Positions 1 through 48,301 of a stretch of DNA of 48,301 nucleotides are shown piece by piece. The notes under the pieces were generated by a model, which was given only the letters and a program-made list of their open reading frames with translations, ran no database searches and was not told where the DNA came from. Positions within the stretch are counted from its first letter, which is position 1. The number at the start of each line of letters is the position of its first letter. The position numbers and the translations under genes are program-made. This stretch comes from Peptoniphilaceae bacterium (GTDB lineage Bacteria > Bacillota > Clostridia > Tissierellales > Peptoniphilaceae): assembly GCA_028723425.1 (NCBI GenBank), contig JAQYEZ010000064.1, forward strand, positions 1 through 48,301, written 5' to 3'.

Positions 1-51
1 GGCTATGCTGAGGAGCAACCCGAGCGTCTACTTGTGATATACAGATGTTGA
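1..51 (+). CDS. possible 3' end of an unidentified gene
   Basis: The frame is open from the window edge and ends at TGA 49-51, giving a 16-residue tail ending in LLVIYRC. A rho-independent terminator begins at this stop codon, which is the only support that a plus-strand gene ends here. The fragment is too short to identify. Confidence 0.2.
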   Translation, partial: GYAEEQPERLLVIYRC

Positions 52-77
52 GGGAGCAGATGGCTTCCTCTTTTTTT
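50..77 (+). terminator. rho-independent terminator
   Basis: GAGGGAGC (50-57) pairs with GCTTCCTC (63-70), 8 bp with one G-T wobble and a 5-nt loop, followed by seven T residues (71-77). It would end a plus-strand transcript entering from outside the window. Confidence 0.75.
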
Positions 78-217
78 ACATCTGGTATCCAAATGCGATA
101 AACCTAAAAATTATCTATTGACATTTGATAGCTGGTCTATCAATGTATATAAATTATATACATAAGAAACTTGATAGTATATAGGAGTTTGCTGCAAATT
201 TCTAATTTAAGCTATAT

Positions 218-244
218 AAAAAAGCTATCAGCTTTACACTGATA
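218..244 (-). terminator. terminator behind the bcp remnant
   Basis: TATCAG (226-231) pairs with CTGATA (239-244) around a 7-nt loop. On the minus strand the stem is followed by GC and six T (plus-strand A run 218-223). It lies just downstream of the bcp remnant at 255-489, in the position where an intact bcp gene would need its terminator. Confidence 0.5.
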
Positions 245-254
245 ACTTTATAAA

Positions 255-489
255 GTTTGTTTTATAGATTTTCTTTGATAAAATTTAAAACTTCTTGAGC
301 ATGGCCTTTGGCTTTTACATTTCTAAATTCTTTGGCGAGCTTTCCTTTTTTATCAAATATAAAAATAGACCTTACTACTTTAAGGTTTTTTCTACCTTTA
401 ACTTCTTATAGAACTCCTAGTTCTTTTAGCATTTCTTCATTTGGGTCAGCTAGTAGGTTAAAGTCTAGTTTATGATTTTCTCTAAAATT
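255..489 (-). pseudogene. truncated second copy of the bcp 3' end
   Basis: These 235 bases align without gaps to 7719-7953, the 3' part of the intact peroxiredoxin gene, at a constant offset of 7464 and with about 14 differences by eye. The remnant matches roughly the last 75 codons of Bcp. It lacks the start and the peroxidatic cysteine region, and a Lys codon has become TAA on the minus strand (plus 406-408). Homology stops abruptly at 489, after which recombinase-like sequence begins. It is a dead fragment. It is best explained as the original bcp 3' end displaced when an element carrying its own copy of that end inserted, but an ordinary partial duplication would look the same. Confidence 0.85.
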
Positions 490-559
490 AAGAAAAGTAT
501 GTTGAATGAATTATAAAGATAACCTAATAGAAATAAATCAAAAAGAAGAATTACATTAA

Positions 560-718
560 GAATCGATTCCTATGCAAGAGCATCAACAGATGAAGAAGTT
601 CAGTTTATAAGTCTTAAGACACAAAAAACTCATTATTAAAAAGTCATATCTGAAAACAAATATTATGCCCTTGTAGGTCTATACTTTGACGAACGCATAT
701 CTTGAACAAAGAATAGTC
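560..718 (+). pseudogene. decayed serine recombinase N-terminus
   Basis: One frame from 560 reads SYARASTDEE, then SLKTQ, a stop, and GLYFDERIS followed by another stop. This order matches the N-terminal catalytic domain of large serine recombinases (Y-x-RVSTD-x-EEQ, then S-x-E-x-Q, then the Y-x-DEGISG motif), including the Ser of RxS. Two in-frame stops and loss of everything downstream make it non-functional. It lies next to the broken bcp copy, where an integrase gene would sit beside its attachment site. The family call rests on motif order seen by eye. Confidence 0.6.
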
Positions 719-750
719 TTTTATCCATGGTAAGATGTAAAAAGCAAAAA

Positions 751-998
751 GGAGTATTTAAAAACTTAAACAGTGCCAAAAGATTAGCTTATAGATTAAG
801 TATAAGGTATTCGATGAAAACGGCGAGATAGTTTATCTAGTAGGAAAGACTATAGATCAATTAGCTAGAGAAGTTATAAATGGAAAATGGAGAAATAGAT
901 AAGATTGTAGAAGAAGATTAGACAAGCAGATATGATTATTAGGCACTTCAGAAAAGAGTAAATTAAATAATTTAATTAAAGTAGCAGATAAAAATTAA
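751..998 (+). pseudogene. decayed endolysin/amidase C-terminus with CW_7-like repeat
   Basis: Across several frames the sequence reads GVFKNLNSAKRLA (frame of 751), VFDENGEIVY then TIDQLAREVINGKW (frame of 807 to about 897), and YDY-stop-ALQKRVN (frame of 928). LAREVINGKW followed by YDYxALQKRVN is the pattern of the Cpl-7 (CW_7) cell-wall-binding repeat found at the end of phage lysins and some amidases. At least two frameshifts and several stops separate the pieces. No catalytic domain is present. It suggests that a prophage or a phage-derived element once occupied this end of the island. Confidence 0.6.
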
Positions 999-1015
999 TT
1001 TTTAGGATAATATAC

Positions 1016-1044
1016 TTGACTAATACTACGTTACACGATATACT
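1016..1044 (+). promoter_or_regulatory. promoter of the padR gene with operator-like core
   Basis: TTGACT (1016-1021), a 17-bp spacer and TATACT (1039-1044) form a near-consensus vegetative promoter. The spacer contains TACTACGT (1024-1031), a core that recurs in front of the precursor peptide gene and the ABC exporter gene. PadR autoregulation is therefore plausible. Confidence 0.65.
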
Positions 1045-1096
1045 AAAAATAGATAGTATTTAACTTTTATAAATTAAGATTTAATTGAGGTATTAA

Positions 1097-1429
1097 TTGA
1101 ACAAAAATATAAATTTAATGGATGAAATTCCACTTACAGAAACAGCTTATTTGGTTTTGTTGACTATGACAAAACCAAATCATGGATATGGTGTAATGCA
1201 AGATGTTGAGAAATTAACTAATGGGAGAGTTGTATTTGGTCCAGGAACTCTGTACGGTGCAATTAACAATTTAGAAAAAAAAGGATGGATAGAGTTAGAT
1301 TTTAATGATAAAAAAAATAGAAAAAAAATTTATAAAATAACAGAAGTTGGAAAGCAAATTTTAAACTTAGAGCTAGAAAGAATGGATAACTTAGTTAAGA
1401 TTAGTAGAAACTTGTTAGAAGGAGAATAA
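1097..1429 (+). CDS. PadR family transcriptional regulator
   Basis: The 110-residue protein has the PadR winged-helix layout: an N-terminal ETAYLVLLTM helix, the hallmark NHGYGVM and GTLYGAINNLEKKGWI segments of the recognition region, and a short C-terminal dimerisation helix (class PadR-s2 length). The start is a TTG at 1097 with GAGG at 1087-1090; the first ATG lies seven codons in and has no better site. The next gene begins one base after the stop and is a DUF2812 protein, a very common partner of PadR repressors. PadR proteins usually repress neighbouring transport or stress genes until a ligand binds. Here the likely targets are its own operon and the peptide locus downstream, judging from the shared TACTACGT element. 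Confidence 0.9.
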   Translation: MNKNINLMDEIPLTETAYLVLLTMTKPNHGYGVMQDVEKLTNGRVVFGPGTLYGAINNLEKKGWIELDFNDKKNRKKIYKITEVGKQILNLELERMDNLVKISRNLLEGE

Positions 1430-1430
1430 A

Positions 1431-2084
1431 ATGAAAACTTTTTTAAGAATTTTTTTTAATCCTATTGAAGATAGAGAAAGGTTTTTAAATAAAAAAGCAG
1501 AAGAAGGATATGAATTGGTGTCAAGTGGAAGTGTATTTCATAAGTTTAATAAAACAGATAAGAATAAAAAATATATGGTTCATTATATTGGATATATGAA
1601 TAATAAAGAAAGAATGGAATATGAAGATTTTATTAAAAATATGAATATGAGAATATTATATTCACCATTAAATTTAGGGAAAAAATCTTATGGAAACGTT
1701 AAATATAGACCCTACAATCCAATTAAAAGTAGTCTAGCAACAAACCCAGGTATGATAAATAGAGAAATTATGATTGTTGAAAATAGTAATGGTAAAAAAA
1801 TAGAAATGTATACAGATAGCAATAGTAAAATAAGAGATCTTAGTAGAAGGAAAAAACCGTATACATATTTATTTTTGGCTTCAGTAATAATTATTTTTAT
1901 AGGAGTATTAGAAAAATTAGACTTTAATATTAGATTATTTAACCAGACATTTTTAAGTTTTAGACCATTTGATAATATTATAAATGTATGGATTACACTA
2001 GGCATATTAATTCTCATATATTCAATTGCAAAGCTTATACAATTAAATAATATGATTAAATTCATAGATTCTAATATTATATAA
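1431..2084 (+). CDS. DUF2812 domain membrane protein
   Basis: This 217-residue protein has an N-terminal soluble part (about 1-140) with the DUF2812 pattern: a conserved opening on the FFNPIEDRERFLNKKAEEGY theme, followed by beta-strand-rich sequence. Two hydrophobic segments follow near residues 145-160 and 185-205. It sits directly behind padR with AAGGAG before the ATG, so the two are co-transcribed. PadR-DUF2812 pairs are widespread in Firmicutes. The DUF2812 member is thought to modulate or sense for the regulator, but its biochemical role is unknown. A terminator follows, separating this pair from the peptide operon. Confidence 0.8.
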   Translation: MKTFLRIFFNPIEDRERFLNKKAEEGYELVSSGSVFHKFNKTDKNKKYMVHYIGYMNNKERMEYEDFIKNMNMRILYSPLNLGKKSYGNVKYRPYNPIKSSLATNPGMINREIMIVENSNGKKIEMYTDSNSKIRDLSRRKKPYTYLFLASVIIIFIGVLEKLDFNIRLFNQTFLSFRPFDNIINVWITLGILILIYSIAKLIQLNNMIKFIDSNII

Positions 2085-2102
2085 TATTTTTCATAAAAAA
2101 AT

Positions 2103-2142
2103 AAATGCTAGAGATGCATTTTGACATTATCTGGCATTTTTT
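2103..2142 (+). terminator. terminator after the padR-DUF2812 operon
   Basis: AAATGCTAGA (2103-2112) pairs with TCTGGCATTT (2130-2139), 10 bp with one wobble, followed by a T run to 2142. The loop and distal arm contain TTGACATTAT, which is repeated in the promoter just downstream. Confidence 0.6.
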
Positions 2143-2151
2143 AGTTTTAAC

Positions 2152-2180
2152 TTGACATTATTTTTTTTTGGCATTATAAT
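2152..2180 (+). promoter_or_regulatory. strong promoter of the precursor-peptide operon
   Basis: TTGACA (2152-2157) and TATAAT (2175-2180) are both perfect consensus and are separated by exactly 17 bp, including a run of T. Transcription would start near 2187, within the adjacent palindrome. Such a strong promoter suggests that the operon is kept off by a repressor. Confidence 0.85.
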
Positions 2181-2186
2181 ACGAAT

Positions 2187-2200
2187 AACGTACTACGTAT
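2187..2200. promoter_or_regulatory. candidate PadR operator
   Basis: An 11-bp palindrome, ACGTACTACGT (2188-2198), sits at the expected transcription start of the precursor operon. Related sequence occurs at 1024-1031 (TACTACGT) and inverted at 2609-2621. Position and recurrence suggest the operator of the PadR protein; binding is inferred. Confidence 0.5.
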
Positions 2201-2254
2201 AGCGAAGTAATAATTGAAGTAATAATTGATGTATTTATTTTATAAGGAGGAAAT

Positions 2255-2461
2255 ATGTATATAGGTAATGGCTATGGTATTAAAGGTGCACAATCATCTG
2301 CTTGTGCAGCATTTGCTTGTCCTTTGGACGGGTGTGTATTAAATGCATGTGGAGGAAACGCTTGCGGTGGAAATGCATGTGGCTTACAACTTTGTCCATT
2401 AGATGCATGTCCAGTTGATGGATGCGTTGTGGATGTCTTTTCAACAAAAGATAGTAAATAA
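2255..2461 (+). CDS. Cys-repeat RiPP precursor peptide, nine Cys at strict 5-residue period
   Basis: This 68-residue peptide has cysteines at 17, 22, 27, 32, 37, 42, 47, 52 and 57, nine in a row with exactly four residues between each. Eight of the nine are followed at +3 by Asp, Asn or Gln (D25, N30, N35, N40, Q45, D50, D55, D60), so the unit is C-x-x-[DNQ]-[AGL]. A short leader-like segment (residues 1-16, Gly/Tyr rich) precedes the repeat, and a polar tail STKDSK ends it. It has AAGGAGG upstream of ATG 2255 and the best promoter in the window. A radical SAM/SPASM enzyme and ABC transporters follow in the same direction, the classical setting of a thioether-bridged RiPP (sactipeptide or ranthipeptide type). 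The peptide identity is inferred from context and regularity. I cannot assign it to a named precursor family without a search. Confidence 0.8.
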   Translation: MYIGNGYGIKGAQSSACAAFACPLDGCVLNACGGNACGGNACGLQLCPLDACPVDGCVVDVFSTKDSK

Positions 2462-2478
2462 AAAAGGTAGGTGCAAAA

Positions 2479-2595
2479 ATGAATAAAAGTAATTATTTAG
2501 GGAAAGCATATTACAATGCTGAACATCGCACAGCTGTATCCGCATGCTGGATAGATGCATGTTTACTATATGGTTGTGCAATAAAGTTTTGGTAA
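2479..2595 (+). CDS. second, short Cys-repeat precursor peptide
   Basis: A 38-residue frame with a ribosome site (AAGGTAGG, about 2465-2472) begins at ATG 2479, 17 bases after the first precursor stops. It encodes a basic, Tyr-rich 22-residue leader-like part and the core CWIDACLLYGCAIKFW. Its three cysteines, at 23, 28 and 33, have the same five-residue period as the neighbour, and both peptides enter the repeat through S-A-C. The CWIDAC unit matches the CPLDAC unit of peptide one. Acidic or polar residues at +3 are only partly kept (D26, Y31, K36). The shared spacing makes a coding role very likely. It would be the second substrate of the radical SAM enzyme, giving a two-peptide product or two independent products. 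Confidence 0.75.
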   Translation: MNKSNYLGKAYYNAEHRTAVSACWIDACLLYGCAIKFW

Positions 2596-2608
2596 TGATA
2601 TAGAAGAT

Positions 2609-2621
2609 ATGTAGTACGTAT
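2609..2621. promoter_or_regulatory. second copy of the candidate PadR operator
   Basis: ATGTAGTACGTAT is nearly the reverse complement of the element at 2187-2200 (shared ACGTACTAC core). It overlaps the first possible start codon of the ABC exporter gene. It may be a roadblock or secondary site; no clear promoter is seen in front of it. Confidence 0.35.
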
Positions 2622-3177
2622 GGGGGTAATGGTGAAATTATTTAATTATATAAAGCGATATTTATTTAAAGAAACAAAAAACATTATTTTTTACTTACTG
2701 TTAAGTTTTATAATTTGGTTATCAAATTTAATTATTCCATTATTAGTTGGTAGGTTTATAGATGGGATATTAGTAACTAAAAGTTATGGTTATATTTATA
2801 ATTTCACCATTATTACTCTAATGATGACTCTAATATCTGTTATATGTGGATATATTTTAAATTTGATAAAAACAAATATAACTTTAAAAATAAGTAAAAA
2901 TATTAAATTAAATGTATCAAATCATATATGGCACTCTAATGAGTCTAAGCTAAATAGTATTAATAGAGCATATTTAAGCCAAAGAGTAGTTAATGATAGT
3001 GATTCGATAGTAATATATACAATTAATAACATCTCAGAAATGATTATTAATTTATTAACTTTTATTTTTATTCAAATAGTTGTAATAAAAATGAATTTTA
3101 ATATTGGATTATTTCTAATACTGACTATTCCAATATATTCACTTATATATATTAAATTTAAAAAAGATATTTTTTAG
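2620..3177 (+). CDS. ABC exporter, membrane-domain fragment (frameshifted)
   Basis: These 185 residues form the first half of an ABC exporter transmembrane domain: hydrophobic helices near residues 15-45, 60-85 and 140-180, and the intracellular-loop region with HIWHSNESKL. No C39 peptidase domain precedes it. The frame ends at TAG 3175-3177 inside a run of six T. Adding one T restores a frame that runs through LESLDLKEYI into the ATP-binding fragment at 3288-4226. The intact protein would be about 535 residues, normal for a half-size exporter. It is therefore one gene broken by a single-base change, a homopolymer sequencing error, or slippage. The true start may be GTG 2632, which has GGGGG five bases upstream. 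Expected role: export of the modified peptides. Confidence 0.7.
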   Translation: MGVMVKLFNYIKRYLFKETKNIIFYLLLSFIIWLSNLIIPLLVGRFIDGILVTKSYGYIYNFTIITLMMTLISVICGYILNLIKTNITLKISKNIKLNVSNHIWHSNESKLNSINRAYLSQRVVNDSDSIVIYTINNISEMIINLLTFIFIQIVVIKMNFNIGLFLILTIPIYSLIYIKFKKDIF

Positions 3178-3287
3178 AGTCTTTAGATTTAAAAGAATAT
3201 ATAAGCAGATATTTTCAGATATTTAGTGAATTAATTAATAATACATATTTTATAAAGATAAACAACGTTTTCAAGCAAGCAAAAGAA

Positions 3288-4226
3288 ATGTTAGATATAG
3301 GTTTTGATAAACTTTTTAAATCAAATATAGAATATGCAAAAAAAATATATACTTTTTCATCAATAGGGTCAATTATCAATAGTTTCTCACAAATAATAAT
3401 TATATTCATTGGAGGTATAGCTATTGTAAATGGAAATCTAACAGTTGGAAAGTTTACAGTGATTAGTTCATATTTTAATATATTTATAGGAAGTATAAAG
3501 TATTTTCTTGAACTAAGTAAATCTTATCAAGATGTTATTGCTAGCATAGTTAGATTAGAAGAAATAGAAAATATACCTAAAATAAAGTCAGGTAATATAA
3601 CAATAAAGAGTATTGAAAGAATAGAATTTAAAAATGTTGATTTCTCATATGGAGATCAAAAAATTATCTCAAATTTAAGTTTAATAATTAAAAAACCAGG
3701 AGTATATAATGTTATTGGTGAAAATGGCTCAGGTAAAAGTACATTCTTAAATTTACTTGCAGGAATTATTGAACCAGATAAAGGGGATATTTTAATCAAT
3801 AGCATTAATATTAGTGAATTAGATAAAGCTTCTTTTTGGGAGAATAATATTGCTTTTCAACAACAAAATACAATAGTTTTGGGTAATAGCTTGGAAGAAT
3901 TCATTAAACTAGGGTTAGATAAAGATGAAATTTCTAGACTTCAGCAATATAAAGAGAATCTAAATTGTATAAAGAATTGTAAAACTGAAAGTAGAAATGA
4001 AAAATCTATATCAGGAGGAGAGAGACAAAAAATTAATTTGGCAAGGGTATTTTCAAAGAATAACTCAACATTAATTTTAGATGAGCCTACTACATTTTTG
4101 GATTTAAAAGCAAAAAAGTATTTAGAGAATGAAATAAATAAAATAGCGAAGAAAAAAATAGTAATAGTAGTTTCTCATAATGATACTATTTTATTTAATG
4201 AAAAAGAAAATGTTATTAGAATTTAG
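3288..4226 (+). CDS. ABC exporter, C-terminal half with ATP-binding domain
   Basis: This fragment holds the last transmembrane helices (about 22-75) and a complete nucleotide-binding domain: Walker A GENGSGKST (144-152), Q-loop region with FQQQN, signature ISGGERQ, Walker B STLILDEPTT and the H-loop VVSHND. The reading frame is open back to 3174, so the region 3174-3287 also belongs to it; ATG 3288 is only the first available Met and has no good ribosome site. Together with 2620-3177 it is one ATP-binding/permease exporter interrupted in the poly-T tract at 3170-3175. Whether a functional protein is made is uncertain. Confidence 0.75.
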   Translation: MLDIGFDKLFKSNIEYAKKIYTFSSIGSIINSFSQIIIIFIGGIAIVNGNLTVGKFTVISSYFNIFIGSIKYFLELSKSYQDVIASIVRLEEIENIPKIKSGNITIKSIERIEFKNVDFSYGDQKIISNLSLIIKKPGVYNVIGENGSGKSTFLNLLAGIIEPDKGDILINSINISELDKASFWENNIAFQQQNTIVLGNSLEEFIKLGLDKDEISRLQQYKENLNCIKNCKTESRNEKSISGGERQKINLARVFSKNNSTLILDEPTTFLDLKAKKYLENEINKIAKKKIVIVVSHNDTILFNEKENVIRI

Positions 4227-4261
4227 CTAATTAAATTTAATAGAATAGAGGGGAGTTGAAT

Positions 4262-4489
4262 ATGAAAGAATTTGTAGAATTAATTAAACCGATGTTACCA
4301 TTATATTTATTTATAGGGGCATTGTATTTAATTTTTTTGATTTATTGTATTAGAGATATCTTAAAAAGTAATACTATGAGTAGGAAAAGCAAGGTAATCT
4401 GGATTATATTTGTTATAGTAATACAAGTTATTGGTCCTATTATATACCTTGTTATAGGCAAAAAAGAAACTAATGAAAAGCTTACTTAA
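4262..4489 (+). CDS. PLDc_N family small membrane protein (YxlE-like)
   Basis: A small protein of about 75 residues with two transmembrane helices (near 13-33 and 45-65), a RDILKS...SRKSKVIW basic linker between them, and the P-I-I-Y-L-x-x-G-K ending typical of PLDc_N domains. I chose ATG 4262, with GAGGGGA nine bases upstream, over an in-frame TTG at 4256. Its last 17 bases overlap the ABC ATPase gene. The trio PLDc_N protein, ATPase and permease resembles yxlE-yxlF-yxlG of Bacillus subtilis, where the small protein accompanies a bacitracin-type ABC transporter. A supporting role for that transporter is likely. Confidence 0.75.
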   Translation: MKEFVELIKPMLPLYLFIGALYLIFLIYCIRDILKSNTMSRKSKVIWIIFVIVIQVIGPIIYLVIGKKETNEKLT

Positions 4490-5372
4490 ACTTCATAATA
4501 TCTGTAAAAAATATAATAATATAAATGTTATTAATAATTTAAGCTTTGAATTACCAAACAAATGTATTATAGGACTTATAGGTGAAAATGGATGTGGAAA
4601 AACAACTTTAATGAAGTGTATTTCTCAGTTAATATCTTTTGAAGGAAATTTAGAGTGGAATGCATCAAAGCCAGGCAAAACTTCATATATTACAGATGTG
4701 CCTTCGTTTCCACCTTATATGACAGGTGAAGAGTTTTTAAAATTTGCCTTAGATGTTATAAATGACAACGAAAATAAATATACCATAAACGAAATATTTG
4801 AAAAAGTTAATTTGGGAATATATGATAAAGATAAACTTATATCAAATTATTCTAGGGGAATGAAACAAAAATTAGCTATTGGAATGTCGTTATTAATCGG
4901 ATCTGATTTACTTTTATTGGATGAACCAACATCAGCATTAGATCCTCTGGCTAGACTAGACATATTACAAGTTATAAAAGCTCAGAGAGAATTTTGCTCT
5001 ATATTAATTAGTAGTCATGATATTAATTCTATTTCAGAAATTGTAGATTACGTAGCGTTTATGCAAAGAGGAGAGATAATTTATTTTAACAAGATAAATG
5101 ATTTCCTTAAATTATGCGAAAAAGGATTAGAAATAGATCTTATTAATGAAGTAAGCTTTGAAGATTTAGATTTTTTATTTAAATACCTTAAAAAAGATGA
5201 TATTATAGTGGATAATAAAAAAATCATCATCAATAGATTGTTGAGCAATAAAGATATCGTATATATATGTAGATGTATGGTAAAAAATGACATCTATTAT
5301 AAGAACTTTTGTAATAAAAAAAGTATTAATGCTTTCTTACAAAATATAAATGATGGAGAAAACTTTGAATAA
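4473..5372 (+). CDS. ABC transporter ATP-binding protein, immunity/bacitracin-resistance type
   Basis: A 299-residue ATPase with Walker A GENGCGKTT (37-45), signature YSRGMKQKLAIG, Walker B LLLLDEPTSALDP and an H-loop in ISSHDI. The roughly 80-residue C-terminal extension is typical of the BcrA/YxlF group. It overlaps the genes on either side by 17-23 bases, so translation is coupled with the PLDc_N protein and the permease. In peptide loci such separate ATPase-permease pairs usually protect the producer, while a fused exporter handles secretion; here that division is inferred. Confidence 0.9.
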   Translation: MKSLLKLHNICKKYNNINVINNLSFELPNKCIIGLIGENGCGKTTLMKCISQLISFEGNLEWNASKPGKTSYITDVPSFPPYMTGEEFLKFALDVINDNENKYTINEIFEKVNLGIYDKDKLISNYSRGMKQKLAIGMSLLIGSDLLLLDEPTSALDPLARLDILQVIKAQREFCSILISSHDINSISEIVDYVAFMQRGEIIYFNKINDFLKLCEKGLEIDLINEVSFEDLDFLFKYLKKDDIIVDNKKIIINRLLSNKDIVYICRCMVKNDIYYKNFCNKKSINAFLQNINDGENFE

Positions 5373-6135
5373 TTACGTGCTTTTAAGACATGAATATAAT
5401 ACTATTAAAAGAGAAAAAAAATCATTAATACTTATATTATTTTTTATATGTATAACAATTTTTTCTATTATGATAACGCATTATATTCCGGAAATAATGA
5501 AGATATTATTTATTGATCAAATAAAAGAGATGGAAAGCACCTTAAATAAATATATTGAAAATGTATCAGCAATACACTATATAAATCAATTTTCTAAATA
5601 TATATCTCAGTTAGGATTTATAATAACATCTATTATATTTTCTAATTTTATTAGTGATGACTTAAGAGAAAAGAGAATATATTTATTACTAGCGCTAGGA
5701 ATAAAAAGAAAAGATTATTTTGTAAGTAAGAGTCTGATAATTAATTTACTATCTTTGATATGCTTGGTATTATCACTAGTAGTCTTTAGAGCAGGACTAT
5801 TTATTTACCATGTAACTATTTCATTTAATTTATATTTTACAATGTGTAATGTTTTACTTTTAAAATATCTAATACTGATAAATATAATTCCATTTATATC
5901 AAGCTTTAGGTTGAATTCATGGGGGATTCTTTTCATTACATTATTGTTCTATGCTGCACTAAGTGCATTTAGATATATGCCATATTTAAAAATGTTAAAT
6001 CCATTTTATTATATCTATGTATTTTCAATAAATAGCAATTTCAAGAATTATATTTTAGCTATAGTTTCAACTATAGCTGTCGTGTGTGTTTTAAATTTTG
6101 AGGGAATAAAAAGAATTAAAAAGATAGATTTATAG
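5350..6135 (+). CDS. ABC-2 type permease partner of the preceding ATPase
   Basis: A 261-residue membrane protein with about six hydrophobic helices and an extracytoplasmic stretch after the first one (residues about 45-80), as in BcrB/YxlG-type permeases. It overlaps the ATPase gene. Two adjacent ATGs begin at 5350, but a TTG at 5365 has GGAG six bases upstream and could be the true start. It lies nine bases before the radical SAM gene, so transporter and enzyme are in one transcript. Substrate unknown; self-immunity or export of the locus product is likely. Confidence 0.85.
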   Translation: MMEKTLNNYVLLRHEYNTIKREKKSLILILFFICITIFSIMITHYIPEIMKILFIDQIKEMESTLNKYIENVSAIHYINQFSKYISQLGFIITSIIFSNFISDDLREKRIYLLLALGIKRKDYFVSKSLIINLLSLICLVLSLVVFRAGLFIYHVTISFNLYFTMCNVLLLKYLILINIIPFISSFRLNSWGILFITLLFYAALSAFRYMPYLKMLNPFYYIYVFSINSNFKNYILAIVSTIAVVCVLNFEGIKRIKKIDL

Positions 6136-6144
6136 GAGGAGTTT

Positions 6145-7458
6145 ATGAAAATATCAAGTTACAACTTATTTATACCTTGTGATGATGAAATTTTATTATT
6201 CAATACATTGAGTGGAGAAACATTTAAGATAGATGAATATACCAAAGAGGCACTAAAAAATAAAGAGTTAGAAAAAATTGATTCTATACAAAAGCAAGAA
6301 TTTTATGATAAAAATATTATAATTGATGATGAAGTAAATGAAAAAAATATTATAGATTATTATCATAATAAGACAAAATATGCTAATCCTAATTTAACAT
6401 ATACGCTATTATTAACTTGGGCATGCAATTTGAGATGTGTGTATTGCTATGAAGGCGCTGGAGAGGACAAAAGTTATTCTATGAATAAGTCAACAGCTTC
6501 AAATATAATAGATCATATAAAAAATGAATCTATTAATAGAGGTTCTAAGACTATAGGCATAATATTATTCGGTGGGGAACCATTAATTAATTTTGAGATA
6601 GGAAAGTATATACTAAAAGAACTAAAAAAACATTGTATCGATAATTCTATTGAATTATATACTGGTGTAGTAACTAATGGTACGCTTTTGACTCGAAAAA
6701 TAATTGAAGACTTAATATATTTTAATTGCCAATTTATCCAAATAACTCTTGATGGGACTAAAAAGATCCATGATGCACGAAGAATAGGAAAAAACGAAGA
6801 AGGTACATTTGACAGAATAATATCAAACTTAAAGTTATTAAACAAATATAATAATAAAATTAAAACCATAATAAGAATAAATGTAGATAAAAATAATGCT
6901 ACTTGCGTATGTGACCTATTGGAATATCTGAATGAACAAGGATTAAATGATTATCCGATTGATTTTGGCATAGTTAGAAGCAGCACAGAATCATGTTTGT
7001 CATATGATGATAATTGTTACATCGAAGATGAAACTGCAGATTTATTGAGTGAATTATGGTTAGAAGCATCTAATAATGGATTTGATACACGACAAAGACC
7101 TATCAGAAAATGGACTTACTGTGGATTAAATAATGACAATAGCTTAACTAACGAACCTAATGGGGATGTATATAAATGTTGGGAGCATACTGTTATAGAT
7201 AAACATAAAATTGGAGAAATTGGAGAAAATGGCATTATAGAAAACATACAACCTTCTTTCTATGATTGGATGACTAGAAACCCATTAAATATAAAAGAGT
7301 GCTCTGATTGTATTTATTTACCAGCATGTGGAGGTGGATGTGGATCTGTGAGTTATAGTAGTTCAAAGACTTATAAAACTGAAGGATGTTTAAAAATAAA
7401 AGGTGTAATTGAAGAACAAGTTAAAAATTGGTACAAAAGTACAACTAAAGAAATTTAA
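6145..7458 (+). CDS. radical SAM/SPASM peptide maturase
   Basis: This 437-residue enzyme has a substrate-binding-like N-terminus (residues 1-80, opening YNLFIP with LLFNTLSGE), the radical SAM cluster motif WACNLRCVYCYEG (C94, C98, C101), a GGEP motif, and a C-terminal SPASM region with C386, C389, C395, C399 and C415 plus earlier cysteines in TYCGLN and YKCWEH. These would hold one SAM-bound and up to two auxiliary iron-sulfur clusters, as in sactionine and ranthipeptide synthases. It has TAGGAGGAG before the ATG and closes the operon begun by the two Cys-repeat peptides, its presumed substrates. The expected reaction is thioether formation from Cys to a residue in each pentad. The bond type and acceptor cannot be read from sequence. 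Confidence 0.9.
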   Translation: MKISSYNLFIPCDDEILLFNTLSGETFKIDEYTKEALKNKELEKIDSIQKQEFYDKNIIIDDEVNEKNIIDYYHNKTKYANPNLTYTLLLTWACNLRCVYCYEGAGEDKSYSMNKSTASNIIDHIKNESINRGSKTIGIILFGGEPLINFEIGKYILKELKKHCIDNSIELYTGVVTNGTLLTRKIIEDLIYFNCQFIQITLDGTKKIHDARRIGKNEEGTFDRIISNLKLLNKYNNKIKTIIRINVDKNNATCVCDLLEYLNEQGLNDYPIDFGIVRSSTESCLSYDDNCYIEDETADLLSELWLEASNNGFDTRQRPIRKWTYCGLNNDNSLTNEPNGDVYKCWEHTVIDKHKIGEIGENGIIENIQPSFYDWMTRNPLNIKECSDCIYLPACGGGCGSVSYSSSKTYKTEGCLKIKGVIEEQVKNWYKSTTKEI

Positions 7459-7500
7459 AATTATCAATTTTATTGTACAATTAGATATAGTCCCTATATT

Positions 7501-7542
7501 TGTGTATAAAGTAAGAGGTCATTTGAGACCAAAACTTACACA
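7501..7542. repeat. imperfect inverted repeat in the island's right-end gap
   Basis: TGTGTATAAAGTAAGAGGTC (7501-7520) is an imperfect inverted match to the segment ending CTTACACA at 7542, with GGTC/GACC and GTAAG/CTTAC stems nested inside. There is no T run directly after it, so it is a poor terminator. It could be a scar of an inserted element. The rest of the 7459-7725 gap holds the bcp terminator and nothing else I can support. Confidence 0.3.
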
Positions 7543-7666
7543 ATGTTTTTAACGAATAAAACTAACTAGGAAGAAATAAATAACCAATTACACTTTACAA
7601 TTAATTAAGAAGAAATTCAAAATTTATATAACAATCGTTTTAATGTCTAAATATAAATAAACAGAT

Positions 7667-7703
7667 AAAAAAGGGATGAGCAGAATAGAATTAGCTATTC
7701 TGC
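7667..7703 (-). terminator. terminator of the minus-strand fetA-bcp operon
   Basis: GCAGAATAG (7680-7688) pairs with CTATTCTGC (7695-7703), nine perfect pairs around a 6-nt loop. On the minus strand a run of six T follows after seven bases (plus-strand A run 7667-7672). It lies 23 bases past the bcp stop. Confidence 0.65.
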
Positions 7704-7725
7704 AACATCACCTTGTAGGTTTGTT

Positions 7726-8169
7726 TTATAGATTTTCCTTAATATAATTTAAAACTTCTTGAGCATGGCCTTTGGCTTTTACATTTCTAAATTCTTTGAT
7801 AAGCTTTCCTTTTTTATCAAATATAAAAGTAGACCTTACTACTTTAAGGTTTTTTCTACCTTTAACTTCTTTTAGAACGCCTAGTTCTTTTAGCATTTCT
7901 TCATTGGGGTCAGCTAGTAGGTTAAAGTCTAGTTCGTACTTTTCTCTAAAATTTTGGTGGCTTTTGATTGAATCTCTGGATAGACCCAAGATTACAGTAT
8001 CATGTTTTTTAAATTCATCTTTTAACATATTAAATTCTATAGCTTCTGTTGTACAAGCTGAAGTATTATCTTTTGGATATACATATAAAACAACATTTTT
8101 TCCCTTATAATCATCAATTGATTTTTTATCATCAAGCGAATCAAGTTTCATCGGACATATTTTTTCCAT
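7726..8169 (-). CDS. bcp: thiol peroxidase, peroxiredoxin Q/Bcp family
   Basis: The 147-residue protein reduces hydrogen peroxide and organic peroxides, using thioredoxin-type donors. The active-site stretch YPKDNTSACTTEA carries the peroxidatic Cys; the usual T-P-G-C-T is T-S-A-C-T here. LGLSRD and the ADPNEE loop are typical Bcp sequence. An ATG four codons upstream (8181) is open, but GGAGG lies six bases before ATG 8169, so I use the latter. It is the last gene of an operon with ugpQ and the fetAB-type exporter, which fits a joint oxidative-stress role. The last 235 bases of this region, with the adjacent downstream sequence, recur at 255-489 as a broken copy. Confidence 0.92.
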   Translation of the reverse strand: MEKICPMKLDSLDDKKSIDDYKGKNVVLYVYPKDNTSACTTEAIEFNMLKDEFKKHDTVILGLSRDSIKSHQNFREKYELDFNLLADPNEEMLKELGVLKEVKGRKNLKVVRSTFIFDKKGKLIKEFRNVKAKGHAQEVLNYIKENL

Positions 8170-8183
8170 TTTTTCCTCCATTT

Positions 8184-8864
8184 TTATTTCATTTCTGGAT
8201 AGTTAGTGATTATGCCATCCACTCCATATAATTTATTTTTTACAAAGTTAAATTTATCATTAACAGTCCATAAATTTATTATAATACCCTTATTTTTTAA
8301 GCTCTTAATATCTGCATGTGAAAGATATTTATGATTTGGATGGTAAATTTTTATATTGTGAGTAGCTAATAATTCCTCATCTATTGTTTGGATTTTTGAA
8401 AATAGATAGGCGAGAGGTATATTAGGGTCTATTTTTTGAAAATTAACTAGTGATTGTAGGTTAAATGATGATATCATAAGTCTATCAAGCATAGATCTGT
8501 TTTTGAATTTTTGATAGACTGCCCTTTCTATTCCCTCATAAGAAAATTCACCCGTTTTTAGCTCGACATTAGTAATTAATTTAGAATTTTCCACAAGATC
8601 CAAGTAGTCATCAAGCTTTAAAAAAGTTTGACCATCTTTAAATTTTAGTTTTTGTAATTCTAAAAAAGTCAAATCTTTTAAAAAGGCATCTTTACCTGTA
8701 AGCCTTTTGATGTTTTCATCATGAAAAATTACTATTTCATGGTCTTTAGAAAATTGAACATCAAGTTCTATACCATAAATATCAAGATCTAGACAAGCTT
8801 TGAAAGATTCTTTTGTGTTTTCTAAGTATTTAGAGCTATAACCTCTATGTGCAAATATATTCAT
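8184..8864 (-). CDS. ugpQ: glycerophosphodiester phosphodiesterase
   Basis: This 226-residue cytoplasmic GDPD hydrolyses deacylated phospholipids to glycerol-3-phosphate and an alcohol. Its TIM-barrel motifs are all visible: AHRGYS with ENTKESF at the N-terminus, GIELDVQFSKD, VIFHDE with the catalytic His, and a late LWTVND plus GIITNYP end. No signal peptide is present and the length is normal for the UgpQ subgroup. It lies nine bases after the fetB-type gene and fifteen before bcp on the minus strand. Confidence 0.9.
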   Translation of the reverse strand: MNIFAHRGYSSKYLENTKESFKACLDLDIYGIELDVQFSKDHEIVIFHDENIKRLTGKDAFLKDLTFLELQKLKFKDGQTFLKLDDYLDLVENSKLITNVELKTGEFSYEGIERAVYQKFKNRSMLDRLMISSFNLQSLVNFQKIDPNIPLAYLFSKIQTIDEELLATHNIKIYHPNHKYLSHADIKSLKNKGIIINLWTVNDKFNFVKNKLYGVDGIITNYPEMK

Positions 8865-8873
8865 ATAATTCTC

Positions 8874-9656
8874 CTAAAATATAAGTTGATCGTCCTTGTT
8901 AAAGAAATTTTTATAAGACAGATACAAGAACAAAAATACACAGATACAAACACTTGCTAGTATAGCTATCATAATTGCTATTTGGTATTTTATAGCTATC
9001 ATAGGAGATGTACCAGAAAGTATTTGCCCTGTCATCATGCCAGGTAAAGAAATTATACCCATATTTTTCATAGAATTTAAGGTAGGAAGAAAGGCTGTAT
9101 CAAAGGATACTTCTAAGATGTTATTTATTGCATCTTTTGGACTTGCTCCAAGCATAAGAGAAGCCTCAACTTCTTCTCTACGATTTTTTAAATTTTCTAG
9201 TAAAGTTACAAGGGCAAGATTTACTCCTGTCATTGAATTTCCAATAATCATTCCACCAAGCGGTATAAGATATTGTGGTGAATAAAAAGGCTTAACTTGA
9301 ATAACTATTACAAGGAAGAAAAGTAGGCTAAGGCTTGTTCCAGTAAAAATTGAAAGTCCGATTACTTTTTTTATTCCCTTAGGTATTTTTGTCTTTACAT
9401 TTTTAATCACGTTAAAAATTGCAAAAAATTCCATAATCAAAAACATGGCTAAGGGGAAAATAAAGCTTTTAGTATCAATAATATAGACTAGAACTAGGCC
9501 TGCTATAAATAGTTGGATAGTCATCCTTATTATCGAAATTAGAATATCTTTTTTTCTGTTGATTCCGTTTAGTGAAGTAACTATTAAGACTACTGCTACC
9601 AAAATATAGGTTAAAGCAAGTTGTTGATTTGAAAGATTTATTATTCCTTTATTCAT
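8874..9656 (-). CDS. fetB: ABC transporter permease, FetB/YbbM (UPF0014) family
   Basis: The 260-residue membrane protein has about seven hydrophobic helices and the family's central cytoplasmic segment (EASLMLGASPKDA, then LPGMMTGQILSG). In E. coli the FetA-FetB pair exports iron and raises peroxide resistance, which matches the bcp gene in this operon. The start ATG at 9656 lies three bases after the stop of the ATPase gene. The iron substrate is inferred from the family. Confidence 0.85.
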   Translation of the reverse strand: MNKGIINLSNQQLALTYILVAVVLIVTSLNGINRKKDILISIIRMTIQLFIAGLVLVYIIDTKSFIFPLAMFLIMEFFAIFNVIKNVKTKIPKGIKKVIGLSIFTGTSLSLLFFLVIVIQVKPFYSPQYLIPLGGMIIGNSMTGVNLALVTLLENLKNRREEVEASLMLGASPKDAINNILEVSFDTAFLPTLNSMKNMGIISLPGMMTGQILSGTSPMIAIKYQIAIMIAILASVCICVFLFLYLSYKNFFNKDDQLIF

Positions 9657-9659
9657 ATT

Positions 9660-10310
9660 TTACCTCTGATTTTTCCAATCTATTATATGATCAACTTTTC
9701 CTTGTTTCAAATTTATTAGGACATCTGAGAACTCTTCTGCTATATAATTGTTATGGGTTATGTAAATCATAGTTTTATTAGTTTTTTTGACATATTCATA
9801 TATAAGTTTTATTATTTCATATTCGGTTTTACTATCAAGGGATGCAGAAGGTTCATCTAGCATAAAAGCCTTAGTTTCCATAAGCAATATTCTTGCTATA
9901 CAAAGTCTTTGTTTTTCACCACCAGAAAGTTTTCTAGGATCATCATTAAGTTTTTTATCAAGCTTAACCATATGTAATATTTTGAGTAGGTCTTCATCTG
10001 ACTTTGGATTTTTCTTGGATAGTTTTAGCCCAAGCTTTAAATTATCTCTTATGTTACCATCAAATATAACAGGAAACTGCGATAGGGTGGGGATTTCTCT
10101 TCGAAATGATACGCTATCTAATTGGCTTAAATCTTTGTTCTGATAATATATTTTTCCAAAATCAGGACTAAGCATTTTATTTAATAACTTAAGCAAGGTT
10201 GATTTTCCTGCTCCACTTTCCCCGCTTATAGAAGTAACTATCCCTGTTTTAATTTCCAAATTTTCTATATCTATAATATTTTTATATTTAACATTTTCTA
10301 ATTTAAACAT
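9660..10310 (-). CDS. fetA: ABC transporter ATP-binding protein, FetA/YbbL family
   Basis: A 216-residue ATPase with Walker A SGESGAGKST (about 28-37), Q-loop TLSQFP, signature KLSGGEKQRLCIARI, Walker B KAFMLDEPSASLD and H-loop YITHNN. It is the first gene of the minus-strand operon and has AAGGAAG before its ATG. Its partner permease follows directly. Its length and pairing identify the FetAB type rather than a generic amino-acid importer. Confidence 0.85.
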   Translation of the reverse strand: MFKLENVKYKNIIDIENLEIKTGIVTSISGESGAGKSTLLKLLNKMLSPDFGKIYYQNKDLSQLDSVSFRREIPTLSQFPVIFDGNIRDNLKLGLKLSKKNPKSDEDLLKILHMVKLDKKLNDDPRKLSGGEKQRLCIARILLMETKAFMLDEPSASLDSKTEYEIIKLIYEYVKKTNKTMIYITHNNYIAEEFSDVLINLKQGKVDHIIDWKNQR

Positions 10311-10504
10311 ATATCTTCCTTACTATACAAGCAAATAAATTCTTTAATTAAAAACTATCATATAATATTTATTCCCAAAAATAAAGGAAAAGTAAAATTA
10401 TTTAGCATCTTATTAAGTAGGTATTATACTGCAATTTAGCTCATAAAAATATTATCTAATAGAAAGAGGAATAAAAAAAGTATTTGATAATTATTATCTT
10501 TTAC

Positions 10505-10533
10505 TTGACAATAGTACTATGTAGTACTATAAT
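10505..10533 (+). promoter_or_regulatory. consensus promoter of the marR gene
   Basis: TTGACA (10505-10510), a 17-bp spacer and TATAAT (10528-10533) are a perfect consensus promoter. The -10 box ends only six bases before the first ATG of the regulator, so transcription would begin at about 10540. Confidence 0.85.
10511..10530. promoter_or_regulatory. MarR operator, perfect 20-bp palindrome
   Basis: ATAGTACTATGTAGTACTAT has two 9-bp arms (ATAGTACTA and TAGTACTAT) around TG and fills the promoter spacer into the -10 box. MarR proteins bind such 16-20 bp palindromes as dimers, so it should mediate tight autorepression. Confidence 0.8.
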
Positions 10534-10539
10534 AAGTTT

Positions 10540-10986
10540 ATGAAGGATTATGGAATTGAAACTAATCAAAATTTAAAGACTTTAATAGCTTTGTCACGAA
10601 CTTTTTTGTCTGTAAGGAGAAGAGAGACAAAAACTATCAGGGCTGGAGGCTTGACTGTTGCACAATTTGCTGTAATTGAAGTTTTGTATCATAAGGGAGC
10701 CTTGCCTGTTCAAGCTATTACACAAAAGGTTCTTACCACATCAGGTAATATGACTATGGTTATTCAAAATCTAAGAAAGATGGATATGGTAGAAAAACTT
10801 GATAATCCTAAGGATAAAAGATCTTATTTGTTGAAAATAACGGATAAGGGTAAAAAACTTTTTGAAGAGATTTTTCCGCCTCATCTAGATAACATTAATG
10901 AAATTTTTTCAGTCCTAGATGAGAGAGAAAAAAATGAGTTGATTAAAATATTAAAAAAATTAGGAGAGTATAAAAATGAAATCTAA
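10540..10986 (+). CDS. MarR family transcriptional regulator, MhqR-like
   Basis: A 148-residue winged-helix repressor: helix-turn-helix around QAITQKVLTTSGNMTMVIQN, then the wing with the DNPKDKRS motif and LKITDKGKKLF. FAVIEVLYHKG and the FPPHLDNI linker resemble MhqR, a quinone-responsive MarR protein. It contains no cysteine, so OhrR- or YodB-type thiol sensing is excluded. ATG 10540 coincides with the predicted transcription start and has no ribosome site, which suggests a leaderless message; the next possible starts lie inside the fold. The following gene, a WrbA-like quinone oxidoreductase, overlaps it by 11 bases and is the likely regulated effector. Confidence 0.88.
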   Translation: MKDYGIETNQNLKTLIALSRTFLSVRRRETKTIRAGGLTVAQFAVIEVLYHKGALPVQAITQKVLTTSGNMTMVIQNLRKMDMVEKLDNPKDKRSYLLKITDKGKKLFEEIFPPHLDNINEIFSVLDEREKNELIKILKKLGEYKNEI

Positions 10987-11575
10987 ATTGACAATTATTT
11001 TTTATAGTTCAACAGGTACAAACTTACAAATGGTTAGATGGGCTGAATATGAAGCTAAAAAATTAGGGGCAGAGGTAAGACTTAGAAGAGTAAGAGAACT
11101 TGTTCCTATGGATATAATAGAAAATAATGAAAAAATGAAAAAAACTTATGACAAAATGGCAGAAATTCCTGAAGTTACAGCAGATGACCTTGAATGGGCA
11201 GATGCACTTTTATTCTCATCACCAACAAGATTTGGAGCTATGGCATCACAAATGAAGCAATTCATTGATACACTTGGTGGCTTCTGGGCTAAAGGAAAAA
11301 CTGCCAATAAGGTTGTATCTGCTATGTCATCATCTGAAAATCCAAATGGCGGCCAAGAAAATACTATCCTTAATATCTACACAGTTATGTACCATTGGGG
11401 AGCTATAGTAGTAGCACCAGGATATACTGATTCATCTATATTTGCCGCTGGTGGCAACCCATATGGAACTTCCGCTACCTTTGGTAAGGATGGAAAAATA
11501 GTTGAAAATGTTGAACCAGCAGTAAGATACCAAGTTAAAAGACTATTAGAAGTAAGCGATAAGCTTAATTATTAA
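10976..11575 (+). CDS. NAD(P)H:quinone oxidoreductase, WrbA/flavodoxin-like
   Basis: This 199-residue protein has the WrbA layout: a FMN phosphate-binding start IIFYSSTGTNLQMVRWAE, the SSPTRFGAMASQMKQF loop that contacts the isoalloxazine, and GGNPYGTSA near residue 163, characteristic of WrbA. The family reduces quinones by two electrons using NAD(P)H, avoiding semiquinone radicals. It is translationally coupled to the MarR regulator and followed at once by a terminator, so the two genes are a complete quinone- or electrophile-response unit. Confidence 0.85.
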   Translation: MKSKLTIIFYSSTGTNLQMVRWAEYEAKKLGAEVRLRRVRELVPMDIIENNEKMKKTYDKMAEIPEVTADDLEWADALLFSSPTRFGAMASQMKQFIDTLGGFWAKGKTANKVVSAMSSSENPNGGQENTILNIYTVMYHWGAIVVAPGYTDSSIFAAGGNPYGTSATFGKDGKIVENVEPAVRYQVKRLLEVSDKLNY

Positions 11576-11597
11576 GAGGGGCGAAAGCCTCTTTTTT
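11574..11597 (+). terminator. terminator after the marR-wrbA unit
   Basis: AAGAGG (11574-11579) pairs with CCTCTT (11588-11593) around GGCGAAAG, followed by a T run. It overlaps the last bases of the oxidoreductase gene. Confidence 0.7.
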
Positions 11598-11742
11598 ATT
11601 GCATAGATTTATTATAGAATAGTATAAAGAGATAAGAAACTTTATGAAAATTTTCCCCTTGGGTATAAAAAAATAAATAATATGCAAGTGCTTTATAATA
11701 ATTCTAAAATAGTATATAATTTTATTAATAGGAGGTAACGTT

Positions 11743-12456
11743 TTGCAAAAATTTAAAAGAGTTGTTTTAAAATTAAGTGGGGAGGCTCTTTCAGGAAATA
11801 AGGGCTTCGGCTTTGATGATGAAACTATAGATAATATATGCTTAAATATTAAATCTTTACATGAAATGGGAGCTGAGATTTCTATAGTTGTTGGTGGTGG
11901 AAATTTCTGGAGAGGAAGATCTGGTGCTCATGTGGAACGTGCTTCTTCTGATACAATTGGTATGCTTGGAACAGTAATGAATGGTCTTAGGGTTCAATCA
12001 ACTCTTGAGAAATTAGGACTTGAAACGAGATTAATGACTGCAATTAGTATGCAAGAAGTAGCAGAGCCTTATATAAGAAGAAGAGCTTGCAGGCATCTGG
12101 AAAAGGGAAGAATAGTTATTTTTTCAGCAGGGACAGGGCTTCCATATTTTTCAACAGATACTACAGCAAGTTTAAGAGCCTTAGAAATAAATGCAGACGT
12201 TATACTTCTAGGAAAAACAGGTACAGATGGTATATATGACAAGGATCCTAACAAATATGATGGAGCTGTGAAATTTGATAAGTTAACTTACAAAGAAATT
12301 TTACAAAAAGAACTAAAAATCATGGATGCTACAGCAACATCCTTGTGTATGGATAATTCTATGCCTATTATTGTATTTGGAATCGATGATCCTGAAAATT
12401 TGGTCAGAGTTTTCAAGGGTGAAGAGATAGGAACAATCGTAAAGGAGAGTTTTTAA
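11743..12456 (+). CDS. pyrH: UMP kinase
   Basis: The 237-residue amino-acid-kinase-fold enzyme phosphorylates UMP to UDP. Visible motifs are VLKLSGEAL, the GGGNFWRGR glycine loop, the [14 protein letters not shown] segment and the TSTD-like [12 protein letters not shown] stretch followed by [15 protein letters not shown]. Translation starts at TTG 11743, ten bases after AGGAGGT. The stop codon shares a base with the start of frr, the near-universal pyrH-frr pair. Confidence 0.97.
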
Positions 12457-13013
12457 TGTACGAGACAATTATTTCAGACGCAGAAAAAAACTTAAAGGTT
12501 TTAGTTGATTCTTTTGAGGAAAGAATAACAAAAATTAGAGCTGGTAGAGCATCAGAAGCTAGCCTTGATGGGATTACTTTCTCATATTATGGAACAGAAA
12601 CTCCAATCAACCAAGCTGCAACAATTACAATACCAGAAGCAAGACTTTTGGTTATCAAACCATGGGATAGATCAAATATCAAGCCTATAGAAAAGGCAAT
12701 TTTAAAATCAGACTTGGGCATAACTCCATCAAATGATGGTGAAGTTATTAGACTTCCTTTCCCAACTTTAACAGAGGAAAGAAGAAAAGATTTGACCAAG
12801 GAAGTTTCTAAATATGCAGAAGAGGCTAAGATTTCTGTTAGAAATAGCAGAAGAGAGTCTATGGATACTGTTAAAAAAGGCTTTAAAGAAGGCGAAATAA
12901 CAGAAGATGATAGATTCTCATTAGAAGAAGATTTAAACAAGCTAACAGATAAGTATACCAAGTTGATTGACGGTATAGCAGAAAAGAAAAACAAAGAATT
13001 GATGTCAGTATAA
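12456..13013 (+). CDS. frr: ribosome recycling factor
   Basis: A 185-residue RRF that splits post-termination ribosomes with EF-G. KIRAGRASEASLDGI, the PINQAATITIPEARLLVIKPWD core and the long helical C-terminus (VRNSRRESMD) are diagnostic. It is coupled to pyrH by a TAATG junction. Usually uppS, cdsA and dxr come next; here a pilus gene starts directly at the base after the stop. Confidence 0.97.
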   Translation: MYETIISDAEKNLKVLVDSFEERITKIRAGRASEASLDGITFSYYGTETPINQAATITIPEARLLVIKPWDRSNIKPIEKAILKSDLGITPSNDGEVIRLPFPTLTEERRKDLTKEVSKYAEEAKISVRNSRRESMDTVKKGFKEGEITEDDRFSLEEDLNKLTDKYTKLIDGIAEKKNKELMSV

Positions 13014-14111
13014 TTGAAATCTTTAAATAAGGTAAGGATAGGTAAGGTTTTATATCAAGAAATAGGCCCAAAGAGGATAGATCAGAGGATTGTTTCTTTA
13101 TTTTTGAAACAACTATCCTTACTTTTAGGTTCAGGTATTTCGCTTGATGATTCACTTAGAGTCATCAGAAATCAAAATCTTGACAAAAAATTAAGTAAAA
13201 CGTTATCACAAATAATAGAAGATTTAGACCAGGGTTTGAGCCTATCAGATGCTTTTGACAAAACAGACAAAAGATTTGACAATATTACTCTTGCTTTTAT
13301 TAAAAGTGGTGACAAATCAGGAAAACTTGCCGAAATACTTGAAGACCTAAGCTTACATATGACCGAAGATTATGAAAAAAGATCACAAATAAAAGAAGCT
13401 TTTATATACCCTGTCATACTTTTATTTGTTACTATTTTGGTTGTTATAGGCATGATGATTTTTGTCCTACCAACTTTTGTATCAGTTTTTGATCAGTCAG
13501 GACAAATCTTGCCTTTATCAACAAGGATTCTAATTGGACTTAGTAATTTTATAGTTACAAAGGGGATTTTTATCCTACTTGGTCTTGTAATTATATTTAT
13601 TGCTATTAGTATTTTAAAAAAGTCTTATGATTTTAGACTAAAGTTTGATGAGTTTTTATTTAAAAATCCATTGTTTAGAGATTTTAGGCACTTGAATATG
13701 GAATATCAAATAGCCTCTCTTTTAAATATCTTAAAAAAGGGCGACATAGATTTAATAGAAACTATGGATATAATAAAAAATGCTTTCAAAAACGAATATA
13801 TAAGATTAAAAATAGATGTAATTATAAACAATCTTGTGATAGGTAAAAGTTTAAGTCAAGCTTTCGAACAGGCAGGAATTTTTTCACACTTATTGTTGTC
13901 AATGATTAAAGTTGGCGAAGATACAGGGGCAATGATTTCTTCTATGGAAAAGACAAGCTCTTACTTATCAAACGAATATTTATATAGGATTAAGAAAATA
14001 TCAAAAATGGCAGAGCCGCTACTAATTATAATCATGGCCTTAATTGTGGGCTTTGTAGTATTTTCTGTAGCTATACCAATGTTTGATACAGTAAACAATA
14101 TTGATTTTTAG
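13014..14111 (+). CDS. pilC: type IV pilus/type II secretion inner-membrane platform protein
   Basis: The 365-residue protein has two T2SF repeats (about 30-150 and 230-355) with FLKQLSLLLGSGISLDDSL and LNILKKGDIDLIETM openings, and three hydrophobic helices near 125-150, 175-195 and 330-355, as in PilC/GspF/ComGB. It anchors the assembly ATPase under the growing pilus. The start is a TTG immediately after frr without a clear ribosome site of its own, so translation probably depends on frr. It heads the pilin genes, but no PilB-type ATPase is in the window. Confidence 0.9.
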   Translation: MKSLNKVRIGKVLYQEIGPKRIDQRIVSLFLKQLSLLLGSGISLDDSLRVIRNQNLDKKLSKTLSQIIEDLDQGLSLSDAFDKTDKRFDNITLAFIKSGDKSGKLAEILEDLSLHMTEDYEKRSQIKEAFIYPVILLFVTILVVIGMMIFVLPTFVSVFDQSGQILPLSTRILIGLSNFIVTKGIFILLGLVIIFIAISILKKSYDFRLKFDEFLFKNPLFRDFRHLNMEYQIASLLNILKKGDIDLIETMDIIKNAFKNEYIRLKIDVIINNLVIGKSLSQAFEQAGIFSHLLLSMIKVGEDTGAMISSMEKTSSYLSNEYLYRIKKISKMAEPLLIIIMALIVGFVVFSVAIPMFDTVNNIDF

Positions 14112-14160
14112 AAGACAATATAGAATTTTAGAAGACAATATAGAATTTTAGGAGATAATA
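14106..14160 (+). repeat. 20-bp tandem repeat carrying the pilA ribosome site
   Basis: TTTTAGAAGACAATATAGAA occurs at 14106-14125 and 14126-14145, and a third, diverged partial copy TTTTAGGAGATAATA lies at 14146-14160. Only the third copy has GGAG in place of GAAG, giving the Shine-Dalgarno of the major pilin. The first copy overlaps the pilC stop. Confidence 0.9.
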
Positions 14161-14567
14161 TGAAAAATAAGAAAAAAGGTTTTACACTTATTGAATTAGT
14201 AATAGTTATAGCCATTATAGCTATACTTTTAGCCATAGCTATACCAAGATATCAAAGTAGCAAAAATAAGGCCAAAGAAGTTGCAATAAAATCTAATGTT
14301 TCTATGTTAACTACAGCTGCATTATTAAAGCAGTCTGAAATGAATAAAGAAGAATCTATCGATTGGAAAGATGATGAAAAAGATCATAAAAATTATGTTG
14401 AACAATGGCCAAAGAATGATGGATTTGGAGAGTATTTAGTTACTATTACAGCTACAAATATTGAAATAAAATTGGGTAATAAAACACTTTATAATAGCTC
14501 TGATAGTGCTGGAATAGATGAAAAAACAATAAAAGGAATAGTAAAAGGTGAAATAAATACAAAGTAA
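14160..14567 (+). CDS. pilA: type IV major-pilin-like protein
   Basis: A 135-residue class III signal peptide protein: basic MKNKKKG, cleavage before F, then FTLIELVIVIAIIAILLAIAIP with Glu at +5 of the mature chain and a roughly 20-residue hydrophobic helix. The globular part is small and acidic. It is processed by the prepilin peptidase encoded next, with which it shares a TAATG junction. Being the first and best-translated pilin of the set, it is the probable major subunit. Confidence 0.9.
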   Translation: MKNKKKGFTLIELVIVIAIIAILLAIAIPRYQSSKNKAKEVAIKSNVSMLTTAALLKQSEMNKEESIDWKDDEKDHKNYVEQWPKNDGFGEYLVTITATNIEIKLGNKTLYNSSDSAGIDEKTIKGIVKGEINTK

Positions 14568-15286
14568 TGTACACATTTATTTTTATCTTGGGTACTATAT
14601 TTGGATCTTTTATTAACCTATTAATAGTTAGAACAATGAGGGGAGAGTCTATAGTTAGTCCAAGGTCCCATTGTGATTATTGCAATCATAGTTTAAAAGC
14701 CCTAGATTTAATTCCTATACTTTCTTTTGCTTTTCTTAAGGGCAGATGTAGGTATTGTGGCAAAAAGATATCGATATCTAATCCTTTGCTAGAAATTCTT
14801 TGTGGACTCTTTCTTATAGTATCCTTTGTGGCTAGTAGAGATTTATATGAGTTTGTACTCTTATCCTTGGGCTTATATACAGGCCTTGTAATAGCCATAA
14901 TAGATTTAAAAACTATGGAATATTATTCCTCACAAGTATATTTTTTGTTGGGCTTAGGATTTTTGTATAGGTATATTTTTGTGCGATTTGATTTAAAATT
15001 TATAAAATTTTTCCTAATTTTCTCCCTAGCCTATCTTTTTCTTTATAAGATATTTAAGGATGGACTGGGAGATGGGGATTATTTTTACTACCTTGGTCTT
15101 TCTTTATTCTTAGAATCGTCATATCTCTTATACTTTGTCCTATTTTCCATATGGCTTGGAGCAATTTTTGGCATATTTTTGGGAATAAGAAAGAAGACAT
15201 TAAAAATTAAAATGGCTTTTTGCCCTTATATTTTTCTTTCTTTTATTTTAATTTTGCTTATTAGTAAAGATGGAGTGATTTTATGA
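14567..15286 (+). CDS. pilD: prepilin peptidase (A24 family)
   Basis: The 239-residue membrane protease cleaves type IV prepilins and N-methylates the new end. The N-terminal domain (DiS_P_DiS) has GSFINLLIVR and two zinc-type pairs, C36/C39 and C61/C64. The catalytic aspartates are in AIIDLKTMEYYS and GLGDGDYFYY. About seven hydrophobic helices follow. It overlaps pilA by one base and the next minor pilin gene by four. Confidence 0.95.
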   Translation: MYTFIFILGTIFGSFINLLIVRTMRGESIVSPRSHCDYCNHSLKALDLIPILSFAFLKGRCRYCGKKISISNPLLEILCGLFLIVSFVASRDLYEFVLLSLGLYTGLVIAIIDLKTMEYYSSQVYFLLGLGFLYRYIFVRFDLKFIKFFLIFSLAYLFLYKIFKDGLGDGDYFYYLGLSLFLESSYLLYFVLFSIWLGAIFGIFLGIRKKTLKIKMAFCPYIFLSFILILLISKDGVIL

Positions 15287-15732
15287 AGAAAAAAGCCTTT
15301 ACTTTGATTGAATTAATAGTTGTTATGGGAATTATTTCTTTACTTATGTCTATAGTCGCAATAAAGTTTGACCTAGTAAGAAAGGTAAAGGAGAAAAATG
15401 AAATTGAAACTATCCAAGCAAACCTAAACTATTGTAAGGAAAAGGCTAGAATTACAGGTTATGACTATGGAGTTTTATTTGAAAAACCAAAATCTTATTT
15501 TATAGTCGAATACGATAGCGGTATTTTTATAAAGAAAAAGATTGACCTTGAAGTTTTGGAAATAACAAATGTAAAGACAAATAATAATAAAAATGATAAA
15601 CAAGTTATTACATTTAAACCAAGTGGCTCTGTTGCATATCCAGGGACGGTTAGCTTTAGTAGTGAAGATTTATCTTATAGTTTATCAGTAGGAGTAGCAG
15701 GTGCAAATGTTCAAGTTAAAAAGAATCAATAA
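15283..15732 (+). CDS. minor pilin/pseudopilin, GspH-like
   Basis: A 149-residue protein with the prepilin leader MKKKA and FTLIELIVVMGIISLLMSIV helix, then a beta-rich domain resembling GspH/FimT (YGVLFEKPKSYFIVEY, ending VTFKPSG-like TFKPSGSVAYPG). It overlaps pilD by ATGA. It would be a tip or priming subunit. Confidence 0.85.
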   Translation: MKKKAFTLIELIVVMGIISLLMSIVAIKFDLVRKVKEKNEIETIQANLNYCKEKARITGYDYGVLFEKPKSYFIVEYDSGIFIKKKIDLEVLEITNVKTNNNKNDKQVITFKPSGSVAYPGTVSFSSEDLSYSLSVGVAGANVQVKKNQ

Positions 15733-16045
15733 AAAAAAGAAAGCCTTCACTTTGATAGAAGTTATAATTGCTTTAGGACTTTTAGGGATAATAGCAATCT
15801 TTATCTTTCCATCTTTTAGGTCTATATACAAAAATTCAAGGACAAATAGAAATCAAGCTAGGGTGATTTTTGCCTTAGAAGAAGCCATAGAAACAAGCAA
15901 GGATAAGGAAATTTCTGATTTTACATACAGTGTTAATGACATAGATGTTAAAGTTTCTATTAGTTCTTATCCCGAAGATTTAGATTTTAAGGAGATAGTA
16001 GCATCATATGAAGGAAAAGAGCTAAAGTTGGTGGTTAAAAAATGA
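15701..16045 (+). CDS. minor pilin/pseudopilin, GspI/PilV-like
   Basis: A 114-residue prepilin with a long basic leader (KLKRINKKKKA) and FTLIEVIIALGLLGIIAIFI. GTG 15701 has GGAG six bases upstream and is preferred to ATG 15707. The gene overlaps its predecessor by 32 bases and the next by four. Size and the IEVIIALGLLG helix resemble GspI/PilV. Confidence 0.8.
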   Translation: MQMFKLKRINKKKKAFTLIEVIIALGLLGIIAIFIFPSFRSIYKNSRTNRNQARVIFALEEAIETSKDKEISDFTYSVNDIDVKVSISSYPEDLDFKEIVASYEGKELKLVVKK

Positions 16046-16494
16046 AAAAGAAAGCTGCTTTTACTCTCTTAGAATTGATAGTTTCACTAGCTATAGTATC
16101 TATGCTAGTATTTCTGATTTCTTCTATGATAGGTCTAAATTATAAAATATCTAATGCAATTTTTAAAGATGACAAATCTTATAAAGAATCTATCAATGCA
16201 ATGTTGTATGTAGAAAATGTAGTTAGAGAGGCAGATAAAATTGAAATAACAGATGATACAACTTGTAATTTTATAGCAAGTTTGAAAGGGTCAAAATATT
16301 GGTTTTACTATGACAAAGATTCTAAAAAGTTAAAAGTTAAGATAAATGGATCAAAGGGTGAGGGCTACAATTGGATAGGTACTATAAATGATATGATTCT
16401 TACATATGACGGAGATAAGGAAGTTTTCTTATGGATGGAAGCAGTCAATGGAGAAATTTATCAAACAAGAATAAATATAGGTGAAAGAAAATGA
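16042..16494 (+). CDS. minor pilin/pseudopilin, GspJ/PilW-like
   Basis: A 150-residue prepilin with leader MKKKAA and FTLLELIVSLAIVSMLVFLI. The soluble part is consistent with a GspJ/PilW/ComGF role, but the similarity is weak beyond the N-terminal helix. It overlaps both neighbours by four bases (ATGA). Confidence 0.8.
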   Translation: MKKKAAFTLLELIVSLAIVSMLVFLISSMIGLNYKISNAIFKDDKSYKESINAMLYVENVVREADKIEITDDTTCNFIASLKGSKYWFYYDKDSKKLKVKINGSKGEGYNWIGTINDMILTYDGDKEVFLWMEAVNGEIYQTRINIGERK

Positions 16495-17405
16495 GAAAGA
16501 AAGGCTTTATTAGTATTTATGTCTTATTTCTACTATTGATTTTATCCCTTAGTCTTACTTTTCTTTATGAGCAAAATAAAAATGATTACGACTTTAGTGT
16601 TGATTTTTACGACAAAAAACAAGCTATCTATGCTTCCGAATCAGTACTAAATTTAGCAAATAAAAATTTTGATAGCTTTAGGGACCAAACAATAAAAGAG
16701 ATAAAGGATTATTATTACTCATATATTGTAAAAAGAATGGATAAGGGAAAAATAGATGTAAAAAAAACATATAAGATAAGTTATGATAATAAAACTTATG
16801 AACCAAAATTCGTTTACATAGAAAAAGATAAAATTATTAGGCTTATAAGCCAAGCAAAAATTGGTAATTGCAAGGCTGAAAGTAGGATGGATTATCAATT
16901 AAAACCTAAATTTGATTTTAATAGTAAAAAAACCATATTTTATGATTTTAGAGAAGATTTGAATTTTAAAAGCAATAATTTAAAGGAAGAAACAGATCAT
17001 ATAGACCTAGAAACAAAGGGTGAAAAATTTTATAAGATAAATGGAGATTTCACTGTAAAAAATCTAGAAGAAGATAAAGAAGATACAAGCGATGAAAAAG
17101 AAAATGACCAAGAAACAAAAGATGAAAAAGTAGCCAAATACGAGGGAATACTTTACATAAACGGGGACTTAACATTAGAGACAGAACTTGATTTTAAAGG
17201 CTTATTGATAGTTAATGGTCAAATAAAAGTCTTAGAAAAAGATGAAAATAATAATCCAACATTAAAAGTAGATGGGCAATTTATTGGCAATAGCAAAGAT
17301 AAGCCAGATTTCTTAGATTTTACCTATAACAAAGAATCCTTTAAATATATTTTAGATATTGACAACCTTTTTGATACAGAACTTATTAGTAAGAAAGTAT
17401 ATTAA
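16491..17405 (+). CDS. pilus-associated membrane-anchored protein, PilX/GspK-like
   Basis: The 304-residue protein starts with a basic tip and a single hydrophobic helix (GFISIYVLFLLLILSLSLTF) lacking the FTLIE site, as in PilX/GspK-type subunits. A highly acidic linker lies near 198-216 (EDKEDTSDEKENDQETKDEK). The C-terminus (about 222-275) alternates short beta strands, GILYINGDLTL and GLLIVNGQIKVL, resembling stacked beta-helix turns. It is the last gene of the cluster. Its position supports a pilus-tip or assembly role; the fold call is by eye. Confidence 0.6.
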   Translation: MRKKGFISIYVLFLLLILSLSLTFLYEQNKNDYDFSVDFYDKKQAIYASESVLNLANKNFDSFRDQTIKEIKDYYYSYIVKRMDKGKIDVKKTYKISYDNKTYEPKFVYIEKDKIIRLISQAKIGNCKAESRMDYQLKPKFDFNSKKTIFYDFREDLNFKSNNLKEETDHIDLETKGEKFYKINGDFTVKNLEEDKEDTSDEKENDQETKDEKVAKYEGILYINGDLTLETELDFKGLLIVNGQIKVLEKDENNNPTLKVDGQFIGNSKDKPDFLDFTYNKESFKYILDIDNLFDTELISKKVY

Positions 17406-17417
17406 GGATAGAAAAAA

Positions 17418-17446
17418 TTTTTAGCTATCATAGATTGTGGTATACT
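17418..17446 (+). promoter_or_regulatory. possible ackA promoter
   Basis: TATACT at 17441-17446 is preceded by TGG, an extended -10 arrangement. The -35 region (17418-17423) is poor. A long leader of about 105 bases would precede the ackA start. Confidence 0.4.
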
Positions 17447-17557
17447 ATTTATTAGAGTGTGATTTTCTTACAAATTAGTTTATAAAGTGAGAAATAAATG
17501 CAAATAAGTGATAAAGATTTTTGATCTAAGTGATAAAATTTATTGATGGAGGAAAAA

Positions 17558-18745
17558 ATGAAAATATTAGTAATCAATTGTGGATCATCTTCATTAAAAT
17601 ATCAATTATTCAATATGGAAAATGAAGAAGTATTAGTTAAGGGACTTGTAGAAAGAATAGGTATTGACGGTTCAAGATTAATTCAAACTGTAAATGATGA
17701 TAAATATATCATCGAAGAGGATATGAAAGATCACACAGAAGCAGTTGGTCATGTATTTGATGCTTTAACAGATGAAGAACACGGAGTTTTAAGTAGTCTA
17801 GACGAGATAGATGCTGTAGGACATAGATTTGTACATGGTGGAGAAGCTGTTGCACAATCAGTAGTAATTGATCAAAAAGTCAAAGAAGCAGTTAAAGAAT
17901 ATGCTAAATTTGCTCCCCTACACAATCCAGCAAATTTGATGGGCCTAGAAGCTTGCGAAAAACTTTTGCCAGGTGTAAAAAATGTAGCTGTATTTGACAC
18001 AGCTTTCCATCAAACAATGCCTAAAGAAAACTACCTATATGGTATTGATTACAAATATTATGAAAATGACTCTATTAGAAAATATGGTTTCCATGGAACA
18101 AGCCACCACTATATTACAAATAGGACTGCAGAACTATTAAATAAAGATGTTAATGATTTAAATATTATTTCTTGTCACTTAGGAAATGGTTCAAGTATAT
18201 GTGCTGTAAAAAATGGTAAATCATATGATACAAGTTTAGGTCTTACTCCACTTGAAGGTCTTGTTATGGGAACTAGAAGTGGAGATATAGATGCAACAGT
18301 TGTAACTTTTTTGATGGATAAATACAAACTTTCAACTTCAGAGATTAATAACATTTTGAACAAGGAATCTGGAGTTTTGGGAGTATCTGGCGTATCTTCA
18401 GATTTTAGAGATTTGGAAGAAGCTGCTAATGCTGGAAATGAAAGAGCTAAAATTGCACTTTCAATGTTTGCAAATAGAGCTAAAAGATATGTGGCAGGTT
18501 ATATGGCAGAGATAGGTTCTGTTGATGCTATAGTATTTACAGGCGGAATTGGAGAAAACTCTGCTACAATGAGAGAAGATATCATGAAAGGCTTTGAACA
18601 ATTTGGCATAAAAGTTGATCATGAAAAGAATGATGTTAGAGGTGGAGAACATGAAATCTCAACCGATGATTCTAAAGTTAAGGTTATGGTCGTTGCTACT
18701 AACGAAGAATTGATGATTGCTAGGGATACACAAAGACTAGTTTAA
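17558..18745 (+). CDS. ackA: acetate kinase
   Basis: The 395-residue enzyme interconverts acetyl phosphate + ADP with acetate + ATP, the ATP-yielding end of acetate fermentation. Motifs: VINCGSSSLKYQLF, HRFVHGG, HGTSHHYITNR, HLGNGSS, SGDIDATV and FTGGIGENSA. Upstream in-frame TTG 17543 and ATG 17546 are open, but GGAGG at 17548-17552 sits five bases before ATG 17558, fixing the start. No phosphotransacetylase gene is adjacent. Confidence 0.97.
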   Translation: MKILVINCGSSSLKYQLFNMENEEVLVKGLVERIGIDGSRLIQTVNDDKYIIEEDMKDHTEAVGHVFDALTDEEHGVLSSLDEIDAVGHRFVHGGEAVAQSVVIDQKVKEAVKEYAKFAPLHNPANLMGLEACEKLLPGVKNVAVFDTAFHQTMPKENYLYGIDYKYYENDSIRKYGFHGTSHHYITNRTAELLNKDVNDLNIISCHLGNGSSICAVKNGKSYDTSLGLTPLEGLVMGTRSGDIDATVVTFLMDKYKLSTSEINNILNKESGVLGVSGVSSDFRDLEEAANAGNERAKIALSMFANRAKRYVAGYMAEIGSVDAIVFTGGIGENSATMREDIMKGFEQFGIKVDHEKNDVRGGEHEISTDDSKVKVMVVATNEELMIARDTQRLV

Positions 18746-18747
18746 TC

Positions 18748-18776
18748 TTGACTTATGCTAGCTTGTAATATATAAT
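18748..18776 (+). promoter_or_regulatory. promoter of rpmF
   Basis: TTGACT (18748-18753), a 17-bp spacer and TATAAT (18771-18776) lie directly behind the ackA stop and give a leader of about 35 bases before rpmF. Confidence 0.85.
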
Positions 18777-18816
18777 ATAAAAGATTGCTAAAACTCATGA
18801 TTAGGGAGGTGTAAAG

Positions 18817-18996
18817 ATGGCAGTACCAAAGAGAAGAACATCAAAGACAAGAAAAAATAAAAGAAGAGCTTCATCTTACAGATTAAACAGATCAAACTAT
18901 GTTGAGTGTCCAAATTGCCATGAACCAATGTTACCACACAGAGTATGTCCAAACTGTGGAAGTTACAAAGGTAGAGAAGTTCTAATAGTTGAATAA
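18817..18996 (+). CDS. rpmF: 50S ribosomal protein L32
   Basis: A 59-residue basic protein starting [16 protein letters not shown] with a zinc ribbon CPNCHEPM...CPNCG, which is the zinc-binding form of L32. GGGAGGTG precedes the ATG. A complete terminator hairpin follows before plsX. In many bacteria a DUF177 (YceD) gene precedes rpmF; there is no room for one here. Confidence 0.96.
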
Positions 18997-19001
18997 AAAA
19001 G

Positions 19002-19060
19002 AAAAAAGGGGCTGTTAAACGACAAACTAACATATATGTGTTTGTTTAACAGTCCTTTTT
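19002..19060. terminator. bidirectional terminator/attenuator between rpmF and plsX
   Basis: AAAAAAGGGGCTGTTAAAC (left arm, 19002-19020) pairs with GTTTAACAGTCCTTTTTT (right arm, 19043-19060), with an additional ACAAAC/GTTTGT extension. Both strands have a T run. Because plsX follows only 17 bases later and has no promoter of its own, plsX-acpP-rnc expression may depend on read-through. Confidence 0.85.
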
Positions 19061-19077
19061 TATTTGCAAGGAGAATT

Positions 19078-20067
19078 ATGAAAATAATTATTGATACTTA
19101 TGGTGCTGATGGAGGAGTAGAAGTTTTAATAAATGGGGCTATTAAAGCCTTAAAGAAAAAAGATTTTATTCCTGTATTTGCCGGCCAAAAAATAAAAATA
19201 GAAAAATTAATAGATGGCAGAATAAAGAATTATCAAATAATAGAAGCAACTGAGTTTATAGCTAACACGGATGATCCTGTGAGGGCTATTAGAAGAAAGA
19301 AAGACTCATCTCTTGTTAAGTCTTTTAGAGCTTTAAAAGATGAAACTTATGATGGAATGATTTCGGCAGGATCTACTGGAGCAATTTTGGCAGGGGGTCT
19401 ATTTATTTCTGGAAGATTGGAAGGAATCGATAGGGCATGTCTAGCAACATCACTTCCTAGCAAAGAAGGATCAACTCTACTAATGGATACAGGAGCTAAT
19501 ATGGATTGTAAGCCGGAATTTTTACAAGAATTTGCCATAATGGGTAAAGTTTTTTCAGAAACTGTACTTGGTATAGAAAATCCATCTGTTAGTCTTTTAA
19601 ATGTTGGCACTGAAGAAGGCAAGGGAAACAAGCTTAGCAAAAAAGCTTTCACTCTATTAGCTGACAGTGACATAAACTTTGTTGGAAATTTAGAAGCTAG
19701 AGATTTGTTTACAGGAAAGACTAATATTATAATAGCTGATGGTTTTGATGGAAATATTGCTTTAAAAACGGCAGAGGGTGTAATATCTTTGCTCAAAGAT
19801 GAAATAAATAGTGCTATTTATAAATCTTTAAAAACAAAAATAGGCGGTGGACTTTTAAAGAGTGCTTTGAAGGAAAATCTGTCAAAATACAGTGCCGATG
19901 AGGTTGGAGGAGTTCCCCTATTGGGTATAAAAGATTATGTATATAAAGCCCATGGTAACTCAAATGCCTATGCATTTTCAAATGCTATTTTAGGCCTGAT
20001 AGACTATATAGAGAAAGATACAATTAGTAAAATTGAAGGAGAATTAAAATGCTTAGAGAAGAATTAA
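19078..20067 (+). CDS. plsX: phosphate acyltransferase PlsX
   Basis: The 329-residue enzyme makes acyl-phosphate from acyl-ACP for the PlsY route to lysophosphatidate. Family signatures include the N-terminal DTYGADGG (a variant of DAMGGD), SAGSTGA, LLMDTGAN, NVGTEEGKGN and ADGFDGNIALKT. The frame is open upstream to 19036, but AAGGAG before ATG 19078 fixes the start; the upstream part lies in the terminator hairpin. It overlaps acpP by 19 bases. Confidence 0.93.
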   Translation: MKIIIDTYGADGGVEVLINGAIKALKKKDFIPVFAGQKIKIEKLIDGRIKNYQIIEATEFIANTDDPVRAIRRKKDSSLVKSFRALKDETYDGMISAGSTGAILAGGLFISGRLEGIDRACLATSLPSKEGSTLLMDTGANMDCKPEFLQEFAIMGKVFSETVLGIENPSVSLLNVGTEEGKGNKLSKKAFTLLADSDINFVGNLEARDLFTGKTNIIIADGFDGNIALKTAEGVISLLKDEINSAIYKSLKTKIGGGLLKSALKENLSKYSADEVGGVPLLGIKDYVYKAHGNSNAYAFSNAILGLIDYIEKDTISKIEGELKCLEKN

Positions 20068-20273
20068 TAAAAATAGTAGAGGAAAATTTAAATATTGATG
20101 CAGAAAATATAGATTTTGCCACAAAAATTGAAGATTTAGATATAGATTCTATTGATCTTTTGGATTTTATTATGACCATAGAAGATAAATACGATATAGA
20201 ATTTTCAGACGAAGAGTTGGATCAAATAAAGTCACTTGAAGATATAGAAGAATTAATAGAAAAGAAGAAATAA
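20049..20273 (+). CDS. acpP: acyl carrier protein
   Basis: A 74-residue acidic helical protein with LDIDSIDLLDFIMTIED, where the Ser of DSID carries the phosphopantetheine arm. GAAGGAG in the plsX tail serves as ribosome site. The plsX-acpP-rnc order is common, but no fatty-acid synthesis gene (fabD, fabG, fabF) sits between, which may mean that acyl chains come from elsewhere in the genome or from outside. Confidence 0.93.
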   Translation: MLREELIKIVEENLNIDAENIDFATKIEDLDIDSIDLLDFIMTIEDKYDIEFSDEELDQIKSLEDIEELIEKKK

Positions 20274-20986
20274 TGACTATTAATAAAGAAAGATTAGAAC
20301 AAATTAATGAATTGGAAGAAAAACTTGGCTTTTCTTTCAAAGACAAAAATTTGATAGATATAGCCTTGACCCATTCTTCTTATACCAACGAAGCAAGTTC
20401 TGGTAACAAAAAAAATAATGAACGTTTGGAATTTTTGGGAGATTCAGTTTTGGATCTTGTGGTAAGTGAAGAGCTTTTTAAAAAACATCACTCCTATCCA
20501 GAAGGAAAACTTACAAAAATTAGATCAAAAATTGTATGCACTTCATCATTTGCCAAGGCTGCTGAAAAGTTTTCCTTAACAGCTTATCTTTTATTTTCCA
20601 AAGGAGAGCAAAATCACAATGGATCTAAGAAAAAATCTGTAAAAGCAGATACTTTTGAGGCTGTTTGCGCAGCAATCTATCTTGATTGTGGCTATGATTT
20701 CTTGTGCCAATTTTTAAAAAGAGAATATGGAGAAACTGTAAAAAAACTTCTTTCTGATGATTCCTTGTTTGTTGACTATAAAACCAAACTTCAAGAAGAA
20801 TATAATAAAAATAAAAAAATTATTTTAAAATATGAATTGGTAAAAGAAGAAGGACTAGAACATGATAAAACTTTTTATATGCAAGTAAAGGCAAAAAATA
20901 GGGTCTTGGCTTGTGGAAAGGGAAAGAATAAAAAAGAAGCTGAACAAATGGCTGCAAAAAAAGCCTATGAAGATTTAAAAAGATGA
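20273..20986 (+). CDS. rnc: ribonuclease III
   Basis: The 237-residue endonuclease cuts double-stranded RNA in rRNA and mRNA maturation. The catalytic domain carries NERLEFLGDSVLDLV (signature with the metal-binding acids) and DTFEAVCAAIYLD. A double-stranded-RNA-binding domain with KEAEQMAAKKAYEDL closes it. It shares a base with acpP and overlaps the next gene by four. Confidence 0.96.
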   Translation: MTINKERLEQINELEEKLGFSFKDKNLIDIALTHSSYTNEASSGNKKNNERLEFLGDSVLDLVVSEELFKKHHSYPEGKLTKIRSKIVCTSSFAKAAEKFSLTAYLLFSKGEQNHNGSKKKSVKADTFEAVCAAIYLDCGYDFLCQFLKREYGETVKKLLSDDSLFVDYKTKLQEEYNKNKKIILKYELVKEEGLEHDKTFYMQVKAKNRVLACGKGKNKKEAEQMAAKKAYEDLKR

Positions 20987-22065
20987 TAAAAAAAGAATAT
21001 ATAATTCCTATCTTTATACCGTTTTTGGGTTGTCCCCACGATTGTGTATTTTGCAACCAAGTAAAGATAACCAACTATAAGGATAGTTTTTCCAAAGAAA
21101 ATACAATAAAACAAATAGAAAAATATTTATCATATTTTCCAAAGAATGACAACGAAAAAGAGCTTGCTTTTTTTGGAGGATCTTTTACAGGACTTGATAC
21201 AGATGTTATGAAATCTTACCTAGATATCGCCTATGAATACAAAAAGAAAGGAATTATTGATAGAATCAGACTTTCAACCAGACCTGATTATATTAATAAT
21301 TCAATTCTTGATATTTTAAAATCTTATCAAGTTGATATTATAGAACTTGGAATCCAATCTATGGATGATGAAGTTTTGACTTTTAACGAAAGAGGTCATA
21401 GTGCCAAGGATTCTCTAAAAGCTAGTAAGCTTATAAAAGAATATGGAATAAGTCTTGGTCATCAGATAATGCCAGGTCTTTATAAGGATACTTATGAAAA
21501 ATCTATAAAAACAGCTATAAAATCAGCCAATATTGGGCCAGATATGGTAAGAATTTATCCAACCCTTGTGATAAGGGATACTAAGCTTTATTCTTTGTAT
21601 GAAAATCATTTGTATCAACCTTTGACTGTAGATGAGGCTGTAGAAGTTTCATCTGAGCTTTATATGATTTATGCCTATAAAAATATTAATATTATTAGAA
21701 TAGGTCTACAAACAACAGAAAATATAAATGAGGGAAAGGATGTTATGGCTGGACCTTTTCACCCGGCTTTGAGACAATTGGTAGAGTCTAATATACACAA
21801 GTCATATCTGGAAGAAGTAATTTTAAGAGAAAATATAAAAGATTTTATTACTATTCATACTTTGCCAAGAGAGATTTCAATTATTGCTGGTAATAAGGGA
21901 AGTAATAAGAAATATTTCTATGATAAATATGGGATAAAATTAAAATTTGTTGATGATGGCAAAAATTTATTAGAATATAAGGATAAGGCTTTTTCCTATA
22001 AGCTTGATGATTTTATAAAAAAACATGTAGAAGAAAAATATGGTGGTGATCTAATATTAAATTAA
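20983..22065 (+). CDS. radical SAM protein, Elp3-like, of the rnc-smc neighbourhood
   Basis: A 360-residue enzyme with the cluster motif CPHDCVFCNQ near residue 18, FFGGSFTG, RLSTRPDYIN, ELGIQSMDDEVL and GHQIMPGLY, the pattern of the Elp3/HemN-like radical SAM group. A gene of this type commonly lies between rnc and smc in clostridia. Substrate unknown. The Elp3 acetyltransferase domain is absent. Translation is coupled to rnc by an ATGA overlap. Confidence 0.85.
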   Translation: MIKKEYIIPIFIPFLGCPHDCVFCNQVKITNYKDSFSKENTIKQIEKYLSYFPKNDNEKELAFFGGSFTGLDTDVMKSYLDIAYEYKKKGIIDRIRLSTRPDYINNSILDILKSYQVDIIELGIQSMDDEVLTFNERGHSAKDSLKASKLIKEYGISLGHQIMPGLYKDTYEKSIKTAIKSANIGPDMVRIYPTLVIRDTKLYSLYENHLYQPLTVDEAVEVSSELYMIYAYKNINIIRIGLQTTENINEGKDVMAGPFHPALRQLVESNIHKSYLEEVILRENIKDFITIHTLPREISIIAGNKGSNKKYFYDKYGIKLKFVDDGKNLLEYKDKAFSYKLDDFIKKHVEEKYGGDLILN

Positions 22066-22076
22066 AAAGTATAGAA

Positions 22077-25000
22077 ATGAAAGGCTTCAAGTCCTTTGCT
22101 AATAGGACAAAGATTGATTTTGATAATAGAATCACTGCTATAGTTGGACCAAATGGAAGTGGTAAATCCAATATTTCTGATGCGGTCAAGTGGGTTTTAG
22201 GAGAACAATCTATAAAAAGTCTTCGTGGCAAAAAGATGCCAGATGTTATTTTTTCTGGAGGGGAAAACTCAAAAGCCCAAAATCTTGCCCAGGTAGACCT
22301 AGTATTTTCAAATGAAGATAAAACTCTGAATTTACCTTATGATAAGGTTAAAATTTCTAGAAGAATATACAGAAATGGTGACAATGAGTATAAGATTAAT
22401 GGGAAAAAAGTTAGGCTAAAGGATGTAAAAGAGTTATTTTTGGATACTGGAATCGGCAAGGAAGGCTATTCTGTAATTGGACAGGGAAGAATTGATGAAA
22501 TTATTAATTCCTCTGCTAAGGAAAGAAGGGCAATCTTTGAGGAAGCTTCTGGTATTTCAAAACATAAGTATAGGCGAGATGAGTCTATAAAAAAACTGGA
22601 AAAAGTTTCTGAAAATCTTGAGGTAATTGAGAGAGAATGGGATTATAAGAAAAGAGAAGTCTCTACTTTAAAAGTACAAAAAGAAAACTTTGAGAGAAAT
22701 AAAAAGCTTACTGAAGACCTAGATACCAAGACCTATTTCTATTTCCACAATAAATCAGCTAGCCTTATAAAAAAATCTAAGGATTTAAAAGAAACTATTA
22801 AATCTTTAGAAGAGATGCAAATTACAAAAAATAAGGATTTGGAAGATCTAAATAAAAAACTTTTACCTTTTAAAGAGGAACTTGAAAGTTTAGAAGAAAA
22901 ATTAAATAATACTGGTCACCAAATCCAAGCTTTAGAAAAATCAATAGAAAATAATAAAATTAAGGCTAAACTAGATAGCCAAGACTTATCCTATAAAAAC
23001 AAGGATTTTAAAAGAAATCTGGATGATAAAAAACTTAATATAGAAAAAAAAGAAAAACTTGAAGAAGAAATAAGGCTAGGAGAAAAATCTTTAGCAGAAA
23101 CAGATAAAAATCTAGAAGATAATAAAAATACTTTAGATAAAAAGGAAAAACTGGCCAATACTTTAGAAGATAAGATTGAAGGTAACAAAATAAAAGTTAA
23201 AAATTTATATTTTGAAAAAAAAGCCTTAGATAAAAAAATTTATGACTATGATTTGAATGAAAAAACTCAGGTAATTCTTTCTAAAAAAAGAGAAGAAGAA
23301 GAAAAAAAGATTAAAGAAAAAGCAAATGATTTAGCTTTTGAAATAAAAACTATAGAAAATCAGATTTTGTCTTTAGAAGAAGAATTAAAAGAGAAAAAAG
23401 AAAGCTTTACAAAAGAAGAGAAAGAAAATGCAAGTTACGACCAAGCTTTAGAAAATTTAAACACATCTTATAATCAAAAAAGAGAAAGCCTTAATTCTAA
23501 CAACATATCCTTAAAAGAAGAGCTAGCCAACTTAAAAATCCAAAAAGAGATTTTAGAAAGGAATGAGGGATATTTTTATCCAGTTCAAGAATTTTTAAGA
23601 GAAAGCAAAAACTCCTCTATGGATAATTTATATTTGGACACCTTGGCAAACTTGATAAATGTAAAAAATGGCTATGAAGAAGTAATAGAAATCCTTATGG
23701 GATCAGCCCTTCAAAATATAGTTACAAGGACTAAGGAAGATACCAGACAGTTAATAAATTTAATTAACAAAAAAAAATTAGGAAGAATTACTTTTCTGCC
23801 ACTTGATTCAATAAAATCCTTTAGAAAACAAAGACCTAATCAAGAAGAAGTCATTGCCATGGCTTATGATTTGGTAAAATATAACGAAGCCTTGACCGCT
23901 ATAATAAACCAATTTTTGGGTTCAACAGTTGTGGTAAAAAATATTGACGCTGCTATTAGCCTATCTAAAAAGATAAGAGGCTATAGGATAATTACCTTAG
24001 ATTTAGATCTTATAAATACTTGGGGCTCTATGGTGGCAGGTAAAAATTCTCAAAAAAAATCCAAACTAGGGATAATAAATAGATCTAAAAAGATAGAAGA
24101 ATTAAAAAATAAAATTCTTTTCTTAAAGGATAAGAATAAGGAAATAAATAATGACCTTGCCAAAATTGAAACAAGAATTAAGGATCATAAAAAAAACTTG
24201 GACCAATCTAGTCAAAATTTACTAAGCCTAAAAGATTCTATCCAAAATCTTGAAGCTGATTTAAGACACAAAAACTTTGAAAAAGAGAGTTTAAAAAATA
24301 GAAAAAGTGAACTTTTGGAGACTCTTGGTAAAAGTGCTTTGGAAAATAATAATCAAGATATTGGTAGTGTCAGGAAAAAATTGGCTGAAACAGAAGAAAA
24401 TATAGCTATGTATGACAAGGCACTTAAGAATGATAATAAAGAATTGATTGAAACTAATAGTGCCATAATTAAGATAAAAAACCAAATAGATATTTTGACT
24501 AGAGATAAAAATCTCTTTCTAAATACTTTGGCAGAAAAGAAAGCTAATCTAAATAACCTTATCGAATCTAACAGATTTGGAGATAAAATAAATATAAGTT
24601 TGAAAAAAGAAATAGAAGATTTGGAAATTTCTATTAAAAATTCTGAGAAGAAAACTCTTAGAGAAGAAGAACTTTTGAAAAAGCAAAAAGAAGAAATGAC
24701 AAAACTCAAGTCAGAGATAAATGAAAAGTCAAAAGCTAACATAGATATGGTAGCTAGGGTAAAAACTTTAGAAAAAGAACTGGGAGATATTTCTATAGAC
24801 TTGGTTAAACAAGACTATAAACTTCAAACTTATCAAAAAGATATAGGAAATCTTTCTGATGAAATTGGCCCATTTTTAAGTAGGCCAATAGATCAGATAG
24901 AAAATTTATCCAAAGATAAGAAATATACAGATGTTGTAAAACAAGACCTTATTAATATACAAAAAGAGATAAACAAGGTTGGATTTTTTACAGATCAATC

Positions 25001-25574
25001 TTTAAATGACTATCAAGCAGCAGCCAAAGACTTTGATTTTTTAGATAAGCAAAAGAAAGATTTGGAAACATCTAGAGATGATATAACAAAGATGATAAAA
25101 AAACTTGAAAGTGAAATGAAAGATGAATTTATCAAGAATTTTAAAATTATCGATGAAAAATTTCAAAGAATATTTGAAACACTTTTCATGGGAGGTAAGG
25201 CTAAATTAAGTCTTGATGAAGAAGATGAGCTAACTTGTGGAATTGAGATAATGGCTTGTCCACCAGGAAAATCTTCAAAATCTATAAGCTTATTATCAGG
25301 AGGAGAGAAAGCCTTGACAGCTGTTGCGCTCTTGTTTGCTCTATTTGAGACAAATCCAGCACCTTTTTCACTACTTGATGAGATAGATGCAGCTCTTGAT
25401 GAAGCAAATATTAAAAGGTATATAGATTATCTAAAATCTCTATCGGATAAAACTCAGTTTATTATGATAACCCACAGACAAACAACCATGCAACTTGCTG
25501 AGAGAATCCATGGGGTCACAATAGGGGATGATGGAATAAGCAAGGTCTATTCTATAGACTTTGATGAAAATTGA
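22077..25574 (+). CDS. smc: chromosome segregation ATPase SMC
   Basis: At about 1165 residues this is a full SMC: P-loop GPNGSGKSN near the start, two long coiled-coil arms (about 165-500 and 670-1000), a hinge around 505-650 (GYEEVIEILMGSALQNIV), and the C-terminal head with signature LLSGGEKALTAVALLF and Walker B FSLLDEIDAALDEANI. It forms the condensin ring with ScpAB. ATG 22077 lacks a ribosome site and would drop the first beta strand. The frame is open back to 22050 and reads I-K-L-K-S-I-E before MKGFKSF, so initiation at ATT 22056 behind GGTGGTGAT is likely. The usual neighbour ftsY is missing. Confidence 0.95.
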   Translation: MKGFKSFANRTKIDFDNRITAIVGPNGSGKSNISDAVKWVLGEQSIKSLRGKKMPDVIFSGGENSKAQNLAQVDLVFSNEDKTLNLPYDKVKISRRIYRNGDNEYKINGKKVRLKDVKELFLDTGIGKEGYSVIGQGRIDEIINSSAKERRAIFEEASGISKHKYRRDESIKKLEKVSENLEVIEREWDYKKREVSTLKVQKENFERNKKLTEDLDTKTYFYFHNKSASLIKKSKDLKETIKSLEEMQITKNKDLEDLNKKLLPFKEELESLEEKLNNTGHQIQALEKSIENNKIKAKLDSQDLSYKNKDFKRNLDDKKLNIEKKEKLEEEIRLGEKSLAETDKNLEDNKNTLDKKEKLANTLEDKIEGNKIKVKNLYFEKKALDKKIYDYDLNEKTQVILSKKREEEEKKIKEKANDLAFEIKTIENQILSLEEELKEKKESFTKEEKENASYDQALENLNTSYNQKRESLNSNNISLKEELANLKIQKEILERNEGYFYPVQEFLRESKNSSMDNLYLDTLANLINVKNGYEEVIEILMGSALQNIVTRTKEDTRQLINLINKKKLGRITFLPLDSIKSFRKQRPNQEEVIAMAYDLVKYNEALTAIINQFLGSTVVVKNIDAAISLSKKIRGYRIITLDLDLINTWGSMVAGKNSQKKSKLGIINRSKKIEELKNKILFLKDKNKEINNDLAKIETRIKDHKKNLDQSSQNLLSLKDSIQNLEADLRHKNFEKESLKNRKSELLETLGKSALENNNQDIGSVRKKLAETEENIAMYDKALKNDNKELIETNSAIIKIKNQIDILTRDKNLFLNTLAEKKANLNNLIESNRFGDKINISLKKEIEDLEISIKNSEKKTLREEELLKKQKEEMTKLKSEINEKSKANIDMVARVKTLEKELGDISIDLVKQDYKLQTYQKDIGNLSDEIGPFLSRPIDQIENLSKDKKYTDVVKQDLINIQKEINKVGFFTDQSLNDYQAAAKDFDFLDKQKKDLETSRDDITKMIKKLESEMKDEFIKNFKIIDEKFQRIFETLFMGGKAKLSLDEEDELTCGIEIMACPPGKSSKSISLLSGGEKALTAVALLFALFETNPAPFSLLDEIDAALDEANIKRYIDYLKSLSDKTQFIMITHRQTTMQLAERIHGVTIGDDGISKVYSIDFDEN

Positions 25575-25614
25575 ATGAGTTTAGATAAGAGGTAAAATCT
25601 AAAAAGGAGGAAAA

Positions 25615-26079
25615 ATGGCAATTCGTAATATTAGACAAATGGGAGATCCTATTTTGAGAAAGACTTCTAGGGATATTCCTGAAGTTACAGACAGAATAAG
25701 AATATTACTAGATGATATGGCAGAAACAATGTATAAGGCAGATGGAGTAGGTCTTGCTGCAGTACAAGTTGGCATTTTAAAACGAGCTATAGTTATAGAT
25801 CCAAGAGATGAAGAAGGCCTAGTCAAGATGGTAAATCCTGTAATAACTGAAAAGGACGGGGAACAAATAGGCGTGGAAGGCTGTCTTTCTGTGCCTAATT
25901 TTAATGGAACTGTCAAAAGACCTGAACATATCAAAGTAGAATACTTGGATGAAAATGGTCAAAAACAAGAAATTGAAGCGACAGGTTTTAAGGCTGTTGC
26001 TATTTGCCATGAAGTTGACCACTTAAATGGAGTCTTGTTTGTAGATAAATATGAAGAAGAAGTGGTTTATGATGACTAA
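25615..26079 (+). CDS. def: peptide deformylase
   Basis: The 154-residue metalloprotease removes the formyl group from new proteins. All three motifs are present: GVGLAAVQVG (motif I, with V in place of P), EGCLS (metal Cys) and HEVDHLNG (metal His and catalytic Glu). AAGGAGG precedes the ATG. It is paired with fmt, which it overlaps. Confidence 0.97.
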   Translation: MAIRNIRQMGDPILRKTSRDIPEVTDRIRILLDDMAETMYKADGVGLAAVQVGILKRAIVIDPRDEEGLVKMVNPVITEKDGEQIGVEGCLSVPNFNGTVKRPEHIKVEYLDENGQKQEIEATGFKAVAICHEVDHLNGVLFVDKYEEEVVYDD

Positions 26080-27013
26080 AATAAATATATGTTTTATGGG
26101 AAATCCAAAGTTCGCTCTAAGTACTTTGGATGTTCTTAATAAAGAAGAAAAAATAGATATAAAACTTGTTGTTACTGGGAAGGATAAAAAAAGATCTAGG
26201 AATAAAATCACACCAAGTCCTGTAAAAGAATATGCTGTAGAAAATGGGCTTAACTATGTAACACCAGATTCAGTAAATAATAAGGAATTTATCGATAGTT
26301 TAAAGGCCTTGGATATAGATTTTATTGTAGTTGTTGCCTTTGGACAATTGATAGGTCAAACTCTGCTTGATGAATTTAATGATAGAATAATAAATCTTCA
26401 TCCATCTTTATTGCCAAAGTATAGGGGGGCAGCTCCTATCCAATTCACCTTGTTAAATGGCGAAAAATATACAGCACCTACAACCATGCTAATAGAAAAA
26501 GCTATGGATGCTGGAGATATCCTAATTCAAGATAAAATAAAAGTAGAAGAAGATGACGACTTTTTTACTTTGAGCGAAAAGTTAACTGAAAAAGGTGCCT
26601 ATGCTATTAGGGATACACTTTTAAATTTTGAACAAGTTTACAAGAATAGGATAAAACAAGATAATAATAAGGCAACTTTTACCAAAAAAATCACTAAAGA
26701 GATGGGAAAAATTAATTGGAATGATGACATGGAAACTATCCACAATCAAGTCAGAGCACTTGTTGCTTTTCCTAAAGCATATTTGACATATCATGGTATA
26801 GATGTTAAAGTTCTAGAAGTAAAAAAACATCCTTATGATCAAGCTAAACCTTCTTATGTTTATAGGGCAAATGCAAATGATAATATACTAGTAGGTTGCA
26901 AGGATGGCGCTATAGAAATAACAAAAATTCAATTTCCCGGCAAAAAAGCTATGGATACCAAATCTTTCTTGTTGGGCAATGAATTCAAAGAGAATATATA
27001 TTTAGATGAATAA
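26072..27013 (+). CDS. fmt: methionyl-tRNA formyltransferase
   Basis: The 313-residue enzyme formylates initiator Met-tRNA. Seen: ICFMGNPKFA at the N-terminus, the folate-site NLHPSLLPKYRGAAPIQ with catalytic Asn/His, the AMDAGDIL segment and a C-terminal OB-like tRNA-binding domain. The frame is open from ATG 26051. Family N-termini begin just before the I-x-F-M-G-x-P strand, so I chose ATG 26072 (26069 is equally possible). It overlaps def by eight bases and rsmB by eight. Confidence 0.94.
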   Translation: MTKINICFMGNPKFALSTLDVLNKEEKIDIKLVVTGKDKKRSRNKITPSPVKEYAVENGLNYVTPDSVNNKEFIDSLKALDIDFIVVVAFGQLIGQTLLDEFNDRIINLHPSLLPKYRGAAPIQFTLLNGEKYTAPTTMLIEKAMDAGDILIQDKIKVEEDDDFFTLSEKLTEKGAYAIRDTLLNFEQVYKNRIKQDNNKATFTKKITKEMGKINWNDDMETIHNQVRALVAFPKAYLTYHGIDVKVLEVKKHPYDQAKPSYVYRANANDNILVGCKDGAIEITKIQFPGKKAMDTKSFLLGNEFKENIYLDE

Positions 27014-28289
27014 AGATTTAGAGATAATTTTAGAAAACTTAGTAGAAATTATATATAAGAATAAAAAGTCTACAGACCTTATAAACGAGGATTCCAACAA
27101 AGCTTCTAATCTTTCCTATATAAGAAGAGTAGTCTATGGAGTTTTGGAAAATAAAATTTACATAGATTATATGTTAGGAAAGTTATCAAAAGTTAAGCTT
27201 AAAAAAATCCACAAGACTGTTCTAACTATCCTTGAAATAGGTATCTACAACCTATATTTTTTGGATAAAAAAGATTATGCTATAGTTAATGAGCTTGTAG
27301 AATTAACAAAAAAGAATAATAAAAAATCTAGTGGTTTTGTAAATGGAATTTTGAGAAATTTTATTAGAAATCAAGTTGAAGTTTCGACAATAAAAGAGTC
27401 AGATGATTACAAATCTCTTTCTATTAGGTATTCAGTCCCCATAGAAATCATAGACTACCTAAAAGAATCCTATGCTTATTTATATATTAAGAATTTCATA
27501 AAAGCTATAAACGAAGAAAGCCAAATAAGCATTAGAGTAAATAAATTAAAAACTGATTTAGAAAGTTTAGAAAAAATTTTAAGTGAAAAATCATATGTTT
27601 TGGAAAAATCAAAGATTTCTCCAAACGCTTTAAGAGTCAAAAATCCATCAGGACTTATTAAGCTTAAAGAGTTTAAAGAAGGTCAATTTAGCATCCAATC
27701 AGAAGCATCTATGAAAGTTGTAGAAGTTCTTGATCCTAAAAAGAATAGTATGATTCTAGATTTATGTGCAGCTCCTGGGAGCAAGACTTCCTATATGGCT
27801 GAATTTACAAGAAATGAATCTAGAATTGTGGCAAACGACATTTCTTTAAACAAGAATCACTTGATAGAAGAAAATATTGAAAGACTTGGACTAAAAAACA
27901 TAAGTATTACAAACTATGATGCTAGTATTTTGGTGGAAGATTTTCTGGAAAAATTTGACTATGTTTTGTGTGATTTACCATGTTCAGGCCTTGGAGTTAT
28001 GGGAAGAAAGCCAGAAATAAGATATAATAGAGATATAAAAAATATAGAAAGTCTTGCAAAACTTCAAAGACAAATTTTGGATAAGGCAGTTTCTTATTTG
28101 AAAGTTGGAGCAACTTTGGTTTATTCTACATGTACTTTGGGACATTTAGAAAATATAGATAATTTCTCCTACCTTCTTTCTAATGAAAAACTTAAAAATA
28201 TTCAAATTGATGGTAAGGATTATTTGGAGTTTGAAAATTATAAAGATAGGACTGATGGATTTTTTATTTCTAAGTTTATGAAGATTTAA
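27006..28289 (+). CDS. rsmB: 16S rRNA m5C967 methyltransferase
   Basis: A 427-residue RsmB/Sun protein with an N-terminal NusB-like domain (1-130) and a C-terminal methyltransferase: SAM motif LDLCAAPGSKTS, motif IV CDLPCSGLGVMGRKPE with catalytic Cys, and motif VI VYSTCTL. It belongs to the def-fmt-rsmB-rlmN run of translation genes. Confidence 0.95.
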   Translation: MNKDLEIILENLVEIIYKNKKSTDLINEDSNKASNLSYIRRVVYGVLENKIYIDYMLGKLSKVKLKKIHKTVLTILEIGIYNLYFLDKKDYAIVNELVELTKKNNKKSSGFVNGILRNFIRNQVEVSTIKESDDYKSLSIRYSVPIEIIDYLKESYAYLYIKNFIKAINEESQISIRVNKLKTDLESLEKILSEKSYVLEKSKISPNALRVKNPSGLIKLKEFKEGQFSIQSEASMKVVEVLDPKKNSMILDLCAAPGSKTSYMAEFTRNESRIVANDISLNKNHLIEENIERLGLKNISITNYDASILVEDFLEKFDYVLCDLPCSGLGVMGRKPEIRYNRDIKNIESLAKLQRQILDKAVSYLKVGATLVYSTCTLGHLENIDNFSYLLSNEKLKNIQIDGKDYLEFENYKDRTDGFFISKFMKI

Positions 28290-28291
28290 TT

Positions 28292-29317
28292 ATGAAAGAA
28301 ACAATAAATGATAAAACTTTAAAAGAATTAGAGGACTTGTTTGAAAAAAAATCCTACAAAAAATTTAGAGCAAGGCAAGTCTATAGACAAATCCATATAA
28401 ATAAGGTAAATGATTTTGATGCTATAACTGATTTGCCTAAAGATATGCGCTTTGATCTATCTAAGGATTTTAAGTTTGCCAAAGTAGAAAAAATAAAAGA
28501 GTATAAGTCTGGTATAGATAGGACAAAAAAATATCTTTTTGAATTAGAAGATAAAAATATAATTGAAGCTGTTTTTATGGATTATAATAAGAGAAAAACA
28601 ATTTGTATTTCATCTCAAGTAGGTTGTAGGATGGGATGTAGTTTTTGCGCATCCACAAAGAATGGCTTAAAAAGAAACCTTACTTCAGCAGAACTAGTAG
28701 AAGAAGTTTACAGTCTTGAAAGAGAAAATGGGGATATAAATAATATTGTTATAATGGGAATAGGCGAACCCTTAGATAATTATAATAATATAGTAAAATT
28801 TATAAAGATAATTACGGATGAAAAGGGTAGAAACCTTTCTCACAGATCCATAACCCTATCAACATCAGGACTTGTTCCAAGAATTTATGATTTGGCAGAT
28901 TCTAAGCTCGATGTAAATCTTGCAATTTCTTTACATTATGCCTTTGATTACAAAAGAAGAGAATATATGCCAGTTGCCAAAAAATATAGCCTAGAAAATC
29001 TTATTAAAGCCAGTGATTATTATTTGGAGAAGACAAAAAGAAGAGTTTCTATGGAATATGTGCTTATAGATGGGGTAAATAATACAAAAGAGGATATAGA
29101 TCAGCTTTGTAGACTTTTTAAGGGGAAAAATATACATATTAACTTGATTCCACTAAATCCAATAGAAGAGTTTAAACATGAGAAAACTAAAAAAGCCCTT
29201 ATCAACAAGTTCCAAGTTGCTCTAGAAAAGAGAGGTTTAAATGCTACTGTTAGGCAAGCTATGGGATCAGATATAAATGCAGCCTGTGGGCAACTTAGAA
29301 ACAATTATGCGAGGTAA
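28292..29317 (+). CDS. rlmN: 23S rRNA A2503 / tRNA A37 C2-methyltransferase
   Basis: The 341-residue radical SAM methyltransferase has the cluster motif CRMGCSFCAS (C-x3-C-x2-C), MGIGEPLDNY, SLHYAFDYKRR, and the C-terminal AACGQLR whose Cys forms the covalent RNA intermediate. It starts three bases after rsmB and ends three before the phosphatase gene. Confidence 0.96.
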   Translation: MKETINDKTLKELEDLFEKKSYKKFRARQVYRQIHINKVNDFDAITDLPKDMRFDLSKDFKFAKVEKIKEYKSGIDRTKKYLFELEDKNIIEAVFMDYNKRKTICISSQVGCRMGCSFCASTKNGLKRNLTSAELVEEVYSLERENGDINNIVIMGIGEPLDNYNNIVKFIKIITDEKGRNLSHRSITLSTSGLVPRIYDLADSKLDVNLAISLHYAFDYKRREYMPVAKKYSLENLIKASDYYLEKTKRRVSMEYVLIDGVNNTKEDIDQLCRLFKGKNIHINLIPLNPIEEFKHEKTKKALINKFQVALEKRGLNATVRQAMGSDINAACGQLRNNYAR

Positions 29318-29319
29318 TT

Positions 29320-30048
29320 ATGAAGTTTAGTACAGTTTCAAATATTGGCAAGGTGAGGAGTAAAAATCAGGACTATTTCGGTAATACCAAGATAGATGAT
29401 TATGACTTCTTTATAGTAGCTGATGGCATGGGGGGCTACAAGGGTGGTGAGATTGCAAGCAAACTTGCAACTAAATACTTTGTAGACTTTATTGAAAATA
29501 ATAAGATTTTAGATTTTGCATCTATTGTAGATTTTCAAGAAACAGCCCTTAAATTTGCCAATAAAAAAGTATATGAATGCTCTCAAACAGAACAAGAATA
29601 TGCTAATATGGGAACAACTGTTGTATGTGTGTGCCTAGATTATAAAAATATGACTTATCATGTAACTCATATTGGAGATTCTAGAGCTTACATATATACA
29701 GAAGGCAATTTGCAACAAATAACCAGGGATCATTCCTTGGTAAATGACCTTGTAGATAGTGGTTCTATCACCAAAAGTGAGGCAGAACATTTTGTTAACA
29801 AAAATACCATTACAAGGGCTGTTGGTGTGTCTGAAACTTTAAAGCCTGAATCAAGATCATTTGATATGCATGATGGCGATATAGTTCTTTTGGTAACAGA
29901 TGGGCTAACAAACGAAGTAACAGATGAAGAGATTGAATCTATAGTCGCACAAAATGACAATGCAGATGATATTTCTGCTAATCTAGTTGATTTAGCTATA
30001 AAAAAAGGTGGTCATGATAATATAACAGTGACTACGATTTTGATTTGA
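29320..30048 (+). CDS. stp: PP2C-type Ser/Thr protein phosphatase
   Basis: A 242-residue PrpC/Stp phosphatase with metal-binding DGMGGYKGGE, MGTTVV, THIGDSRAY, VLLVTDGLTNEV and GGHDNITV. It dephosphorylates the targets of the PASTA kinase encoded next, eight bases downstream, the standard Firmicute phosphatase-kinase pair. Confidence 0.95.
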   Translation: MKFSTVSNIGKVRSKNQDYFGNTKIDDYDFFIVADGMGGYKGGEIASKLATKYFVDFIENNKILDFASIVDFQETALKFANKKVYECSQTEQEYANMGTTVVCVCLDYKNMTYHVTHIGDSRAYIYTEGNLQQITRDHSLVNDLVDSGSITKSEAEHFVNKNTITRAVGVSETLKPESRSFDMHDGDIVLLVTDGLTNEVTDEEIESIVAQNDNADDISANLVDLAIKKGGHDNITVTTILI

Positions 30049-30055
30049 GGTTGGT

Positions 30056-32107
30056 ATGGAAAATGTAATTTTAGGAGATAGATATCAGTTATTAGAGCTT
30101 ATAGGCGTTGGTGGTATGGCCAAGGTCTACAAGGCTATTGATAAGTTATTACAAAGACAAGTTGCAGTTAAAATATTAAAAGACCAATACGCCGAAGACG
30201 AAGATTTCCTAAAGAAGTTTTCTAATGAGGCCCAATCGGCTGCAAAACTATCACATGTAAACATTGTAAGTGTCTATGATATTGGTCAAGACTTAATTAA
30301 GGGTAAAAAAGTCTATTATATAGTAATGGAATATGTGGAAGGTCAAACCTTAAAGGATTTGATTGATAGGGAAGGGAAACTGTCAAATCATGATTTGACA
30401 GACTTTTCTATTCAAATTGCCCAAGCCTTAAAAAGCGCCCATTCCTATAACATAGTGCATAGGGATATAAAACCACAAAATATTTTAATTGATAAGTATG
30501 GACTATTGAAGGTAACAGATTTTGGAATAGCAAGAGTTTCTACCAACGCTACCATAACATATACCTCTTCAATATTAGGTACAGTTCATTATATTTCACC
30601 AGAACAAGCCAAAGGTAAGTTTGTAGATTCAAAATCAGATCTTTACTCTCTTGGTGTTGTTATGTATGAAATGGCAACAGGTAAGGTGCCTTTTGATGCA
30701 GATAATTCTGTTGGAATTGCAATTATGCATATCCAAGATGAGCCAGTAAGACCAAAAGAATTAAATCCTAACTTGAGTGATCATATTGATAGGATAATAA
30801 TGAAACTATTATCAAAAGATCCTATGAATAGATTTACATCAGCCAAAGATTTGATTGATGCATTGGAAGATGAAAACTATGTATTTGATGAAGAAATCAT
30901 AGAAAAAGAAACTGCAAGAATTCCTATAGTAGATGATGAGGATAGTACAGACAAAACTGAACTTATTAGAATAGATAAAGAAGATTTAAAGAAAAAGCCT
31001 GTATATTTGGATGAAGATGAAAAAGTAAATGATGAAGATGAAGAAGATAAGGACAAGGAAGCAGTTTATGTAACACCTTCAGAAGAAAGTGAAGAGAAAA
31101 AGAAACCTAAAAAAAAGAAGAAAAAGAAATCTTCTATTTTACCATTGGCAGTTCTTGCCATACTTTTGCTCTTTGCTGTAATACATTTCTTTAATAAAGA
31201 TAAGAGCCAAATGGTTGATGTTCCAGCAGCTGTATCTTTAACAGAAGAAGAAGCGGTTAAAGAGATTGAATCAAAAGGACTAAAGGCAAATATTTCAAGA
31301 TATGCAGAAAGCGAATCATACGAAAAAGGAACTGTCATGGAACAAGATCCTCTTCCAAAAACCAAAGTTAAACCAGGCACTACGGTAAACTTGATAGTTA
31401 GTCAAGGTAAGGAGGTCAAGGTTCCAGATTTATCTGGTATGACCTTAGTTGAGGCTGAAGATGCTTTGGATCAGGCAGGACTTGCTCTTGGAAAAACAAA
31501 GACAGAATATAGCGATACTGTAGAAAAAGATTTAGTTATAAGTCAAAAACCAGAAGCAGCAGATACGGTTCAATCAGGTGGAGAAGTGGATTTAGTAATA
31601 AGTCTTGGAGAAAAAGAACCTGATGTAAAACTTGTTAGAGTTCCAAATGTTGTAGGGCAAACAGAGCAAAATGCTAGGACTTTGCTTGATAATAACAGTA
31701 TTAAGGCAAATGTAAACTATGACTATAGTGATGATGTTGCGGAAGGATTAGTAATTAGTCAATCTATAGCAGCTGATACCCAAGTAGCAGAAAATACACA
31801 AATGGATTTAACTGTTAGCCGTGGAAAAGATCCTTCAAAAGAAGAAAAAGATAATAGTGATGATTCACCGGTTGTAAATGTAGAATTTAATCTGGATCCA
31901 CCACAAGGCAAGGATAACTTTAATGTAAAAATTTATAAGGTTGAGTCAGACGGATCAACAAGCGATCTTTTGTATAACCAAAACCATTCAGCGGATGAGG
32001 TTGGAGATAATGGCAAAATTTCTCTTAATTTTAAAGCTGTTCTAGGAACAAAAGTACAAATCAGATATGATAACGAACCTATTGGAGTATATGAAGTACA
32101 AAGATGA
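30056..32107 (+). CDS. prkC: PASTA-domain Ser/Thr protein kinase (PrkC-type)
   Basis: The 683-residue membrane kinase has an N-terminal catalytic domain (about 8-275; GVGGMAKVYKA loop, HRDIKPQN, DFG, APE-like SPEQA), an acidic then Lys-rich juxtamembrane linker (about 290-355), one transmembrane helix near 358-378, three extracellular PASTA repeats (about 385-590) that sense peptidoglycan or lipid II, and a C-terminal beta domain of about 75 residues. It regulates cell-wall growth and division. The stop overlaps rsgA by ATGA. Confidence 0.95.
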   Translation: MENVILGDRYQLLELIGVGGMAKVYKAIDKLLQRQVAVKILKDQYAEDEDFLKKFSNEAQSAAKLSHVNIVSVYDIGQDLIKGKKVYYIVMEYVEGQTLKDLIDREGKLSNHDLTDFSIQIAQALKSAHSYNIVHRDIKPQNILIDKYGLLKVTDFGIARVSTNATITYTSSILGTVHYISPEQAKGKFVDSKSDLYSLGVVMYEMATGKVPFDADNSVGIAIMHIQDEPVRPKELNPNLSDHIDRIIMKLLSKDPMNRFTSAKDLIDALEDENYVFDEEIIEKETARIPIVDDEDSTDKTELIRIDKEDLKKKPVYLDEDEKVNDEDEEDKDKEAVYVTPSEESEEKKKPKKKKKKKSSILPLAVLAILLLFAVIHFFNKDKSQMVDVPAAVSLTEEEAVKEIESKGLKANISRYAESESYEKGTVMEQDPLPKTKVKPGTTVNLIVSQGKEVKVPDLSGMTLVEAEDALDQAGLALGKTKTEYSDTVEKDLVISQKPEAADTVQSGGEVDLVISLGEKEPDVKLVRVPNVVGQTEQNARTLLDNNSIKANVNYDYSDDVAEGLVISQSIAADTQVAENTQMDLTVSRGKDPSKEEKDNSDDSPVVNVEFNLDPPQGKDNFNVKIYKVESDGSTSDLLYNQNHSADEVGDNGKISLNFKAVLGTKVQIRYDNEPIGVYEVQR

Positions 32108-32973
32108 TAGGAAAAATAATTAAAGCTCAAAAGGAAATTTATTATGTAGCAAATAATAATAGAGTTTACTTATCAAAAGCTAGAGGAGTCTTTAGGAAAA
32201 AAGGCCTAAAGCCCTTGGTTGGAGATAAGGTAGAAGTTGACATAATAGATGAGGATAAGGCTTATATAACAAATATACTTCCAAGGAAAAATGAAATAAA
32301 AAGACCAAATATTGCAAATGTTGACCAATTACTAGTTTTTGTTACAATAAATGATCCACCATTAAATCTTTTTAACCTAGACAAATACTTAGCCATGTGC
32401 CAATATATGGAAATGGAAGCTACAATCATACTATCAAAAATTGACAAGGCTGATAATCACCAAATAGATAAATTTGTAAATATCTATCAAAATTTAGCTT
32501 ATAAGGTTATAAGCCTTGATAATTACAACGATTTTCCAAAAGAAAAGATAATTAAAATCCTCCAAGGAAAAACATCGGCTGTAACTGGTGCATCTGGGGT
32601 TGGCAAGTCTACTTTTTTAAACAATTTAGTGGATATGGAAATTGAAATAGGTCCTATTTCACAAAAATTAAAAAGAGGTAAGAATACTACAAGGCATATA
32701 GAAATATTTATGATTGATGCACAAACAAGTGTTTTTGATACACCAGGCTTTGATTCTTTTGACTTGGATTTTTTGGAAGATGAGAATGATCTAAAATACT
32801 ATTTTAGGGAAATGAATGGCACTAAATGCAAATTTAACAACTGCAATCATATTAACGAACCCTCCTGTGAGGTAAAAGAAAAAGTAAAAAAGGGACTTAT
32901 AGCAAAGTCACGATATGAGAATTATTTACTTTTATTTCAACAATTAAAAGAAAGGAGAGAAAATAGATGGTAG
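32104..32973 (+). CDS. rsgA: ribosome small subunit GTPase A
   Basis: A 289-residue circularly permuted GTPase: N-terminal OB fold (1-65), G4-like LSKID, then G1 GASGVGKST, G2/T motif TTRHIE, G3 DTPGFDSF, and a C-terminal zinc finger CKFNNCNHINEPSC. It checks late 30S assembly. It sits between prkC and rpe as in most Firmicutes and overlaps rpe by seven bases. Confidence 0.96.
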   Translation: MIGKIIKAQKEIYYVANNNRVYLSKARGVFRKKGLKPLVGDKVEVDIIDEDKAYITNILPRKNEIKRPNIANVDQLLVFVTINDPPLNLFNLDKYLAMCQYMEMEATIILSKIDKADNHQIDKFVNIYQNLAYKVISLDNYNDFPKEKIIKILQGKTSAVTGASGVGKSTFLNNLVDMEIEIGPISQKLKRGKNTTRHIEIFMIDAQTSVFDTPGFDSFDLDFLEDENDLKYYFREMNGTKCKFNNCNHINEPSCEVKEKVKKGLIAKSRYENYLLLFQQLKERRENRW

Positions 32974-33623
32974 AATTAAGCCCTTCTGTACTTGCTTGTA
33001 ACTTTTCACACTTGCAAGAAGATTTAAATCAACTAAAAAATACTGATGTAAAGTATTTGCATCTTGATATAATGGATGGAATATTTGTACCAAATATATC
33101 ATTTGGCTTTGGAGTGATTAAAGATATAAGGCAAGCTAACAATTTTATTTTTGATACTCATCTGATGATAGAAGAACCTATAAGATATATAGATAAATTA
33201 AAAGAAGTAGGGGCAGATTTAGTAACAGTTCATTATGAAGCTTGTAAGGATTTAAAAGCTACTATAAACTATATCAAAGAAAAGAAGATGAAAGTAGGTC
33301 TTAGCTTAAAACCAAAAACTGATATAGAAAAGTTGTTTACTTATCTAAAAGATATAGACCTTGTTTTGGTTATGAGTGTAGAACCAGGCTTTGGTGGTCA
33401 ATCCTTTATGGATTCTAGTTTAGACAAAGTTAAAAAGCTTAGAAGATATATAGATGAAAATAAGACCAATACCCTAATAGAAATAGATGGGGGAATAAAA
33501 ACATCTAATCTAAAAAAAGTTGTAGATTATGGAGTTGATATAGTAGTCTCTGGCTCAGATATCTTTGGCAAAGATGATATTAAAAGTCAGGTTGATAAAT
33601 ACTATGAAATATTTAAAAGCTAA
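32967..33623 (+). CDS. rpe: ribulose-phosphate 3-epimerase
   Basis: A 218-residue TIM-barrel enzyme interconverting ribulose-5-phosphate and xylulose-5-phosphate. Motifs: LSPSVLACNFSHL, HLDIMDGIFVPNISFG, DTHLMIEEP, VMSVEPGFGGQSF and EIDGGI. AAAGGAGAG precedes the ATG. It is the last gene of the def-to-rpe run and is followed by a terminator. Confidence 0.97.
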   Translation: MVELSPSVLACNFSHLQEDLNQLKNTDVKYLHLDIMDGIFVPNISFGFGVIKDIRQANNFIFDTHLMIEEPIRYIDKLKEVGADLVTVHYEACKDLKATINYIKEKKMKVGLSLKPKTDIEKLFTYLKDIDLVLVMSVEPGFGGQSFMDSSLDKVKKLRRYIDENKTNTLIEIDGGIKTSNLKKVVDYGVDIVVSGSDIFGKDDIKSQVDKYYEIFKS

Positions 33624-33624
33624 G

Positions 33625-33671
33625 AAAAAGCTGTGAAGATAAATCCAAGTTGATTTATTTTCACAGCTTTT
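33625..33671 (+). terminator. terminator after rpe
   Basis: AAAAAGCTGTGAA (33625-33637) and TAAATC pair with GATTTA and TTTTCACAGCTTTT (ending 33671), giving a long, nearly perfect stem with a small internal bulge. The gap 33672-33900 beyond it is AT-rich and I see no gene in it. Confidence 0.85.
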
Positions 33672-33900
33672 CTAATTTGAGATTTATAAAAAGTTTTTTG
33701 CAAACTATTTCTTTGTTTTTATATGTTTTTATAAAAGGGCTATATAAAAATAGAAAAATTCTTTTTGATAAGTGCATTTTTATAAAGATAAAAATTATTT
33801 TTTTTGCTAGCTATAAAGCTTTAAATTTCAAGAGTTTTCAAGTGCTAAAAAAATAATCAAAAGTATTTTACTTTTTCTTATTATTATTTTCAATTTTTTG

Positions 33901-33930
33901 TTGACAAATAATATACAAATATAGTAATAT
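33901..33930 (+). promoter_or_regulatory. promoter of the purine permease operon
   Basis: TTGACA (33901-33906), an 18-bp spacer and TAATAT (33925-33930). It would give a leader of about 210 bases that includes the riboswitch-like fold. Confidence 0.65.
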
Positions 33931-33975
33931 ATTACATAACAAAGGAAAACGTTAATAAAGATTTCCGTAATAAAT

Positions 33976-34045
33976 AAAGATTTATATAAGCCCACATAAA
34001 GGGTGGGCGTTTCTATTGACTACCTATAGTCTAACTATAAATTTT
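33976..34045 (+). promoter_or_regulatory. guanine-class purine riboswitch aptamer (variant)
   Basis: P1 pairs AAAGATTTATA (33976-33986) with TATAAATTTT (34036-34045). P2 is GCCCAC/GTGGGC (33990-33995/34003-34008) with loop ATAAAGG. The invariant J2/3 GTTTCTA is at 34009-34015. P3 is GACTA/TAGTC (34018-34022/34027-34031) with loop CCTA. J3/1 reads AACTAT, with C in the ligand-pairing position, which predicts guanine or hypoxanthine rather than adenine. L2 GG and L3 CC, which kiss in this class, are both kept, but L3 is shorter than the usual seven bases. Downstream, CTACACG/CGTGTAG and TACCTA/TAGGTA followed by TTTTTT (about 34045-34120) could be the expression platform. The purine permease and guanine deaminase genes that follow support the call. 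Confidence 0.7.
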
Positions 34046-34149
34046 ACCTACACGTTTTATGCCTGTATCTCTGTAGTTTTTATCGTGTAGCTTAATTTGT
34101 TTGTTAGGATAGGTATTTTTTATTGCGTTTTTCTAAAAAGGAGGAAAAT

Positions 34150-35586
34150 ATGAAAAAAGATAATATTGCTAAAAAACAACAGGGGTTTTTTGAAAGGTAT
34201 TTTGAACTTGCTAAATATGGAACTAATGTAAAAACAGAAATTTTAGCAGGAATCACTACTTTCATTACAGTAGCCTATATACTAATAATAATACCCCTAA
34301 CCGTATCCGAACCATTTGTAATTATGGGAAATGAGCCTTTGGCAAATCAAATTTCAAATGGTGTATTTATTGCTACTTGTATAGGGGCATTTATAGGAAC
34401 TATGCTAGTTGCTCTTTATGCAAAGCTTCCCTTTGCTCAAGCACCTGGTATGGGACTGAGTGCATTTTTTGCATATACAGTTATTCTAGCTATGGGCTAT
34501 ACATATTCCCAAGCCTTGGTCATAGTCTTTTTATCAGGAGCCTTATTTATCATAATTACAGCAATTGGTTTAAGAGAGGCTATAATTAGAGCTATTCCAG
34601 ATTCTATAAAGGCAGCTATGACTCCAGGTATTGGTCTTTTTATTAGCATTATTGGTTTAAAAAGTGCTAATATAGTTGTAGATAATCCGGCTACCTTGGT
34701 ATCTATGATTGATTTTTCTCAATGGAGAAACCCAGAATTTGACACAAGCTTGATAATGTCAGCAAGCCTTGCCTTATTATGTCTTATAATTATTGGCGTG
34801 TTAAATGCAAAAAAAGTAAAGGGTGCAATTTTAATTGGAATAGTTGTTTCAACTATCATAGGTATTCCTATGGGAGTTACTCATCTTGACACTTTCGATT
34901 TAAACTTGGCTGTAAAATTTAATGACTTCTTTAAAGTTTCCTTTATGGATTTGGACTTTGCAGGATTATTTGCTTCAGAAAATTTAGCTAATAATATATT
35001 TACAGTCTTTATGCTAGTGCTTAGTTTTTCACTAGTTAATATGTTTGATTCTCTTGGAACACTTTTGGGAGCAGCCAAACAAGCTAAGATGATGGATGAA
35101 AAAGGTGAAGTAAGAAATATGAAACAAGCTTTGATGTCAGATGCTATATCTACTTTAACAGGAGCCTTAGTAGGAAGTCCTACTGTTACAACTCTTGTAG
35201 AATCTAGTGCAGGTATTGCTGAGGGAGGTAGAACTGGACTTACAGCCTTAACAACAGCTATTTTATTTTTGGCTGCAATTATCTTTGCTCCATTTGTTAG
35301 TATTATTCCAGCAGCAGCTACAGCACCAGCTCTTATTTATGTAGGTGTGCTAATGCTTTCTAATATTAAAGATGTTGATTTTGACGATATTACAAATGCT
35401 ATTCCAGCATTTATAACAATTACATTTATGCCATTTACTTATTCTATAGCAAATGGTATAGCCATGGGTTTAATTAGTTTCTGTTTACTAAAAGTATTTA
35501 CTGGAAAAACTAAAGAAATAAAACCACTTACAGCTATAGTTTCCATAGTATTTGCTCTACGTTACTTCTTAATTACCCTAGGATAA
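34150..35586 (+). CDS. NCS2 family purine permease (hypoxanthine/guanine type)
   Basis: The 478-residue membrane protein has about 12-14 helices and the NCS2/AzgA-like signatures EILAGITTFITVAYI, APGMGLSAFFAYTV, MTPGIGLFISIIGL, FDSLGTLLGAAKQ and VGSPTVTTLVESSAGIAEGG. Such proteins import hypoxanthine, guanine or adenine with protons. AAGGAGG precedes ATG 34150; an upstream ATG at 34123 lies in the leader and has no ribosome site. Control by the riboswitch and linkage to guanine deaminase point to guanine or hypoxanthine as substrate. Confidence 0.93.
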   Translation: MKKDNIAKKQQGFFERYFELAKYGTNVKTEILAGITTFITVAYILIIIPLTVSEPFVIMGNEPLANQISNGVFIATCIGAFIGTMLVALYAKLPFAQAPGMGLSAFFAYTVILAMGYTYSQALVIVFLSGALFIIITAIGLREAIIRAIPDSIKAAMTPGIGLFISIIGLKSANIVVDNPATLVSMIDFSQWRNPEFDTSLIMSASLALLCLIIIGVLNAKKVKGAILIGIVVSTIIGIPMGVTHLDTFDLNLAVKFNDFFKVSFMDLDFAGLFASENLANNIFTVFMLVLSFSLVNMFDSLGTLLGAAKQAKMMDEKGEVRNMKQALMSDAISTLTGALVGSPTVTTLVESSAGIAEGGRTGLTALTTAILFLAAIIFAPFVSIIPAAATAPALIYVGVLMLSNIKDVDFDDITNAIPAFITITFMPFTYSIANGIAMGLISFCLLKVFTGKTKEIKPLTAIVSIVFALRYFLITLG

Positions 35587-35603
35587 ATAGGAAAGGTGAT
35601 TTT

Positions 35604-36875
35604 GTGAAAAATTCATTTATAATTAAAGCTGATATTTGTTATAGTAAAAATTCAAAAGAGATAAAAACTTATAAAGACTCTTATCTTGTTTGCCAAGATG
35701 GATATTCCAAGGGAGTATTTAAAGAAATTCCCGATATATATAAATCTTTAGAAGTTTATGATTACAGTGGGAATTTAGTTTTGCCAGGTCTTATTGATCT
35801 TCATGTCCATGCCCCTCAATATAAATATAGGGGTTTGGGTTTGGATCTTGAACTTTTAGAGTGGCTTGATACTTATACTTTTCCTGAAGAGGCTAAGTAT
35901 AGTGATCTAAATTATGCTAAAGATGCTTATGAGAAATTTGTAGAAGATTTAAGAGATAGCTCTACAACCAGAGCAGCAATTTTTTCTACTCTCCATGTTG
36001 AAAGTACTATTTTACTAATGGATATGCTAGAAAAATCTGGACTTATAACATATGTTGGTAAGGTTAATATGGACAGAAATGGTGCTGATAATTTAGAAGA
36101 GAAGTCTTTTGATGAAAGTTCAGAAAATACACTAGAATGGCTTAAAAAAATCGATGGACTTTATGAGAGGACTTTTCCAATAATTACACCAAGATTTATC
36201 CCATCTTGTAGTGACAAACTTATGGAAAATCTATCAAAGATAAGAAAAGAATACAATCTTGCTATACAATCGCACTTATCAGAAAATCAAAACGAGATAG
36301 CTTGGGTAAAAGAACTTTGTCCTGAATCTAAGTTTTACGGAGATGCTTACGATAGATTTGGTTTATTTGGCGGGGACTATAAGGCTATTATGGCCCATTG
36401 TGTATGGTCAAACGATGAAGAAAGAGAATTGTTGAAAAAAAACAAGGTCTTTATAGCTCACTGCCCAAATTCAAATATGAATTTATCTTCAGGTATAGCA
36501 CCTGTTAGAAAATATCTGGATGAAGGTCAAAATATAGGTCTTGGTTCAGATGTTGCAGGAGGAATACATCTTTCAATTTTCAAACAAATTTCAGATGCTA
36601 TCCAAGTATCAAAACTTTACTGGAGGCTTGTTGATCAAACATGTAAGCCACTTTCTATAGAAGAAGGCTTTTATCTAGGAAGTCTTGGTGGCGGTAAATT
36701 TTTTGGAAAAGTTGGTTCTTTTGAAAAAGACTATGAGTTTGATGCTATAGTTTTAGATCAAACAGCTTGGTCTTGTGAAAACTTAAACATCCGCCAAAAA
36801 TTAGAAAGAGCTATATATATGTCTTGTGATAAAGATGTAATCCATAAATTTGTAAGGGGAAGAAAGATATTTTAA
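35604..36875 (+). CDS. guaD: guanine deaminase
   Basis: A 423-residue amidohydrolase converting guanine to xanthine and ammonia. The guanine-deaminase form of the zinc motif, HVHAPQY, is near residue 68. Other metal or catalytic positions are visible in IQSHLSENQ, MAHCVW and LGSDVAGG. The start is GTG 35604 with GGAAAGGTG upstream, 17 bases after the permease stop, so uptake and breakdown are one operon under the riboswitch-like leader. Confidence 0.93.
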   Translation: MKNSFIIKADICYSKNSKEIKTYKDSYLVCQDGYSKGVFKEIPDIYKSLEVYDYSGNLVLPGLIDLHVHAPQYKYRGLGLDLELLEWLDTYTFPEEAKYSDLNYAKDAYEKFVEDLRDSSTTRAAIFSTLHVESTILLMDMLEKSGLITYVGKVNMDRNGADNLEEKSFDESSENTLEWLKKIDGLYERTFPIITPRFIPSCSDKLMENLSKIRKEYNLAIQSHLSENQNEIAWVKELCPESKFYGDAYDRFGLFGGDYKAIMAHCVWSNDEERELLKKNKVFIAHCPNSNMNLSSGIAPVRKYLDEGQNIGLGSDVAGGIHLSIFKQISDAIQVSKLYWRLVDQTCKPLSIEEGFYLGSLGGGKFFGKVGSFEKDYEFDAIVLDQTAWSCENLNIRQKLERAIYMSCDKDVIHKFVRGRKIF

Positions 36876-36890
36876 ATAATATGAAAAGAG

Positions 36891-36939
36891 AAAAAACGAG
36901 ACTAAGAGTAAAGCTAATTTACTACGAGTCTCGTTTTTT
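36891..36939. terminator. bidirectional terminator between guaD and rpmB
   Basis: AAAAAACGAGACT (36891-36903) pairs with AGTCTCGTTTTTT (36927-36939), with an inner AGTAAA/TTTACT stem. The T runs on both strands would end guaD from the left and rpmB from the right. Confidence 0.9.
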
Positions 36940-36980
36940 AGGTAAAAAATAAGGCGATTTACATCACCTTTCAATTTTTA

Positions 36981-37169
36981 TTAAGCTTTTGTTACTTTTC
37001 CGCTCTTTAGACAATTTGTACAAACATTGATTGTTTTAGGAGTTCCGTCAACGATAGCTCTAACTTTATGAACATTTGCTTTAAAGCTTCTATTTAATCT
37101 TCTATGTGAGAAAGTAACGCTGTTACCGAATTTTGTACCTTTTCCACAGATATCACATGATTTTGCCAT
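36981..37169 (-). CDS. rpmB: 50S ribosomal protein L28
   Basis: A 62-residue L28 with KSCDICGKGTKFGNSVTFSH at the N-terminus, the NRSFKANVHKVRA core and a second CTNC pair, so the zinc-binding form. AGGAGGTG precedes the ATG on the minus strand. It is a single-gene unit, opposite in direction to its neighbours. Confidence 0.96.
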   Translation of the reverse strand: MAKSCDICGKGTKFGNSVTFSHRRLNRSFKANVHKVRAIVDGTPKTINVCTNCLKSGKVTKA

Positions 37170-37202
37170 ATTACACCTCCTAGTTCATGATTAATCTAAA
37201 TT

Positions 37203-37231
37203 ATTTTACCAAATTTTACAAAAATTTACAA
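37203..37231 (-). promoter_or_regulatory. possible rpmB promoter
   Basis: On the minus strand TTGTAA (plus 37226-37231), a 17-bp spacer and TAAAAT (plus 37203-37208) lie about 35 bases before the rpmB ATG. The region is so AT-rich that chance matches are easy. Confidence 0.35.
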
Positions 37232-37341
37232 ATTTTTATAATAAAATCTAAAATTTTAGGCAAAGCAAAGGCGATAAAATAGAGTATAGTATTATAGGTT
37301 ATGTAGATAAAAAGATTACTTATCTCACGCTAGGAGGTAAT

Positions 37342-38244
37342 ATGGATTATAAATCTTTGTATAAAGATAAGAATTTTGGAAAAACTTTATATAATGAACC
37401 TTTAAAAAATCATACAAATTTTGGTATTGGTGGGCCGGCAGATGTTTTTATCCTTCCAAGAAACCAAAAGCAGTTGGTGGAACTTTTAAGGTTTAATGCT
37501 GAAAATGGGATTAAGAGTACAGTTATAGGCAATGGGACCAATCTTTTGATTACAGATAAGGGAATCAGGGGCTGCCTTATTTGTTTGGCAGATAACTACG
37601 ATGAAATTAAGGTTGTAAATAATAAAATTACAGTCACTAGTGGTACTAGTTTTTCTAAAGTTTCAAAGGTTTCTTTTGAAAATTCTCTTACAGGCATGGA
37701 AGAAATCTCTGGCATACCAGGAACTATAGGAGGGGCTGTAGCAATGAATGCAGGAGCTTATGGTGGAGAGATTAAGGATGTTGTAGAAAGTGTTACAACT
37801 ATTGATAAAAAAGGAAATATCAAAGTTTATTCTAATAATGAAATGCACTTTTCTTATAGGCATTCCAGAGTTTTCGAAGAAGATTTAATTGTATCTTCTG
37901 TACTCTTAAATTTAAAAATTGCCAATAAGGATGAAATAATGGCTAAATATAAAGACTACACCACTAGAAGGCGTACAAAACAACCATTGGACAAAAAATC
38001 TGCTGGTTCAACTTTTAAAAGACCTCAAGGATCTTATGCTTCAAAACTTATTGATGAATGTGGACTAAGAGGTTTTTCTATAGGTGATTGTCAAGTATCA
38101 GAAAAGCATTGTGGTTTTATTATTAATAATGGAAATGCAACTTGTGAACAGATGCTAAGTTTTATAGAAAAAGTAGCCAGTATTGTTTATGAAAAGACAG
38201 GATTTAAACTAGAAAGAGAAGTAAAACTTATAGGAGAGATTTAA
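37342..38244 (+). CDS. murB: UDP-N-acetylenolpyruvoylglucosamine reductase
   Basis: The 300-residue FAD enzyme completes UDP-MurNAc synthesis. FAD-site motifs NFGIGGPAD, GNGTNLL and SGIPGTIGGAVAMNAGAYGGE, then YRHSRF, the catalytic-Ser segment SAGSTFKRP and the C-terminal Glu in LEREVKLIGEI mark the type II form. AGGAGGTAAT precedes the ATG. It leads a murB-rapZ-whiA run and overlaps rapZ by one base. Confidence 0.96.
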   Translation: MDYKSLYKDKNFGKTLYNEPLKNHTNFGIGGPADVFILPRNQKQLVELLRFNAENGIKSTVIGNGTNLLITDKGIRGCLICLADNYDEIKVVNNKITVTSGTSFSKVSKVSFENSLTGMEEISGIPGTIGGAVAMNAGAYGGEIKDVVESVTTIDKKGNIKVYSNNEMHFSYRHSRVFEEDLIVSSVLLNLKIANKDEIMAKYKDYTTRRRTKQPLDKKSAGSTFKRPQGSYASKLIDECGLRGFSIGDCQVSEKHCGFIINNGNATCEQMLSFIEKVASIVYEKTGFKLEREVKLIGEI

Positions 38245-39092
38245 TGAAATTACAAATCATAACAGGCCTGAGTGGATCTGGTAAGACTACTGCTTTAAAA
38301 ATTTATGAAGACTTAGGTTATTATGCCATGGACAATGTTCCAGTTTATTTGATTGAAAAGTTTATTGATTTGAATAAAAGCCAAAAAAATCCTATAGAAA
38401 AAATGGCTGTTGTGGTTGATTTTAGGTCTATAGAAATTGATGCTAATCTAGATTTTTCATTAAAAAATCTAAAAAAAGTTAATGAAGATACAAAAATTAT
38501 GTATCTTTATGCTTCAGATGAAGTAATTCTAAAAAGATATAATGAGTTAAGACGTCCTCACCCTTTGGGAGCCTTTGGAGATGTAAAAGATGGCATAAAA
38601 AAGGAAAGAAAACTTTTAAGGTCATTAAAAGATATTTCTGATCAACTAATTGATACATCTAATTATAATAACTCTGATTTAAGAAAGATTATTGTTGATA
38701 GCGGAAATTCAAAGGATATTTTTGTGGTTAATTTGTTTTCTTTTGGCTACAAAAATGGAGTTAATAATGATTTTGATATAGTTTTTGATATGCGCTTTGT
38801 TCCAAATCCATTTTACATTCCAAAATTAAAACATTTAAATGGAACGGATCAAGAATTGAAAGATTATCTGGATAAGTTTGATATTATCCATGATTTTAAG
38901 GATCGTGTCTATATGCTTTTAAAAGAATTGATTCCTAATTATATTGCCCAAGGCAAAAACTCTTTGACGATAGCTTTTGGCTGTACTGGAGGTAAGCACA
39001 GGTCGGTTTACATGTGTGAGAGGATGTATGAAAAAATGAAAAATGATGACTATATATTAGTAAAAAAACATAGGGATAAGGATAAGTGGTAA
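38244..39092 (+). CDS. rapZ: RNase adapter/nucleotide-binding protein RapZ (YvcJ)
   Basis: A 282-residue protein with Walker A GLSGSGKT (8-15), DMRFVPNPFY, and the C-terminal domain AFGCTGGKHRSVYMCE, both diagnostic. It binds nucleotides and, in E. coli, controls glucosamine-6-phosphate synthase mRNA, tying it to cell-wall precursor supply from murB. The gene order rapZ-yvcK-whiA is nearly fixed in Gram-positives, but here yvcK is replaced by a phosphatase gene. Confidence 0.95.
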   Translation: MKLQIITGLSGSGKTTALKIYEDLGYYAMDNVPVYLIEKFIDLNKSQKNPIEKMAVVVDFRSIEIDANLDFSLKNLKKVNEDTKIMYLYASDEVILKRYNELRRPHPLGAFGDVKDGIKKERKLLRSLKDISDQLIDTSNYNNSDLRKIIVDSGNSKDIFVVNLFSFGYKNGVNNDFDIVFDMRFVPNPFYIPKLKHLNGTDQELKDYLDKFDIIHDFKDRVYMLLKELIPNYIAQGKNSLTIAFGCTGGKHRSVYMCERMYEKMKNDDYILVKKHRDKDKW

Positions 39093-39096
39093 AAAT

Positions 39097-39810
39097 ATGA
39101 CTTTTTTTAAAAGAATACCTTTTGAAACAATAGACAATTTTAGAGATCTTGGTGGTGTTGCTACCAAGGATGGCAAGTCGGTTAAGTGGGGGAAAATTTA
39201 TAGGTCTAGCAATATGAACTTGATTTCTGATAATGATATAGCAAAAATGAAAGATTTAAAAATTTCCACTGTGATTGATTTAAGGCGTGATTTTGAAGTT
39301 GAAGAATTATACAAAAATATAGATAAGGTTAAAAATAATTTTGATTATTATCAGGTTTCATTGGCAAATAGGAACTTTGGTAGTGAAGAGATACAAGAGA
39401 TTATTGAAGGTAAAATTTCTGTTGGTAAAACTTACAGAGATCTTATAGATAATCATAGGGCAGTAAAAAAGATTTTAGAGTTAATAATTTATTCAGATGG
39501 AGCCGTGATTTTCCATTGCCAAGAAGGCAAGGATAGAACAGGAATTATTGCTATGATTCTTTATGGACTTTTAAATGTTGACAAAATAGATATTATAGCA
39601 GATTATGAAATTTCTTCAGCCTATCTTGGCTATGTTAATAAATATGATCAAGAAGACGATTTTTCAGTTTTTAGGATAACTAATCCTTACTATATGAAGG
39701 AAGCTTATGCTTATGTAATAGATAAATATAATACTTTTGAAAACTATATTAAAGTCATAAAACTTGATTTGAGTCTTTTGGATAAATTAAGAGAAAAAAT
39801 GCTTGATTAA
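39097..39810 (+). CDS. tyrosine/dual-specificity protein phosphatase
   Basis: A 237-residue member of the Y_phosphatase3 family: FRDLGGVATKDGK start, VIDLRRDFEVEE, and the P-loop HCQEGKDRTG near residue 147 with the nucleophilic Cys and Arg of C-x5-R. Such enzymes act on phosphotyrosine or phosphoinositides. It lies between rapZ and whiA where yvcK is normal, four bases after rapZ and in the same direction. Its target is unknown. Confidence 0.88.
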   Translation: MTFFKRIPFETIDNFRDLGGVATKDGKSVKWGKIYRSSNMNLISDNDIAKMKDLKISTVIDLRRDFEVEELYKNIDKVKNNFDYYQVSLANRNFGSEEIQEIIEGKISVGKTYRDLIDNHRAVKKILELIIYSDGAVIFHCQEGKDRTGIIAMILYGLLNVDKIDIIADYEISSAYLGYVNKYDQEDDFSVFRITNPYYMKEAYAYVIDKYNTFENYIKVIKLDLSLLDKLREKMLD

Positions 39811-39821
39811 AGAGGGCTAGG

Positions 39822-40733
39822 ATGTCTTTTTCTAAAAGATGCAAAAAAGAAGTATTAAAAAATGAAACAAATGATAAGTTTGTTGAGGCTGAATTAGTTT
39901 GTTACCTATATTTTGTAGGAAGTGTTAGGATTTATAACAATAAATATCAAATTGTTTTTAAAACTACAGAAAATAACGAAGCAAGAGCTATTTATAAGCT
40001 TATCAAAAGATTATACAAGTATTCTCCTGCCATTGGAATCCAAAAAAAACAGAAATTTTCATCTGATAGAAATTTTAATGTAATAATTGAAGATGAGAAT
40101 ATTGCCTTTAAAATTTTGTCTTTGAGAGATAAGTACCAATTTGAAGATCATGATAAGCTAATAAAAACTTTTAAAAATATTAGTCAAAGAAAGATTTTCC
40201 TCAAGGTAGCCTTTATCCTAAAAGGCTCTATTAATGATCCTAATAGGGGCTATAATCTGGAAATCTATGGTAATAAAGAAGAAGCAGAACTTGTTAAAGA
40301 CTTTATGGATTTTTTTAATTTAAATCCTAAGATAAATATTAGAAGAGATGATCATGTAGTTTATCTTAAAGATTCAGATAAAATTTCGGACTTTTTAGCT
40401 CTTATTGGTGCAAATAGATCTTTGTTGGATTTGGAAAATGTAAAGGCTATGAAGTCTTTGCGCAATGAAGTAAATAGAAAGACAAACTTTGACTATGCCA
40501 ATATAAATAGAACTGTAAATGCATCAATTAGGCAAGTTGAAGCTATAAATCATGTCAAAAAAGCGGGAAAGTTTGATCAACTTTCTTATGATTTAAAAGA
40601 AATTGCAGAGCTTAGACTTAAAAATCCCCACATGTCTTTAGAAGAATTAGGAGAGCTTCTTAATCCTCCTCTTTCTAAGGCAAAGGTAAATTACAGATTA
40701 CAAAAGTTTATAAAGATGGCAGAAGACTTATAA
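39822..40733 (+). CDS. whiA: DNA-binding protein WhiA
   Basis: The 303-residue protein has an N-terminal LAGLIDADG-like fold without nuclease residues (about 20-200) and a C-terminal helix-turn-helix (ISE-type ELRLKNPHMSLEELGELLNP, then LSKAKVNYRLQK). It regulates division and development in Gram-positives. GAGGGCTAGG precedes the ATG. Confidence 0.93.
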   Translation: MSFSKRCKKEVLKNETNDKFVEAELVCYLYFVGSVRIYNNKYQIVFKTTENNEARAIYKLIKRLYKYSPAIGIQKKQKFSSDRNFNVIIEDENIAFKILSLRDKYQFEDHDKLIKTFKNISQRKIFLKVAFILKGSINDPNRGYNLEIYGNKEEAELVKDFMDFFNLNPKINIRRDDHVVYLKDSDKISDFLALIGANRSLLDLENVKAMKSLRNEVNRKTNFDYANINRTVNASIRQVEAINHVKKAGKFDQLSYDLKEIAELRLKNPHMSLEELGELLNPPLSKAKVNYRLQKFIKMAEDL

Positions 40734-40747
40734 GTTAGGATAAGAAT

Positions 40748-43700
40748 ATGGATTATAATTTCACTCATTTACACTTACATACAGAATATTCGCTCTTGGA
40801 TGGTTTTTGCCAAATTGACCGCTTGTTAGATAAGTGCCAAGACTTAAATATGAACTCTGTTGCTATAACAGACCATGGATGTATGTATGGAGTTATTGAA
40901 TTTTACAAAAAATGTAAAGAAAGAAATATAAAACCAATAATAGGATGTGAAGTTTACATAACAGATAAGGACTACAGAAAAAAAGACCAAACCAACAGGC
41001 GTTACTATCATCTTATACTCTTAGCAGAAAATAATACAGGTTATAAAAATCTATTAAAAATAGTATCAGAAGGCTTTGTATCTGGTTTTTACTATAAGCC
41101 AAGGGTAGACCTTAATTTAATAAATAAATATAAAGAAGGAATTATATGTCTATCAGCTTGTTTAAATGGAGAAATTAACCAAAGAATTTTAGAAGGTGAT
41201 TTAAAAGCGGCAGATCTTTCTTGCAAGAAATACCTAGATATATTTGGTAAAGATAACTTTTTTTTGGAAATTCAAGATCACGGCCTAGCCGAACAAAAAA
41301 AGGTTAATCATGAGCTTTTGAAGCTTCACAGAAAATATGGAGTAGAGATGGTTGCAACCAATGATGTCCATTATATAGAAAAAAAAGATTCTTTCTACCA
41401 AGATGTACTTTTATGTATACAGACAGGCTCTTTGGTTAAGGATACAGACAGGATGAAAATGCCAAATTCAGAGTTTTACTTAAAGCCAGCAGAGATGATG
41501 AAAGAAATTTTTAAAGATTATGAGAGAGCATATGAAAATACAATAAAAATCGCTCAAAGATGTGAGGTAGAAATCAAATTTCATCAGCCCCACCTTCCAT
41601 ATTTTTCAAAAACGCCTAGTTCTATGACCAATACTGAGTATTTAAAGTATTTAGTAGATAGGGGACTTTTGGAAAAATACGGAGAAATTACTGACAAAAT
41701 CAGACAAAGAGCTGATATGGAAATATCTGTAATAGAGGATATGGGCTATGTAGATTATTTTCTTATAGTTTGGGATTTTGTAAAATATGCCAAAGATCAT
41801 GAAATTGCAGTAGGGCCAGGCAGAGGTTCTGCAGCAGGTTCCATAATTTCATATGCACTTGATATAACAAAAATTGATCCATTAAAATATGATTTGCTTT
41901 TTGAAAGATTTTTAAATCCAGAAAGAGTCTCTATGCCTGATATAGATATTGATTTTTGCTATGAAAAAAGGGATAAGGTAGTAGAATATGTAACTGAACT
42001 TTATGGTAGGGATCACGTTTCACAAATAATAACCTTTGGTAGAATGCAGGCAAGAAATGCCATAAGGGATGTGGGCAGGGTTTTGGATATTTCCTACAAT
42101 AAGGTAGATAAAATTGCAAAACTTATACCCCAAACTATTGGGATGACTATAGATTTAGCCTTACAAACAACCGAAAAACTTTCTTATGAATATACTAATG
42201 ATGCTGAAACTAAAAGGATAATTGATACAGCAAGAGCCATAGAATCTTTGCCAAGACATACATCAATCCATGCTGCGGGCATTGTAATTAGTAAGAATAT
42301 TTTAACTGATATAGTTCCCTTGGCACTTTCAAATGACCAAGTTGTTACTCAATTTAATATGACCGAAATTGAAGAACTTGGTTTATTAAAAATGGATTTT
42401 TTGGGACTTAGAAATCTTACGGTAATACAAGAAACTATAAAGGATGTCAAAAAAAATAGAAATATAGCCATAGATATTTCAAGTATAGATGAAAATGACC
42501 CAAATATTATCAATCAATTTAACAAGGCGAATACTATAGGAATTTTTCAATTTGAGTCTGCTGGAATGAGAGCCTTTTTAAAGAATTTAAAACCAACTAG
42601 GTTTGATGATTTGATAGCGGCAAACTCCTTGTTTAGACCAGGTCCTATGGATGAAATACCAAGATATATTGAAAATAAGAACAATCCAAGCCATGTTACT
42701 TATATAGATAAAGCATTAAAGCCAATACTTTCTGTTACCTATGGAATAATAGTTTACCAAGAACAAGTTATGCAGATAGTTCAACAACTTGCGGGATTTT
42801 CTCTAGGAGAAGCAGATAATTTAAGACGAGCTATGTCAAAGAAAAAAATGGCTGTTATGGAAGAAAATAGGGAAATTTTTGTACATGGTAAGATAGATGA
42901 AAATGGCAAAGTTTTGATACCAGGCTGTGTTAGAAATGGCATTTCAGAAAAAAATGCAAACAAGATATATGATGAAATGATTTCCTTTGCAAAATATGCC
43001 TTTAACAAATCACACTCAGCTGCTTATTCTTTAGTTGCAGTTCAAACCGCTTACCTTAAATACTATTTTAAAGAAGAATATATGGCAAATCTTATTTCAT
43101 CAGTTATGGGTAACAATTCCAAAGTTTACCTTTATATAAACGAGTCAAAAAGGCTAGGCATTGAAGTTTTACCTCCTGATATCAATCAATCTTATCAAAG
43201 ATTTACTACTTCAGATAAGAAGATAAGATTTGGTCTTTCTGCTATTAAAAATGTAGGAATAAATTTTGTAGATGCTATAATAGAAGCTAGAAAAAAAGGA
43301 AATTTCGTTAATTTTAAGGATTTTTTGGAAAGAGTTGAGCGAGTATCTCAAAATGCTATGAATAAAAAAGCTCTAGAATCATTGATAAAGGCGGGAAGTT
43401 TTGACTCAATGGGCTATAAAAGATCTGCTTTACTAGCAGTGTTCGAAAAAGCCCTAAACTTTATACATGAAAATGCAAAAATTAATGTCCAAGGGCAAAT
43501 AAATCTGCTTGATTTTGCACAAGAAGGATCAGATTTAACAAGTGATATTCATCTACCTGATATAAATGAATTTCCAAAAAAAGTAAAACTTAGCTTGGAG
43601 AAGGAAGTCTTGGGTTTTTATATATCAGATCATCCTCTTAGTTCTATAAAAGATAGACTTTATGATATGGTTACTTTTACAACAGAATATCAAACAGAAG

Positions 43701-44194
43701 AACTTGTAAATTTGGATATTTATGATAAGAAAGAAGTTACTATGGCAGGAATTATTACAGATAAGTCTGAAACTATGACCAAAGCGTCGACAATGATGGC
43801 TTTTTGTAATCTAGAAGATCTCTATGGAACTATAGATTTGGTAATTTTTCCTGATACTTATAAAAGATACAGAGACCTAGTTGAAAATGATAGGGTAGTT
43901 AAAGTCAAAGGTCGCCTTCAATCGGCAGATGATCAGTTAAAACTTATAGTTTCTGAGATAATAGATATAGAAAATATAAATTTCTCTACTCTATTTATAA
44001 AGATGGCCTATATAAGGTATAATATAATCAGAAATATTTTAAGTACTTATCACGGAGATACGCCAGTTGTGATATACTTTAGTGATAAGGATAAAAGTGT
44101 AAAGCTTGATAAAAAATTGTGGGTTAATACGAACTCCAATCTTATTTATAAGCTAAAAGAAATATTAGGAAAAGATAATGTTATTTTAAATTAA
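40748..44194 (+). CDS. dnaE: DNA polymerase III alpha subunit DnaE
   Basis: A 1148-residue family C polymerase. The N-terminal PHP domain begins HLHTEYSLLDG. The palm includes GPGRGSAAGS and PDIDIDFCYEKRD with catalytic aspartates. FRPGPMDEIPRYI, the thumb/fingers QEQVMQIVQQLAGF and a C-terminal OB domain (about 985-1060) follow. It lacks a 3'-5' exonuclease, so it is DnaE, not PolC; a PolC gene would be elsewhere. Confidence 0.96.
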   Translation: MDYNFTHLHLHTEYSLLDGFCQIDRLLDKCQDLNMNSVAITDHGCMYGVIEFYKKCKERNIKPIIGCEVYITDKDYRKKDQTNRRYYHLILLAENNTGYKNLLKIVSEGFVSGFYYKPRVDLNLINKYKEGIICLSACLNGEINQRILEGDLKAADLSCKKYLDIFGKDNFFLEIQDHGLAEQKKVNHELLKLHRKYGVEMVATNDVHYIEKKDSFYQDVLLCIQTGSLVKDTDRMKMPNSEFYLKPAEMMKEIFKDYERAYENTIKIAQRCEVEIKFHQPHLPYFSKTPSSMTNTEYLKYLVDRGLLEKYGEITDKIRQRADMEISVIEDMGYVDYFLIVWDFVKYAKDHEIAVGPGRGSAAGSIISYALDITKIDPLKYDLLFERFLNPERVSMPDIDIDFCYEKRDKVVEYVTELYGRDHVSQIITFGRMQARNAIRDVGRVLDISYNKVDKIAKLIPQTIGMTIDLALQTTEKLSYEYTNDAETKRIIDTARAIESLPRHTSIHAAGIVISKNILTDIVPLALSNDQVVTQFNMTEIEELGLLKMDFLGLRNLTVIQETIKDVKKNRNIAIDISSIDENDPNIINQFNKANTIGIFQFESAGMRAFLKNLKPTRFDDLIAANSLFRPGPMDEIPRYIENKNNPSHVTYIDKALKPILSVTYGIIVYQEQVMQIVQQLAGFSLGEADNLRRAMSKKKMAVMEENREIFVHGKIDENGKVLIPGCVRNGISEKNANKIYDEMISFAKYAFNKSHSAAYSLVAVQTAYLKYYFKEEYMANLISSVMGNNSKVYLYINESKRLGIEVLPPDINQSYQRFTTSDKKIRFGLSAIKNVGINFVDAIIEARKKGNFVNFKDFLERVERVSQNAMNKKALESLIKAGSFDSMGYKRSALLAVFEKALNFIHENAKINVQGQINLLDFAQEGSDLTSDIHLPDINEFPKKVKLSLEKEVLGFYISDHPLSSIKDRLYDMVTFTTEYQTEELVNLDIYDKKEVTMAGIITDKSETMTKASTMMAFCNLEDLYGTIDLVIFPDTYKRYRDLVENDRVVKVKGRLQSADDQLKLIVSEIIDIENINFSTLFIKMAYIRYNIIRNILSTYHGDTPVVIYFSDKDKSVKLDKKLWVNTNSNLIYKLKEILGKDNVILN

Positions 44195-44203
44195 GGAGTG
44201 AGA

Positions 44204-45163
44204 ATGAAAACAATAGGAATACTTACTAGTGGAGGGGACGCCCCAGGCATGAACTCAGCTATAAGAGCTGCTGTAAGAACTGCCTTAAACAATGGAATGA
44301 GAATTAAGGGTATAAGAAATGGATATGATGGACTTATGAAGGGAGATATTTATGAAATGAATATTTCATCTGTAGCCGATATTATCCATAAAGGCGGTAC
44401 TATTTTGGGTACTGCAAGAAGCCTTGATTTTAAAACTAGAGATGGTCAAGAAAGAGGATCGCAAATTCTTAGAGACTACGGCATAGAAGGCCTTATAGTT
44501 ATAGGTGGAGATGGTTCTTTTAAAGGGGCTAAGGCTCTATCAGATTTAGGCATATCTACAATAGGTATACCAGGAACAATAGATAATGATATGGCTTACA
44601 CTGATTTTACTATAGGATTTTTTACAGCTATAGAAACTGTAATTGATGCTATTGGTAAACTAAGGGATACATCATCATCCCATGGTAGAGCAGTAGTCAT
44701 AGAAGTAATGGGTAGACATTGTGGAGATATTGCACTTTATTCTGGTCTTGCAGGAGGTGCAGAATCAATTATAGTTCCAGAACATCAATTCTCTATAGAT
44801 GAAATTGTAGAAAAAGTAGCTCATGGTAGAAAACGTGGTAAACTACATCACTTGATTGCCTTAGCAGAAGGTGTAGGAAACCCATACAATATAGCTAAAG
44901 AGGTAGAAGAAAGAACTGGAGTTGAAACAAAGGTTACTATTTTGGGCCATGTGCAAAGAGGAGGATCTCCTTCTGCTACAGATAGACTTTTAGGTTCTAT
45001 AATGGGAGCAAATGCTGTTGAATTATTAAAGGAAAATAAGACAGATATTGCTCTTGGTTATAAAAATGGACAAATAATTCAAGTTTCACTAGAAGAGGCT
45101 GTTAATGCTCAAAGAGCATTTAAGGAAGATCTTTACGAATTAGCTAATAAACTATCAAAATAA
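44204..45163 (+). CDS. pfkA: ATP-dependent 6-phosphofructokinase
   Basis: The 319-residue glycolytic enzyme has LTSGGDAPGMNSAI, GGDGSFKGA, the catalytic PGTIDND, MGRHCGDIA and GHVQRGGSPSATDR. An upstream GTG (44198) overlaps the AAGGAG ribosome site, so ATG 44204 is the start. It is coupled with pyk, the usual pfkA-pyk glycolytic pair. Confidence 0.97.
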   Translation: MKTIGILTSGGDAPGMNSAIRAAVRTALNNGMRIKGIRNGYDGLMKGDIYEMNISSVADIIHKGGTILGTARSLDFKTRDGQERGSQILRDYGIEGLIVIGGDGSFKGAKALSDLGISTIGIPGTIDNDMAYTDFTIGFFTAIETVIDAIGKLRDTSSSHGRAVVIEVMGRHCGDIALYSGLAGGAESIIVPEHQFSIDEIVEKVAHGRKRGKLHHLIALAEGVGNPYNIAKEVEERTGVETKVTILGHVQRGGSPSATDRLLGSIMGANAVELLKENKTDIALGYKNGQIIQVSLEEAVNAQRAFKEDLYELANKLSK

Positions 45164-45173
45164 TGGAGGTAAT

Positions 45174-46952
45174 ATGACTATAAAAGCTGAGATTTTTAAA
45201 AAGACTAAGATTGTTTGTACTATAGGTCCCTCATCTGAAAGCCCAGAGGTCTTGGAACAATTAATCAAAGAAGGAATGAATGTAGCTAGATTGAATTTTT
45301 CTCATGGTAGTCACGAAGAACACTTAGAAAAAATCAAAGCTATCAAAAAAATCAGAAGAAAACTTAATGTCCCTGTTGGAATTATGCTAGATACTAAGGG
45401 ACCAGAGATAAGAATAGGTAGTTTTAAAGAAAAAGAAATTTTTCTAAAACCAGATGATATATTTACTTTAACTACAAGAGATATCATAGGAGATTCTTCT
45501 ATAGTTTCAGTTTCCTACCAAGGTCTTCCGAAAGATGTAAGTGAGGGATCAATTATTTCCATAGACGATGGTCTTATTCAGCTTGAAGTAAAAGAAATTA
45601 TAAATGGAACAGATATACTATGTAGGGTTCAAAATAACGGAGTTCTTTCCGATCATAAGGGAGTAAATTTACCAGGCTCAAAGACAAATTTACCATCACT
45701 AACATCAAAAGATGTTGATGATATAAAGTTTGGTATAGAAAATGGTATAGATATGATTGCTGCATCTTTTGTTAGAAAAAAAGAAGATGTATATGATATC
45801 AGGAAAGTTCTAGAAAATCATGGTGGAGAAAATATAAAGATTATTTCAAAAATTGAATCCCAAGAAGGTGTGGATAATCTTGATGAAATTATTGAAGCCT
45901 CTGATGGAATAATGGTAGCCCGCGGAGATTTGGGTGTAGAAATAAAAACAGAACTTATACCCCTAGTTCAAAAGGAAATTATCAGAAAAACAAATCAAGC
46001 AGGAAAACCAGTAATAACTGCAACTCAAATGCTTGATTCTATGCAAAGAAATCCAAGGCCAACCAGAGCTGAAACAACCGATGTTGCCAATGCTATTATT
46101 GATGGAACTGACTGTGTAATGCTTTCTGGTGAAACAGCTGCAGGAAAATATCCAATTGAAGCTGTAAGAACCATGAGAAATATTTGTATTACTACAGAGC
46201 TTTCTGATGATTTTGAGGAAAATATCTATAAAACAAAGATTGAAAGCCAATCAAGTACAACAAATGCTATTTCAAGATCAACTTGTGCTATAGCATCAGA
46301 GCTAAAGGCTAAGGCAATAATAAGTTGTACATCTTCAGGCAATACTTCTAAAGCAATTTCTAAATTTAGACCAAGAACAGCTATTGTTGCTTGTACTACT
46401 AGTGATGAAGTTGCAAGAAGCCTATCATTGGTATGGGGTGTTTATCCAATAGTTATTCAACAAGCCCATGAAACAGATGAGCTTATCGAAAGAGCCATAG
46501 TTGCAGCTTTGGAAGAAGGCTATGTAGAAGAAGGAGATATAACTGTAGTAACAGCTGGAATTCCTCTTGGAGTATCAGGATCATCAAACTTAATAAAGGT
46601 TCATGTAATTGGAGACATCTTAACTTCAGGAACAGGTATAGGCACCAAATCTGTATCTGGTAAAGTTGTCAAAGGATCAACCAAAAAAGAACTAGAAGGA
46701 AAATTTGAAGATGGAGATATCATAGTAGCCAAATTTACTGATTCAGATCTTACAGAATATATAGAAAAAGCATCTGCTATTATTTGCGAACATGGCGGCC
46801 TGACTAGTCATACAGCTATAGTTGCAATTCATTATGGTATACCTGCAGTAATAGGAGTTCCAAATATAGATACAACCTTTAATGATGGGGATATTGTAAC
46901 TGTAGATCCACTAGGAGGAATTATCTACAAGGGAGAAACAAAAGTATTATAG
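45174..46952 (+). CDS. pyk: pyruvate kinase with C-terminal PEP-utilising domain
   Basis: A 592-residue enzyme making pyruvate and ATP from PEP. The barrel has KIVCTIGPSS, LNFSHGSHEEH, MLDTKGPEI, ISKIESQEG and MVARGDLGVE. The allosteric domain follows. An extra domain from about 485 carries the mobile-His motif EHGGLTSHTAIVA of PEP synthases, as in Bacillus pyruvate kinases. TGGAGGT precedes the ATG. Confidence 0.97.
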   Translation: MTIKAEIFKKTKIVCTIGPSSESPEVLEQLIKEGMNVARLNFSHGSHEEHLEKIKAIKKIRRKLNVPVGIMLDTKGPEIRIGSFKEKEIFLKPDDIFTLTTRDIIGDSSIVSVSYQGLPKDVSEGSIISIDDGLIQLEVKEIINGTDILCRVQNNGVLSDHKGVNLPGSKTNLPSLTSKDVDDIKFGIENGIDMIAASFVRKKEDVYDIRKVLENHGGENIKIISKIESQEGVDNLDEIIEASDGIMVARGDLGVEIKTELIPLVQKEIIRKTNQAGKPVITATQMLDSMQRNPRPTRAETTDVANAIIDGTDCVMLSGETAAGKYPIEAVRTMRNICITTELSDDFEENIYKTKIESQSSTTNAISRSTCAIASELKAKAIISCTSSGNTSKAISKFRPRTAIVACTTSDEVARSLSLVWGVYPIVIQQAHETDELIERAIVAALEEGYVEEGDITVVTAGIPLGVSGSSNLIKVHVIGDILTSGTGIGTKSVSGKVVKGSTKKELEGKFEDGDIIVAKFTDSDLTEYIEKASAIICEHGGLTSHTAIVAIHYGIPAVIGVPNIDTTFNDGDIVTVDPLGGIIYKGETKVL

Positions 46953-46953
46953 A

Positions 46954-48204
46954 ATGAAATTAGAAAATATCAAAATAGTTGATATTCTACAAGATGGTAG
47001 GGGAGTAGGAAGAGCTGAAAACAAGATTGTTTTTGTTGAAAAAGCAATCTATGGTGAAGTTCTCGATTGTATAGTTACAGAAGAAAAGAAAAACTATCTT
47101 GAAGCAAAAAAACTACAAACAAAAAAACAAAGCCCCTATTACCAACAACCCCCATGTCCATACTTTAATGAATGTGGGGGTTGTTCTATTATGAACCTAG
47201 ACTATCAAACTCAATTAAACTTAAAGAAAAAACTAATAGAATCATCAATATATAAAGCATTAAAAATTAATATAAAAGATTTAGAGATAATACCATCAAA
47301 AAATTTAAGATATAGAAACAAAATAAGGCTTAAAGTTTCCGAGGATGGAGATTTATCCTATAACAAAAAATACTCAAATGAATTAGTAAAAATAACAGAT
47401 TGCCTATTGGTAAGAGAAGAAATATCAAAAGAACTTTTAAAAATCCAAGAAAAAATAAAAGAAATATATAAAAAATATGGAACTTGCATTGTGGAAGTAA
47501 CCCTTAGGACAGATACCGAAAATATACTAGTAAACCTTGCAATAAAAGAAGATAATTGGCAAATAAAAGAATTCATAAAAGATATTTTCAAAGATACAGG
47601 ATATTCTGTCAACATTATGGGAAAAATTACAGAAAACCTACTAGGCAAAAAAAGCCTAACTTACAAGATCCTAGGGAAAAAAATAAAAATTTCAGCTAAT
47701 GACTTTTATCAAGTAAATGATTACCAAATAGAAAATCTTTATAATTTGGCTAAAAAATTTTTGGGGCAAGGAAAAAGAATACTGGACCTTTACTGTGGAT
47801 CAGCAACTAGTTCCATAGCTATAAATGGAGATAATATAGTAGGAGTTGAAATAAACAAAAATGCTATCAAAGATGCTAAAATAAACGCCCAAGAAAACAA
47901 GTTAAAATCTTATAAATTCATATCCAAAGATGCAAAATTTATTACATCAAACTTTATAAAAAGTGAAAAAATAGATGCCATAGTTGTAGACCCACCAAGA
48001 GCAGGTCTTAATAAAAATCTAATCAAACAAATTTCAAACACCAGAATAAAAGAAGTAGTCTATATTTCATGTGACCCACAAACTTTAGCACGAGATATAA
48101 ATAGATTTTCTAATCAAGGGTACAAGCTAGAAAAAATAAAGGCTTTAGACATGTTCCCACAGACAATGCATGTGGAGAGTGTAGTATTGATGTCAAGAAA
48201 ATAA
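46954..48204 (+). CDS. rlmD: 23S rRNA m5U methyltransferase (RlmD/TrmA family)
   Basis: A 416-residue RumA-type enzyme: TRAM-like N-terminal domain (GRGVGRAENKIVFVE), a 4Fe-4S site C-x6-C-x2-C in CPYFNECGGC plus a later Cys, SAM motif LDLYCGSATSS, DPPRAGLNK and the catalytic VYISCDPQTLARD. Firmicute members methylate U747, U1939 or both, so RlmC or RlmCD are possible. It starts one base after the pyk stop and ends the operon. Confidence 0.9.
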   Translation: MKLENIKIVDILQDGRGVGRAENKIVFVEKAIYGEVLDCIVTEEKKNYLEAKKLQTKKQSPYYQQPPCPYFNECGGCSIMNLDYQTQLNLKKKLIESSIYKALKINIKDLEIIPSKNLRYRNKIRLKVSEDGDLSYNKKYSNELVKITDCLLVREEISKELLKIQEKIKEIYKKYGTCIVEVTLRTDTENILVNLAIKEDNWQIKEFIKDIFKDTGYSVNIMGKITENLLGKKSLTYKILGKKIKISANDFYQVNDYQIENLYNLAKKFLGQGKRILDLYCGSATSSIAINGDNIVGVEINKNAIKDAKINAQENKLKSYKFISKDAKFITSNFIKSEKIDAIVVDPPRAGLNKNLIKQISNTRIKEVVYISCDPQTLARDINRFSNQGYKLEKIKALDMFPQTMHVESVVLMSRK

Positions 48205-48232
48205 GATAAGAGGCTATAAAACTGTTGAAATC

Positions 48233-48277
48233 AATGGCTTTTAGGATTTTAGAAGAAATCTTAAAAGCCATTTTTTT
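48233..48277 (+). terminator. terminator after rlmD
   Basis: AATGGCTTTTAGGATTT (48233-48249) pairs with AAATCTTAAAAGCCATT with one mismatch, followed by seven T. It closes the operon at the right end of the window; the remaining bases to 48301 hold nothing identifiable. Confidence 0.9.
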
Positions 48278-48301
48278 ATTTGAAAAACGCCTTGTGGGAA
48301 C

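Follow-up and report, generated by a model that had tools for sequence, protein, structure and literature searches.

The 48,301-nt contig of a Peptoniphilaceae bacterium that was analysed here as a whole (the window; GCA_028723425.1, JAQYEZ010000064.1) encodes a 68-residue peptide in which cysteine returns at every fifth position. The locus raises the question of whether this peptide is a RiPP precursor of a known kind and, if so, what its neighbouring radical SAM enzyme would make of it.

The ladder peptide belongs to the CefA family

The peptide lies in a single open frame of 68 codons closed by a stop, downstream of a consensus promoter:

2255..2461, + strand: cefA, 68-aa precursor with a Cys ladder
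2152..2180, + strand: sigma-70 consensus promoter upstream of cefA, TTGACA-17 nt-TATAAT (pattern match, 12/12 consensus positions)

Its leader (residues 1–16) includes the motif YIGNGY and is followed by nine C-x2-[mostly D/N]-x units, the first of which has Phe at the third residue after Cys (+3). The sequence-only reading had placed the nine cysteines without deviation at residues 17, 22, 27, 32, 37, 42, 47, 52 and 57, and this was confirmed, all eight gaps being five residues. There are 4.9e10 ways of placing nine cysteines at random among 68 residues, and 28 of them form such a ladder (p = 5.7e-10). Two CGGNA units differ in four of their five codons, so those two are no recent DNA copy, and the ladder seems to be held at the protein level. 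The gene itself looks real: AGGAGG ends four bases 5' of the ATG, and the promoter is the sole perfect sigma-70 match among 54 candidate sites in 900–7750.

In a profile search, the peptide passed the NCBIfam model NF038108, "Cys-every-fifth RiPP peptide CefA", with 62.3 bits (cut-off 30), and its eight gaps of five satisfy the feature that gives this family its name. A Pfam scan at E up to 1 returned no family, including no match to the pentapeptide-repeat PF00805, and the predicted structure, made from a shallow alignment, was disordered (pLDDT 38). Two suggestions of the sequence-only reading part ways. A RiPP precursor paired with a radical SAM/SPASM enzyme is upheld, since the CefA and CefB models both score over their cut-offs; the idea that the ladder matches no named type has to be given up, because NCBIfam names the pair. 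Judged by these profiles, the pair in the window is a real RiPP precursor and maturase, already named CefA/CefB. No paper on CefA/CefB was found in the open-access literature searched, outside which most subscription journals lie. The additions made here are the companion precursors, the leader motif, the tendency at +3 and a ladder in a second system (genome G697).

Organization of the cef operon

The genes run in the order padR, DUF2812, two precursors, ABC exporter, PLDc_N, ABC ATPase, membrane partner and cefB:

1097..1429, + strand: PadR-family regulator (PF03551, 56.5 bits)
1431..2084, + strand: DUF2812 protein adjoining padR (PF11193, 43.5 bits)
2479..2595, + strand: short precursor P0002, 38 aa, with leader YLGKAY and core SACWIDACLLYGCAIKFW, three Cys at gaps of five
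2620..3177, + strand: ABC exporter gene, first part, transmembrane region (PF00664, 33.5 bits)
3288..4226, + strand: ABC exporter, second part in another frame, end of membrane region and ATPase (PF00005, 90.3 bits)
4256..4489, + strand: 77-aa protein with a PLDc_N segment (PF13396, 42.5 bits)
4473..5372, + strand: ABC ATPase, PmtC/lantibiotic-protection-like (NF047568, 128.5 bits, and TIGR03740, 122.4 bits, both under cut-off)
5350..6135, + strand: ABC-2-like membrane protein adjoining the ATPase (weak matches, ABC2_membrane_2 E 0.09)
6145..7458, + strand: cefB, 437-aa radical SAM/SPASM peptide maturase

The second ladder peptide, P0002 (translation MNKSNYLGKAYYNAEHRTAVSACWIDACLLYGCAIKFW), had been overlooked in the sequence-only reading. 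It starts 17 bases past the cefA stop and has a leader resembling that of cefA; 25 nt of its DNA are 76% like the end of cefA. Its score against NF038108 (15.1 bits, E 0.016) lies under the cut-off of 30. The motifs CWIDAC and CWIDLC are present in two short precursors of another genome of the order, G468.

DUF2812 proteins are often paired with PadR, and the PadR protein possibly controls the operon. The octamer TACTACGT at 1024–1031 and 2191–2198, 5' of padR and of cefA, was weighed as a PadR site and judged weak: 0.31 occurrences are expected in the window, and two are reached in 3 out of 100 shuffles. Between 3177 and 3288 the reading frame of the exporter is interrupted, as seen when the three frames were translated separately, and the two parts of the exporter align to positions 145–314 and 361–670 of NF045998, each under the cut-off; no peptidase-domain match was obtained for this exporter. 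The break could reflect true decay of the gene or a fault in the assembly, and with such a gene the product of the window copy may lack export. From sequence, the ATPase at 4473–5372 has a possible part in self-protection or export, with the 5350–6135 product as its probable membrane partner. Downstream of CefB, whether intact or a remnant, an exporter gene also lies in L092 and L071 (by scan) and in L002 and L070 (by eye); none was seen adjoining CefB in L038, the locus of G468.

The cef region is flanked by a 235-bp direct repeat (255–489 and 7719–7953, 94% identical). An intact PrxQ-like peroxiredoxin gene (7726–8181, minus strand) has its 3' end in the right copy, and the left copy is a fragment of that gene; at E 1e-30, such a peroxiredoxin was found in none of 30 other genomes of the genus. 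The repeat is a possible mark of integration. In a stretch without long frames, a short frame (795–899) gave a sub-threshold match to CW_7, a lysozyme wall-binding repeat (19.7 vs 25 bits), and is perhaps a phage remnant. A serine-recombinase remnant guessed near 523–636 had no Pfam match whatever and was dropped.

CefB is a radical SAM/SPASM enzyme with its closest solved structure in a study of thioether formation

The radical SAM/SPASM gene noted in the sequence-only reading does lie on the same strand, 3.7 kb downstream of cefA. Its product passes NF038107 by a narrow margin (613.6 bits, cut-off 600). In Pfam, PF04055 scores 65.3 bits, over its cut-off, and SPASM PF13186 19.6, just under 21.5. 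Cys 94, 98 and 101 (CX3CX2C) are invariant in three aligned CefB proteins, as are Cys 326, 345, 386, 389, 395, 399 and 415, which we take to be the SPASM pattern. The closest solved structure is 5wgg/5why, both by sequence (E 1.7e-25) and by a low-confidence model; that model is poor (mean pLDDT 58), the alignment of three sequences being too shallow for the SPASM part, and the TigE structure 8vpo ranks fourth among its fold matches.

Against models of other maturases, the window CefB stayed under every cut-off: PapB 140.3 bits (cut-off 340), the SCIFF maturase TIGR03974 108.7 (425), RumMC 72.9, GggB 71.9 and StsB 57.2. Its closest other families are TIGR04463 (223.2 bits, cut-off 525) and TIGR04334, Clo7bot (196.6, cut-off 600). 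For neither of these two was a paper found in the open-access literature searched.

Four intact CefB loci share a leader motif

Four intact CefB loci were compared: the window, L002, L038 and L092. L002 comes from a metagenome-assembled genome labelled Alkaliphilus, and its CefB is 44% identical to that of the window (595.3 bits). L038 (G468, same order) encodes a CefB that is 53.5% identical to the window's and passes the cut-off (657.8 bits). The precursors beside it number four, one long and three short, the short ones having three, three and two Cys. L092 (G776, same class) has a CefB of 574.0 bits and two precursors of 124 and 122 aa, which reach 25.3 bits against NF038108, under the cut-off of 30. 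As the L002 and G776 enzymes and the G776 precursors score under the cut-offs, the Cef label there rests also on the leader and the core motif.

The leader motif Y[IL][GD][NK]x[YF] is common to all nine precursors of these loci. A somewhat relaxed form of the leader pattern, with C-x2-polar after it, was sought in 96 records (840,280 bases, several overlapping and most chosen for their nearness to radical SAM genes) and occurred only at the four CefB loci; two further pattern matches, in a stray frame of L038 and in L083, had no C-x2-polar unit. The sequence-only reading had tied the peptide to a radical SAM partner, and no homologue without one turned up here: precursors and CefB occur together in all four intact loci, and the ladder of G697 adjoins a TIGR04463 gene.

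Two further genomes carry damaged CefB genes. G402 (same genus) retains only the C-terminal part, adjoining another radical SAM gene, and in G437 the gene has an internal deletion; no leader-bearing precursor was found in the 19 kb around either. At the G402 locus, a 72-aa Asn-Ala-repeat peptide (L070 4971–5189, NANANVIANAN) precedes two radical SAM genes and the truncated CefB. One of the two enzymes is PapB-like (293.4 bits, cut-off 340); the peptide itself has no NCBIfam match at E 1e-5 and no Pfam match at E 1.

A polar residue at +3 is more constant than the five-residue period

The exact period of five holds in the window and, save one off-ladder Cys each, in L002 and in the long G468 peptide. 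In the G776 precursors the gaps alternate between 7 and 5 (C-x6/C-x4), and the G697 ladder mixes gaps of 5 and 10, so the strict C-x4 period stressed in the sequence-only reading is not the family rule. The number of Cys per precursor ranges from 2 to 18 across the four loci and from 2 to 7 within one.

A polar residue (DNEKQHR) three positions after Cys recurs more steadily than the period. Of the 79 core Cys in the nine precursors, 66 have such a residue at +3 and 43 at position −2; among the nine first Cys the numbers are 7 and 2, and among the nine last Cys 9 and 7. On these counts the downstream partner is the steadier one. When residues were shuffled within units, the number of units with polar +3 averaged 16.1 and reached at most 31 in 20,000 rounds, against 64 of 75 observed; since the nine precursors are related, these counts are not independent. 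The 75-unit set leaves out four segments of under four residues, both counts leave out the Cys at residue 2 of the G776 precursor L092_a, and G697 was tallied apart. The last unit of L092_a is CGKN, so that the peptide stops exactly at the +3 Asn. Together with the polar +3 pattern, this end makes it more likely that each Cys bonds forward, to the +3 residue downstream of it, than that the bond runs back from the following Cys.

The pattern has exceptions. In L002, only 8 of 17 units have a polar +3 residue and seven others carry Ala there; Lys occupies +3 in 12 of the 75 units. At x4, Ala or Gly is found in 28 of 42 ladder units and in 16 of 17 C-x4 units of G776.

Ladders outside the CefB loci and distribution of the system

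A ladder over the CefA cut-off (52.6 bits) also occurs in G697, a genome of the same class:

L097 9438..11060, minus strand: G697 ladder protein, flanked by genes at 11089..12543 and 7484..9448, all minus

The last part of this 541-aa frame holds 27 Cys, each gap being either 5 or 10 residues, and ends CPADACAADACAID. The ladder forms a tail behind beta/gamma-crystallin and FRG1/fascin-like domains, an unusual arrangement in which a folded carrier takes the place of a short leader. One neighbour is a radical SAM/SPASM gene of family TIGR04463 (561.7 bits against a cut-off of 525, and 216.3 with the CefB model), and the other a TIGR03975 B12 radical SAM C-methyltransferase gene (607.6 bits, cut-off 281.85). 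At +3, 13 of the 27 units have a polar residue and nearly all others Ala, with Asp after the last Cys; the YIGN-type leader pattern had no match in the G697 record L053. Standing beside a TIGR04463 enzyme, the G697 ladder shows that such ladders are not a property of CefB alone, and if matured at all it is matured by an enzyme family other than CefB.

Apart from G468, order-level matches to the CefA model were rejected as stray frames. The weaker G540 matches fall in stray frames of genes that encode repeats; of the long frames there, one codes for pentapeptide repeats (96.3 bits) and the other was recognized by eye. In G476 a match over the cut-off runs opposite a longer repeat frame. NF038108 can thus fire on stray frames of pentapeptide-repeat genes and of other genes with five-residue repeats (L039 9161–9448, L040 8969–9178 and L041 8794–9195), and a period-five ladder alone is therefore not diagnostic. 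Weaker class matches (G655, G677, G695, G720, G872) were inspected by the longest frames at the place. Among 14 control genomes, the CefA model matched in two, in one of them over the cut-off.

CefB scored over its cut-off in 2 of 249 genomes of the order, 1 of 398 in a phylum sample and 1 of 391 in a class sample (G776 just under), counts that include the window's own genome each time. CefA did so in 3 of 249 order genomes, one of them the G476 stray frame, in 3 of 291 of a class sample, including that frame and G697, and in none of 60 other relatives. Within the family of G776, CefB was found in 1 of 32 genomes, G776 itself; it was found in none of 22 genomes in the order of G823 (E 1e-100) and had no match on plasmids (E 1e-40). 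The search of viral contigs gave one enzyme with 27% identity. The Cef system is rare and scattered, a distribution that suggests horizontal transfer.

A proposal for side-by-side thioether rings

We propose, with a probability of roughly 0.55, that CefB makes side-by-side thioether rings, each from Cys(i) to residue i+3, on a multi-precursor RiPP. The leader motif YIGNGY, or YLGKAY in the short peptide, would bring the precursor to CefB, and the SAM cluster of the enzyme would take a hydrogen from the residue three after each core Cys, mostly Asp or Asn. The Cys sulphur would then be joined to that +3 carbon as a thioether, with about 2 Da lost per ring. CefA could in this way acquire up to nine non-overlapping four-residue rings and the short peptide up to three. 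Once trimmed, the product would leave through an ABC transporter and work extracellularly, as a bacteriocin or signal, its biological role being the least certain part of the scheme.

The nine-ring proposal draws on the CX3CX2C and SPASM cysteines, on the likeness to 5wgg/5why, which come from a study of thioether formation, and on the precedents of streptosactin and PapB. In the portions available of the respective sources, the rings of streptosactin are unnested and link Cys25-Ser28 and Cys31-Gly34 (PMC8172795; Cys15 is printed at one place), PapB bonds Cys to Asp at the beta carbon, tolerates n = 0–6 in Cys-Xn-Asp and forms in-line rings (PMC9413430), and a review gives Asn, Thr and Asp as ranthipeptide acceptors (PMC8326336). 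Lys is absent from the acceptors named in those portions of the ranthipeptide and thioether sources cited. Lys and Ala at +3 fit a thioether to +3 less well.

A competing explanation, which we regard as unlikely on balance, is that CefB is a sactisynthase joining Cys to an alpha carbon, either of the +3 residue or of the small residue before the next Cys, with polar +3 residues kept for solubility or recognition. The frequent Ala at +3 in L002 and G697 is acceptable to alpha-carbon chemistry; it weakens the Asp/Asn reading and strengthens this one, and the weak +3 rule in these two systems fits such chemistry at least as well. The abundance of Ala or Gly at x4 points the same way, and streptosactin, in the available part of PMC8172795, is a case of unnested alpha-carbon rings. 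Against it, the CGKN end of L092_a excludes, in that peptide, any acceptor beyond the +3 Asn, and the PapB model outscores the RumMC, GggB and StsB models on the window CefB.

TigE forms carbon-carbon bonds and its structure is among the leading fold matches of CefB, so CefB might perform some other radical chemistry of this sort, leaving the cysteines free, metal-binding or in disulphides; we consider this distinctly improbable. The poly-cyclopropylglycine peptide is presumably linked to TigE. In the part available, PMC9062424 has that peptide as its subject. Other chemistry of this kind sits poorly with Cys heading every unit in nine of nine precursors, including those with alternating gaps, while the intervening residues vary. 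We give hardly any credence to the idea that the ladder is a pentapeptide-repeat-like structural protein or an accident of frame, with the radical SAM gene as a bystander. The period-five Cys ladders of G540 and G476 do arise as stray frames of repeat genes; for the window peptide, the lack of any Pfam match at E up to 1, the disordered model (from a shallow alignment) and the recurrence of the leader motif and CefB adjacency in four of four intact loci speak against it.

If side-by-side thioether rings are indeed what CefB makes, the enzyme would be a natural tool for long chains of such rings on the long and short precursors of one operon, and the Cef loci hold a rule for ring positions under which ring number and spacing vary and leader and motif stay. 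A bolder and more doubtful extension is that CefB, a single enzyme working with short leaders, is a modular maker of ring chains, forming Cys(i)-(i+3) thioethers with Asp, Asn or indeed Lys as acceptor, with no fixed distance between rings and on precursors of very different length, that the long and short peptides act together, and that the G697 tail is a portable module.

Comparison with known systems

Other loci with CefB-like or TIGR04463-type enzymes also encode Cys-rich peptides. In G111 and G325, C-x2-D/N also occurs in precursors that adjoin CefB-like enzymes, for example CGVDICLVDVG; the leader pattern was absent from the records of both that were searched. In G325, a long precursor (L048 8233–8874) has 17 Cys and many C-A-A-D-type units and drew no NCBIfam hit up to E 10, and the maturase beside it scores 522.9 bits against TIGR04463, just under 525. 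G111 has tandem precursors (L045 8720–9609) with a common GCPWLCY and a C-terminal C-x2-D-x-C-x-V-D-[IV]-G; for the one scanned, NCBIfam gave no hit up to E 10. G438 and G467 (L072, L073, L074, L075) have arrays of short Cys peptides beside CefB-like enzymes, many starting MKYI[VI]KP and carrying a YCY or YCF motif.

Among named systems, SCIFF/thermocellin supplies the closest solved enzyme to CefB by sequence and by model (5wgg); it differs in the low score of the window CefB against TIGR03974 (108.7 vs 425) and in its six Cys, for which the available part of the source reports one link. Clo7bot (TIGR04334) and TIGR04463 are the closest other maturase families by score, with the window CefB far under their cut-offs. 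Streptosactin GggA/GggB shares unnested Cys(i) to i+3 rings, as far as the available text of PMC8172795 goes, whereas it has two rings with alpha-carbon links to Ser and Gly, and the GggB model gives the window CefB 71.9 bits where its cut-off asks for 650. PapA/PapB freyrasin has several in-line Cys-to-acid units and a radical SAM enzyme, and PapB takes Cys-X2-Asp in vitro according to the part of PMC9413430 available; its native units, however, are six Cys-X3-Asp, and the window CefB reaches 140.3 of the 340 bits set for PapB. The G697 system resembles the window in a ladder over the CefA cut-off and an adjoining radical SAM/SPASM gene, and differs in its crystallin/FRG1-fascin carrier, TIGR04463 enzyme and TIGR03975 C-methyltransferase. 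With CefA/CefB (NF038108/NF038107) the agreement is direct, both window proteins scoring over the cut-offs and Cys standing at every fifth residue; to this family the window and its relatives add a short companion precursor, a leader motif that all share and spacings other than five.
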